Below, in pieces: positions 1 through 35,609 of a DNA stretch of 35,609 nucleotides. This stretch comes from a virus. The notes below the pieces were generated by a model. The model had not been told where the DNA came from and did not search any database. It saw only the letters and a program-made list of their open reading frames with translations. Each line of letters starts with the position of its first letter. Positions within the stretch are counted from its first letter, which is position 1. Made by a program: the position numbers and the translations under genes. The DNA is taken from positions 1 to 35,609 of the IMG/VR virus record IMGVR_UViG_3300049825_000947. One strand, written 5' to 3'.

Positions 1-442
1 TGTTTGCATTAACCAAGTTATACACTCCGTTGATGCTCAAATAATCTACATCCGAAATAATTTTTTGGTTCAATACATCCATAATGTGTTTAGAAATAGA
101 TTTGTCTTTTAAATCCTTTCCTTCTTCATATAACTTCTCATACCAACTTCCCAAAATTTCGGCAGGAATTAACCCAAAATTGATTTTTTGATGAAAGTTT
201 TTTAGCAATTTTCCTCTCAATTGAGCCGTGCCTAATTCTTCCCACTCGGGCTTGAATCTAGAAACCACATTTGATAAAACGGTGTTACCCACAGCAAATT
301 CGCCTCTGATTTTGGTTACTGTTTTTGCATATTTATTGAGTGTGATTTCTTTTGACATAACTGCCCCACTAATCACTTGTGGATTTTGGTCTTTGAATCG
401 AACCAACTCGTCGTTTATCTGATCGATATTAATACTTGGCAT
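1..442 (-). CDS. Probable major capsid protein, N-terminal part (cut by window)
   Basis: The leftward frame starts at an ATG at 442 and stays open to the window edge, giving 147 residues with no stop. The N-terminus begins MPSINIDQIND and contains a KTVTKIRGEFAVGN segment. I do not see a diagnostic motif; the assignment comes mainly from position. It lies 5 bp after a phage S49 protease with a scaffold-like tail, where HK97-fold capsid genes normally sit, and it looks like the extended N-arm of such proteins in Bacteroidetes phages. It belongs to the operon read from the late-type promoter near 1730-1770. The C-terminal part is missing, so the HK97 fold cannot be judged. It could instead be another head protein. 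Confidence 0.6.
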   Translation of the reverse strand, partial: MPSINIDQINDELVRFKDQNPQVISGAVMSKEITLNKYAKTVTKIRGEFAVGNTVLSNVVSRFKPEWEELGTAQLRGKLLKNFHQKINFGLIPAEILGSWYEKLYEEGKDLKDKSISKHIMDVLNQKIISDVDYLSINGVYNLVNAN

Positions 443-447
443 TTCTC

Positions 448-1707
448 TTAGTTTTTATTTTGGTTAATAATTTTTTCTGCAATTTGATTGTGTGCTGCGT
501 TTGGATCAACAATATCATCCTCTTCGTCTTTTTCGCCCAAGCTAAGTTTTATCTTTTGGGTTTTAGACAATTCTTTTTCTTGCGATTTTATTTTTTCTTG
601 CAACGCATCAATGGTTTGTTTTTGCTCGGTCAAGTTTTGGGTCAAACCAGCTAATGCTTTTTCCTTTGATTCAATCAGCGTTTTAGATTCAGTCAAATCG
701 GCTTTGATTTTGTCTAATTCAGAAATTTTTGCTTCAAGTAAATCCAACTGCTCTTCTTGTAAAAAAGTTCCAGTTGCGTTCGACATAAATTTTTTTGTAG
801 CCTCCAGTTCTTCAGTAAGTCCCAAAGAATTAGAAAGCGAAGGATATGTTTTTTTCATATTATTTGTTTTTTTGTTTAAGTTTTGTATATAATTAAAAGC
901 ATTTTGCATGGTCCCGATTTCGTCAATCAATCCTTTTTCTAAAGCAATGGTGGGTGGATAATCTCCACCAGAAAAAACATCTTTATTGATTCCTTGTCTT
1001 GTGCTTGAAATAGCACCGATAAATTTTTCGTTGAAATAATCCAAATCTTCAACCATTTTTTCTGAATTTCCTTTGAGCAATTCTCTAAATCGATGGTTTT
1101 TTTCTGTTGATTTTGAGGCGTATAATTCATAAAATTTCGCTCCCTCTTTCTCTAACATTGGAATCGTGTCTAAAAACGACATCATCACACCAATTGATCC
1201 AATATAGTCAGCGTTTTTGTTGGCAATAATATGATCACAACCACTGGCAATGTAATAAGCCGCCGAACACATCAATCCAGAAGTGTAAGCAACTGTTGGT
1301 TTTGAGTAATTCAGTAAAAAATCTTGAAATTCAGCAGTTCCATACGCCTGACCACCGCCACTGTCAATATCCAAAACAACACCAGCAATAGTCTCATCTT
1401 TTTCCCAAGCCGACAATTGCCTAATCAAAGATTGTGTTCCCATTGGCCCACATTCTTGGTCATATTTTGTAATTGAGCCTTTGATAGGCAAAACATAAAT
1501 TTTAGCAGACGATTCTGTTTTATTCGAATCACCCACCATTCGTTGCCCATCCAAAGAATGAGAATAAAAAGCATATTGCTCTTGATTTACTTTTTCTACA
1601 GGAAGTTTTATTCCATTATAAATAGAATACAAAAGCGGCAGATTTTCTGCTACCATTCTATCGCCGGCAAACCAAGGCTGATTTATAAGAGAATAAGTTA
1701 AATTCAA
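448..1707 (-). CDS. S49/SppA-family head maturation protease with C-terminal scaffold region
   Basis: This 419-residue protein is a phage prohead protease. The N-terminal two thirds (about 65-270) show the ClpP/S49 fold signature: VLDIDSGGG at about 111-119, and MCSAAYYIAS at about 146-155, where S148 is the likely nucleophile, followed by a GSIGV segment at about 170. Residues about 285-400 are a charged coiled coil (KISELDKIKADL, repeated K/E/Q) typical of a fused scaffold. The start is TTG at 1707, because an in-frame TAA lies two codons upstream and the next ATG (residue 18) would remove the conserved INQPWFAG region. An internal ATG at 858 (residue 284, MKKTYPS) could start a free scaffold protein. 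The gene lies just upstream of the capsid gene. The family call is firm; the scaffold role is inferred. Confidence 0.9.
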   Translation of the reverse strand: MNLTYSLINQPWFAGDRMVAENLPLLYSIYNGIKLPVEKVNQEQYAFYSHSLDGQRMVGDSNKTESSAKIYVLPIKGSITKYDQECGPMGTQSLIRQLSAWEKDETIAGVVLDIDSGGGQAYGTAEFQDFLLNYSKPTVAYTSGLMCSAAYYIASGCDHIIANKNADYIGSIGVMMSFLDTIPMLEKEGAKFYELYASKSTEKNHRFRELLKGNSEKMVEDLDYFNEKFIGAISSTRQGINKDVFSGGDYPPTIALEKGLIDEIGTMQNAFNYIQNLNKKTNNMKKTYPSLSNSLGLTEELEATKKFMSNATGTFLQEEQLDLLEAKISELDKIKADLTESKTLIESKEKALAGLTQNLTEQKQTIDALQEKIKSQEKELSKTQKIKLSLGEKDEEDDIVDPNAAHNQIAEKIINQNKN

Positions 1708-1734
1708 TTTGTATTATTTTGGATAATACAAATT
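1706..1734. repeat. 12-bp perfect inverted repeat at the protease start codon
   Basis: The arms AATTTGTATTAT and ATAATACAAATT flank a 5-base spacer and touch the TTG start codon at 1707. The sequence has no G+C-rich stem or U-tract, so it is not an obvious terminator. It covers the proposed -7 region and the short leader of the protease gene. It may be a protein-binding site or an RNA hairpin that hides the start; the sequence alone cannot tell which. Confidence 0.5.
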
Positions 1735-1770
1735 TTAGAAACTCCTAACTATATAAAAAGGACAAAAAAA
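1729..1770 (-). promoter_or_regulatory. Candidate late promoter (GTCC box) for protease-capsid operon
   Basis: Read leftward, a TTTTTTTGTCCTTTTT box (1755-1770) is followed about 30 nt later by AAAATTTG (1729-1736), a weak match to the Bacteroidetes -7 element TAnnTTTG. The same box and similar spacing occur before three other structural gene groups. Here the start codon is 56 nt from the box instead of 38-40, which leaves a leader containing an inverted repeat. That it is a promoter is inferred from the recurrence. Confidence 0.45.
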
Positions 1771-1772
1771 GC

Positions 1773-2306
1773 CTACAAACTCATTGCGACTGAATTTTGA
1801 AAAGCCAAAGCGTAATAGTTGACTTCTAATAATCGTTTTTTGGGAATCACTCGCAAGGGTTTTGTATAGGTTTTTCCTTCTATAGAAATCAAAAAGCCTT
1901 CAGAACCGCTTTCTTTTGGGTCTATGGATGATTGCAACAAACAAAACAAGGGTTGTTCCTGTGTGCCAAGAAAATAGACTTCTGTATTGGTGTGCAAAAC
2001 CATCACAACCCACCTACCCATATAAAAATCCAATTTATCCCAAGTTAAAGTATCATGAGGTAAAACGCTTAAATTAGAATTTATAAGACAATGCGTTCCT
2101 GCTCTCGATAACTCTTGTTTTATGGTTAAACTACAATCCTCTGGTAGTGTGTAAATTTTTAATACATTTTCTACATTATTCGTTTCAAGTGGCTGATTCT
2201 TAAACACTCTAGAAAAAGTGAAATTTGATTTTTCCGCAGGAATAATCTCCACAAGGGTAGTCCGCTGAATAATGTCGCTGGGTGTGTTGCAAATAATTGT
2301 TTCCAT
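1773..2306 (-). CDS. Hypothetical phage protein (177 aa), head-module neighbour
   Basis: I do not recognise this protein. It has 177 residues, no signal peptide, no membrane segment and many alternating beta-type stretches (KIYTLPEDCSLTI, WVVMVLHTNTEVYFLGT). Its ATG at 2306 is preceded by an A-rich leader with no Shine-Dalgarno site. It sits between the 164-residue protein at 2357-2851 and the head protease, and a late-type box follows its stop codon. Position suggests a minor structural or head-assembly role, but this is a guess from context only. Confidence 0.65.
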   Translation of the reverse strand: METIICNTPSDIIQRTTLVEIIPAEKSNFTFSRVFKNQPLETNNVENVLKIYTLPEDCSLTIKQELSRAGTHCLINSNLSVLPHDTLTWDKLDFYMGRWVVMVLHTNTEVYFLGTQEQPLFCLLQSSIDPKESGSEGFLISIEGKTYTKPLRVIPKKRLLEVNYYALAFQNSVAMSL

Positions 2307-2323
2307 TTTTATGCTATTTTTTT

Positions 2324-2358
2324 AAAGGACAATTTTGAGTTTTTTTTTATTGTCCTTT
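2324..2358. repeat. Inverted repeat of the GGAC/GTCC box
   Basis: AAAGGACAAT at 2324-2333 is inverted as ATTGTCCTTT at 2349-2358 around a T-rich 15-base loop. It lies in the 50-bp gap between two leftward genes. Each arm resembles the AAAAAGGACAAAA box seen upstream of late genes, so this may be a two-site version bound by the same factor. The distance to the next ATG (24 nt from GTCC) does not match the other boxes. A weak stem-loop terminator for the upstream gene is also possible. Confidence 0.45.
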
Positions 2359-2851
2359 ATGCCATTGGAATAATTGTTGGTTTAGAGGGTTTTCGTGTTT
2401 CGGAAAAGACAATGTTCTTTTTAAAAATAAATTGCTCCTTTTTTCGTTGAAAATCCTTCAATATTCCGTCAATTTTTAAATCTTCTTCGTTTATCTCAAA
2501 GTTGTCCAGCAATTGTTGAAGTGTGCATTTATAAGAATTTCCGCTCATAAATTTAACCATCAAGGCTGTGCTAAAAATCAATTCTCGCAAATAATCATCG
2601 ACTAAATCATTTATTTTGTAGATGTTATAGGTAAATATTTTTCCATGAGCAGAAATGATATGACCACCAATATAAACGGTGTAGGATTCTGTCAATCCTT
2701 TTTTTGCCAACATTCGCTTATCTTCCTGTGTCAGTAAGTGAATCGATTGTCTTGCTAAAAAATCTCTTTCGGAGAGTGTCCACATGGCACCATATTTATA
2801 GTGCAAAAACTTTTTTACATGAGGCTTTACTGGAATTTCTAATTGAATCAT
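2357..2851 (-). CDS. Hypothetical phage protein (164 aa), possible late regulator
   Basis: The protein begins MIQLEIPVKPHVKKFL and has 164 residues rich in Lys, Phe and Leu, with a basic C-terminus (KKNIVFSETRKPSKP). I cannot place it in a family. A long, probably helical central part (about 85-140) could bind DNA. It is the first gene after the gene-free GTAAC region and stands between the early operon and the head genes. Its own promoter (TATATTTG at 2868-2875) is covered by a 28-bp palindrome. That placement and regulation are what one expects of a late transcription activator or a small terminase subunit; neither role is shown by the sequence. Confidence 0.7.
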   Translation of the reverse strand: MIQLEIPVKPHVKKFLHYKYGAMWTLSERDFLARQSIHLLTQEDKRMLAKKGLTESYTVYIGGHIISAHGKIFTYNIYKINDLVDDYLRELIFSTALMVKFMSGNSYKCTLQQLLDNFEINEEDLKIDGILKDFQRKKEQFIFKKNIVFSETRKPSKPTIIPMA

Positions 2852-2867
2852 TTAAAAAGGGGTTTTA

Positions 2868-2902
2868 CAAATATAAAAATGTATTTTATAAAATACATTT
2901 TT
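2868..2902 (-). promoter_or_regulatory. Promoter with 28-bp palindromic operator
   Basis: Read leftward, TATATTTG (2868-2875) matches the TAnnTTTG -7 element, 17 nt before the ATG at 2851. Directly upstream, 2875-2902 is a perfect 28-bp palindrome centred on TTTATAAA with outer arms containing ATGTATTTTA. It covers the place where the -33 element would be, and no TTG is present there. This looks like an operator or activator site for a dimeric regulator controlling the gene at 2357-2851. Confidence 0.6.
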
Positions 2903-2994
2903 TTACAGGCCTTTTTCGATACAAAAACTAGTTTTTTCACTATTTATTTTCTTTCGTAAAAATACCTGCGGTCTAATAAATGCTAGAAATTTCT

Positions 2995-3200
2995 GTAACT
3001 TTGTAACCGCTATTTAAGTAACTGAAAATTAAATATTTACAAGTTACAACCCTATATTTTTCTAAAAAATAATTTTTGTAACCAACCCTTCTCTTTCTAA
3101 TTGGTTACAATTTTTTTTGTAACCTTTAAATTTAGTTACAAAAAATAAAATAGTATAAATACAGACACAGTCGGGCTTTCCCTAAAGGTTACAGAGTTAC
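2995..3200. repeat. Array of ten GTAAC/GTTAC motifs in a gene-free region
   Basis: GTAAC occurs at 2995, 3003, 3018, 3078 and 3119, and its inverse GTTAC at 3043, 3104, 3135, 3188 and 3196. The wider consensus is TTTTGTAACY. The outer pairs mirror each other: GTAACTTTGTAACC (2995-3008) and GGTTACAGAGTTAC (3187-3200) match at 13 of 14 bases when inverted. An inner hairpin GGTTACAA-T6-TTGTAACC lies at 3103-3124. The whole stretch 2852-3328 has no credible gene. Candidate roles are a replication origin with iterons, a packaging site, or a multi-site operator. Base composition predicts fewer than one copy by chance. Confidence 0.75.
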
Positions 3201-3272
3201 AAAAAATTATTGTTATTTTAAGTAGGGGGTTTGGGAAGGGTTGGGATTGGTTGATTTTTTAATTTTTGTCTA

Positions 3273-3305
3273 TAAAAAAACCACCTTTTTAGGGTGGTTA
3301 AAAAA
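3273..3305 (-). terminator. Rho-independent terminator after the methyltransferase gene
   Basis: Read leftward, AACCACC, loop CTAAAAA, then GGTGGTT is followed by a run of seven T. It begins about 30 nt after the stop codon of the methyltransferase gene (3329) and closes the leftward early operon. The A-run on the other side would also allow some termination rightward, but no rightward gene reads into it. Confidence 0.85.
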
Positions 3306-3328
3306 TAACTTATCCATTTATCTTCGGT

Positions 3329-4705
3329 TTACTTATCATAAAAAGAAAGTATGTGAGCAATCACATCTATCGTCCAACCATTGCCTAGCATCTTATATCG
3401 TTGAGTATCGCTTAAATGATTTGTGTAATTATCAGGGACAGTTTGTAATCGTTCACATTCAATTGGTGTTAATCTTCTTATATCTCCTTGTGAATAAACT
3501 ACATTTTGACCGCTCCCATCTTCTCTCGCTCTTGCTGGTATGGCTGCACCTTTTCCGCTCACTACTTCTCTAAAACCTTTTCCATCATTGTGGGTTCTTA
3601 AGGTTCCGCTAATAACTAAATTATCTTTTTGAACGCTTGTAAGACAATTAGTCTTCCCGTCGTTTCTTGGTTCAAGTTGTTGCTCGGTTGGTAGTCCAGA
3701 AACTCTACTCTTGGGATTGTCAGTATTTCGTCCACGCATTGCAAAACATTGAGTTTCTATTGCATTGGTATTTCCTGTGTCTAGGCAATAAGTTTTACCA
3801 TCATTTCTAGATAAATGACCAGTTCCGCCTTTGCCAGTTTTAGAACTTCTTGGCATTGTGTTGTGAACCACTAAATCCATTTGAGTGTGCAAACCGCCAC
3901 TATTACCTCCAGCGGTAAAGCATCTTGCCTTTCTATTGGTATCAGAAATATAATTATCTGCAGGAGCTATTTTGCCAATCCCTAGTCTTTCAAATGCTCT
4001 TTTTTGTAAATAACTCAACATTTTGTGGCTCAAGTAATATTTATCATCAACATCATTTTCTAAAATATCTTTCAATAATATTCCTTTGTCTTTTGGTTGA
4101 GGAATAGCGCAAACTAAATCGCCGAAAAAACCCGAAGGCTGACATCCTATATTTGTCCAATACAGTCTGTTCCTATTTTGTGCAGAAACTAGTGCGGAAT
4201 TTATTTTTATTGGATGGATTCCAATAGCTTTGGTTAGTATTTTTTGCCATTTTTCGCCCATGACTACATTTTCAAGAAGAAATTTAATTTTAGGGTTTAT
4301 TTCTCTCAATTCCTTTAGAACCCTCATGTATTCCCAAAACAAATAAGATTGTCCCTCAAATTCAAAGTTTTGACTCTTTAAATCGAGATAATGCTCTAGC
4401 GTAATTATTTCAATGTTATTTTTCGTGCTCATGCCTTTTCTTTTTCCACTAAAGGAAAAATTTTGACACGGAGACCCTCCTGCGATAATATCCACAAAGC
4501 CTAAATCTGAACCTTTTATATTCCTTACATCTCCAATTTGAATGGTGTTAGGAAAATTCGCCATAGTAACACCAATGGCATATTTATCTATTTCACTTGC
4601 GAAATATTTTGTTGGTTTAATTCCTAATTTATTTAATGCCAACTGGAAACAACTCATTCCATCAAATAAAGAACAGACAACAAGTTGTTTTGAATTATTG
4701 ATCAT
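3329..4705 (-). CDS. DNA (cytosine-5)-methyltransferase, phage type
   Basis: This 458-residue C5 methyltransferase uses S-adenosylmethionine to methylate cytosine in DNA. Motif I is SLFDGMSCFQLAL (about 12-24), motif IV is GGSPCQNFS with catalytic C80, motif VI is ENV (145-147), motif VIII is QNRNRLYW (about 176-183). Motifs IX/X are at the C-terminus (ECERLQTVPDNYT, MLGNGW). The target-recognition region between is long and repetitive, with NDGKTYCL, NDGKTNCL and NDGKGFRE. No restriction endonuclease lies nearby, so it is probably a solitary enzyme protecting phage DNA. It starts at an ATG overlapping the previous gene by 11 bp and ends just before a terminator. Confidence 0.95.
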   Translation of the reverse strand: MINNSKQLVVCSLFDGMSCFQLALNKLGIKPTKYFASEIDKYAIGVTMANFPNTIQIGDVRNIKGSDLGFVDIIAGGSPCQNFSFSGKRKGMSTKNNIEIITLEHYLDLKSQNFEFEGQSYLFWEYMRVLKELREINPKIKFLLENVVMGEKWQKILTKAIGIHPIKINSALVSAQNRNRLYWTNIGCQPSGFFGDLVCAIPQPKDKGILLKDILENDVDDKYYLSHKMLSYLQKRAFERLGIGKIAPADNYISDTNRKARCFTAGGNSGGLHTQMDLVVHNTMPRSSKTGKGGTGHLSRNDGKTYCLDTGNTNAIETQCFAMRGRNTDNPKSRVSGLPTEQQLEPRNDGKTNCLTSVQKDNLVISGTLRTHNDGKGFREVVSGKGAAIPARAREDGSGQNVVYSQGDIRRLTPIECERLQTVPDNYTNHLSDTQRYKMLGNGWTIDVIAHILSFYDK

Positions 4706-5159
4706 GATTATTTTTTAAATGAGAATACCTAAATCTTGTAAAATGAATGATTGCCATTTCTTTTGACAGGTCGTAATCCTTGAACCATTCTTTAAAATCT
4801 TCTGAGGAAATCCCATCATTTTGTGCAACTAAATCCCAATTGACTATTTTGCCTTCAATTGGAGCATAAACAAAATTTGTAGGGTCTTCAAGTTTTTCTA
4901 TTCCAATTCCATCTGAACTATCTAAACTAAGAATCTCATACTGGAAACTTTTATATGGTTTTCCTAGCCAAACTCGAATCGATAAAAAAGCCTCGCCTTT
5001 GTTTATTTTCTCGAATCGCTTGGCCCATAAATCATAATTTCCACGAATGGTGTGTATTTTTTCGTATTGCTTTATTGCCGAACGAAATCCAGTCGGCTGT
5101 CCAGCCTTTGAATGAGTTTTTGGAAAAAATTCCGAAATAATTAATACATAAGTTTTCAT
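4695..5159 (-). CDS. Hypothetical protein, possible ASCH/PUA-like fold (154 aa)
   Basis: The ATG at 5159 (MKTYVLIISEFFP) follows the previous stop by 1 bp and is preferred over a TTG 45 nt further upstream inside that gene. The segment KIHTIRGNYDLW followed by GEAFLSIRVWLGKPYKS resembles small ASCH/PUA-like RNA- or nucleotide-binding proteins of Bacteroidetes phages (TIRG and the basic strand). No catalytic residue can be assigned. It sits in the early operon between an SSB-like gene and the methyltransferase and overlaps the latter. A role in nucleic acid metabolism is plausible from context; the fold assignment is tentative. Confidence 0.75.
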   Translation of the reverse strand: MKTYVLIISEFFPKTHSKAGQPTGFRSAIKQYEKIHTIRGNYDLWAKRFEKINKGEAFLSIRVWLGKPYKSFQYEILSLDSSDGIGIEKLEDPTNFVYAPIEGKIVNWDLVAQNDGISSEDFKEWFKDYDLSKEMAIIHFTRFRYSHLKNNHDQ

Positions 5160-5160
5160 A

Positions 5161-5442
5161 TCAATAAGGCAAATCATCTTCCGCAGGAATATCTTCTTGC
5201 ACAATGGGTTTAACTTCCGAGTATTTTAGGTTCCCAAAATAAAACCGATGGTCTGCGTTTTCTTTTTTGGGATTGCTTTGCAATGAGGCATTGTTGTTGT
5301 ATGTGTCAGGCTCATCGTTTATCCAAAGTTTAATATCCAAATAAATTTTCCCGTTTTCTGCTCTTTTAAAAGCCTTGTTGCCTTTTTTTGCCTCTTCCAG
5401 CAATTTTGAGAAGTCTATGCTTCCGTACATTGATTTGCTCAT
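5161..5442 (-). CDS. Probable single-stranded DNA-binding-like protein (93 aa)
   Basis: This 93-residue protein has a short beta-rich core (GKIYLDIKLWIN, HRFYFGNLK) and ends in an acidic tail, DIPAEDDLPY. That tail is very like the C-terminal tip of bacterial and phage SSBs, which recruits replication partners. It is shorter than a full OB-fold SSB (usually 110 residues or more), so it may be a divergent or minimal form. It lies in the replication operon, and its TGA is followed after 1 bp by the next ATG. SSB function is inferred from tail and context. Confidence 0.6.
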   Translation of the reverse strand: MSKSMYGSIDFSKLLEEAKKGNKAFKRAENGKIYLDIKLWINDEPDTYNNNASLQSNPKKENADHRFYFGNLKYSEVKPIVQEDIPAEDDLPY

Positions 5443-5469
5443 GATTTTTTTGTTTTTATTGTTTTATTT

Positions 5470-5619
5470 TTAATAATCTAGTGTATCTAATAGTTGGCTT
5501 TTATAAGTTTCACAAACCATTTCTGCTGATTTTTTTATCCCTATCCCGAAGTCCGCCACATCTTTTACCAATCGTATAAAATCTTGGTCTGTTTGATAAA
5601 TAAGATTTTCTTCTTCCAT
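5470..5619 (-). CDS. Small hypothetical protein (49 aa)
   Basis: An ATG at 5619 opens a 49-residue frame, MEEENLIYQTDQDF to DTLDY, ending at TAA 5470. It is acidic and predicted helical (RLVKDVADFGIGIKKSAEM). The same frame stays open further upstream (about to 5700), overlapping the preceding small gene, but without a clear start. It fits tightly in the early operon. No family is recognised. It may be the downstream half of a once-longer gene. Confidence 0.45.
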   Translation of the reverse strand: MEEENLIYQTDQDFIRLVKDVADFGIGIKKSAEMVCETYKSQLLDTLDY

Positions 5620-5639
5620 TGTTTGCTTTATTATATTTT

Positions 5640-5789
5640 CTAATTCAGCTTCCTCAACACCCTGGTGTTTTTGTCTGTTCGCACATAGGCGTATCCGTTT
5701 TTCATTTTTTCTATCTCCATTTTTTTTGCCTTTTTATAGGCTTTGTTTCCCTCCAATTTTTGTGTTTCAATTTCTTCTCTTGTTATCAT
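5640..5789 (-). CDS. Small basic hypothetical protein (49 aa)
   Basis: The ATG at 5789 overlaps the TGA of the preceding DUF4406-like gene (ATGA), a common sign of translational coupling. The product is 49 residues and strongly basic: MITREEIETQKLEGN, then a KKAKKMEIEKMKNG stretch, ending TRVLRKLN. It has no recognised domain. Composition suggests a nucleic-acid-associated helper in the early operon. It ends 20 bp before the next small gene. Confidence 0.55.
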   Translation of the reverse strand: MITREEIETQKLEGNKAYKKAKKMEIEKMKNGYAYVRTDKNTRVLRKLN

Positions 5790-6079
5790 ATCGCCTGATT
5801 TAATTCAATAATCCCTAAACTTTTTGCCACCATGTGTTCCAGCAAAGCTCCTTTGCTGTCTACAAAGCATGGGAGTAAGCAAATAGCCTCGCATTTCATT
5901 AATGCTGTTAGGCATGTTTTCATGGCTTTTTCCCATTGTTCTTCGGGGTTATTGACCAGTTCAACTGGGTTTACTACCTCAAAGCCTTGCTGTTCTAATT
6001 CCAATTGCTTTTTCTTAAATTTCTCGACAACAGACAGCATCGGTTCACCTGTTATCTTTCCTGCGATGTAAATTTTCAT
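5786..6079 (-). CDS. DUF4406-like protein (nucleoside 2-deoxyribosyltransferase-like fold)
   Basis: This 97-residue protein starts MKIYIAGKITGEP, the beta-alpha opening of DUF4406/nucleoside-deoxyribosyltransferase-like proteins, followed by GFEVVNPVEL (about 33-42), EAICLLPCFVDSKGALLEH (about 64-82) and a final helix. The SKGALLEH segment is the conserved end-motif with the glutamate of this family. Such proteins are common in phage replication regions and may act on nucleotides or nucleotide-derived signals; no activity has been shown for most of them. The start ATG at 6079 lies 18 bp after the previous gene's stop. Confidence 0.8.
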   Translation of the reverse strand: MKIYIAGKITGEPMLSVVEKFKKKQLELEQQGFEVVNPVELVNNPEEQWEKAMKTCLTALMKCEAICLLPCFVDSKGALLEHMVAKSLGIIELNQAI

Positions 6080-6096
6080 GTTTGTTTGTTTGTTTT

Positions 6097-6267
6097 TTAA
6101 GTGTTTGTATTGTGTTGAGTGTTGTGTTTCTTTTTGGGTATGTATTGTTTTATTAAATCTAGTTTTACATTTATTTCGTTTCCAGTCTTCATAAATCGCA
6201 CAATGGCTGTATGTGGAAATCTTTCTAAAATCACCACTCTTTTTTTGTTTACGAGATGTATTACCAT
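6097..6267 (-). CDS. Small basic hypothetical protein (56 aa)
   Basis: The ATG at 6267 lies 5 bp inside the end of the preceding gene, and the frame runs to TAA 6097. The product begins MVIHLVNKKRVVILERFPHT and ends in a basic, His/Asn/Thr-rich tail (KKKHNTQHNTNT). The N-terminal half looks like a small beta-barrel (VNKKRVVILE, TAIVRFMKTGNEINVKLD), similar in outline to short KOW/SH3-like phage proteins. Function unknown. Coupling to its neighbours supports its being real. Confidence 0.55.
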   Translation of the reverse strand: MVIHLVNKKRVVILERFPHTAIVRFMKTGNEINVKLDLIKQYIPKKKHNTQHNTNT

Positions 6268-6551
6268 GACGATGTGGATTTAAATGTTTTGTGCTTTAAT
6301 TCTAAATTATCTGTGATTCCATTTGTGTAGATTAAATAATCAACTCTTCCTTTTAGCTTAATTGCATAATCGCCAACTTCATCAATTGTTGGTGCCGCAA
6401 TATCTTTAATGATTGAATCAAGCGTGTCAAACTTCAAATCCTTATTTGTTAAAAAAAAGCCACAGAATTTGATTCCGTTATAAAACAGCAATATTTCTGT
6501 TTGGCTCTTTATTAGCGTTGCCTTTATGCTTGTGATGTTCTTTAAAATCAA
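6261..6551 (-). CDS. Hypothetical protein (96 aa), early operon
   Basis: The frame opens with TTG at 6551, overlapping the TGA of the primase-helicase gene (TTGA). No ATG exists anywhere in the frame, so the start is either this TTG or another near-cognate codon. The 96-residue product contains IIKDIAAPTIDEVGDYAIKL and a short C-terminal tail ending STSSW. I cannot identify it. Its coupling to the helicase gene suggests a replication accessory role, which is inference only. Confidence 0.6.
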   Translation of the reverse strand: MILKNITSIKATLIKSQTEILLFYNGIKFCGFFLTNKDLKFDTLDSIIKDIAAPTIDEVGDYAIKLKGRVDYLIYTNGITDNLELKHKTFKSTSSW

Positions 6552-9394
6552 AATAAATCGTCTTTTTCGTTTGTGTCAAAAATATCATGGTCATTGGTGG
6601 TTATCTCTTTATCTGGACTTTGGATGTATAGATATTCTTTGGTTACGCCATTGTCTTTTCGCATAATTCTACCATCGTATGTATTTTGCAAGGCTTTTGG
6701 ATTTAAAATGTAGCCTCTGTATTCTGCCCAGGCATTCAGTTTTTTCTTAAAAGCAGTTGATGTGGTCATGTTTAAACTCTTGTTTCCTTGCTTCATATGG
6801 TTCATCCAATCTTCTTTGGAGTGATAATCATCGAGTTGATTTATCAAAAAGTCATCTGCCCAATCTTTAAATGTTGGTCCCATAAAAGAAACCAAGTTTC
6901 TCATATGAATCATGTTTTCTGGTGGTTGCATTTTAACTGGGCAACTCAAATAAAATTGCAATGCTTGAGCACAGAAATTAAAATAAAGGTTCCATTGTTC
7001 ACAATCCCAATCGTCAAATAGTTTGTGGTTAAAATCATCTACTGGACTTTTGGGTTCTGCGTGTTGTTCGGTTTTTCCGTGATAATAATCTGAAAATGCC
7101 ACCATTAAGACCCTACCCAATGTTGAAGCATCAACATCTCTTAAAGTATAATTTGACGAAACAGCCATTTTTGGCGAATCCTTAAAAGGAATGGTAAATG
7201 GTTTGTTGTTTTTTGGATTTACATCAAAGTTCCCGGTAATGTGCGTAAATAAATTCCTGAATTTAAAATACTTGTCGGCATCATCAAACAATACATATTT
7301 GGTTATTTCGGATACGCCGTCCAAGAAATGTTTATCATCTAGCATTTGTGGATTCCTAGAGGCTTTTATAAATGATTTTTTCCAAATCTCTAGGCTTTCT
7401 GTATAAATTGATTTTCCTGTTCGTCCGTTGCTTTCGCTTTCATCCACGCCGTTATTCTCCATGGCATAAACCAGCCAAGCCTTGCTTTTGTCTTTATACT
7501 CATGCATTAAGTAGCCATACGCATAAATTTTATTTATTAAATGTTGTTTTTGTTCAAAAATTTCTTCCTCAGTTAAATTGGGCCCAGAAATATTGAATTT
7601 GTTGTCATTAAAATAGTCATCTTTTTTGCTTTGAGGCAACCCAGTAAAAGCGTCTTCTAGTTCTTTTTTCCAATGGATTCTACAGGTTTGTATTAGGTAA
7701 TTAAGAAATTCACAATTGTTGTTTTTCAACTCTATATCATAATTCCCTGACTCATCTTTTTTTATTTCAAATAAAGGTTCAACCAGGTTTACTTTTTTAA
7801 GGTCTAAATCATACCCAAACTTTCTTTTTATTTTTTTGTCCACCACATTGTCTTCCCAAACGCTTCTCGAAGTTTTGTCAAGTGGTTTCGTGATAATTCC
7901 TTCCGATGATATTTCCCAAATCTTGTTACTAAAAAATAAAAGCTGTGAATTTTGGGTATAATTTTTAAAATCCAAATCGATTGTTTTTAAGTTACTCAAC
8001 GAATTTTCACTCACCCGGGAGCTGTTATAAACCGTGTTTCTTAATTCATTGGAAACGCCGTACATAATATGATTACCCAGTTCGGCTTGTTTTGTCTCTA
8101 AAAACTGATTGATGTATTCTTTTACGTTCTGTGGCGTTACTTTTGTTACTAAATGATTTTCTCTTTTAATAAAAAGATAATCTTCTTTTTCACCTTTAGC
8201 CTCAAACTTATTGAATCCAGAAAGGCTTAAAAAATTATAAAGACGCACATTGTCTATGTAATATTTAACATCGTCTTTAGCTATAAAAGTGTTCCAAAAT
8301 TTTAAAGGCATGGCCAAATCAAATAGCCTTTTTACATTTTTGGTTATTGTATAAGAATTGGAGCCAAAAGATTTAACAAAATCTGTAAAATCCTTTTTAA
8401 AATGACCTCTAAAATCTTTTGTTTTGCTCAACCATTCCGGTAACCAGGCAATGGTTAAATCCAAATAATTTAATCCGTTTTGTATCGCTTTCTCTCTTCC
8501 TGTTTGGTCTATGTCTGGGCATAAAATAACCGCATGAGCCATTTTATTTAAATCTTTCCAAAGCTTTGGGCTCAAACCCTCCGTTTCAGAGTTTAGCCAA
8601 ATAACCAACTCTCCGCATGAAGCAATGTTTATAGAATCCCTATCGCCAGAGCCAATGACGATTCTGTCAAGTTTTGCCTCTTTGTTTGTGTTATCCTCTG
8701 TGCCAACTTCGGCTTCTTTTTGTAAATCATTGTATTTTTTCTCCACTATGTTTAAGCCAAAAACAAAGTCTTTTGGCTTTCCGTTTGGGTAAAAAAACCG
8801 ATAGGCTTTGTCTTGGTTTTTGGGTTGATAGATTTTTTGCCACAATTTTCCTTCCTTGTCTTTGTTTTCAAACATAAAAATAGGGTAGTGGTCTGTTGAT
8901 CTTATTTCTGTTACCTCATTGTTGCTTTTTTTAGCCATAAACTCTAGGCTAAAAAGATTGTACTTGTTGCATAAATCTTCGGTAACCAGTGGGCCTAGTA
9001 TTTTCAACTCTTCATCGGTAAAGTTTTTTGTTTTAAAATACCAATCGCCCTGTTCAAAAACATAATCTACTTCTGCCAGTTTTTTCTTTCTAATATCAGA
9101 TTTCAATACATGCTCTTTGTTTAAGAGTCCTAATTTGGCAGACAGATGTAAAATAGATTCACCATAAGTTAACCCTTCTTCAAAGGCTGTTACCATAATG
9201 GCGTTTCTTGGCACAGAATCAAATCCAAAATCAGTCACCACATAATTGCCATCTGCCAGTTTTTTTATAGAAGCCGAAGCGGTTCGTTCTTCTCTTAGTT
9301 TAAAGTTTTTACCCTCTTTGGCATTTGGATAATAATTTAAAATAATATCCAGCCCACCATTGGTTTGTTGTAGGATTTGTTCTGATAATTGCAT
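6548..9394 (-). CDS. Replicative primase-helicase with TOPRIM and SF3 helicase domains
   Basis: This 948-residue protein is the replication enzyme of the phage. Residues about 1-110 form an N-terminal region resembling CHC2-less phage primases. A TOPRIM-like core follows: VIGSGDRDS (about 246-254) and ILCPDIDQTGREKA (about 290-303), with the DxD metal site. The C-terminal part is a superfamily 3 helicase with Walker A GRTGKS (657-662), Walker B YVLFDDADK (700-708) and motif C KMAVSSNY (742-749). It should unwind and prime phage DNA, acting with the SSB-like protein downstream. It is the largest early gene; the ATG at 9394 follows the previous stop by 3 bp. Confidence 0.9.
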   Translation of the reverse strand: MQLSEQILQQTNGGLDIILNYYPNAKEGKNFKLREERTASASIKKLADGNYVVTDFGFDSVPRNAIMVTAFEEGLTYGESILHLSAKLGLLNKEHVLKSDIRKKKLAEVDYVFEQGDWYFKTKNFTDEELKILGPLVTEDLCNKYNLFSLEFMAKKSNNEVTEIRSTDHYPIFMFENKDKEGKLWQKIYQPKNQDKAYRFFYPNGKPKDFVFGLNIVEKKYNDLQKEAEVGTEDNTNKEAKLDRIVIGSGDRDSINIASCGELVIWLNSETEGLSPKLWKDLNKMAHAVILCPDIDQTGREKAIQNGLNYLDLTIAWLPEWLSKTKDFRGHFKKDFTDFVKSFGSNSYTITKNVKRLFDLAMPLKFWNTFIAKDDVKYYIDNVRLYNFLSLSGFNKFEAKGEKEDYLFIKRENHLVTKVTPQNVKEYINQFLETKQAELGNHIMYGVSNELRNTVYNSSRVSENSLSNLKTIDLDFKNYTQNSQLLFFSNKIWEISSEGIITKPLDKTSRSVWEDNVVDKKIKRKFGYDLDLKKVNLVEPLFEIKKDESGNYDIELKNNNCEFLNYLIQTCRIHWKKELEDAFTGLPQSKKDDYFNDNKFNISGPNLTEEEIFEQKQHLINKIYAYGYLMHEYKDKSKAWLVYAMENNGVDESESNGRTGKSIYTESLEIWKKSFIKASRNPQMLDDKHFLDGVSEITKYVLFDDADKYFKFRNLFTHITGNFDVNPKNNKPFTIPFKDSPKMAVSSNYTLRDVDASTLGRVLMVAFSDYYHGKTEQHAEPKSPVDDFNHKLFDDWDCEQWNLYFNFCAQALQFYLSCPVKMQPPENMIHMRNLVSFMGPTFKDWADDFLINQLDDYHSKEDWMNHMKQGNKSLNMTTSTAFKKKLNAWAEYRGYILNPKALQNTYDGRIMRKDNGVTKEYLYIQSPDKEITTNDHDIFDTNEKDDLF

Positions 9395-9397
9395 GGG

Positions 9398-9649
9398 TTA
9401 TTGTTCTATTAGAAATAGTTTTTTATTACCTATTTGAGCAATTGGCGTATGGTTGTCCGAAATGTTTGGGATACTTGCCTCGCAAGTCAAACAAATAAAA
9501 ACCTTTGCAATCTGCACATCTTCTTGTTTTAATGGATCCAACAAACCTAACATTGCATTGGCTTCAAGTATTTCTGTTAAAGAATGCTTGGGTTTTATTC
9601 TGTTTATAGATGCGGCAGTGAAGCCCATCATAATGCTTCTTTCGTCCAT
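9398..9649 (-). CDS. Hypothetical early protein (83 aa)
   Basis: This 83-residue protein begins MDERSIMMGFTAASINRIKP. It contains SLTEILEANAMLGLLDP, a likely helix pair, and a single CLTC (CxxC) that could bind metal or form a disulfide. It ends NKKLFLIEQ. No family is recognised. It lies between the small HTH protein and the primase-helicase in the early operon, 5 bp after the former and 3 bp before the latter. Confidence 0.65.
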   Translation of the reverse strand: MDERSIMMGFTAASINRIKPKHSLTEILEANAMLGLLDPLKQEDVQIAKVFICLTCEASIPNISDNHTPIAQIGNKKLFLIEQ

Positions 9650-9654
9650 AAAAA

Positions 9655-9867
9655 TTATTTTTGGGTTAATTGTTTCTTAAATTCTTTTCTGCTTTCAATC
9701 ACTTTTTCCATTGCCTCTAGCACATCTTCTTTGCCTCTCAAAAGACGATTGCGAACATTTTCCGTCGAAATACCTATGATTTCTGCAGCTAGAGCAAAAT
9801 CTCCTATTTGTTTATTTTTTTTAATAAATGCCAGTCTTTTATCAACCTTATTTTTCGTCACTCCCAT
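9655..9867 (-). CDS. Small helix-turn-helix protein (70 aa), possible Cro-like or early regulator
   Basis: Of 70 residues, about 21-45 read as a helix-turn-helix: IGDFALAAEIIGISTENVRN, with the A..IGIS.E.VRNRL pattern of a recognition helix. Both ends are strongly basic (MGVTKNKVDKR, RKEFKKQLTQK). It is the second gene of the early leftward operon, opposite the S24 repressor, so a Cro-like repressor, excisionase or early activator are all possible. DNA binding is well supported by the pattern; the target is not known. Confidence 0.7.
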   Translation of the reverse strand: MGVTKNKVDKRLAFIKKNKQIGDFALAAEIIGISTENVRNRLLRGKEDVLEAMEKVIESRKEFKKQLTQK

Positions 9868-9879
9868 TTTTATGAAATT

Positions 9880-10029
9880 TTAAATTGCAATTAATTTTGT
9901 CTGATGATACAAATCGTTCGGCTCCTCATAGGTTCTAACCGTGGCGTTATTTATAACTTCTAATACGGTTAATTTTTCGCCATATAAATTTTTAACAATA
10001 GAGCCTTTTCTAAATTTTTGAATATTCAT
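9880..10029 (-). CDS. Small hypothetical protein (49 aa), first gene of the early operon
   Basis: The ATG at 10029 opens a 49-residue frame (MNIQKFRKGSIVKNLYGE to TKLIAI) ending at TAA 9880. The short beta-rich pattern (GSIVKNLYGEKLTVLEVINN) is like small single-domain phage proteins with an SH3-like fold. It is the first gene after the early leftward promoter and occupies the place where Cro is found in lambda-like switches, but no helix-turn-helix is visible. The start lies about 45 nt from the promoter -7 box. Confidence 0.6.
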   Translation of the reverse strand: MNIQKFRKGSIVKNLYGEKLTVLEVINNATVRTYEEPNDLYHQTKLIAI

Positions 10030-10052
10030 TTATCTTTATTTTGTAGGTTTGT

Positions 10053-10105
10053 TATATCGTTATAACATTAGGACAAATATAACGATATATTTCGTTTAAA
10101 AACAA
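10053..10105 (-). promoter_or_regulatory. Early leftward promoter and repressor operator
   Basis: Read leftward, TTG (10103-10105) and TATATTTG (10074-10081) are spaced 21 nt apart and match the Bacteroidetes -33/-7 consensus. Two arms, TATATCGTTATA (10053-10064) and TATAACGATATA (10078-10089), form a perfect 12-bp inverted repeat with a 13-base spacer; the right arm overlaps the -7 box. The S24 repressor gene begins at 10112 in the opposite direction, so these arms are the likely repressor operators. A weaker rightward -7 (TATATTTC, 10086-10093) overlaps the same arm and would give repressor autoregulation. Confidence 0.75.
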
Positions 10106-10111
10106 ATAAAA

Positions 10112-10792
10112 ATGCAATATTTTTCGCTTTTCAAAAAAAATATTTTACAATATCTTGATTTTAAGAATATTAAAAAAAGTGAGTTTTATAGAAAAACTGG
10201 TATAACTAGAGGTGTTTTAGATCATAACACAGGATTAACTGAAGATAATGTTGTGAAATTTGTGGCAACTTACCCTGAAATTAGTCTTGACTGGCTTTTA
10301 ACAGGCAAGGGAGAGATGATAAAAAATGAAACGAAAGAATATGCGACTCATATGATTCCTTTTTATGATGTGGTTACTATTGGGGGGACTCAACAAACAG
10401 CAGACCTAGAGCCAACAGCATATCATACTGAATATATAAATACAGGCGATTGGTTTAGAGAGGCCACCTGTGCCATACGGCATTATAATAATAGTATGGT
10501 AGAATACCCAAGCGGTTGCATATTGGCATTAAGAGAAATAAAAGATTTCACTCTGATTATTTGGGGCAGAAACTATGTAATAGAAACAGAAGAGTTTAGA
10601 ATTACCAAAAAACTAGGCAAAGGAAAAAAAAATGACATTATAGCTTACAGTACTAATGAAGATATGTATAAAAATGGCATACAAATTCATCAACCAATTG
10701 AAATACCAATAGAGAAAATAAGAAGAATTTATTTAGTGATTGGTAAAGTAGAAAAAGAGGAAACGAGTAATATGGTATATGTTGGAAAATAA
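10112..10792 (+). CDS. CI-like phage repressor with N-terminal HTH and S24 peptidase-like domain
   Basis: This 226-residue protein has an N-terminal HTH-type domain (about 12-65: KKSEFYRKTGITRGVLDHN, then LDWLLTGKGEM) as in Bacteroidetes XRE/S24 repressors. Its C-terminal domain follows the LexA/CI pattern, with HYNNSMVEYPSG at about 124-135, where S128 takes the place of the nucleophile. The usual GDSM is changed to NNSM, and K166 or K167 may be the general base, so self-cleavage is uncertain. The protein should hold the lysogenic state by binding the inverted operator just upstream. It is divergent from the early operon and 12 bp before a second HTH-like gene. Confidence 0.9.
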   Translation: MQYFSLFKKNILQYLDFKNIKKSEFYRKTGITRGVLDHNTGLTEDNVVKFVATYPEISLDWLLTGKGEMIKNETKEYATHMIPFYDVVTIGGTQQTADLEPTAYHTEYINTGDWFREATCAIRHYNNSMVEYPSGCILALREIKDFTLIIWGRNYVIETEEFRITKKLGKGKKNDIIAYSTNEDMYKNGIQIHQPIEIPIEKIRRIYLVIGKVEKEETSNMVYVGK

Positions 10793-10804
10793 CAATCAAT
10801 TAAA

Positions 10805-11047
10805 ATGCTGGAATCTATACCAAAAGAAAAAATAAAATATCTTATAAATCATTGGTGTATCGAAAATAACAAGCCCTTTAATGTAAGGGCTTTTTCTTCA
10901 TATATTAATGATGACTATAGGCTTTGGCACAACTATATAAAAGGCAACACAAAAGTTGGTGCAAAAGCAATTTTTAGGCTCTCTACTCATTTTCCAAACT
11001 TGAATCTTAACTGGTTAATAAAATCAGAGGGCAATCCGTTTTTATAA
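10805..11047 (+). CDS. Half-size repressor-like DNA-binding protein (80 aa)
   Basis: This 80-residue protein resembles only the N-terminal part of the preceding repressor: FPNLNLNWLIKSEGNPF here matches the YPEISLDWLLTGKGEMI end of the repressor's HTH domain. The residues before it (NVRAFSSYINDDYRLWHNYIKGN) fit the HTH itself. No S24 domain follows. It is co-transcribed with the repressor 12 bp upstream. It may be a DNA-only competitor or a duplicated, shortened repressor. The relation is visible in the sequence; the function is inference. Confidence 0.7.
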   Translation: MLESIPKEKIKYLINHWCIENNKPFNVRAFSSYINDDYRLWHNYIKGNTKVGAKAIFRLSTHFPNLNLNWLIKSEGNPFL

Positions 11048-11369
11048 TCCCGTTTTTTAGAAAAAAAACTCAAAATTTAAAATTTCACGCAACCATGATT
11101 TATTCTATACCAATAATAGAGCCTGTTTTTAGCGTTTGTCCCGAGACAAATATGCGACAAAACAGGGTATTTTTAATTTTTAAATCATTTGATTTACAGT
11201 CGGTTAATTTTAATTTTTCACTAAAGGCGAATCCTGTTCCCGCTACAAAGTGTTTGTTTTGTGTTCATTTTCACTCGTTTACGTGGGTTTTCTTGAGAGC
11301 CTGCGACAAATTTGCGACAACTAAATGTTTGAGTGTTGTGATTATTTGTTTAACAATTAATCACACAAC
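11048..11369. other. Gene-free region with candidate attP (core 11226-11250)
   Basis: No credible gene lies in these 322 bp before the integrase. The core GGCGAATCCTGTTCCCGCTA, extended by CAAAG to 11250, looks like the T-loop, T-stem and acceptor end of a tRNA gene, the usual target of tyrosine integrases. TGCGACAAA-type repeats flank it at 11153-11161, 11302-11310 and 11313-11321 and could be integrase arm sites. TTTGTC-ccga-GACAAA (11135-11150) is a small inverted repeat. GTTGTGATTA (11335-11344) is imperfectly inverted as TAATCACACAAC (11358-11369), directly before the integrase ATG. The tRNA likeness is by eye. Confidence 0.55.
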
Positions 11370-12554
11370 ATGACAACTAATTTCACTACTACAGAGAAAA
11401 AAAACTCTGTCAATTTATTTATTGATTATAAGCCCGCTGAAATTCAAAAAGGCAACAAAAATCAATGGTACATCGTTTATTACTGCAATAATCCATTTGC
11501 CCAAAAACTCCAAAGAGTAAGACACAGAGTGTCTAAAATAGAGCCAATAAGGGAAAGGGAACGATATGCCAAAAAAATCTGTTTAGAGATTAACGAAAAA
11601 CTATTGAGAGGGTGGAATCCTTTCTTAGAGGCCAAAAACATTAAAAGACTATCAACCCTAGTCGAAGTTATTGATGCTTATGTTAAAAGTAAAGAACGGG
11701 ACAAAAAATCTGATTCCATTCGACAAGACACATTAAGGTCATACACTTCTTTTGCTAATCTTTTTAAAAACTGGCTCACAAAAAACAATTATATAAATTA
11801 TTATACGACTCAATTTGATAGAAAACTAGTCGCAAATTACTTGGACTATATTTATGTTGAAAAAGAATTGAGTGCAAGAACGCATAACAATCATTTAAGC
11901 TGGATAAAAAATTTTGGCAAACATTTAGTAGGTAAAAGTTATATCAGCGTAAATCCTGTTGACGATAATTTTAAAAATATGAGAGTTGGCCAAAAGCAAA
12001 GGGAATGCATTAAAGAAGACGCACTTTTAGACCTATCGAATCACGTTAAAAAATTTAATTTAAATTATTGGTTGCTTTGCCAATTCACCTTTTCACTTTT
12101 TATTAGAAGAACCGAAATAACAAAACTTAAGGTTGAGAACGTATTTTTGAAAGAAGGTTATATTTTAATTTCTAGTAACATTTCAAAAAATAGAAAGGCA
12201 GAACCCGTAACAATAGCCAATGAACTAATTCCGTTTATCGTTGATCATATTAAATACGCCAGAAATGACGACTACATTTTCTCGGCAAACAATTTTGAAT
12301 CGGGTCCAACAATTTTAAAACCTAAAAAAATATCAGATTTCTGGTTAAAGTTAAAAAAAGAACTCAAACTACCTAAGTCTTACCAGTTTTATTCACTGAA
12401 AGACACGGGTATAACAAAGCTTCTAAACGATGGACTTCCTTCCATAAAAGTTAGAGACCAGGCTCGACATAGCCATTTGTCTACAACCGAGAAGTACACC
12501 TCTAGAAATAAAGGAAGGGATAGTGCAATAGCACTAAGGAGTAAATTATTCTAA
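11370..12554 (+). CDS. int: Tyrosine-type site-specific integrase
   Basis: This 394-residue protein is a phage integrase of the Bacteroidetes type. Residues about 10-90 form an Arm-binding domain (NQWYIVYYCNNPFA), about 95-200 a SAM-like core-binding domain, and the rest the catalytic domain. FIRRTEITKLK carries catalytic R246/R247 and K273 or K276 follows in SKNRK. Box II has YSLKDTG (342-347), replacing the classical HxxR, and ARHSHLSTTEKYT carries H367/H369 and nucleophile Y376. The Lys substitution in box II is seen in many Bacteroidetes integrases. It starts right after the candidate attP and converges, with 9 bp overlap, on the leftward tail gene. Confidence 0.92.
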   Translation: MTTNFTTTEKKNSVNLFIDYKPAEIQKGNKNQWYIVYYCNNPFAQKLQRVRHRVSKIEPIRERERYAKKICLEINEKLLRGWNPFLEAKNIKRLSTLVEVIDAYVKSKERDKKSDSIRQDTLRSYTSFANLFKNWLTKNNYINYYTTQFDRKLVANYLDYIYVEKELSARTHNNHLSWIKNFGKHLVGKSYISVNPVDDNFKNMRVGQKQRECIKEDALLDLSNHVKKFNLNYWLLCQFTFSLFIRRTEITKLKVENVFLKEGYILISSNISKNRKAEPVTIANELIPFIVDHIKYARNDDYIFSANNFESGPTILKPKKISDFWLKLKKELKLPKSYQFYSLKDTGITKLLNDGLPSIKVRDQARHSHLSTTEKYTSRNKGRDSAIALRSKLF

Positions 12555-14381
12555 AGCCAAGCAAGTCAAAGTAACTCTATTCAATGTACTATTGATTTGA
12601 GATTTATTTGCTTCTTTCACGATTAGGTGTTTCCCATAAGCATAAACAATTGATTCTGATTTTATGTCGATGGTTTTTTCTATCGTTGCAATGAAATCCA
12701 TTTTATACTCCTCGGAAGATATAATCATTGTCAACCAATCTTTGTGATAGGTATTATAAATAGAGGCAATGGAAATATCTTTGTTTACACAAGCATTCGT
12801 TCCGTTGGTCAATCCTTCATAAAAAACCAATCTCAATTTAGATGTGCTATCGTCAATCCTAAATGCTGTCGCAAAATTATTTTTCACACTTCTAGGCAAT
12901 GGCAAAAAATCTAATTCTTCGGCAATGGTATTGTCGTCTTTTACAAATCCTGTGGTTCTTTCTCCGTTTTTATCCACATAAATTTGATTAAAGAAAAAAT
13001 CTTTATTTACCTCTTGATCCGAAAACGAAAAAAGATAACTTTTGTTTTTATTGAACGAAATTTCAGGAAGGCTATTTTGCCATTTGGTTATGTTTATTGC
13101 ACTCGATTTGTCGATGTTATTCATCACATAATTCATCCAAATTTCTTTTGAGTTGCTTGTAACCAATGGATTAAATACAAATTTTTTCCATTTTTTGATG
13201 ATTTTAATTAAGTCTAAAAATGTAATGTCTGGAACATAATTAGATAATTTAATTTGTTTAGGATTCTCAACTATATCCAAAGCCGTTCCGTTGGAATCAT
13301 GCAATCTAATTGGATTGCCCGAAAGATTAGATTTTTGGTCGTTCGACACCTTATCTTCTATTCTCAATCTTATTTTCTTGCCAACATCTTCAGGGTTAAT
13401 TTTTTGCACAAAGTTTATTGAAACTATATAAAACCCACTACTTGATTGAATTTGTTGATTGCTTGTTTTTTTGTAATAAATGTAATCCTGCCCTAAAAAT
13501 AGTTCAATTAAACTATACGCATTCTCGTCAGAACTCAACTTAATTTCGCCAGTTATTCTATATTCGCCTGGTCGGTCAATAAGAATTTCTTTTTGATAAA
13601 ACCCAATCGTTGTTTCTATATTATTGAATGGGTTTTTATACACTGCGGTCGATTGATATTCGGGACCATTAATACTTAAATCTAACTCTTGTGAATCCGC
13701 TAAATTAATAAAATCAACCGCCGAATCAATGTAAGCACAATTTATTTCCTCGTCGGTCAGTATATCTCCTTTTAGCTCAAAGCCCAAATTTCCAAAACCC
13801 TTTTGCAACACATGAATCAATTTGGGTAGTGGTTGCATAATATTTTGATTGTCTGGAATAATGTTTGGGTAAGTTCCTTGGTGTTGATTTTGAACAAAAA
13901 TGCCACCACTCATTCTATTTACAACCCCTTGAAAGCCAACCAAAGAATCAAATTTTTTGGTGATGATGGCTGGATAATTATACGGATGCATGGTGTCGTT
14001 TATTTTTTGGTTTGCGTCAACATACATGTCGGGGCAAGGAGCAGAATATAACGGCAATTCAGATAATTTGGTGTCGAATTTTGAAATCAATGATTTTCCA
14101 ATTTCTATAACCAATTCAACATTGTCTCGAATTGAAATAATTTCTAACGAGGCTTCAATCGGCACATCGCCATCTCGAAATAACCAACCCTCAAAACCTG
14201 TCTCCATTGCCGTTGAATTGTTTTCTAAATTGATTTCTTTTGGCATCAAACTTTTAGAAATGGTAAAAGGATAAGAAGATTCTGTGACCAAATCATCAAA
14301 GAACAAATCGGATTGGTCTATAAAGTCCAATTTATGTGCCGACAAATCCAGCACAAAATCATTATGGGTAAATACGATCAT
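12546..14381 (-). CDS. Tail-tip / baseplate-like structural protein (611 aa)
   Basis: This 611-residue protein begins MIVFTHNDFVLDL and contains SSYPFTISKSL (about 36-46), a pattern seen in N-terminal regions of Bacteroidetes phage tail proteins. The rest is beta-rich with lectin-like stretches (GEYRITGEIKL, SGFYIVSINF). It is the last gene of the leftward tail operon (after tape measure and the 739-residue protein) and overlaps its neighbour by 20 bp. In siphophages the genes after the tape measure code for distal-tail and tail-tip proteins. No enzymatic motif is seen. The exact role is inferred from order. Confidence 0.75.
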   Translation of the reverse strand: MIVFTHNDFVLDLSAHKLDFIDQSDLFFDDLVTESSYPFTISKSLMPKEINLENNSTAMETGFEGWLFRDGDVPIEASLEIISIRDNVELVIEIGKSLISKFDTKLSELPLYSAPCPDMYVDANQKINDTMHPYNYPAIITKKFDSLVGFQGVVNRMSGGIFVQNQHQGTYPNIIPDNQNIMQPLPKLIHVLQKGFGNLGFELKGDILTDEEINCAYIDSAVDFINLADSQELDLSINGPEYQSTAVYKNPFNNIETTIGFYQKEILIDRPGEYRITGEIKLSSDENAYSLIELFLGQDYIYYKKTSNQQIQSSSGFYIVSINFVQKINPEDVGKKIRLRIEDKVSNDQKSNLSGNPIRLHDSNGTALDIVENPKQIKLSNYVPDITFLDLIKIIKKWKKFVFNPLVTSNSKEIWMNYVMNNIDKSSAINITKWQNSLPEISFNKNKSYLFSFSDQEVNKDFFFNQIYVDKNGERTTGFVKDDNTIAEELDFLPLPRSVKNNFATAFRIDDSTSKLRLVFYEGLTNGTNACVNKDISIASIYNTYHKDWLTMIISSEEYKMDFIATIEKTIDIKSESIVYAYGKHLIVKEANKSQINSTLNRVTLTCLALE

Positions 14382-16581
14382 CTTTTTTATTTATTTCAAA
14401 GGTTAATTCATAATCCCTTAATTTATCTTGTGTGTCTTCTGAAACAATTTTTGTGGTGGTGCATCTCACATCTATCCATTTTTCTTTTTCTCGATCGAGC
14501 AGTAAAAACACATTTTTTGACTTAATTATTTTGTCTATGATTATATGCTCTTCAAACAAAACATAGCCCGAATTCAGTGTAACAATGGGTTTGTTCAAAA
14601 TGCTTTCGTTTCGGTCAAATATATAACCATCTACTTGCAGGGTATTGGTTTTAAAACTATAATTCTGCTCAATTTTTCTACCGCCAGTTGCCTCAAAACT
14701 TTCATACACGCCAAATTCGTTTTCAAATAAAATAATGGTGCTTTCAATGGACTCGGGAAAAACGAAATATTCTTTTATGTATTTTTTTTCGGGTGTTTCT
14801 ACTTCAACTGCAATGGTTTGCCCTGGCGTCGCCAAATCTTTTATATCGGGTCGATGATAATTGTAGATGTTGTTTTTTGAATCAACAGGCATTAAAATTT
14901 CGTCTTTCAAAAAACCATCTACCAAAATCGATACTTTCATTGGGTGCTGACCAACAAAGCCCAAACTCAACATACTCGATGGCGTGATTTTTGAAACAAA
15001 ATCAAACGAAGACGACAAAACACCTGTTTCTTTGCCAAAAAAAGAGGGTTTGGCTCCTTTAATCATTTTAAAAGTAGGGACAACTCCTTGTTTAATCACT
15101 TCGCCAGTATTGAATTTTACTTCTTGTATGTTCAACGAAACATCGGCAGGTAAGTATTGGCTTTTTAAAATGGTGGTATTAAAATCAATGCCTGTATTCA
15201 TGGGCGAATCAATTTCAGCCATCAATTGCCTTACAATAGTTCCTAAATGAAAACTACCTTCTCCTTTGTTAAAATAGGTGTGGTATGATTTATTGATGGT
15301 GCTTTTTTTTCCTGTATAATCAAACACATCAAGCGTAATGTTGATTTTTGCATAAGTATTATCTTGTGTAGTTTTAAAATAAATGTAGCCCTCTTTGGTT
15401 TGTGAATCTATGTCGTCTGTAAAATAAATAGTTCCTGCCACAAACGGATTCACCACAAAATAATCATACCTCCAACTCACAGACAAATTAAATGTTTCTG
15501 CACCCGAAGTAAAAACAATGCTTCCCGTCAGCGTTGTTTCTTGTTGATCGTTTGAATCAATCACCGAAACAAAAATAGTTTCAGCACTCACGCCGTTGTC
15601 TTTACTGACATCAAGCCAGTTGGGTTTACTTGTAATTTGCCAACCACCACCTGTAGTATATACTTTTACTGGAATAGGCTGTGGCACTTTTATGCCTTTT
15701 ATGGTATGGAAAAACAAACTAGTGGGAATTGTGCTTAATCCATTGGAAGCACTCACAAGTAATTTTACCGAAAATTCATCGAATATCGCTGGGTTATCTA
15801 TTTTTGCTACCCTATTGACAAACAAATACTCACCCTCGGTTAAATCATCCGCCAAAGGCGATAAACCAATGCTAAGAATCCCATTATTCACGCCATTTAA
15901 AACATCACTCGACACATGGGTGTTCGGTGTCAATTGCCAAGCCACATCGGAATCTATGGTTACTGGTTTTTTAGTCACCGAAATAGCAGGTTCGTTTATC
16001 CTTTTTATAAACTCAAGTTGTTTGGGATTTACTTTAACATGGTCATCCTCTACAATAATTATATTAAGGTTTATGTATTTTATGGGTGGCGTATCTACAT
16101 AAAAATTCTCTTTAGGCTGTCCCCAGCCACTTGGTCTTCCAGTATTGAATGTTTGGGTTATAGATTTAAGCTCTAGTTTTATCTTAAAAGAATAATTACC
16201 TGGTTCTAATTCATCTAAATTGTTTAGATTAACCAACAAAACATCAGGATTTATTATATCTAGAAAATCATGTCCGTACCCATCAAAAATATCGTTGAGA
16301 TTCAAGTCAATTTCACCACTAGGATAAACAGAAACAATTCTAATGTATTGGTTTACTACAACAGAGGCCGTTAGAAAAACTTTTTCTCTTGTAAAAGCAT
16401 ATCGATAACGCTCTAAACTATTATGTAACAAAGTGTTTATGGTAAACGAAAAAGTTTTGGTGTTGTTGTCACTTGCCGAGTAAACCAAATCAATTGTTTT
16501 TTCAGTATCATAAACGCTTCCATCGTCAATATAAAAACCTTTAGTAGGCTGCTGTGCTTCCTTGACGCCTCTCCAATCCAT
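14362..16581 (-). CDS. Tail protein with BACON-like domain (739 aa)
   Basis: This 739-residue protein starts MDWRGVKEAQQP. Around residues 300-370 the segment PNWLDVSKDNGVSAETIFVSV matches the BACON domain (W-L, then a run of Ser/Thr strands), a carbohydrate- or mucin-associated beta-sandwich known from Bacteroidetes and their phages. Another repeat-like segment precedes it (VAWQLTPNTHVSSDVLNG). The C-terminal part is a beta-rich structure. It is 2 bp after the tape measure stop and overlaps the next gene, so it is most likely a distal tail or tail-tip protein that helps recognise the host surface. Confidence 0.75.
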   Translation of the reverse strand: MDWRGVKEAQQPTKGFYIDDGSVYDTEKTIDLVYSASDNNTKTFSFTINTLLHNSLERYRYAFTREKVFLTASVVVNQYIRIVSVYPSGEIDLNLNDIFDGYGHDFLDIINPDVLLVNLNNLDELEPGNYSFKIKLELKSITQTFNTGRPSGWGQPKENFYVDTPPIKYINLNIIIVEDDHVKVNPKQLEFIKRINEPAISVTKKPVTIDSDVAWQLTPNTHVSSDVLNGVNNGILSIGLSPLADDLTEGEYLFVNRVAKIDNPAIFDEFSVKLLVSASNGLSTIPTSLFFHTIKGIKVPQPIPVKVYTTGGGWQITSKPNWLDVSKDNGVSAETIFVSVIDSNDQQETTLTGSIVFTSGAETFNLSVSWRYDYFVVNPFVAGTIYFTDDIDSQTKEGYIYFKTTQDNTYAKINITLDVFDYTGKKSTINKSYHTYFNKGEGSFHLGTIVRQLMAEIDSPMNTGIDFNTTILKSQYLPADVSLNIQEVKFNTGEVIKQGVVPTFKMIKGAKPSFFGKETGVLSSSFDFVSKITPSSMLSLGFVGQHPMKVSILVDGFLKDEILMPVDSKNNIYNYHRPDIKDLATPGQTIAVEVETPEKKYIKEYFVFPESIESTIILFENEFGVYESFEATGGRKIEQNYSFKTNTLQVDGYIFDRNESILNKPIVTLNSGYVLFEEHIIIDKIIKSKNVFLLLDREKEKWIDVRCTTTKIVSEDTQDKLRDYELTFEINKKDDRIYP

Positions 16582-16583
16582 AT

Positions 16584-19500
16584 CTATTGTTTTTTAACTT
16601 TTTTTTCTAAAAATTCTTGTTGTTCAATTTGTCGTCTCAATTCTTTTATTTCTCTCGGCGTGTTAGACAAATAGGCAATCACGCCGTTTCGCTCTAACAA
16701 CTCTAAAAAATTAGACATTTTATTTAACACTGGGACTAATGTTCCGTAGTCCATATTGGTGGAACTGAAATTGTCGTTTTTCACAACCGAGGTTTCTCCG
16801 CCTTGCATAAAAGAGGGTTTGCCTTGTCGTTTGGCTTCAATGTATTTTTCCATTCGGGCAATTTGTGGGTCTTGTCTCAACCATTTTGGAATAACATATT
16901 CATTGGCGTGTACAATTCCAGCCACTTCGTGTCCTGTGTTGTCCGTAAAACCCAATCCATTGGTGGGCCCACCCATAAAAAAAGAAGGAGGCTCAGGTTT
17001 GTTTGCATTAATTGCTGCAATTTGTAGTGCTCCTTGTGCTAATGCTAATGCACCTGCCCATAAGCCGAAAGGAACACCACCTGCGTTCATAGTAGAAGTA
17101 ATAACATTTGAAGCTACATTTGCAATTGTCTGTCTCAACCTCATTTTGTGATCCTCCTTTGCTTGTTTGTATTTTATTTCTGCCTCTTTCTTTTTGCTCT
17201 CTTCGTCGAGTTGCTCCATTTTGGCTTTGTACTGTGCTTGAGAAATAATGCCTTTATTCAGTTGGTCGAGCAAGGCTTTCTTTTTTCCGTTTTGAGCTTT
17301 GTTAAATGTATTTAGTTCCGCTTCGGCGTTTTTTCTATTGGCTTGGTAAAACATATCCCAAGCATTTGACAACAAAGTTATTCCTGTTGCTACTGCCTCT
17401 AATTTTTCTTTTTCTGTATCTAATTTATCATAGGTGTCCTCTAATTGTTTCGCAGAAAATCCAAAAACATCTATTTTGGACAAATCTTGTCCATTGTTTG
17501 GTTTTTCGTCCTGTGGCAAATTGATATTGGAAATATCCACACCCAGTTCTGATAACTTTAATTTGTACTCATCTATAATTTCTTGTAATTTACTTTGTGT
17601 GGCTTCATCTAAAGGTTGGGTGGTGTCGTTTTTGGTGGCTTCTATTTGGGTTACCAACTCTTCTAAATGCTGTTTTTCCTGCTCCAGCCTTTCTAAATTT
17701 TGCTGCTTTTTTATTTCTGTGATTCCCTCCTCTAGTGTTTTTATTTTTGAGGTTTCCGCTACACCATATTTTTCTTTTAATAGTTTTTTAGCGTCCTCCA
17801 ACGACCCTATACTTGCCAATTCATTGTTTTGGTTGGTTTGCAGGATTTTTAACAATCGGCTATTTTGTAGTTCCTTTTTGTTGAATTCTTCCAGTTTATA
17901 CTTGTTTACAATCGCTCCTTTGTTGAACAGATAAGTATCCTCTACTGCGGTTAACTTTTTGTTGTGAGCCTCTAAGATGCTTTCTTTTTCTTTGAGTAGG
18001 GCATTTATCTGTGCTTTTTCTGTTTTTTCGGTGGTTTTGGCTAACTCGTCTTTAAGTTTTAGGATACTCGAATTTTCCTCTGTAATAGCAAACAGAATTT
18101 CTGATTTTTTCTTTTCATGGCTTTGTTTTAGCTGGTCTAATTCTTTTTGCTCACTTTCACTTCTAATGCTCAGCTTTTCATTTTCCAATTCAAATTCCAA
18201 ATCTCGCAGTTCTTTGATTGCTTTTTGCCTGTCTGCTTCGTAGTCATGTTTTTCTTTTTCTTTGTTAGTTTCAGGTAGTCCTGGTTCAGTTGGTGGGTCT
18301 ACAGGGTCTTTACCCATTCCTTTTTTGGTTAAAACCAACAACTCACTGTATAGTTTGTTTTTTGTTCTTATAGTGGTATTTAATTCCTCTGTTTTTCTAT
18401 TTGCGTTATCTATCCAATACGATCTGGCATTATTAACAAAATCATCATATTCTTTTCCTGTTAACTTGGCTTCTTCTGCTAATTTTTTGGCTGCAGAAAT
18501 TGCTTCTTTTAATGTTTTGTATTCGGATTTACCAAATATAGAGTTACTTAACCTTTGGAATGGATTATTTTCAAAATCACTAAGCGATTTCTTTTCTATA
18601 TCTGATTTTTCTTGGTCTAAACTGGTTATTTTATCTGCAATAGCTTTTGCCCTGGCGTTGTCTAATAAATTTTTAGTATAAGCTTTAACAGCTTCTGATG
18701 CCATTTTAGTATTGATGTTTTCTAAATTCAAAAATTTCAAATGTTCTGGTGAAATTTCATTCATTTTTTTAATTGCATCCAACCGCTCTTTTTTAGAGTT
18801 TGTTTCGTCTTTAGCTATCTTAAATAATTTTTCAATCTCTAATCTTTCTGATGCTGTTTGTTTTTTCGCCTCGTTTAGAGTATCATTAAAAGCCCTTTGG
18901 TTGGCAGCTGCTTGAGAAGTGCTTTTAGAAAATAGATAATATGCTGCAACTGCACCACCAACAAGAGCAGCAACGGCACCAAAAGGAGTGGACAGCATAG
19001 TTAGTTTGAGTACAGTCATGGCACGGCTAACCATTCCCAAATTAAATGTTAAAACCCCTAAAGCTGTATAATATAAGATTGAAGCAGCTGTTGTGGCTAT
19101 GGTAGCAACTCTTGACGCATTTTGGGCTACGGCTTTTAAAGATTCACTGGCAGTTGCCCTTGTATTCCATAGTTCAATAAGAGCTAACGCTGTTTTATAA
19201 GAAACCAAAGCCGTTAGGGTTATTCCAATTAATTTACCCACAAAAGCCACCTTTTCAGTAAATCTTTGTTGCTCTTCATTTAATAATCTCGTTGGATTAA
19301 TTATGTTTAATAAAGTAACACCCAATTTTAACAACCATTTTATTGAACCACTTAATACACCATTACCAGAATCAGCACTCAAAATCATAGCATCCCAGGC
19401 AGCACTTAATTTTTTAAACTGCCCACTCAAAGAATCCATTTTTTTGTCGGCTAAATCCTGCAAGGCATTACCTTGATTGGTTACTGCCGCCGTATATTCT

Positions 19501-20471
19501 TTTATTTTATCTCTATTTTTGGCTAGAACAAGCACTTGTGTAGCATTTTCAGAACCAAACATTTTACCTGCCGCTACTACTGGATCATAACTTTTGGCTA
19601 CTTTATCAAGTGCTTGGCTATAAGTAAGTCCCATTTCAGCAGATTTCAAAAACAGGTTACGAATTGCAACCCCACCCGATTCGGCACGAATACCATTATC
19701 TCTAAGCAAACCGAACAATGCGCTAGATTCTTCTAAGGAAACATTTAATGCCTTTGAAGCTGCAGCAAATTTTGGTAAAGCAATTTGAAAATCATCAAAT
19801 CCTGCGGCTGTTTTATTGGCAGATGCTGCCAAAACATTCATTATACGGTCTGTATCTTTCGCTTCTAAGCCAAAAGCGTTCATTGTAGCGGCAGATAATT
19901 CAGCCACAGCAGGAATTTCAGAACCAAAAGCGGTTGCACCAAGTATAATTTGATCAAAAGACTCTTTTATTTGTTCGTTAGAAAAACCCAGTTTAGATAA
20001 TTCAACCCCTGCCTTTGCTATATCAACAGCCGTAAATTGGGATTGAGTGCTTAAATCAATAAACATTTGCTTCATATCTCCCAGTTCACTTTTAGCCATG
20101 CCCGTAACCCCAGCAAATTCAGACATAGCCAAATCAAAATCCTTTATTACTTGTATGCCCTTGCCAACAGCACTAAAAATTGAAGATATAGCAACATAGC
20201 CAGACAATGCAGTTCCTAAACCACCAATAGCTCCTTTGATTTTATCGAATAGTGTTGGTATGCCAGTAATTTCGGAACGCATTCTTTTGTACTCTCCGTT
20301 GAGCGTTCGCAGTTGTTTCACTTTTTCGTTAAAACTGGGGTCTGTGTTTTCTAAATTTCGTAATTCTCGGTTTAATTGAGCCGCTGTTTTACCAACTGTT
20401 GCCAAATTGTTTTTGACCTCCGTTCCATTGATTGAAACCAGTATTTTGTGAATCGTTTGTTTATCAGCCAT
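16584..20471 (-). CDS. Phage tail tape measure protein
   Basis: The 1295-residue protein is the longest in the window, as expected for a tape measure setting tail length. The N-terminal third is the TP901-type tape measure domain: KGIQVIKDFDLAMSEFAGVTGM, SKLGFSNEQIKESF, and ADKKMDSLSGQFKKL. A hydrophobic stretch at about 400-520 has several likely membrane-active helices (ALVSYKTALALIELW, GALAALV-type runs). The middle is a long charged coiled coil (ELRDLEFELENEKL), and a second hydrophobic stretch lies near residue 1160. Its length predicts a tail of roughly 190 nm. It is read from ATG 20471, overlapping the gp10-like gene by 8 bp. Confidence 0.95.
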   Translation of the reverse strand: MADKQTIHKILVSINGTEVKNNLATVGKTAAQLNRELRNLENTDPSFNEKVKQLRTLNGEYKRMRSEITGIPTLFDKIKGAIGGLGTALSGYVAISSIFSAVGKGIQVIKDFDLAMSEFAGVTGMAKSELGDMKQMFIDLSTQSQFTAVDIAKAGVELSKLGFSNEQIKESFDQIILGATAFGSEIPAVAELSAATMNAFGLEAKDTDRIMNVLAASANKTAAGFDDFQIALPKFAAASKALNVSLEESSALFGLLRDNGIRAESGGVAIRNLFLKSAEMGLTYSQALDKVAKSYDPVVAAGKMFGSENATQVLVLAKNRDKIKEYTAAVTNQGNALQDLADKKMDSLSGQFKKLSAAWDAMILSADSGNGVLSGSIKWLLKLGVTLLNIINPTRLLNEEQQRFTEKVAFVGKLIGITLTALVSYKTALALIELWNTRATASESLKAVAQNASRVATIATTAASILYYTALGVLTFNLGMVSRAMTVLKLTMLSTPFGAVAALVGGAVAAYYLFSKSTSQAAANQRAFNDTLNEAKKQTASERLEIEKLFKIAKDETNSKKERLDAIKKMNEISPEHLKFLNLENINTKMASEAVKAYTKNLLDNARAKAIADKITSLDQEKSDIEKKSLSDFENNPFQRLSNSIFGKSEYKTLKEAISAAKKLAEEAKLTGKEYDDFVNNARSYWIDNANRKTEELNTTIRTKNKLYSELLVLTKKGMGKDPVDPPTEPGLPETNKEKEKHDYEADRQKAIKELRDLEFELENEKLSIRSESEQKELDQLKQSHEKKKSEILFAITEENSSILKLKDELAKTTEKTEKAQINALLKEKESILEAHNKKLTAVEDTYLFNKGAIVNKYKLEEFNKKELQNSRLLKILQTNQNNELASIGSLEDAKKLLKEKYGVAETSKIKTLEEGITEIKKQQNLERLEQEKQHLEELVTQIEATKNDTTQPLDEATQSKLQEIIDEYKLKLSELGVDISNINLPQDEKPNNGQDLSKIDVFGFSAKQLEDTYDKLDTEKEKLEAVATGITLLSNAWDMFYQANRKNAEAELNTFNKAQNGKKKALLDQLNKGIISQAQYKAKMEQLDEESKKKEAEIKYKQAKEDHKMRLRQTIANVASNVITSTMNAGGVPFGLWAGALALAQGALQIAAINANKPEPPSFFMGGPTNGLGFTDNTGHEVAGIVHANEYVIPKWLRQDPQIARMEKYIEAKRQGKPSFMQGGETSVVKNDNFSSTNMDYGTLVPVLNKMSNFLELLERNGVIAYLSNTPREIKELRRQIEQQEFLEKKVKKQ

Positions 20472-20826
20472 TATTCTTAGTTTTTATTAAAGCACCAAAT
20501 TCAATAGACCATAATGCCGATAATTGTGCTGCCAATTCAAACGGAATGTTTCCCACAGCCTTAGAAATATGTTCTTTGGGTGGAGAAACATACACCTTTC
20601 CGCTTTTATACTCTCTTGTATAACCATAATGTTGTATGAAAGAGTATTTGGGTCCTTTTAATATTAACCTTACATTACCAAAAGCATTTGTTTTTGATAA
20701 AACAACGGATTTACTTAACGCTCCACTTCTTCTTTCAAAAGTAGAACTGATTTCATTTCTAATATTAGATTGAATGATTTTTGCTGCAATTTGAGATAAG
20801 GCTTTTTCTTGAATCAATTTATTCAT
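20464..20826 (-). CDS. HK97 gp10-like / tail completion protein (120 aa)
   Basis: The ATG at 20826 (MNKLIQEKALSQIAAK) is preferred over a TTG at 20850 because it lies 38 nt after a GTCC late box, as other late genes do. The segment FERRSGALSKSVVLS followed by GPKYSFIQHYGYTREYKSG resembles HK97 gp10-family tail completion proteins, in which an R-x-G-x-L-x-x-S turn is followed by a short beta strand with HYG. It lies directly before the tape measure, with which it overlaps, consistent with a tail-completion or tube-initiation role. The family link is by pattern only. Confidence 0.6.
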   Translation of the reverse strand: MNKLIQEKALSQIAAKIIQSNIRNEISSTFERRSGALSKSVVLSKTNAFGNVRLILKGPKYSFIQHYGYTREYKSGKVYVSPPKEHISKAVGNIPFELAAQLSALWSIEFGALIKTKNNG

Positions 20827-20830
20827 ACCA

Positions 20831-20872
20831 CAAATTTGCAGTAAGCACAAGCCAAAAAAAAGGACAAAAAAA
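20831..20872 (-). promoter_or_regulatory. Candidate late promoter (GTCC box) for the tape measure operon
   Basis: Read leftward, TTTTTTTGTCCTTTTTTTT (20854-20872) is followed 29 nt later by CAAATTTG (20831-20838), a weak -7 match, with the ATG at 20826 only 4 nt further on. The GTCC-to-ATG distance is 38 nt, as at two other late starts (39 and 40). It lies right after the terminator of the SecB-like operon, so it would restart tail-gene transcription downstream of the island. Confidence 0.55.
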
Positions 20873-20895
20873 CGGACAAAGAATGTCCGTTTTGT
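20868..20895 (-). terminator. Terminator closing the HEPN-SecB operon
   Basis: AAACGGACA (20870-20878), loop AAGAA and TGTCCGTTT (20884-20892) form a perfect 9-bp stem. Read leftward it is followed by a T-run (TTTTTTT) that overlaps the next late box. It starts about 28 nt after the SecB-like stop codon (20923). T-rich sequence on the other side would allow some rightward termination too, but no rightward gene reads into it. Confidence 0.85.
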
Positions 20896-20922
20896 TTCTT
20901 ATGAAAATAAATTAATTATGAA

Positions 20923-21336
20923 TTAAGAAGAATGCGTGAAATTTACTGGACTGAGTAAGATTAAACCTAATCCAGCTTTAGAAGAAAGACTAGAAAGATG
21001 CTCTCTTATATAGGGGAAAATAATTGCAGCCCCATTAACTCGACCAAATTGGTCTAAGTCTGTAATTTCAGTTTCACCTATTTTTTCAAAAATACCAGCC
21101 ATAATTATGGTACAGCTGACTTCTTGAATTTCATTAAATGATTGGGTATAGTCTAGTTTCTCGGTAACAAAAATAATATTATCTTTAACTTGTACAGTTA
21201 CATTGATATTTATGTTTTTACTTATCTTATCGTTATTAAATGTAACATTTGGCACTCGGTTAAAATTACTTTCTAGTAATATTAAATTATTTAACTTCAG
21301 ACCAGATTCAATTTGGTTGTTTTTATTTTCTTCCAT
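20923..21336 (-). CDS. SecB-like chaperone, candidate C component of a TAC system
   Basis: This 137-residue protein starts at ATG 21336, overlapping the upstream TAA by one base (TAATG). It follows the SecB pattern: an N-terminal strand region, then about 42-80 (NININVTVQVKDNIIFV, SCTIIMAGIFEKI), then NGAAIIFPYIREHLSSLSSKAG (about 101-122, split here for length: NGAAIIFPYIR and EHLSSLSSKAG) and LILLSPVNF at about 125-133. In E. coli SecB the matching parts are GGIF, ILFPYARE and LNLAPVNF. The C-terminal helix of classical SecB is missing. Housekeeping SecB does not sit in tail operons; SecB-like proteins on mobile DNA usually belong to toxin-antitoxin-chaperone sets. The terminator follows directly. 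Confidence 0.85.
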   Translation of the reverse strand: MEENKNNQIESGLKLNNLILLESNFNRVPNVTFNNDKISKNININVTVQVKDNIIFVTEKLDYTQSFNEIQEVSCTIIMAGIFEKIGETEITDLDQFGRVNGAAIIFPYIREHLSSLSSKAGLGLILLSPVNFTHSS

Positions 21337-21854
21337 TATGCAGCTAGAAAACAATTGTTAAAAATAAACGGCAAGTTTTGATTTTCAGACTTTAAAGCAT
21401 TTACAGAGCCTACAAATACTGTACTTTCTTCTACCTTTTGAATTAAAACACTATTAAATATTTCAATAGAAGAGGAAATACTATTTTCAATATTTAATTC
21501 CTTTGAGTCAAAAGTGGGTTCTGCTTGTATTACCAAATCATAATCAGCAATAGAAATAAAATTATTAAATTTAGAACCAACTAATTCAAAATCAACATTA
21601 TTAATGCCAATAATTGAATCATCTGTGAAAAAATAAATATTTTGATCAGGAAACAATTCTATAAATCTATCAGTTAAATTATTTTCCAAATCAATAAAAT
21701 TTTCATTTAGATAATAAGTTTGTTTCGGTATAACCTCAATACAATGAACATCTGCAGAAGAATCGTATTCATACCTAACACGAATTTCTGGAAACAATTC
21801 AATTAAATCCGTTAAAGATTTTTTTATAAAAGCCGTTGGATTATTCATATACAT
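21336..21854 (-). CDS. Unknown protein (172 aa) between HEPN and SecB-like genes, candidate antitoxin
   Basis: I do not recognise this 172-residue protein. The start ATG (MYMNNPTAFIKK) overlaps the HEPN stop by 10 bp, and its TAA overlaps the SecB-like ATG. The N-terminal half (about 1-95) is a compact alpha-beta region repeating a pattern: LIELFPEIRVRYEYD at about 17-31 and FIELFPDQNIYFFTD at about 64-78. The C-terminal part ends in a hydrophobic tail (NLPFIFNNCFLAA), which could be the kind of chaperone-addiction sequence a SecB-like partner binds. By analogy with HigBA-SecB and CmdTAC it may be the antitoxin or adaptor. It is acidic overall and low in Cys. Confidence 0.7.
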   Translation of the reverse strand: MYMNNPTAFIKKSLTDLIELFPEIRVRYEYDSSADVHCIEVIPKQTYYLNENFIDLENNLTDRFIELFPDQNIYFFTDDSIIGINNVDFELVGSKFNNFISIADYDLVIQAEPTFDSKELNIENSISSSIEIFNSVLIQKVEESTVFVGSVNALKSENQNLPFIFNNCFLAA

Positions 21855-22240
21855 TTTTTTAAAATATTTTGAGTAGACTTTGATAATCTAATTGATTGTT
21901 CGCTTTTATTGATGTCAATAGAAATATTATTGTAATCTGCATTTACTCTTAGTCTTTTCAATGCTATAATATCTTTATAGTATTGCCTTTCATTTTGAGA
22001 TTTATTTTTTATAAAACCTTTCATTTGATTTATTAAAACTTCGTGAGAACCTTTGTTAGCAATAACATTTAATTTTCTTAAATCGTCTTCTGATTTTTCC
22101 ATTGAATTTAACCATATATGTTTCATTAATTGGACACAACTATAATAAGCACAATGAATAACAGATGAATAAAAATTGTTTTTATGCAAAAATTCAGCGG
22201 CACTTAAATTCATTTCGGATTTATTTTTTAAATGCTCCAT
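21845..22240 (-). CDS. HEPN-domain protein (UPF0332-like), candidate toxin
   Basis: This 131-residue protein has the HEPN four-helix pattern: SAAEFLHKNNFYSSVIHCAY (13-32) followed by YSCVQLMKHI, and the late motif LKRLRVNADYNN (94-105). The R98-x-x-A-D-Y ending is that of UPF0332-type HEPN proteins; the classical R-x4-6-H of RNase HEPN toxins is not seen, so nuclease activity is uncertain. HEPN proteins are frequent toxins of toxin-antitoxin pairs. It is the first gene of a coupled operon with the 172-residue and SecB-like genes. The promoter TAACTTTG lies 10 nt before its ATG. Confidence 0.8.
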   Translation of the reverse strand: MEHLKNKSEMNLSAAEFLHKNNFYSSVIHCAYYSCVQLMKHIWLNSMEKSEDDLRKLNVIANKGSHEVLINQMKGFIKNKSQNERQYYKDIIALKRLRVNADYNNISIDINKSEQSIRLSKSTQNILKKCI

Positions 22241-22250
22241 AATTTTAATG

Positions 22251-22258
22251 CAAAGTTA
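22251..22258 (-). promoter_or_regulatory. Promoter -7 box of the HEPN-SecB operon
   Basis: Read leftward, TAACTTTG matches TAnnTTTG exactly, 10 nt before the HEPN ATG (22240). A TTTG occurs 26 nt further upstream, slightly longer than the usual -33/-7 spacing. The short leader means transcription would begin only a few bases before the ATG. It separates this operon from the upstream small-protein operon. Confidence 0.6.
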
Positions 22259-22279
22259 GTTATTAGTTTTTGAATTTCA

Positions 22280-22456
22280 TCAATCAAAAAAAATGGGCTT
22301 TATAAAAAAATAGTAGGCAATTAATCCACACAAAAGCAGGGGAATAATAAAAATAATATAACTACCAAGCATTTGAAAAAAACTATCCTCGCTGATATAA
22401 TTTCCCCATAAAATCCAAATGGGAAAAGGCAGGACAAAATACATTAAAATTTTCAT
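22280..22456 (-). CDS. Small membrane protein (58 aa)
   Basis: The ATG at 22456 overlaps the TGA of the preceding gene (ATGA), and the frame ends at TGA 22280. The 58-residue product has two hydrophobic segments: MYFVLPFPIWILWG (about 5-18) and MLGSYIIFIIPLLLCGLIAY (about 29-48). These predict a two-pass inner-membrane protein with a short basic end. It is the last of four leftward genes under the palindromic promoter at 23274-23320. It may be a small holin-like or superinfection-related protein; no family is recognised. Confidence 0.65.
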   Translation of the reverse strand: MKILMYFVLPFPIWILWGNYISEDSFFQMLGSYIIFIIPLLLCGLIAYYFFIKPIFFD

Positions 22457-22686
22457 TGTGTGTTGATTTTTATACCATAGCCCAATTTAGTGATTTGCTC
22501 TTGACTAACAAAACTTTTAAAACCCAATTCTTCTAAGGCTAGGTGTATGTCTTCCTCGAACAAATAATTGGTGGGAATGATTTGGTTTAACAATCCTTTT
22601 ATTTCTGCTAGGGTTAATACCTGCCCTCCGTCTTGTGGAGAAGCAGGTATAAAATGCTGGGCGATGATTTTTTTCATATTATTCAT
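22453..22686 (-). CDS. Small hypothetical protein (77 aa)
   Basis: The product begins MNNMKKIIAQHFIPASPQDG and has 77 residues with a helix-rich middle (VLTLAEIKGLLNQIIP, EDIHLALEELGF) resembling a small winged-helix or adaptor domain. A second start is possible at the fourth residue (22677). The ATG overlaps the end of the gene before it by 8 bp. Function unknown. It sits third in the four-gene operon. Confidence 0.6.
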   Translation of the reverse strand: MNNMKKIIAQHFIPASPQDGGQVLTLAEIKGLLNQIIPTNYLFEEDIHLALEELGFKSFVSQEQITKLGYGIKINTQ

Positions 22687-22912
22687 ATTCGCCAGTTATT
22701 CCGTCTAAAATTTCTAAAGAAAATTCAGATATTTTATTCAAATTTTCTGTTTGTTTTTCCGTAAGGTTTCCTTCTAAATTTCTTACCAATTTTGGTAGTC
22801 GCTTTATTGACCAATTCAAAATATACATAAACTCCTCGTATTCCACCAAATCTTCCATCAGATTCAAAACTCTGACTTTATCTTCTGTTGTTTTCAAATA
22901 TTGTGTTTGCAT
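22679..22912 (-). CDS. Small hypothetical protein (77 aa)
   Basis: The product is 77 residues and acidic, beginning MQTQYLKTTEDKVRVLNLME. It has two probable helices (LMEDLVEYEEFMYILNWSI, LTEKQTENLNKISEFSLEIL). The ATG at 22912 follows the upstream stop by 6 bp. No domain is recognised. Genes of this size and acidity next to XRE-controlled small operons are often partner proteins; none has been identified here. Confidence 0.6.
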   Translation of the reverse strand: MQTQYLKTTEDKVRVLNLMEDLVEYEEFMYILNWSIKRLPKLVRNLEGNLTEKQTENLNKISEFSLEILDGITGEYE

Positions 22913-22918
22913 GGTGGC

Positions 22919-23260
22919 TTAAGATTTAGTGGTTAAACAATTAGAGATAGGTCTTTCAAAAACACTAAACAGAAAGTCGTCGTCTATTTCGTCCTCAAAT
23001 TCGTCGTATTCTTCCAAAACATCGGGGTTGCCCAAGGCTTTTGCCAAAAATAGCATAAGGGGTTCAAAGGTTTCTGAAAATTCATGTTGTTTTCGTGGCT
23101 CCTTAACGATAGCCAAGCTATACATTTTAGACAACACTCGCAAATGGTTTTGGATGGGAACATGGCTGTGTGCCAAGGGTTCTACCACATCAAAAAGCTG
23201 GTAGAATTTAGCCTCAAATTCTTTATAAGAATCTTGGCTGGACTGGGTTAGATTTTCCAT
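22919..23260 (-). CDS. Acidic hypothetical protein (113 aa), first gene of the XRE-controlled operon
   Basis: The ATG at 23260 (MENLTQSSQDSYKEF) is preferred over a TTG at 23293 because that TTG lies within the -7 box. The 113-residue product is acidic, particularly about 80-100 (EYDEFEDEIDDDFLF). The first part (FEAKFYQLFDVVEPLAHSHV) is helical. I recognise no family. Its promoter is divergent from the XRE gene and overlapped by an inverted repeat, so this operon is probably repressed by that regulator. Confidence 0.6.
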   Translation of the reverse strand: MENLTQSSQDSYKEFEAKFYQLFDVVEPLAHSHVPIQNHLRVLSKMYSLAIVKEPRKQHEFSETFEPLMLFLAKALGNPDVLEEYDEFEDEIDDDFLFSVFERPISNCLTTKS

Positions 23261-23273
23261 AATTATTGTTTTT

Positions 23274-23320
23274 GTTATATTTATATGATGCAAATATAAC
23301 AGTTAAAATAATAAAAACAA
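23274..23320 (-). promoter_or_regulatory. Leftward promoter and 9-bp inverted operator
   Basis: TTG (23318-23320) and TATATTTG (23291-23298) are spaced 19 nt and fit the Bacteroidetes consensus in the leftward direction. GTTATATTT (23274-23282) is perfectly inverted as AAATATAAC (23292-23300), and the right arm overlaps the -7 box. The XRE gene at 23382 in the opposite direction is the natural candidate to bind here. Confidence 0.7.
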
Positions 23321-23370
23321 ACAATTAAGATAATTTTTACATAATTAATAATACAAATACGATAATTAAT

Positions 23371-23378
23371 TATATTTG
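23371..23378 (+). promoter_or_regulatory. Rightward promoter -7 box abutting the XRE start codon
   Basis: TATATTTG at 23371-23378 matches TAnnTTTG, with the XRE ATG only 3 nt further on at 23382. Transcription from it would begin at or next to the ATG, giving a leaderless mRNA. No clear -33 TTG is seen at the expected distance. Confidence 0.55.
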
Positions 23379-23381
23379 CTC

Positions 23382-23654
23382 ATGGAAAATTTACTTACAA
23401 TAAAGTCAATAATAAGAGATAAAAAACTTTCTGGGAAAGAAATAGCTCAAAATATTGGTATTACAGAAAATGCTTTTAGTTTAATAGTAAATGGCAAAAG
23501 ACAACCAAGATATGAGTTATTAATAAAAATAGCCAAAGCCTTAGATGTTGATATAAAAGAACTATTTATTTCTACCAAAGAAAAAACTGCAAAAGAAATT
23601 ATACAGGATATGAGGCAAAACCTCGATGAACTTGAGAAACAAAAAAATGGGTAA
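23382..23654 (+). CDS. XRE-family transcriptional regulator (90 aa)
   Basis: This 90-residue protein reads MENLLTIKSIIRDKKLSGKE, then AQNIGITENAFSLIVNGKRQ (about 21-40), the classic XRE helix-turn-helix with the NGKRxP turn, then the KIAKALDVDIKELF helix. The C-terminus is a charged helix (ELEKQKNG). The ATG at 23382 is used instead of a TTG 6 nt upstream inside the promoter box. It is the only rightward gene of the island, divergent from the four-gene operon it probably represses, and convergent with the BRCT gene. Confidence 0.88.
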   Translation: MENLLTIKSIIRDKKLSGKEIAQNIGITENAFSLIVNGKRQPRYELLIKIAKALDVDIKELFISTKEKTAKEIIQDMRQNLDELEKQKNG

Positions 23655-23663
23655 ACTCCTCTT

Positions 23664-24734
23664 TCAGCTATATTTTGGTTTATCATTAGGAAATAAAGCA
23701 ATAAAATCTTCTTCTGTCAATACCTTTGTTTTTAAACTTTCTATTTGTTGTAATTTCTTAGGACCAGCATTCCTTCCTACAATAACATAATCCGTTTTAG
23801 ATGAGATTGATGTGTTTACATCCGCCCCAACATCATGTAGCCATTTAGCCATTTCATCCCTATATGGGAATTTTTCAAATATACCAGTAATAACAACTTT
23901 TTTAGAATTTAACAAATGATGTGAATCCACTTTTTGTGGTTCTTTATAAGAAGATTTAATTTGTTTTGATTTAAAAAATAAAATATCATCTTCACCTAGA
24001 CCTGGATTACTGGTTTTCAATCTTTTTTTTATATGAATGGTTTCATTTAAATACTTTATAACATCTAAAACACAAAAATCATAAAGATTTTGATGATTTG
24101 ATTTTAAGTGAGCATAACTCTTTAAATGAGAAGTAAAATATATCATATAAAACAATAAAATAGAGGTAATTAGTTCATTGTTATTATAAATTTCTACATG
24201 ATAATTGTAAAGTTTTTTAAAACCATGACAATTTTTACCAGCTCTTTCTATCATTAAATCAACATCTCCCACCCCCAACAAATCTGAGACATTCTTTTTG
24301 CTAGCTGCAATATATTGGTATTCATCAATAACTATATTTTCATTAAATGTGTCAGAATAAAGATTTGAATATTCAGAAGAATCAATTTCTTCATTATTAT
24401 TGTTTTGCATCATTTTTATATTTGAGTCTTTTTTAAAATTAACGGTATAAGTTTTAGCCTCCGATTTTATTGATTTTGCTTCTGAAATAGCCTCTAGTAA
24501 TTTTTTATTAGCTTGGTTAATAATTTCTTTGGATTTTTCTTCGGCATCTAAAACTCCTTGATATTTCTCCAACTTTGATTTTAAAACAGCTATTTCGTCA
24601 TGTTTGTTTTTTAAATTAGAAAAGGCGGTTCGTTCATTGCTTAAAGATTCTTTTAGTGTAATTATTTTCTTTTTATGATTTCTAGCCTCTATAATTAATA
24701 CAATCCATAATACTAACGATAATATCCAAGCCAT
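23664..24734 (-). CDS. Membrane-anchored BRCT-domain protein (356 aa)
   Basis: The protein starts with a likely N-terminal membrane anchor (MAWILSLVLWIVLIIEARNH, about 2-16) and then a coiled coil to about 95 (ERTAFSNLKNKHDEI, KLEKYQGVLDAEEKS). A helical centre of unknown type (about 140-240) follows. Residues about 275-347 form a BRCT domain like that of NAD-dependent DNA ligase: KKVVITGIFEKFPYRDEM, WLHDVGADVNTSIS, and KTDYVIVGRNAGPKKLQQ. BRCT domains bind DNA ends, phosphopeptides or poly(ADP-ribose). A BRCT domain behind a membrane anchor in a phage island is unusual; its role is unknown. Confidence 0.8.
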   Translation of the reverse strand: MAWILSLVLWIVLIIEARNHKKKIITLKESLSNERTAFSNLKNKHDEIAVLKSKLEKYQGVLDAEEKSKEIINQANKKLLEAISEAKSIKSEAKTYTVNFKKDSNIKMMQNNNNEEIDSSEYSNLYSDTFNENIVIDEYQYIAASKKNVSDLLGVGDVDLMIERAGKNCHGFKKLYNYHVEIYNNNELITSILLFYMIYFTSHLKSYAHLKSNHQNLYDFCVLDVIKYLNETIHIKKRLKTSNPGLGEDDILFFKSKQIKSSYKEPQKVDSHHLLNSKKVVITGIFEKFPYRDEMAKWLHDVGADVNTSISSKTDYVIVGRNAGPKKLQQIESLKTKVLTEEDFIALFPNDKPKYS

Positions 24735-24804
24735 AATTTATTTCTTTATAGTTTATAATGAGTACATTTTCATAATGGAATGTAAAAACATTTTTTGGAA
24801 AAAC

Positions 24805-24828
24805 AAAAAACCACCTTGTTGGGTGGTG
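24805..24828 (-). terminator. Terminator after the HigA gene
   Basis: Read leftward, CCACC, loop CAACAA and GGTGG are followed by TTTTTTG. It lies about 30 nt after the HigA stop (24856) and would separate the HigBA mRNA from the BRCT gene. The arm sequence is like that of the terminator at 3273-3305. Confidence 0.75.
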
Positions 24829-24855
24829 GCTTAAATATTTTAAATATTTGCTCAA

Positions 24856-25212
24856 TCAAATGCTATGCAAAAAAACATCGGCGGGTAGATTAAAAAAAGT
24901 TCTCAATTTACGAGCTGTTTTTAGCGTGATTTCTCTTTTTCCAGAAAGAACCGAAGAAACATGTCCTTTACTTCCAATAATGGGTTCTAATTCTTTGGAT
25001 TTCACACCCAATTCTTTCATTTTGTATCTTATAATCTCCAAGACATCTAGTTCTGGAAGTTGGTAATGCTTCTCGTCATAGTCTTTTATTAAAAGAACCA
25101 ATAAATTCAATTCGTCTGCTTCTGGTGTGTTGGGTTCTGCATTAAATATTTCCATCATACGAATGCTGGCCTTATTGTAATCTTCTTCTGTTTTTAATAT
25201 ATTCCAATTCAT
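24856..25212 (-). CDS. higA: HigA-type antitoxin
   Basis: This 118-residue protein is the antitoxin partner of HigB. The first half is helical and acidic (MEIFNAEPNTPEADELN, LLVLLIKDYDEKHYQLP), typical of COG5499 HigA. The C-terminal part is the HTH: VLEIIRYKMKELGVKSKELE, then PIIGSKGHVSSVLSGKREIT, then LRTFFNLPADVF. It binds and neutralises HigB and represses its own operon. The ATG at 25212 follows the HigB stop by 5 bp, in the toxin-first order usual for higBA. Confidence 0.9.
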   Translation of the reverse strand: MNWNILKTEEDYNKASIRMMEIFNAEPNTPEADELNLLVLLIKDYDEKHYQLPELDVLEIIRYKMKELGVKSKELEPIIGSKGHVSSVLSGKREITLKTARKLRTFFNLPADVFLHSI

Positions 25213-25217
25213 GATAC

Positions 25218-25544
25218 TTATTTTTTGTTGGTTAAAATTGTAGTATCAAACGATACTGTTTCTACATTAATTTTATCGTATTCTTTATGTGTTCCAAACC
25301 AAATCACATAACATGCGTTTTGGTTAAAGTTTAGTGAAACTACTAGTCTAAAATCATTTCCTTTGATATTAAAAACAACCCTGTTGGCGTTTACAATACT
25401 GGCGTTTTTATAAACGATTTTTAATTCATTGAAATTGTTGAATTCCAATTTAGAAAACTCATTACACCAAATCAATAAAGGCTTTTCTCCAATGGGATAT
25501 TTCTTAGTATAAAATAAAATTGTTTTTTTTACTAGCACTTTCAC
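25218..25544 (-). CDS. higB: HigB-type mRNA interferase toxin
   Basis: This 108-residue protein has the HigB pattern: NANRVVFNIKGNDFRLVVSL (about 52-71) and CYVIWFGTHKEYDKI (about 78-92), the conserved core of the RelE-fold ribosome-dependent mRNA interferases (HigB_toxin family). It cuts mRNA during translation when free of HigA. The start is GTG at 25544, only 4 nt after the -7 box (25549-25556), so the mRNA may be leaderless. The pair sits at the right end of the accessory island and probably stabilises the prophage. Confidence 0.93.
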   Translation of the reverse strand: MKVLVKKTILFYTKKYPIGEKPLLIWCNEFSKLEFNNFNELKIVYKNASIVNANRVVFNIKGNDFRLVVSLNFNQNACYVIWFGTHKEYDKINVETVSFDTTILTNKK

Positions 25545-25548
25545 AACA

Positions 25549-25556
25549 CAAAGATA
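25549..25556 (-). promoter_or_regulatory. Promoter -7 box abutting the HigB start codon
   Basis: Read leftward, TATCTTTG matches TAnnTTTG exactly, with the GTG of higB 4 nt further on. No good -33 is visible at the standard distance. The closeness to the start codon predicts a leaderless or near-leaderless transcript. HigA would be expected to bind close to this box. Confidence 0.55.
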
Positions 25557-25603
25557 GTAAATGTTTTCAAAAAGAAAACTTTTGCTTGTGTTTTTTTATA
25601 ATT

Positions 25604-26119
25604 TTACTGACAAGCCACAATCGTATCGAGCCAATCTTCTTGTTTGAGTGGAATAGGTTCGGGTGTTTCGAGGGTTATTTTAAATTCCATCCCACACAAA
25701 GACTGATTGGTTTCTAAAAAAAGTTCGTTGAAAGAAACATTGTCTTTTATGAAATTGCGATAGAGCCAAGAGAAATTTGGATTTTCGACCAGCGAGTCAT
25801 GGTTTATTCTTGACAAAACTTGGAACCCAATTTCTTCTGCTTGACCGATTAAATTGTATCGCTCGGCGTTGTCTCTTGGGTCGTTAGGTTGCATCAAAAT
25901 AGAAAAACCCACTTCTCTTTTGGCGATGGTTCGTTGCTTATTTGCGTTCAACCCACCTTCGTAGGCAAACAATACCAGCATGGGATAGTCGGGCGAATCG
26001 TAGGCACTGATTTTGTCCATCAATTCGTTGTAAGAAAAACCAACAAAACTTTTGATTTGTTTGTGGTTGGTGGCTAAATAGTTAAAATAGTCTAGGATTC
26101 CTTTGTATGTTAAATTCAT
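25604..26119 (-). CDS. Hypothetical phage structural protein, possible tail terminator or head-tail connector (171 aa)
   Basis: This 171-residue protein begins MNLTYKGILDYFNYLATN and contains SPDYPMLVLFAYEGGLN and REVGFSILMQPNDPRDNAER. The mix of a helical start and beta strands with a polar end is like small tail-terminator or neck proteins in siphophages. The ATG overlaps the upstream stop (ATGA). It is the last late gene before the accessory island, which separates it from the gp10-like and tape measure genes it would normally adjoin. Function is assigned from position. Confidence 0.6.
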   Translation of the reverse strand: MNLTYKGILDYFNYLATNHKQIKSFVGFSYNELMDKISAYDSPDYPMLVLFAYEGGLNANKQRTIAKREVGFSILMQPNDPRDNAERYNLIGQAEEIGFQVLSRINHDSLVENPNFSWLYRNFIKDNVSFNELFLETNQSLCGMEFKITLETPEPIPLKQEDWLDTIVACQ

Positions 26120-26901
26120 GTTTTGTAGGCTTTTTCTAGTTCTTTTACTCGTAACATATCGGCTGTGATGATGTCAAAAAAATCATAAACATTGGTTCGT
26201 TTCACTTTGTGCAAATCGCCTAAAGGTTTCATTTCATGCATAGCCATGAGTTGAATCAACTGTTTGAAACCGCCTTTGGTTTCTGTTTTATTTTTAGGTT
26301 TTTCGGTTTGTTCTTTTTTTGGTTTAGGAAAAATCAAAGGATATTTATTGACAATTTCCAGTCGGCTGCCCATGTAGGCAAAGGCGATTAAAAGTTTAGT
26401 GTTGATGTGTGCTTTGGGAATAATATGTCCAAACGAGGCAATGGTTTCTTTATCAAAAGGATGCCGAACGCCGTTGGTTTTTGGTCGGTATAAAATGGTG
26501 GCAAGTCTGTCTAGGTCAATTTCGTTTTTTGTTTTGATCCATTGCATAAAAATGGCATCGACCAAAGAAAATTCTTCAATGGTTAAATCGGTTAGCCTTG
26601 GTTTGGGGCCATAGAATTTGTATTTTTTTATGGTAATTGTTTGAGGAAATACAGTTCTGTTGGCTTTTTCGTAGATAAATTTTGTATAAATGGACAATTC
26701 GGACAAGGGAACGAGCGTAAATAACCGAAACAATTTGATCCATGATAGAAGTGAGCCTGTATGGAAAAGAATCACAAGAATTTTTAGCATAGAAACCACA
26801 GTGTGGTTTTCTTTAGAAAAAATGAGGTGTAAAATTTTTCCTGCTTTTTTTTCTGGGACATCGTCCCAGTTTGTTGGTACATTGAAATGTATTGGGAGCA
26901 T
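26116..26901 (-). CDS. Hypothetical late protein (261 aa)
   Basis: This 261-residue protein starts MLPIHFNVPTNWDDVPEKKA. The N-terminal 100 residues are hydrophobic and basic (MLKILVILFHTGSLLSWIKLF), the middle is helical (IDLDRLATILYRPKTNGVRH), and the end has a Lys-rich linker (KPKKEQTEKPKNKTETK) and a helical tail (VYDFFDIITADMLRVKELEK). This tail is like that of tail assembly chaperones, but the protein is longer. It lies between the holin and the 171-residue protein. No firm identification. Confidence 0.55.
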   Translation of the reverse strand: MLPIHFNVPTNWDDVPEKKAGKILHLIFSKENHTVVSMLKILVILFHTGSLLSWIKLFRLFTLVPLSELSIYTKFIYEKANRTVFPQTITIKKYKFYGPKPRLTDLTIEEFSLVDAIFMQWIKTKNEIDLDRLATILYRPKTNGVRHPFDKETIASFGHIIPKAHINTKLLIAFAYMGSRLEIVNKYPLIFPKPKKEQTEKPKNKTETKGGFKQLIQLMAMHEMKPLGDLHKVKRTNVYDFFDIITADMLRVKELEKAYKT

Positions 26902-26903
26902 GG

Positions 26904-27266
26904 TTATTTTAAATGTTTTTCCAAAAACTTTTTAATCGGGTCATAATTTTTGACATACAAATAGGTGTTTATAACTCCAGTAGCAAATCCAATTAAAACA
27001 GAATCTTTAAAATGCTCATTTGATAGCATATCAATTCCCGATAATTCTTGAAAGAACGACCATCCTCGCATAGAAATGAATACACCTAAAAGCCAAATCA
27101 ACACATCTGCCAATTTAACTTTTACCAAAAATCTACTGCCGTGATAAACTCTCAAAATAAATAAAGAAGATATACTGGCAGATATGAATCCAGCCCAAAT
27201 GTCGGCTAAAGAGTAGCTACCCACCAGTAACGCACAAACCCCCAAAAAAACCTGTTTAAAACTCAC
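26904..27266 (-). CDS. Probable holin (120 aa)
   Basis: The protein is 120 residues with three hydrophobic segments: VFLGVCALLVGSYSLADIWA (about 6-25), VKLADVLIWLLGVFISM (about 50-66) and DSVLIGFATGVINTYLYV (about 88-105). It ends in a basic tail (PIKKFLEKHLK), as phage holins do. The start is GTG at 27266; no upstream ATG is in frame. It lies two genes downstream of the endolysin, with an HNH gene and a small protein between. Holin identity is inferred from topology and lysis-module position. Confidence 0.65.
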   Translation of the reverse strand: MSFKQVFLGVCALLVGSYSLADIWAGFISASISSLFILRVYHGSRFLVKVKLADVLIWLLGVFISMRGWSFFQELSGIDMLSNEHFKDSVLIGFATGVINTYLYVKNYDPIKKFLEKHLK

Positions 27267-27268
27267 GG

Positions 27269-27433
27269 CTAACTTAATTTATGTGCGAACAATTTAACCA
27301 CCGTATCTACCGTTACAAATCTTGCTAAAAAGCGTAACACTCGTCCAGCGTTTGTAGTAGCTGGACTGTCTGCATACATTTTAGCACCATAGTTCAACAC
27401 ATTTTCTATTTCTTTTGGGATTTCGTTTTTCAT
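27269..27433 (-). CDS. Small hypothetical protein (54 aa), lysis module
   Basis: An ATG at 27433 opens a 54-residue frame ending at TAG 27269, two bases before the holin start. The product begins MKNEIPKEIENVLNYGAKMY and ends in basic, amphipathic residues (RVLRFLARFVTVDTVVKLFA), which could be membrane-associated. Position between the HNH gene and the holin suggests a lysis accessory or antiholin; this is inference. Confidence 0.55.
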   Translation of the reverse strand: MKNEIPKEIENVLNYGAKMYADSPATTNAGRVLRFLARFVTVDTVVKLFAHKLS

Positions 27434-27443
27434 ATCGTTCGTT

Positions 27444-27959
27444 TTAATTTTTTTTTATCTGAAAGTGCATACCTTTTACTGGTTTATTGTTTTTAAGACC
27501 ATAATGTATTGTACTAATGCCAACACCTGTTACTCTACTTGCTTCAGAAATACCATTATATAAAATACCATTACAAGTTATTTCAATACTTCTATTATGT
27601 TCTTTACCGAATTTACCTTTATATGTTTGATTATTTACTTTAACCCCTCCATTTTCATAATGATGTTTCATGTTTTCCTTTGGTGTAACCCATTCTAAAT
27701 TATTTTTATGATTATTTAGTTTATTTCTGTCTTTATGATTTACTTGCTCTTTATTTTCAGGGTTACTGATAAAATATTTAGCCACCAATCTATGTACTAA
27801 ATAATTTTTTCTTTTTCCATTTGAAATATAAATTTGAACCAACAAATAAGGAGATGTACCTCCGTTTCTTAGTTTTTTTAATCCCTTTGTTTTTCTGTTT
27901 CTGACCTTACCAGTTTCAGAAACTTCATAATTTGTTTCTTCAATTTGACACCAACTCAT
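27444..27959 (-). CDS. HNH homing endonuclease with NUMOD domains
   Basis: The ATG at 27959 (MSWCQIEETNYEVSETGK) begins the NUMOD4 domain; the same frame is open further upstream, overlapping the endolysin end, but no residue there is conserved. NUMOD4 covers about 2-50, HNH (VNHKDRNKLNNHKNNLEWVT, with H75 and the N-terminal Asn pair) about 73-93, and a NUMOD1-like DNA-binding tail (GISEASRVTGVGISTIHYGL) about 136-155. It nicks or cuts DNA to spread its own gene. It sits as a free-standing gene between the endolysin and holin genes. No split gene or intron is visible. Confidence 0.9.
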   Translation of the reverse strand: MSWCQIEETNYEVSETGKVRNRKTKGLKKLRNGGTSPYLLVQIYISNGKRKNYLVHRLVAKYFISNPENKEQVNHKDRNKLNNHKNNLEWVTPKENMKHHYENGGVKVNNQTYKGKFGKEHNRSIEITCNGILYNGISEASRVTGVGISTIHYGLKNNKPVKGMHFQIKKN

Positions 27960-28008
27960 AATTTTATTATTTATTACTAATATAATCAAATTTACTGAAA
28001 GTGCGACA

Positions 28009-28473
28009 TTATATAGATGCAATTTCCATGTGCATACCATCTTTTCTTTTCCAATTTCCGCCCCATTCACAACCTGAATCTGTAAAACATTTCACGAAGC
28101 CACTACTTAATTTGGGAATTTGGTTTAATTGATTTTCAAAAGCATTGACATCAACAGCCAACGCCCAAGAGTGAAGCGACAAGGATTTTAGCCCTCTTTT
28201 GCTCCTAATCATAAAACAACCATCCCAAGTCTTCAATTCTTTTGAAAAGCCTCTACTAACCACATTTTTTAGCGATTTTTCTAGTACAGGTAAAAAGTCT
28301 TTATTGACAAATATCCTTTTAGGAAAACCAATTGTACCAACTGCCGAAAACCGAACATGACTAAATGCGTTTCTTATGTCCATTGGAACTTCCCAAATAA
28401 TAAAATGTTTGTTTTGGGTAGCCAATAAATTTGGGTCTCCGTATTTTTTTAAACATTGTGCTGATGTTATCAT
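28009..28473 (-). CDS. M15-family peptidase, endolysin
   Basis: The ATG at 28473 (MITSAQCLKKYGDPN) is preferred over a TTG at 28482. The 154-residue protein is an M15_4-type L-alanyl-D-glutamate or D-Ala-D-Ala peptidase. The zinc ligands are seen in SLHSWALAVDVN (H101, D108) and GNWKRKDGMHMEI (H148, with D145 as the catalytic base). It should cut cell-wall peptides at lysis. No signal peptide is present, so release depends on the holin. The stop is 50 bp before the HNH gene. Confidence 0.92.
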   Translation of the reverse strand: MITSAQCLKKYGDPNLLATQNKHFIIWEVPMDIRNAFSHVRFSAVGTIGFPKRIFVNKDFLPVLEKSLKNVVSRGFSKELKTWDGCFMIRSKRGLKSLSLHSWALAVDVNAFENQLNQIPKLSSGFVKCFTDSGCEWGGNWKRKDGMHMEIASI

Positions 28474-28493
28474 TTCTTTCAATTATTATAATT

Positions 28494-29915
28494 TTATATC
28501 AACATCATCCTATGAACAATATTACTACTGTTTAGCAAAGAATAAACCCAGTTTATTTTAACGACACCACTTTCTGAGTAGTTGTTAATCCATATTTTTT
28601 TACCAACCAAAGCCGTTCCGTCTGGGTATAAATTTGTACTTAAGGGCATTAGAACATTGCCCACCACATCGTAACTAAATAGCCTATTTGTGGCCTCTTT
28701 TCTTATAACAATATTTTTGCCAACCCAATCAAAACTTGAACCATTCCCAAACGTTTCTGCTTGATTTATATAAGTTATTGTCGCCCAAGCACCAGCCCCT
28801 GCAGTTCCACCTGTTATATCAAATCTATCTAAATTAGAGGTCGCCCCACCCCTGAAACTATATAAGTAACGACCTGCATTACCTGTATTTTCGTCATCAA
28901 AATTCGTGTCCCCAGTTTTTTGAATCCATAAATTGCATATTGCAAAAGTTGGTGCAACTGCTCTTGCTGTTGTTGGTGCCATCGTTACCCACGTATTACC
29001 AGAAAAAGAATATCTGTACATGGTTACAGAGTTGTTACCAACAAAATACACAAAGTCGTCATTACCCTCAATCACATATTGACTTGTTGCGTCTGGCGTT
29101 ACCGTCCATGCTGATACGGTGAGTGTTGTCCCTGTATTGGCTGTAATGGTTCTGATTTGACCTACTCCAGTTCCAGCGGTTATTCTTACCTGAAAATTTA
29201 TCCATTTTCCCGTATTCCAAGTTTTTGCACTATTTACCAAAGTTGTACTTGTTGCACTTGTTGCTGTACCTGTAGCAAAAATCTCAACACTTGATGTGCT
29301 TGTTAATATACCGTCCGTATTTAATCCTGCAGCCAAACCAGTTATCCCGAGTGTGGTAATTGCACCAGTCAATGGGTCATAACTTTTATAACTTCCCGAA
29401 GCAACCGTACCTGCGTTCAGTACCAAAAATAAGCCTGAATCAACAGCAAAAGTGTCTGTATTTGCCACTGCACTTGGTAACGCTGTAAATTGAATGGTGC
29501 TAGTCCCTGATGCATTAACAATTATATTTGATATAGTTCTTTCAATCCCTGCGTTTGCCCCAGTTAAAAATCTAATAACACGCCCTACACCCAAACTACT
29601 TATAATTGCTGTGGTTGTTGCTGTTGTGGTGCTACCTCCATTTGCTGTAAGTGTGTTGCTCCATCTTCTTTGCGTTCCACAAGACCCACCACCAAAAGTA
29701 CCTGCCAAAGCCATACTTGGTATTTGTACCCAAGAATCTTGTGGCGTTGAATAAAGGTAGTGGGTTGTTGAATTTAAAACAAACAAAGATAAATCGTTGT
29801 TGTTTTTGTAACTATTTATAACAAAAGAACCAGCTGAACTTACAACAGGTGCTGGAGTCATCATCTGCCATTCTTTACGGTGAACGATAGGCGTGTTTTG
29901 ATTTGTAATTGCCAT
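28494..29915 (-). CDS. Tail-associated structural protein with repeated beta units (473 aa)
   Basis: The protein begins MAITNQNTPIVHRKEWQM. It is Ser/Thr/Ala/Gly-rich and contains two related units: GVGRVIRFLTGANAGIERTI (about 115-134) and KTWNTGKWINFQVRITAGTG (about 232-251), each followed by a T-rich turn and TSATSTT-like linkers. The second half has FVYFVGNNSVTMYRYSFSGN and SNLDRFDITGG, like beta-propeller blades. It is 3 bp after the small 102-residue gene and before the endolysin, so it is a fibre or tail-tip protein. No enzyme motif is seen. Confidence 0.75.
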   Translation of the reverse strand: MAITNQNTPIVHRKEWQMMTPAPVVSSAGSFVINSYKNNNDLSLFVLNSTTHYLYSTPQDSWVQIPSMALAGTFGGGSCGTQRRWSNTLTANGGSTTTATTTAIISSLGVGRVIRFLTGANAGIERTISNIIVNASGTSTIQFTALPSAVANTDTFAVDSGLFLVLNAGTVASGSYKSYDPLTGAITTLGITGLAAGLNTDGILTSTSSVEIFATGTATSATSTTLVNSAKTWNTGKWINFQVRITAGTGVGQIRTITANTGTTLTVSAWTVTPDATSQYVIEGNDDFVYFVGNNSVTMYRYSFSGNTWVTMAPTTARAVAPTFAICNLWIQKTGDTNFDDENTGNAGRYLYSFRGGATSNLDRFDITGGTAGAGAWATITYINQAETFGNGSSFDWVGKNIVIRKEATNRLFSYDVVGNVLMPLSTNLYPDGTALVGKKIWINNYSESGVVKINWVYSLLNSSNIVHRMMLI

Positions 29916-29918
29916 TTT

Positions 29919-30227
29919 TTAAGTAATTATGATGTTATTAATATTTGATTGAGCAGTCATGTTCATTAACGCTGGTATTTGATTGTTAGGTGCAAAACCT
30001 CCAATTCCAGCCACATTACTAAGCGTAGAAACAGTTGTAACTGTACCGCTTGAAATGGTTGTTGCAACTGTGTTTATGATAGTTGCTCTTAAATCTGCTG
30101 AGACACCTTTTACATTCATTAGAAATGCTAACCCATTGGCTAAATCATAGATAGCTTGGGTCAAGTCTTTTATTTCTAATTGAGTTTCTTCTTGGTTTAT
30201 TCCACCTAAAATTGTTTGTGTTGGCAT
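29919..30227 (-). CDS. Small hypothetical fibre-associated protein (102 aa)
   Basis: The protein is 102 residues: MPTQTILGGINQEETQLEIK, with a helical segment (LTQAIYDLANGLAFLMNVKG) and an Ala/Ile-rich C-terminus. The helix could form a trimer or chaperone a fibre. Small helical proteins between fibre genes are often fibre chaperones or trimerisation partners. Its ATG lies 5 bp after the 441-residue fibre gene. Confidence 0.6.
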   Translation of the reverse strand: MPTQTILGGINQEETQLEIKDLTQAIYDLANGLAFLMNVKGVSADLRATIINTVATTISSGTVTTVSTLSNVAGIGGFAPNNQIPALMNMTAQSNINNIIIT

Positions 30228-30232
30228 AATTT

Positions 30233-31558
30233 TTAAATTGATTGTTTAATATCTATTACTTCTCCTAATGCGTTGGTTTCAAACCAAATGAATGGCGTAG
30301 CAGAACCTGGCTCTGTTTGTTGGATGAATACATTAGGTGTTCCTGCTAACTCGTCCGTATAAGCTAATCCTTTCCATGAACTTCCATTATGAATATGGGG
30401 TCTATTGTTGTCTCCAGAGTTGAAAATGAGCATTCCGCTAAATGGAAGCGTTATGCTTGATAATGCGGTAACAAAGAATCTAGCAGCACCTTCCCATCCC
30501 ACAGAAAATTTCATTCCACCTCTAATTACTTCTAATATATTATTGCCAGGAGCTCCATTAGTCGATTCAAATCTACCAGCCACTCCATATTCAGTTGTCA
30601 CACCAAGCACTCCAACCCCACTAGGAGATGACCCCGTAACCCCAGTTCCCTCATCATTTAATGCCGCACTGTTTAATCCTCTAGTAGATACGGCCTTATT
30701 GGTAGTAGCTCCTATATCGGTCACTTGCTGTAGATTAGCAGTAGGCACGGTATCGTCCGTATAAGCTAATCCTTTCCATGCAGACCCATTATATACCGTA
30801 GGTCTATTAGAAGATTCACTATTAAATATAATCATTCCCGATAGTGGATTAGTAATACTAGCTAATGTTGCCCTGAATATTCTAACTGCCCCATTTTTAA
30901 ATACAGTAAACGCATCACTTCTATTACTCGAGTCAGAACCATTACCATAATTAACTAATCTATCAGTATCATCATCAGCAGCAGTATAGTCAGTACCCCA
31001 CATACCTCCGCTATGTTCACTTTGACTTCTAGAATAATTACCTTGTCCTTCTACGTGAGAGTAAGTTCCGTCGTTATAGTTATTAGCTCCTTCAGTGTGT
31101 GAACTATTAGAAAGAGGTGTATTAGTATTGCTAACACCTTCTATATGAGAGTTATTAGCATTATTACTATTATTAGCCCCTTCAGTATGTGAATTATTAG
31201 ATATTACATTATGACCTACACCTTCTACATGACTGTAACTTCCTTGATTATAATTACCTCCTCCTTCCGTATGGGAATTATAAGATGTATTAGAAACAGT
31301 ATTACCCTCTCCTTGCACATAACAATTATAACCTGCTCCAATATTATAAGACCCCACTACTACTGCTAATGGGCCTGTGGCTCCATACTCAGTAGATTCT
31401 GAATCAGAATAACTAAGATCTATTGAGTCGAGTCCTACATTACCATAAAATGCGGGGTTTCTACCTGCAATTACATGTCCAATCCCGTTGCCTTCATTTA
31501 ATGGGGTTAGAGAGCTAGCGGTAAGCCCTTGAATCTGTTTAGCTTTCATCTTAGCCAT
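30233..31558 (-). CDS. Tail fibre protein with YadA-head-like SHxEG repeats (441 aa)
   Basis: The protein begins MAKMKAKQIQGLTASSL, similar to the next fibre gene's N-terminus. Residues about 90-190 contain seven copies of a short unit with SHTEG or SHVEG and Asn-rich turns (GANNSNNANNSHIEG), the left-handed beta-roll of YadA-type trimeric adhesins. The C-terminal half holds a duplicated unit: SGMIIFNSESSNRPTVYNGS, and SGMLIFNSGDNNRPHIHNGS, each followed by WKGLAYTD. It should form a trimeric fibre touching the host. The duplication is also seen as a 28-bp DNA direct repeat. Confidence 0.85.
   Translation of the reverse strand: MAKMKAKQIQGLTASSLTPLNEGNGIGHVIAGRNPAFYGNVGLDSIDLSYSDSESTEYGATGPLAVVVGSYNIGAGYNCYVQGEGNTVSNTSYNSHTEGGGNYNQGSYSHVEGVGHNVISNNSHTEGANNSNNANNSHIEGVSNTNTPLSNSSHTEGANNYNDGTYSHVEGQGNYSRSQSEHSGGMWGTDYTAADDDTDRLVNYGNGSDSSNRSDAFTVFKNGAVRIFRATLASITNPLSGMIIFNSESSNRPTVYNGSAWKGLAYTDDTVPTANLQQVTDIGATTNKAVSTRGLNSAALNDEGTGVTGSSPSGVGVLGVTTEYGVAGRFESTNGAPGNNILEVIRGGMKFSVGWEGAARFFVTALSSITLPFSGMLIFNSGDNNRPHIHNGSSWKGLAYTDELAGTPNVFIQQTEPGSATPFIWFETNALGEVIDIKQSI
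30351..30780. repeat. 28-bp direct repeat within the tail fibre gene
   Basis: The exact 28-base sequence beginning TCGTCCGTATAAGCTAATCC occurs at 30351-30378 and again at 30753-30780, 402 bp apart. It encodes part of the repeated WKGLAYTD unit. Recombination between copies would delete 402 bp, which is 134 codons, in frame. Confidence 0.85.
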
Positions 31559-31561
31559 TTT

Positions 31562-32350
31562 TTACGCTTGGTAATTAAAGTCAATTATATCTGTTGCATC
31601 TAATTGGTAACCAGCTACCGAACCTACCCAGTATAGTAAATCTCCTGCCACTATACTCGCAATAGCTTTAGCGGTTGTTCCACTATCTGCACTGAAATAG
31701 CAAGACCTTGTTTTTACTCCATCGCCTAATGTTTCTTGGTTTCCGTTTACCATAACCATAACATAACCGCCATTAGCAGGTGTTAAAGCTATTGAGGCTG
31801 CACAAGCCAAAGAGAAATCAGCACTTGTTACAGAAGCTGTCATGTTTTTGTTTTGTGTTTTTAAAACAGGGCTTGTAACAGAAAAGAATAACTGAAAGGT
31901 CAAAGAGGTTGTGCCTACTACTATAACCCCTGTATTAGATAGCCTCCAAGATGTTGATGCATTAGCCGTTCCTTCTTCTACAGAAACTGCCATTTGTGGG
32001 GTTACTTCTGATGAAGAATCCGCATCGGTGCTTCTAGTCATTGCAGAACCAGAACCATTGAATATATAAATACCATTTTGCGAAGCGGTGGTTTGGTTTT
32101 TCAATAAGACTCTGTCGCCGTTTGATAGGGTAACCCCATCAATAGTTGCTGGTGCTGTTGCGATGGTAATGTTTCCAGTTGATGCCACACGACAGCTATT
32201 TTTCCAATCTTGGTTAGAAATAGACTGTGCAACCAAAGTATCTACATAATCCTTTGTTGCTGGGTCGTTTGTAAGCGTTGGTGTTACTAAGTTTAATTTT
32301 TGCTTCGTTATTGAAGCGTCTTGAATTTGTTTGCCTTTTAATAGTGCCAT
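31562..32350 (-). CDS. Tail fibre / receptor-binding protein (262 aa)
   Basis: The protein begins MALLKGKQIQDASITKQKLN, the N-terminal attachment part of Bacteroidetes phage fibres, and continues with DPATKDYVDTLVAQSISNQD, and the conserved fibre segment DWKNSCRVASTGNITIATAP followed by DGVTLSNGDRVLLKNQTTAS and NGIYIFNGSGSAMTRSTDAD. The remainder is beta-rich. It lies 3 bp upstream of the YadA-like fibre gene and shares its N-terminal motif, so both likely attach to the same tail or neck structure. Confidence 0.85.
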   Translation of the reverse strand: MALLKGKQIQDASITKQKLNLVTPTLTNDPATKDYVDTLVAQSISNQDWKNSCRVASTGNITIATAPATIDGVTLSNGDRVLLKNQTTASQNGIYIFNGSGSAMTRSTDADSSSEVTPQMAVSVEEGTANASTSWRLSNTGVIVVGTTSLTFQLFFSVTSPVLKTQNKNMTASVTSADFSLACAASIALTPANGGYVMVMVNGNQETLGDGVKTRSCYFSADSGTTAKAIASIVAGDLLYWVGSVAGYQLDATDIIDFNYQA

Positions 32351-32369
32351 GATTTATTTATTTTATTTG

Positions 32370-32870
32370 TTAATATTTAAGTTTTATTTTGTCGGTAGTT
32401 TCTAATTCAAATTGATTGTTCCAAACCAGTTGCCAGTTTGGAGCGTTAAAAGATATTGTGTAATAATGGTTTTGATAATAGTCTGCCCCGTTTATATTTA
32501 AGTTGCTATTGGTTATATTCTGAAAAACATTAAAAACAGTTTGTCCGTCTGTGGTTACCATTAAGTCTAATTCATTTGACATTTGCAATGAATCTAACTC
32601 AGCCTCTATAAAACTTTTTATTTTGTTTATAGACCAGGTTTTGGTGGAGGAGGCGTTTAACAAATCATTAATGAAACCAGTAACCAATGACTCTACCTCT
32701 TGTTTGTTATAATAATCTGAGAGTGAATTGATGAACCCAGCTAAAAAATTGGCTTTTGTGATTTTAAACGTTGTGTCGGTCGTAATTTGATGAATGAGTA
32801 AAAAATCGCCATTTTGCGAGATGGATAATTCGTCTAATTCAGGTATTCTTTGTAATTCAAATTCGCTCAT
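32370..32870 (-). CDS. Fibre-connector or structural protein (166 aa)
   Basis: The protein begins MSEFELQRIPELDELSISQN and reads LLIHQITTDTTFKITKANFL, a pattern seen at the N-terminus of phage fibre or collar proteins that bind a preceding part. Its middle is helical (YYNKQEVESLVTGFINDLLN) and the C-terminus a strand bundle (YTISFNAPNWQLVWNNQFEL). It is the first gene of the fibre block, 40 nt from a GTCC box. Function is inferred from position. Confidence 0.65.
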   Translation of the reverse strand: MSEFELQRIPELDELSISQNGDFLLIHQITTDTTFKITKANFLAGFINSLSDYYNKQEVESLVTGFINDLLNASSTKTWSINKIKSFIEAELDSLQMSNELDLMVTTDGQTVFNVFQNITNSNLNINGADYYQNHYYTISFNAPNWQLVWNNQFELETTDKIKLKY

Positions 32871-32875
32871 AAGTC

Positions 32876-32915
32876 CAAAGTTCTATAATAACGCCCTCAA
32901 TAAAAAGGACAAAAA
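32876..32915 (-). promoter_or_regulatory. Candidate late promoter (GTCC box) for the fibre block
   Basis: Read leftward, TTTTTGTCCTTTTT (32902-32915) is followed 30 nt later by GAACTTTG (32876-32883), close to TAnnTTTG, with the ATG at 32870 after 5 nt. GTCC-to-ATG is 40 nt. It lies right after the DUF6712-like stop codon and would start the fibre block. Confidence 0.55.
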
Positions 32916-32916
32916 T

Positions 32917-33825
32917 TTAGAGGTAAAGTCCAGATTTTAGTTTTAGGTTTTCACGCATTAAAAAATCATTTGAGGCACAGGGAAAATCGGTCATTACTTT
33001 TTGTTTTGCTATGGAAAGTGCATTTTCTGCTACTTCGGTTTGGGTGTTTTTTATGTTTTCTATTGCGTTAAGGTCTAGCTTGATTGAAGTTTCCCAAGGC
33101 AATTGCTCGAACCTAAAAACCATGCCTCCGTTTTCTGTTTTGAAACTAGACTGCCCAACGGATTGAGCTATGGTATAAGCCACTACTACGGCTTCTAACA
33201 TTTTTTTAATATCGGCATTTGCTAAAACCTGTGCTTTGCAAGTTGGGTTGAGCCATTTGTCTATATAATTCATTTCTATATTTCGCATGGTGGGAACCAA
33301 GTGGTAAAAGGTTTGAGGGCTGTTGTTTAAATTAAAAAACTGCTGAAATTCGCCCAAACTTTTTACAATCAATCCATCTGTGTTTTTGATAAAAGAAGAA
33401 TTATTGAAAAAGGTAAATAGCGTTGGGTTTTCACTCAATAATGCAATGGCTTTGTCTAAAGAAAAAAAAGCGGTTTTTAGTAAGGATCGTTCAAAATCTT
33501 TTCTTTCGGGCCAGTTGGAGTTATTACTTTCTTTGTTGTTTAGCGTAGAAAATCCGCTGTTTGTGAGTTCAACAGCCATTCTTGGCACAGAAAGATAGAC
33601 GGCAAAATTGGACTCCGCTTTTTCGATGGCTTCATAAACAGATAAAACATCGGTGGGAATGGTGGTTAAATCTGCGAAATAACTGTACTGCTCTTTACCA
33701 ATGAATGGAACGATGAACCTATCCCTTGCCTCGGCAATTTGTGGTTTGATTAATTGAAAATCAAAAGCACCCTTTATGGAAACATGATTTTTGAGTTGTA
33801 TTAAATCTTTTACAATGGTGTTCAT
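32917..33825 (-). CDS. DUF6712-like structural protein (302 aa)
   Basis: This 302-residue protein follows the portal and overlaps it by 4 bp. It begins MNTIVKDLIQLKNHVSIKGA and includes QIAEARDRFIVPFIGKEQYS and EKAESNFAVYLSVPRMAVEL, a pattern seen in DUF6712 proteins of Bacteroidetes phages and prophages. These are virion proteins of unknown exact place, often head-tail connection. A mostly helical composition fits a connector. No enzymatic motif is visible. Confidence 0.75.
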   Translation of the reverse strand: MNTIVKDLIQLKNHVSIKGAFDFQLIKPQIAEARDRFIVPFIGKEQYSYFADLTTIPTDVLSVYEAIEKAESNFAVYLSVPRMAVELTNSGFSTLNNKESNNSNWPERKDFERSLLKTAFFSLDKAIALLSENPTLFTFFNNSSFIKNTDGLIVKSLGEFQQFFNLNNSPQTFYHLVPTMRNIEMNYIDKWLNPTCKAQVLANADIKKMLEAVVVAYTIAQSVGQSSFKTENGGMVFRFEQLPWETSIKLDLNAIENIKNTQTEVAENALSIAKQKVMTDFPCASNDFLMRENLKLKSGLYL

Positions 33826-35162
33826 AGTTGCACTTTTGTTTGTCCGTTTGGATTTTTGTCCAAAGTGGTTAGGTTAATGTTTGGAAAATCGGCAGATACT
33901 TCGTCGGGCCACTCGTTCCAATTTTTAATAAACTCGAAAATATCAATGGGTGTGGCTCTTTTTATAGGCATGTTGGCGGTTAGTAGAGAATACGCCTCTC
34001 TTTTGTCGCTCCCTGAACCTGATAGGTTTTTACCACCAGGGATTCCCATGCCAATGAGTGTTGGGTCAACGCCCATGGCAAATAAAATTTCTGAATTTCC
34101 TGCAGATGCGTCTGGCAAAAAGTTGCCATCTTTTAATCTGTCGTCAATTGGGATGACTTCGATTCCTTTTACCCATTGGTCGTTTTTATCTTTATACACA
34201 GGAGATTTCAAAGACCTGCCACCAGCCTTGTTACCCGTCAAATGACTATTTATGTCGTTTGACATTTCTTTTCTTTTTTCCTCTCTTTGCTCTGGCGTGA
34301 ACTCGTCCCAGTCGCCTTTGTATCTATTCTCAAAATAATCTTCTGCCACATAAATGATATACTTAAAGTGTAGCTGATTTTCAAAAATGTATTTTTTTAG
34401 TTCTGGAATAGAAGCCACCACATCGACCCAACCATTTCTATAAACCGAGTGCCAATCTACATTTGGATAATAACTTTCATCGTCCATCGTATAACCAATG
34501 GGCATGATAAAGTTTCTTATTTTGTTTTTGGCGACCTTTTCTTTGATTTCGTCAATGGTCCAAGTCCAATCTATGCAATCGACCATGGCAACATTGTCCT
34601 CTTTCACCATAGACCAATCGGAGCAGATGAAAACCTTTTCAATCTCGAAATTATCCTCATTTTGTTTACTAACCCTGCACCATGAAGCTCGGTGTCTTTT
34701 TACTCTTACAATTTTACCATCACTGACAACAAATTCAGGGAAAGCGATGTAGTGCGTTTCTAGGTCAGAAATCAAATCAATATTGAATCGTTGGTATTTG
34801 TTTTCTAAAAAGAAACTTTTTATTTCGGGATACGCCCTTTCCGATACTTGTTTTTTTATCCACTCTCCGTTCTCTTCATAGTTTTTGTAAAGGGTTAAAC
34901 CACAGCCAAACATGGTGGATTTTAAGACTCTTAATCCGCCCACTGTAGCGGCATTGTTTTTGTATTTTTCAATAAAAGAAGATGGTCCAACATTGCCCTC
35001 GCCCCACGGGACAACTTTATAATTCTTTACATTCGAAGTGTTTGTTTCATCTTTGACTTTTACGCTTATTAATGTTTTGTCTTTTGGCATTTTTTTGGTA
35101 TTGAACACAGCCAAACTTCTGCCAGAATTGAACGCATAAACACCTGCACCTAAATTTATCAT
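33822..35162 (-). CDS. Phage portal protein
   Basis: This 446-residue protein is portal-like. NNAATVGGLRVLKSTMFGCG (about 69-88) is the N-terminal core helix. The near-C-terminal NSEILFAMGVDPTLIGMGIP (about 367-386), followed by GSGSDKREAYSLL, is the portal motif of Bacteroidetes phages that contains the substrate-like loop. The ATG overlaps the preceding TGA (TGATG). Portal proteins form a 12-mer at the capsid vertex. Here it lies at the right edge while the capsid gene is at the left edge. Confidence 0.85.
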   Translation of the reverse strand: MINLGAGVYAFNSGRSLAVFNTKKMPKDKTLISVKVKDETNTSNVKNYKVVPWGEGNVGPSSFIEKYKNNAATVGGLRVLKSTMFGCGLTLYKNYEENGEWIKKQVSERAYPEIKSFFLENKYQRFNIDLISDLETHYIAFPEFVVSDGKIVRVKRHRASWCRVSKQNEDNFEIEKVFICSDWSMVKEDNVAMVDCIDWTWTIDEIKEKVAKNKIRNFIMPIGYTMDDESYYPNVDWHSVYRNGWVDVVASIPELKKYIFENQLHFKYIIYVAEDYFENRYKGDWDEFTPEQREEKRKEMSNDINSHLTGNKAGGRSLKSPVYKDKNDQWVKGIEVIPIDDRLKDGNFLPDASAGNSEILFAMGVDPTLIGMGIPGGKNLSGSGSDKREAYSLLTANMPIKRATPIDIFEFIKNWNEWPDEVSADFPNINLTTLDKNPNGQTKVQL

Positions 35163-35470
35163 CAGTAAATTACTTTTTCTCCATTAAACTCTGTTATAAA
35201 TAAAATATTAACCTTTCTGATTTCGTTGTTAGGAAGCAATAAGTTTCTAGTTCTATTGTCATAATGATTTGGATTTTTTTTAACCAAACTATCTTTGTTG
35301 ACAAGAGCCTTTTCTTTTACCTCTTTTTTTGTAAGCAACTTTACCGAATGTATTTCTATCAACCTCCCTCCTGATTTATTCATTCTATTGAAAGTTCTAA
35401 ATTTCACAGAAAAATCTTGCCCACTATGTATAACCTCCAAACACTCAGAAAGACTTGTGTAATTATTCAT
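35162..35470 (-). CDS. Hypothetical protein upstream of the portal (102 aa)
   Basis: I chose ATG 35470 (MNNYTSLSECLEVIHSGQD) because it lies 39 nt from a GTCC late box, as other late genes do; further starts at 35488 and 35494 are also in frame. The 102-residue product is basic with a short beta-rich first half (FSVKFRTFNRMNKSGGRLIE) and a KKEVKEKALVNKDSLVKKNP stretch, ending NGEKVIY. It overlaps the portal start. It could be a small structural or regulatory protein. No family is recognised. Confidence 0.6.
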   Translation of the reverse strand: MNNYTSLSECLEVIHSGQDFSVKFRTFNRMNKSGGRLIEIHSVKLLTKKEVKEKALVNKDSLVKKNPNHYDNRTRNLLLPNNEIRKVNILFITEFNGEKVIY

Positions 35471-35474
35471 GCTA

Positions 35475-35517
35475 CGAATTTCATTCATACGCATTAAAGA
35501 AAAAAGGACAAAAAAAA
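35475..35517 (-). promoter_or_regulatory. Candidate late promoter (GTCC box) for the portal operon
   Basis: Read leftward, TTTTTTTTGTCCTTTTTT (35500-35517) is followed 30 nt later by GAAATTCG (35475-35482), a weak -7 match, and the ATG at 35470 after 4 nt. GTCC-to-ATG is 39 nt. The remaining bases to the window edge (35518-35609) show no gene, except possibly the last codons of one entering from beyond the edge. Confidence 0.55.
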
Positions 35518-35609
35518 CAGCAAGATTTCCATTAGTTTTGATTTTTTTTGTAGCCTCACTTAATTGTTTTTAAAGATTATAAATCATTCATTTATAGCGT
35601 AATTTGAAT

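Follow-up and report, generated by a model that had tools for sequence, protein, structure and literature searches.

The alpha protein of phage P4 is a fused primase-helicase that initiates replication at iterons (ori/crr), as is proposed below for the phage represented by the window, that is, the whole 35,609-base virus record analysed here. The P4 iteron differs from that of the window, P4 needs two cis sites, and the two systems are likened by description and not by sequence. In phages Sfi21 and Sfi11 of Streptococcus thermophilus (Firmicutes), the origin (PER element) comprises about 300 bp (for Sfi21, 302 bp as published and 298 bp in the record) and adjoins the gene of a phage helicase of the Pox_D5 type that carries a DUF5906 domain and has no TOPRIM part according to Pfam. 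Each of the two origins contains 11 GTAAC/GTTAC pentamers (mean in shuffled sequences, 1.3-1.4), with pairs spaced by 8 bp. In Sfi11, a putative rep_origin is annotated 3' of the helicase gene, and the annotated origin of Sfi21, called a phage inhibitory sequence, has been reported to be an infection-activated replication origin that blocks phages by its copy number (PMC6356513).

At the SaPI origins, those of SaPI5 Rep and SaPIbov1 Rep among them, a helicase that loads itself binds short iterons. The C-terminal domain of the SaPI Rep helicases recognizes these iterons, and the helicases may do so as two hexamers; AAGTG pentamers are required by Cch2, the helicase of SCCmec (PMC7581432). Unlike the window, the SaPIs are satellite islands in which the origin lies directly downstream of rep, and the SaPI5 primase is an AEP and not a TOPRIM enzyme; this likeness was drawn without the iteron sequences. 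The putative origin of SCCmec Cch2, where pentamer iterons are recognized by a D5-type helicase, also resembles our proposal, but it includes only three iterons of a different pentamer and does not belong to a phage.

The window shares with the Sfi21/Sfi11 origin the same GTAAC/GTTAC pentamers arranged in 8-bp-spaced pairs, the AT-richness and the link to a DUF5906 helicase, and differs from it in the order of the sites and in its mirrored terminal pairs, which the Sfi21/Sfi11 origin lacks. Furthermore, whereas that origin is located directly 3' of the helicase gene, several genes lie between the array and the helicase gene in the window, and one small gene does so in its relative, Bacteroides phage BT-TP2.

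The GTAAC array and its surroundings

Exactly ten GTAAC/GTTAC pentamers are found within 206 bp of the window (positions 2995-3200), forming a dense array of a single short repeat in a gene-free gap of 477 bp (2852-3328). The original prediction had reported this number against an expectation of less than one, and the excess is borne out by 5000 dinucleotide shuffles of the stretch (mean 0.9, maximum 6 pentamers); when the whole window was shuffled 1000 times, the densest 206 bp had at most five, and the runner-up cluster of the window itself has five copies. The array is two-ended and mirror-like: GTAACTTTGTAACC on the plus strand (2995-3008) is identical at 13 of 14 bases to the inverted opposite end (3187-3200, minus-strand GTAACTCTGTAACC), and the spacing within each terminal pair, left and right, is 8 bp. 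In the centre, GGTTACAA (3103-3110) and TTGTAACC (3117-3124) form a perfect hairpin with a 6-nt loop, GGTTACAA-TTTTTT-TTGTAACC (3103-3124). One end of the array is flanked by a G-rich tract, GGGGGTTTGGGAAGGGTTGGG (3225-3245, plus strand), which is C-rich on the early-sense strand. The mirrored ends and the hairpin, already described in the original prediction, were recovered in the sequence, as was the placement of the array between the head genes and a hairpin (3279-3299, minus strand) that resembles a terminator and closes the early operon. The first head gene encodes a conserved 164-aa protein (2357-2851, minus strand) and is the usual neighbour of the array.

The window represents a tailed, probably temperate phage, whose genes include those of a tyrosine integrase and of an S49 protease of the head. 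Among annotated phages, the nearest relatives found were BT-TP2 and Polaribacter phage Leef_1 (Helgolandviridae), the 948-aa primase of the window being 38-40% identical to theirs. In all three phages, the primase gene comes before the gap, which is followed by the gene of the 164-aa protein or its homologue, a second small gene and the gene of the S49 protease. The gap of Leef_1 has 13 copies of GTAAT and that of BT-TP2 has 11 of GTAAC, and both arrays end in inverted pairs as the array of the window does. There is one array of this type per genome in the three phages, and their cumulative GC skew shows no switch at the array.

The 35.6-kb record looks incomplete: a terminase gene was not identified, and the record is cut within a gene (1-442 and 35494-35609), the 147-aa start of which resembles, by eye, the 348-aa capsid-like protein of locus L167. 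Several other genes of the window stood out by eye. A 356-aa protein (23664-24734, minus strand) has an apparent C-terminal BRCT domain of the DNA-ligase type, which is unusual in a phage; an ORF resembling HNH homing endonucleases (27444-28070) overlaps the end of an M15 peptidase gene; and a tail-fibre-like protein (30233-31558) contains repeats (SHVEG...) that resemble trimeric autotransporter adhesins.

Conservation among Bacteroidota phages and prophages

Single-sequence searches of viral contigs with the 164-aa protein and the primase of the window yielded no matches, and homologue searches worked from alignments of three relatives. The search with the primase alignment identified 80 viral loci and 80 loci in bacterial genome contigs, the named organisms of the latter being Bacteroidota. 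Arrays were located with a motif-blind detector that looks for two pairs with 8-bp spacing, inverted relative to each other and separated by 195-279 bp, and for further copies between them. At a detector score of at least 5, 122 of 158 loci had a two-ended array downstream of the primase-helicase gene, against 5 of 73 controls taken upstream; at a score of at least 7, the numbers were 109 of 158 and one, respectively. The layout is conserved among Bacteroidota phages and prophages that carry the same TOPRIM and SF3 primase-helicase, and the distance between the array and the primase gene reaches about 9 kb among the loci.

The 114 arrays with a score of at least 6 span 207-279 bp and contain 7-17 copies (median 11). 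Their AT content is 70.5%, against 58.1% for the loci, and is higher in the array in all 114 cases; by base composition, they provide the AT-rich region for strand opening that is expected of an iteron origin. In many relatives, the centre of the array consists of GTTAC, an A-rich spacer and GTAAC. A C-rich tract is present on the early side of the array in 91 of the 114 relatives and on the other side in 13 (background, 15%); only this tract is general, G-quadruplex potential being detected in 3 of the 114 arrays.

By the original prediction, relatives with the same neighbours but no motifs would have spoken against it; most relatives have the array, although some lineages are without a detectable one. 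No array was detected in 36 of the 158 loci, some of which are incomplete, and prophages of Aquimarina, Leeuwenhoekiella, Mesonia and Capnocytophaga, several of them with enough sequence, show no clear two-ended array downstream of the primase. In these prophages, which share the primase family (L096, L097, L111, L130, L136, L163 and L164), the origin may have moved or use another layout. Arrays without a primase were found in L167 and L175, two records that appear to be truncated.

Concerted repeat changes and the proposed initiator

The repeats of one array agree with each other but are different from lineage to lineage, usually at a single base, as would be expected if the site is recognized by a protein that evolves along with it. 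The motif classes are TGTAAC (52), TGTAAT (21), TGTTAC (10), xTTAAC (8), TGTATC (7), TGTAAG (5), TGAAAC (3) and single cases. For 80 loci with all four proteins, quick trees were built from equal numbers of columns: the motif class changes 15.2 +/- 0.8 times on the primase trees, 19.6 +/- 1.1 times on those of the 164-aa protein (p164), 21.3 times on those of p177 and 21.2 times on those of the S49 protease, against 38.6 changes with shuffled labels. The motif class tracks the primase tree better than the other three, by a moderate margin. Linkage alone does not explain this fit, because p164 and p177 are usually encoded nearer to the array than the primase. An exploratory scan of the primase for motif-linked divergence gave the strongest signal at residues 1-120 and a weaker one at the C-terminus; the signal is thus not confined to the C-terminal domain, and either region may read the DNA. 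No small early protein present throughout the loci was found as an alternative binder: the other families occur in at most 47 of the 114 loci, apart from one seeming exception, which was interpreted as the primase picked up by a P-loop profile that had drifted.

The primase-helicase (6548-9394, minus strand) belongs to the same early operon, about 3.3 kb from the array, and its sequence contains SF3-like signatures (Walker A GRTGKS, Walker B LFDD and motif C SSN). In its AlphaFold model (mean pLDDT 87), the TOPRIM primase part resembles T7 gp4 (Z 16.2 for the T7 gp4 primase) and DnaG, the helicase part matches best SaPI5 Rep (Z 18.6 over 314 residues, 3.7 A) and is close to vaccinia/mpox D5 (Z about 17.6), and the C-terminal end is winged-helix-like. 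DUF5906 (PF19263) matches 18 of 51 members of the window's primase family. The GTAAC pentamers are probably bound by the phage's own primase-helicase.

Given the conservation of the layout, the tracking of the primase tree by the motif, the predicted SF3/SaPI5-Rep fold and the presence of the same pentamers in the published Sfi21 origin, we consider it highly probable that the array is an iteron replication origin of the SF3-initiator-helicase type, the first of three readings that the original prediction had offered. In such an origin, two groups of 948-aa proteins, facing each other, would assemble on the pentamers, melt the AT-rich DNA among the repeats and next to them and load as helicase rings, and the fused TOPRIM primase would prime both strands. 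The two ends of the array may load two hexamers, and replication may be bidirectional. Points that speak against an origin read by the primase-helicase are the absence of a GC-skew switch at the array, the loci with no detected array, the distance of up to about 9 kb from the primase gene and the signal at primase residues 1-120.

Of the other two readings offered, that of a multi-copy operator, or late-promoter control region, where a phage regulator such as the 164-aa protein binds the pentamers and controls the head operon, is unlikely as the main role. It agrees with the short distance, at most 260 bp, between the array and the 164-aa gene in 68 loci, but in about 30 relatives the two are 0.3-4.6 kb apart, several with intervening genes, the motif class follows the primase more closely, and the same array occurs 3' of helicase genes in phages where the 164-aa gene was not found. 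A fold search with the model of the 164-aa protein gave no convincing match to a known fold, which is weak evidence in the same direction. A double role, in which the origin also takes part in transcription control, is conceivable. Binding by terminase at a packaging site (pac or cos) would suit most relatives, in which the head operon starts at the array, and small-terminase sites can be repeats. Nevertheless, this reading is highly improbable: in Leef_1, the TerS and TerL homologues (gp47 and gp48) are encoded 6-8 kb away from the array, and the annotated cos site of Sfi21 is about 6 kb from its GTAAC origin. The cos ends predicted for Leef by PhageTerm, the exact place of which is not given, also count against it (PMC8776804).

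The terminal inverted repeats had at first raised the suspicion of transposon-like ends or a phage attachment site with integrase arm sites, the latter being compatible with the two-armed layout and with the integrase gene just upstream in Leef_1. This idea was dropped and its probability is practically negligible, as integration would split attP, yet both-ended arrays are intact in integrated prophages in 11 host contigs of more than 90 kb, including one complete chromosome; in the window, moreover, the integrase is about 8 kb from the array. Alternatively, replication might start at some other site, and the array might serve the primase-helicase as a replication-control or incompatibility site; P4 offers a model with its crr, a second iteron site apart from ori. 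A control site would fit the large distances between some arrays and the initiator gene, but it is very unlikely, since the window, Leef_1 and BT-TP2 each have a single such array and the corresponding element of Sfi21 reportedly functions as an origin (PMC6356513).

With the array read as an iteron origin, the kind of element is known from Sfi21 and SaPI, and the mirrored, C-rich-flanked version, often located kilobases from the initiator gene, is best regarded as a new form. We found no description of this form, nor of any replication origin for these Bacteroidota phages and prophages, in the open-access papers searched. The array thus offers a testable origin for a large group that includes phages of marine flavobacteria, gut Bacteroides, Prevotella and Muribaculaceae, and lineages in which all repeats of an array changed along with the primase are ready-made pairs for studying how an initiator helicase reads its iteron.

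Related arrays beside VapE and DUF5906 helicases

A DNA-pattern search with the terminal pair alone retrieved 29 viral contigs. The assumption that GTAAC arrays are exclusive to the primase family of the window proved wrong, as 25 of the records found lack it (positive controls were run) and several of these carry VapE or other DUF5906 helicases instead. In several unrelated phages, real arrays are located directly 3' of VapE (PF05272) or other DUF5906 (PF19263) genes; six matches inside one marine phage gene were attributed to chance. Arrays built from different repeats, e.g. GTCAAC, TGCAACA and ATCGGTAGC, occupy the same place in further VapE phages, and no array was detected 3' of VapE in four named VapE phages (L213-L216).

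The iteron sequence ties the Bacteroidota phages to a studied dairy-phage origin, and we tentatively consider it quite possible that TGTAAC iterons and SF3 (DUF5906/VapE/D5) helicases constitute one ancient class of phage origins in Bacteroidota and Firmicutes, where the iteron changes base by base along with the helicase and the Bacteroidota branch has become mirrored, C-rich-flanked and uncoupled from the initiator gene. If so, the collection would represent a natural record of specificity switching between a protein and its DNA site. Cloned arrays might also serve as phage-resistance decoys, like the Sfi21 element.

Two further observations concern other phages. In L186 and L203, nine GTAAC copies occur in a GC-richer phage with no recognized helicase gene nearby. 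In the pneumococcal phage L219, a different iteron occupies the same place, with eleven CTACC/GGTAG copies directly 3' of the VirE gene, in a stretch that begins 60 bp ahead of the gene's end at position 2784 and extends 330 bp beyond it.

Follow-up and report, generated by a model that had tools for sequence, protein, structure and literature searches.

Three leftward genes follow one another in the window, which here denotes the whole stretch of DNA analyzed, a 35,609-base virus record. The first encodes a HEPN protein of 131 residues (P0001; positions 21845–22240, minus strand), characterized through Pfam family PF05168 and an AF2 model and presumed to be a toxin. The second encodes a 172-residue protein, hereafter protein X (P0002; 21336–21854, minus strand), which is presumed to be a chaperone-addicted antitoxin and is described through an AF2 model and a family of six members. 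The third encodes a SecB-like, CmdC-like protein of 137 residues counted from the ATG (P0003; 20923–21336, minus strand), recognized by PF02556 and by the PADLOC model PD-T4-9_C. The coordinates agree with the overlapping arrangement given in the preliminary description, with 10 bp shared by the HEPN and X genes and 1 bp by the X and SecB-like genes. That description also assigned the set a promoter of its own, and a promoter-like box, TAACTTTG (22251–22258, minus strand), indeed begins 18 nt ahead of the first ATG, that of the HEPN gene. The box was identified by its match to TAnnTTTG, which we take to be the −7 promoter consensus of Bacteroidota. At the other end, an intrinsic terminator with a 5-nt loop and a T run (20869–20893, minus strand) has the perfect stem originally reported, although the stem comprises 10 pairs rather than 9.

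The trio is part of an A+T-rich cargo stretch bounded by a gene resembling gp03 of Polaribacter phage Leef_1 (25604–26119) and by neck and tape-measure genes (20464–20826 and 16584–20471, respectively), and it adjoins the tail genes of the window. G+C content falls as low as 0.24–0.25 in windows over the trio. The other genes of the cargo stretch encode a protein with a BRCT domain, a small regulator of the HTH type, small products of unknown kind, and a HigBA pair. The latter consists of HigB (25218–25544, minus strand; PF09907, E 1.1e-26) and HigA (24856–25212, minus strand; HTH_3), whose C-terminus reads FLHSI. The pair (24856–25544) sits 2.6 kb from the trio with other genes between, and a HigBA-SecB system was rejected on that ground as the identity of the locus. 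Kinship with Leef_1 extends to the portal (42% identical), the primase, the protease, and part of the tape-measure protein, and this relationship makes a Flavobacteria-type host likely. An open reading frame (ORF) at 11370–12554, judged integrase-like from reading its sequence, points to a temperate lifestyle. The carrier of the trio is probably a temperate phage of Bacteroidota.

The HEPN assignment of the first gene product holds up, through family matches that are weak and a fold match that is strong. PF05168 matches the HEPN protein of the window with an E value of 2.6e-4, its score of 21.6 bits falling slightly short of the 22-bit cut-off, and each of the six HEPN proteins of the family described below matches weakly when searched singly (E≤1; best, 2.1e-5). 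Searched in six frames with PF05168, the record of contig L034 was without a match and the record of L020 had a single one, under the cut-off. The AF2 model has a pLDDT of 94.7, and its best fold match is AF0298 (2hsb; Z 17.2, 117 residues aligned, rmsd 1.8), followed by an entry with a Z score of 14.4. For helical folds the comparison tool advises caution up to a Z score of about 13, a level that AF0298 exceeds. AbiV (9bj6; Z 7.9), which the PDB title of that entry describes as an RNase of a two-component antiphage system, falls below it and is a weak fold match. Foldseek returned no match at E≤0.001 for the HEPN protein, the best ten rows being mostly entries titled HEPN.

Two motifs, GSH at residues 64–66 and RVNADY at residues 98–103 of the window's protein, correspond to GxH and RxxxDY patterns that are invariant in all six HEPN proteins. 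The Rx4-6H motif is missing from its usual place in the six-member alignment. According to the available sections of PMC3710099, AF0298-like and AbiV HEPN proteins keep the basic residue of that motif, replace its histidine, and have a second, upstream histidine, which was suggested as an alternative active site; such proteins are discussed there as possibly active. The same features were found here in six of six sequences: the basic residue is kept, the histidine is replaced, and a conserved histidine lies N-terminal to it. The protein therefore resembles the AF0298-type HEPN-T proteins in fold, and both these and AbiV in having a second histidine in place of that of Rx4-6H. By this analogy, it would most likely act as an AF0298/AbiV-type RNase, with H66 and R98 standing in for the classical motif; H66 is equated with the second histidine of AF0298 on the strength of the motif pattern. 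A separate pair of HEPN entries with the same motif region, 9xbd and 9xbc, differs there by a change of tyrosine to phenylalanine, and the motif tyrosine may thus have been tested by others, although a literature search turned up nothing relevant.

The third gene product was described from the outset as SecB-like, and both family searches concur. PF02556 matches the window's protein above its cut-off (E 9e-10, 39 bits), and the two CmdC models of PADLOC (PD-T4-9_C) match all six SecB-like proteins of the trios, the best at 9.6e-16. In a profile comparison by hhalign, the trio SecB aligns with the CmdC of a Vibrio phage at a probability of 96.8%. Past the P-[VI]-N-F motif, the trio proteins continue for 4–16 residues, compared with 21 residues in the SecB of contig L032, which reads as an ordinary export SecB because its gene adjoins a glutaredoxin-like gene. 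In export SecB, the C-terminal helix forms part of the contact with SecA (PMC6377645, available sections), so that the short ends of the trio proteins hint weakly at a dedicated role. A SecB tree of 11 rows lacked resolution, with no starred branch; it did not group the six trio proteins in one clade and carries no weight here.

Protein X had been assigned to no family in the preliminary description, and searches for relatives of known kind leave it so. For the window's X, Pfam yielded two matches only, at E values of 0.03–0.07, neither of them credible; for the X proteins in general, there was no credible Pfam family and no PDB sequence match. Foldseek found nothing in the PDB at E≤0.001 and, among viral models, one uncharacterized phage protein of 90 residues (E 1.2e-4). 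An AF2 model computed from the six-row alignment, for one of the six members, divides the protein into a folded α/β domain (residues 1–99, pLDDT 73–92) and a tail (residues 100–172) with pLDDT values of 31–40 per block, which is predicted to be disordered. Both the length and the sequence of the tail differ from member to member of the family, and past residue 84 the sole invariant columns are the two terminal alanines. All six X proteins end in AA and five of the six in Y-x-x-A-A; that of the window ends in CFLAA (codons at 21339–21353, minus strand), with cysteine rather than tyrosine at position −5. An AA ending occurs in 4 of 277 other ORFs, two of which share identical last eight residues; these ORFs, 80 codons or longer and without mutual overlap, came from 14 sequences and were called mechanically rather than annotated as genes. 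The ssrA tag of Escherichia coli ends in YALAA, and by resemblance the X terminus is a putative ssrA-like degron of the ClpX type. Together, the tail and the terminal alanines have the anatomy of a TAC (toxin–antitoxin–chaperone) antitoxin, and X is presumed on this analogy to be chaperone addicted. The suspected chaperone-addiction tail corresponds to a long extension, predicted to be disordered and ending in AA, for which the original term “hydrophobic” is less apt. The preliminary description mentioned neither the LAA ending of X nor the HigBA pair in the cargo stretch.

The fold of the N-terminal domain raises the question of its ancestry. A KH-like chain, KhpB/EloR, ranks first among its matches (Z 8.6, 76 residues aligned, rmsd 2.8), and minimal nucleotidyltransferase (MNT) antitoxins also appear, at Z scores of 6.2–7.9: HI0073 (1no5; Z 7.9, 84 residues, rmsd 2.8), 8xeh_E (Z 6.5, 88 residues, rmsd 3.6), and 8xeo_B (Z 6.2, 83 residues, rmsd 3.7). 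X might accordingly be a degenerate MNT, and the trio a HEPN-MNT pair to which a chaperone has been added. The pairing of a HEPN gene with a small partner gene is shared with HEPN-MNT systems. The MNT scores, however, lie in the range that the fold tool regards as a common arrangement, and KH-like domains resemble X at least as much, so that the likeness is suggestive only. Furthermore, the nucleotidyltransferase families of Pfam match none of the six X proteins at E≤1, and neither element of the MNT motif, G-S and a D-x-D pair, is invariant in X. Unlike the partner in HEPN-MNT systems, X lacks a nucleotidyltransferase sequence match and carries a degron-like tail, and a SecB gene is present in addition. 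A degenerate MNT is therefore an improbable reading of the trio.

A second alternative would exchange the roles of the first two proteins, with a catalytically dead HEPN protein serving as an RNA-binding or regulatory component and X as an effector folded by SecB. The lack of Rx4-6H at its usual place and the resemblance of the X N-terminal domain to KH-like RNA-binding proteins (KhpB/EloR) speak for such an exchange. Against it, GxH and RxxxDY are preserved without exception among HEPN proteins at 29–46% identity, and in the known TACs, as far as the available text of the papers describes them, the protein with the tail is the antitoxin. Swapped roles are quite improbable, and the assignment of HEPN as toxin and X as antitoxin, which we infer by analogy, is retained below.

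Whether the three genes belong together was addressed by looking for the same neighborhood elsewhere. A DNA pattern for the SecB signatures, with fixed spacing, returned 20 stretches from viral contigs. In 13 of them the matched frame is interrupted by stop codons, and these were discarded as chance. The SecB frame was open in the other seven, and four of these proved to be HEPN–X–SecB trios; the remainder were a different SecB-like set in L023 and L024, and the SecB of L032 mentioned above. A profile of five X proteins, run against viral contigs, recovered the same four contigs and one more, L043, a complete trio, and a profile of six SecB proteins found these five contigs and no further one. 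All five X relatives are accompanied by both a HEPN and a SecB gene, so that the ground for refutation named in the preliminary description, X homologues that are never found with either, does not apply. Because four of the five first came from the SecB pattern, the association with SecB is partly by construction. All six trios of the sample lie on contigs with a viral classification in IMG/VR, which in some cases may represent mobile DNA of another kind.

The order HEPN–X–SecB is the same in all six loci, with spacings of −10 to +11 nt, and the five relatives are divergent: identity to the window's proteins is 29–46% for HEPN, 25–33% for X, and 31–48% for SecB. The TAnnTTTG box lies at most 150 nt upstream of the HEPN gene in all six trios and at most 47 nt upstream in five; among 150-nt windows drawn at random from these sequences, 6.6–12.9% contain it. 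The neighbors differ, with a Y-family polymerase and a SRAP gene before the trio of L038, a Panacea antitoxin gene after that of L043, and a tape-measure-like ORF after that of L020. G+C content is lower in the trio than in both flanks at five of the six loci, L034 being the exception; in L020, it is 0.414 compared with 0.625 and 0.588. The changing neighbors and the low G+C content suggest horizontal movement. Three unrelated phage genes that merely adjoin one another, with the SecB-like protein devoted to virion protein folding, would fit the position of the trio next to the tail genes. This is highly improbable in view of the recurrence of all three genes in six divergent contigs with differing surroundings, their low G+C content relative to both flanks at all loci but one, and the promoter-like box and terminator that set them apart. 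HEPN–X–SecB is a conserved module, in a gene order beyond chance.

When single sequences from the window (HEPN, X, SecB, or portal) were scanned against viral contigs, no relatives came up, and neither a single-sequence scan with X nor a portal-profile scan found any in genome contigs. Since the scans require exact short peptide patterns, these missing matches are weak evidence of absence. Searches by tblastn with the window's X or SecB against phages and plasmids yielded nothing credible, as did those with the X protein of L037 and with its HEPN protein against plasmids. The SecB family is absent from all 13 portal-related viral records, several of which are short fragments, which indicates that the trio is not common property of these related phages.

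The module shares its anatomy with known TACs, namely a three-gene order with SecB third, a predicted unstructured antitoxin extension (ChAD), and a degron-like C-terminal end. TACs described so far, in the available portions of the literature, are of the HigBA, HicAB, and MqsRA kinds (PMC5105189) and of the CmdTA kind (PMC11618068, PMC9519451). The accessible text of PMC11618068 reports that CmdA ends in LAA, has an unstructured tail, and is degraded through ClpP, and that CmdC senses the T4 capsid protein; that of PMC9519451 notes that CmdA varies widely. In the TAC of Mycobacterium tuberculosis, HigA1 carries a ClpX degron within its SecB-binding tail (PMC8165232, available sections). The trio is like CmdTAC (PD-T4-9) in its toxin–antitoxin–SecB order, in an antitoxin tail ending in AA, and in a SecB of the CmdC kind. 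In contrast, its candidate toxin is a HEPN protein rather than an ADP-ribosyltransferase, and its X protein has a folded α/β domain and no sequence match to CmdA. The CmdT model PD-T4-9_A matches none of the six trio HEPN proteins at E≤0.1, whereas it matches the control L050, and the CmdA model PD-T4-9_B does not match the window's X, the one of the six scanned with PADLOC. Profile comparison by hhalign gave 0.3% for X and CmdA and nothing for X and MqsA. The HigBA-SecB TAC of M. tuberculosis and the TACs of the HicAB and MqsRA kinds have in common with the trio a SecB-like third gene and, as presumed for X, a C-terminal chaperone-addiction extension on the antitoxin, which in HigA1 bears the ClpX degron as well; the toxin and antitoxin families of the trio differ from those of all three.

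A control search points in the same direction. The SecB of L037 weakly matches four phage records (E 0.02–0.6), and three of these carry other TAC sets in the order toxin–antitoxin–SecB, the fourth (L052) having no clear set. Vibrio phage 10N.286.54.F9_PE001 has a CmdTAC whose antitoxin ends in GFAA; the set of a gut phage is CmdT-like, and its antitoxin ends in VLVA; and in Klebsiella phage 2b LV-2017, a SecB-like gene comes after that of an MqsA protein ending in KQVA. For this third set, the SecB-like assignment is weak (PADLOC CmdC, E 4.9e-4, no Pfam match), and the first ORF matched nothing, so that MqsR was not recognized there.

Taken together, these findings make it likely that the trio is a new type of tripartite TAC, in which HEPN is the toxin, X the antitoxin, and the SecB-like protein the guardian. 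Six loci in toxin–antitoxin–chaperone order, X proteins that all end in AA, and SecB proteins that match CmdC speak for this candidate, which was put forward in the preliminary description. From the same analogues, CmdTAC and the tuberculosis TAC, we infer how it may work as regards toxicity, neutralization, ClpXP turnover, SecB binding, trigger, and defense. The N-terminal α/β domain of X would bind and silence the HEPN protein, and its tail ending in AA would serve both as the SecB-binding region and as a ClpXP degron. As long as the SecB-like protein holds the tail, X would survive. If SecB were diverted, most simply by unfolded protein destined for the virions of an infecting phage, in the way reported for CmdC and the T4 capsid protein, X would be exposed to degradation. 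The HEPN protein thus freed would attack RNA or translation and the infection would be aborted. A prophage equipped in this way would, through its SecB sensor, kill or arrest superinfected cells, and by the same logic its loss would be punished. The full version of this scheme, a HEPN-RNase TAC with a built-in ssrA-like degron, a phage SecB that senses incoming virion proteins, and an X protein that is perhaps a worn-down MNT, has close to an even chance of being correct, being slightly less likely than not.

The same TAC mechanism could instead serve prophage maintenance or stress control rather than defense, with cured cells losing X to ClpXP so that HEPN is released in them. The trio travels as phage cargo and has a promoter-like box and a terminator to itself, a HigBA pair occupies the same region, and the integrase-like ORF at 11370–12554 suggests a temperate phage, all of which would suit an addiction device. 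On the other side, the TACs tested in E. coli, CmdTAC and MqsRAC, defend against phage (PMC9519451, available sections), and defense and maintenance are compatible with each other. A role confined to maintenance or stress control is rather unlikely. Whichever role prevails, the trio is probably a new version of a known defense or addiction device.

A TAC based on a HEPN protein was not found in the literature searched, from which subscription papers and preprints were outside the scope. This applies to the available text of PMC5105189, PMC11618068, PMC3710099, PMC4361572, PMC6377645, and PMC7157771, among others, and HEPN is not named anywhere in PMC4257090. On this footing the trio is taken as new among TACs, in keeping with the initial view that a HEPN protein had not been established in the toxin slot. 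If the TAC assignment is correct, a HEPN toxin would be paired with an unrelated antitoxin bearing a degron of the kind known from other TACs, and chaperone addiction would be a portable control layer that fits very different toxins. If, in addition, X is a worn-down MNT, a HEPN-MNT system would have exchanged enzymatic neutralization for chaperone-gated proteolysis. More generally, the module would tie a widespread superfamily of RNase toxins to SecB-based sensing of infection in phages of Bacteroidota.

Two phage records used as controls for toxin-antitoxin-chaperone (TAC) systems carry SecB-like genes within sets that are unannotated in those records. In the gut phage MT837118, a CmdT-like gene that matches the PADLOC profile PD-T4-9_A (E 3.7e-5), a short ORF with the C-terminus VLVA, and a SecB-like gene lie together on the plus strand (positions 1258-2638 of L051, the stretch of this record); judged by sequence, this set is a divergent CmdTAC. 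In Klebsiella phage 2b LV-2017, three ORFs (L053, 1137-2653, plus strand) encode a 136-aa protein for which the family search returned no match, an MqsA (PF15731, E 9e-17) terminating in KQVA, and a SecB-like protein matching PADLOC CmdC (E 4.9e-4), and they may perhaps constitute a TAC of the MqsRAC type, here in a phage that has a name.

A further SecB-like set, distinct from the HEPN-containing trio of the window, is present in the viral contig L023 (716-1497, minus strand) and also in a second contig, L024. The L023 SecB matches both PF02556 (E 7.4e-18) and the PADLOC candidate PDC-M64C (E 5.5e-5), and is preceded by a 117-aa protein that ends in DAA and has no matches in a Pfam search. 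The set could possibly represent another TAC type.

Within the window, the cargo region that holds the trio also contains a complete HigB-HigA pair (24856-25544, minus strand; HigB, PF09907, E 1.1e-26). Because HigA ends in FLHSI, which is not a degron-like end, the pair looks like an ordinary two-gene system. The protein encoded at 23664-24734 (minus strand) has a C-terminal BRCT domain and, by reading, a membrane-like segment and a coiled coil on its N-terminal side, a combination not expected on a phage. Elsewhere, reading of the ORFs alone points to a putative DNA cytosine methyltransferase (3329-4705, minus strand; a long ORF) and a putative HNH/NUMOD homing-type endonuclease (27444-28070, minus strand), the latter overlapping the ORF at 28009-28482.

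In L043, a related contig with the full trio, a gene with a Panacea (SocA) antitoxin domain lies immediately downstream of the trio (L046, 4490-4978, plus strand). After it comes a short ORF that, by reading, probably encodes a membrane segment. These two genes possibly form a second toxin-antitoxin pair at the same spot as the trio.
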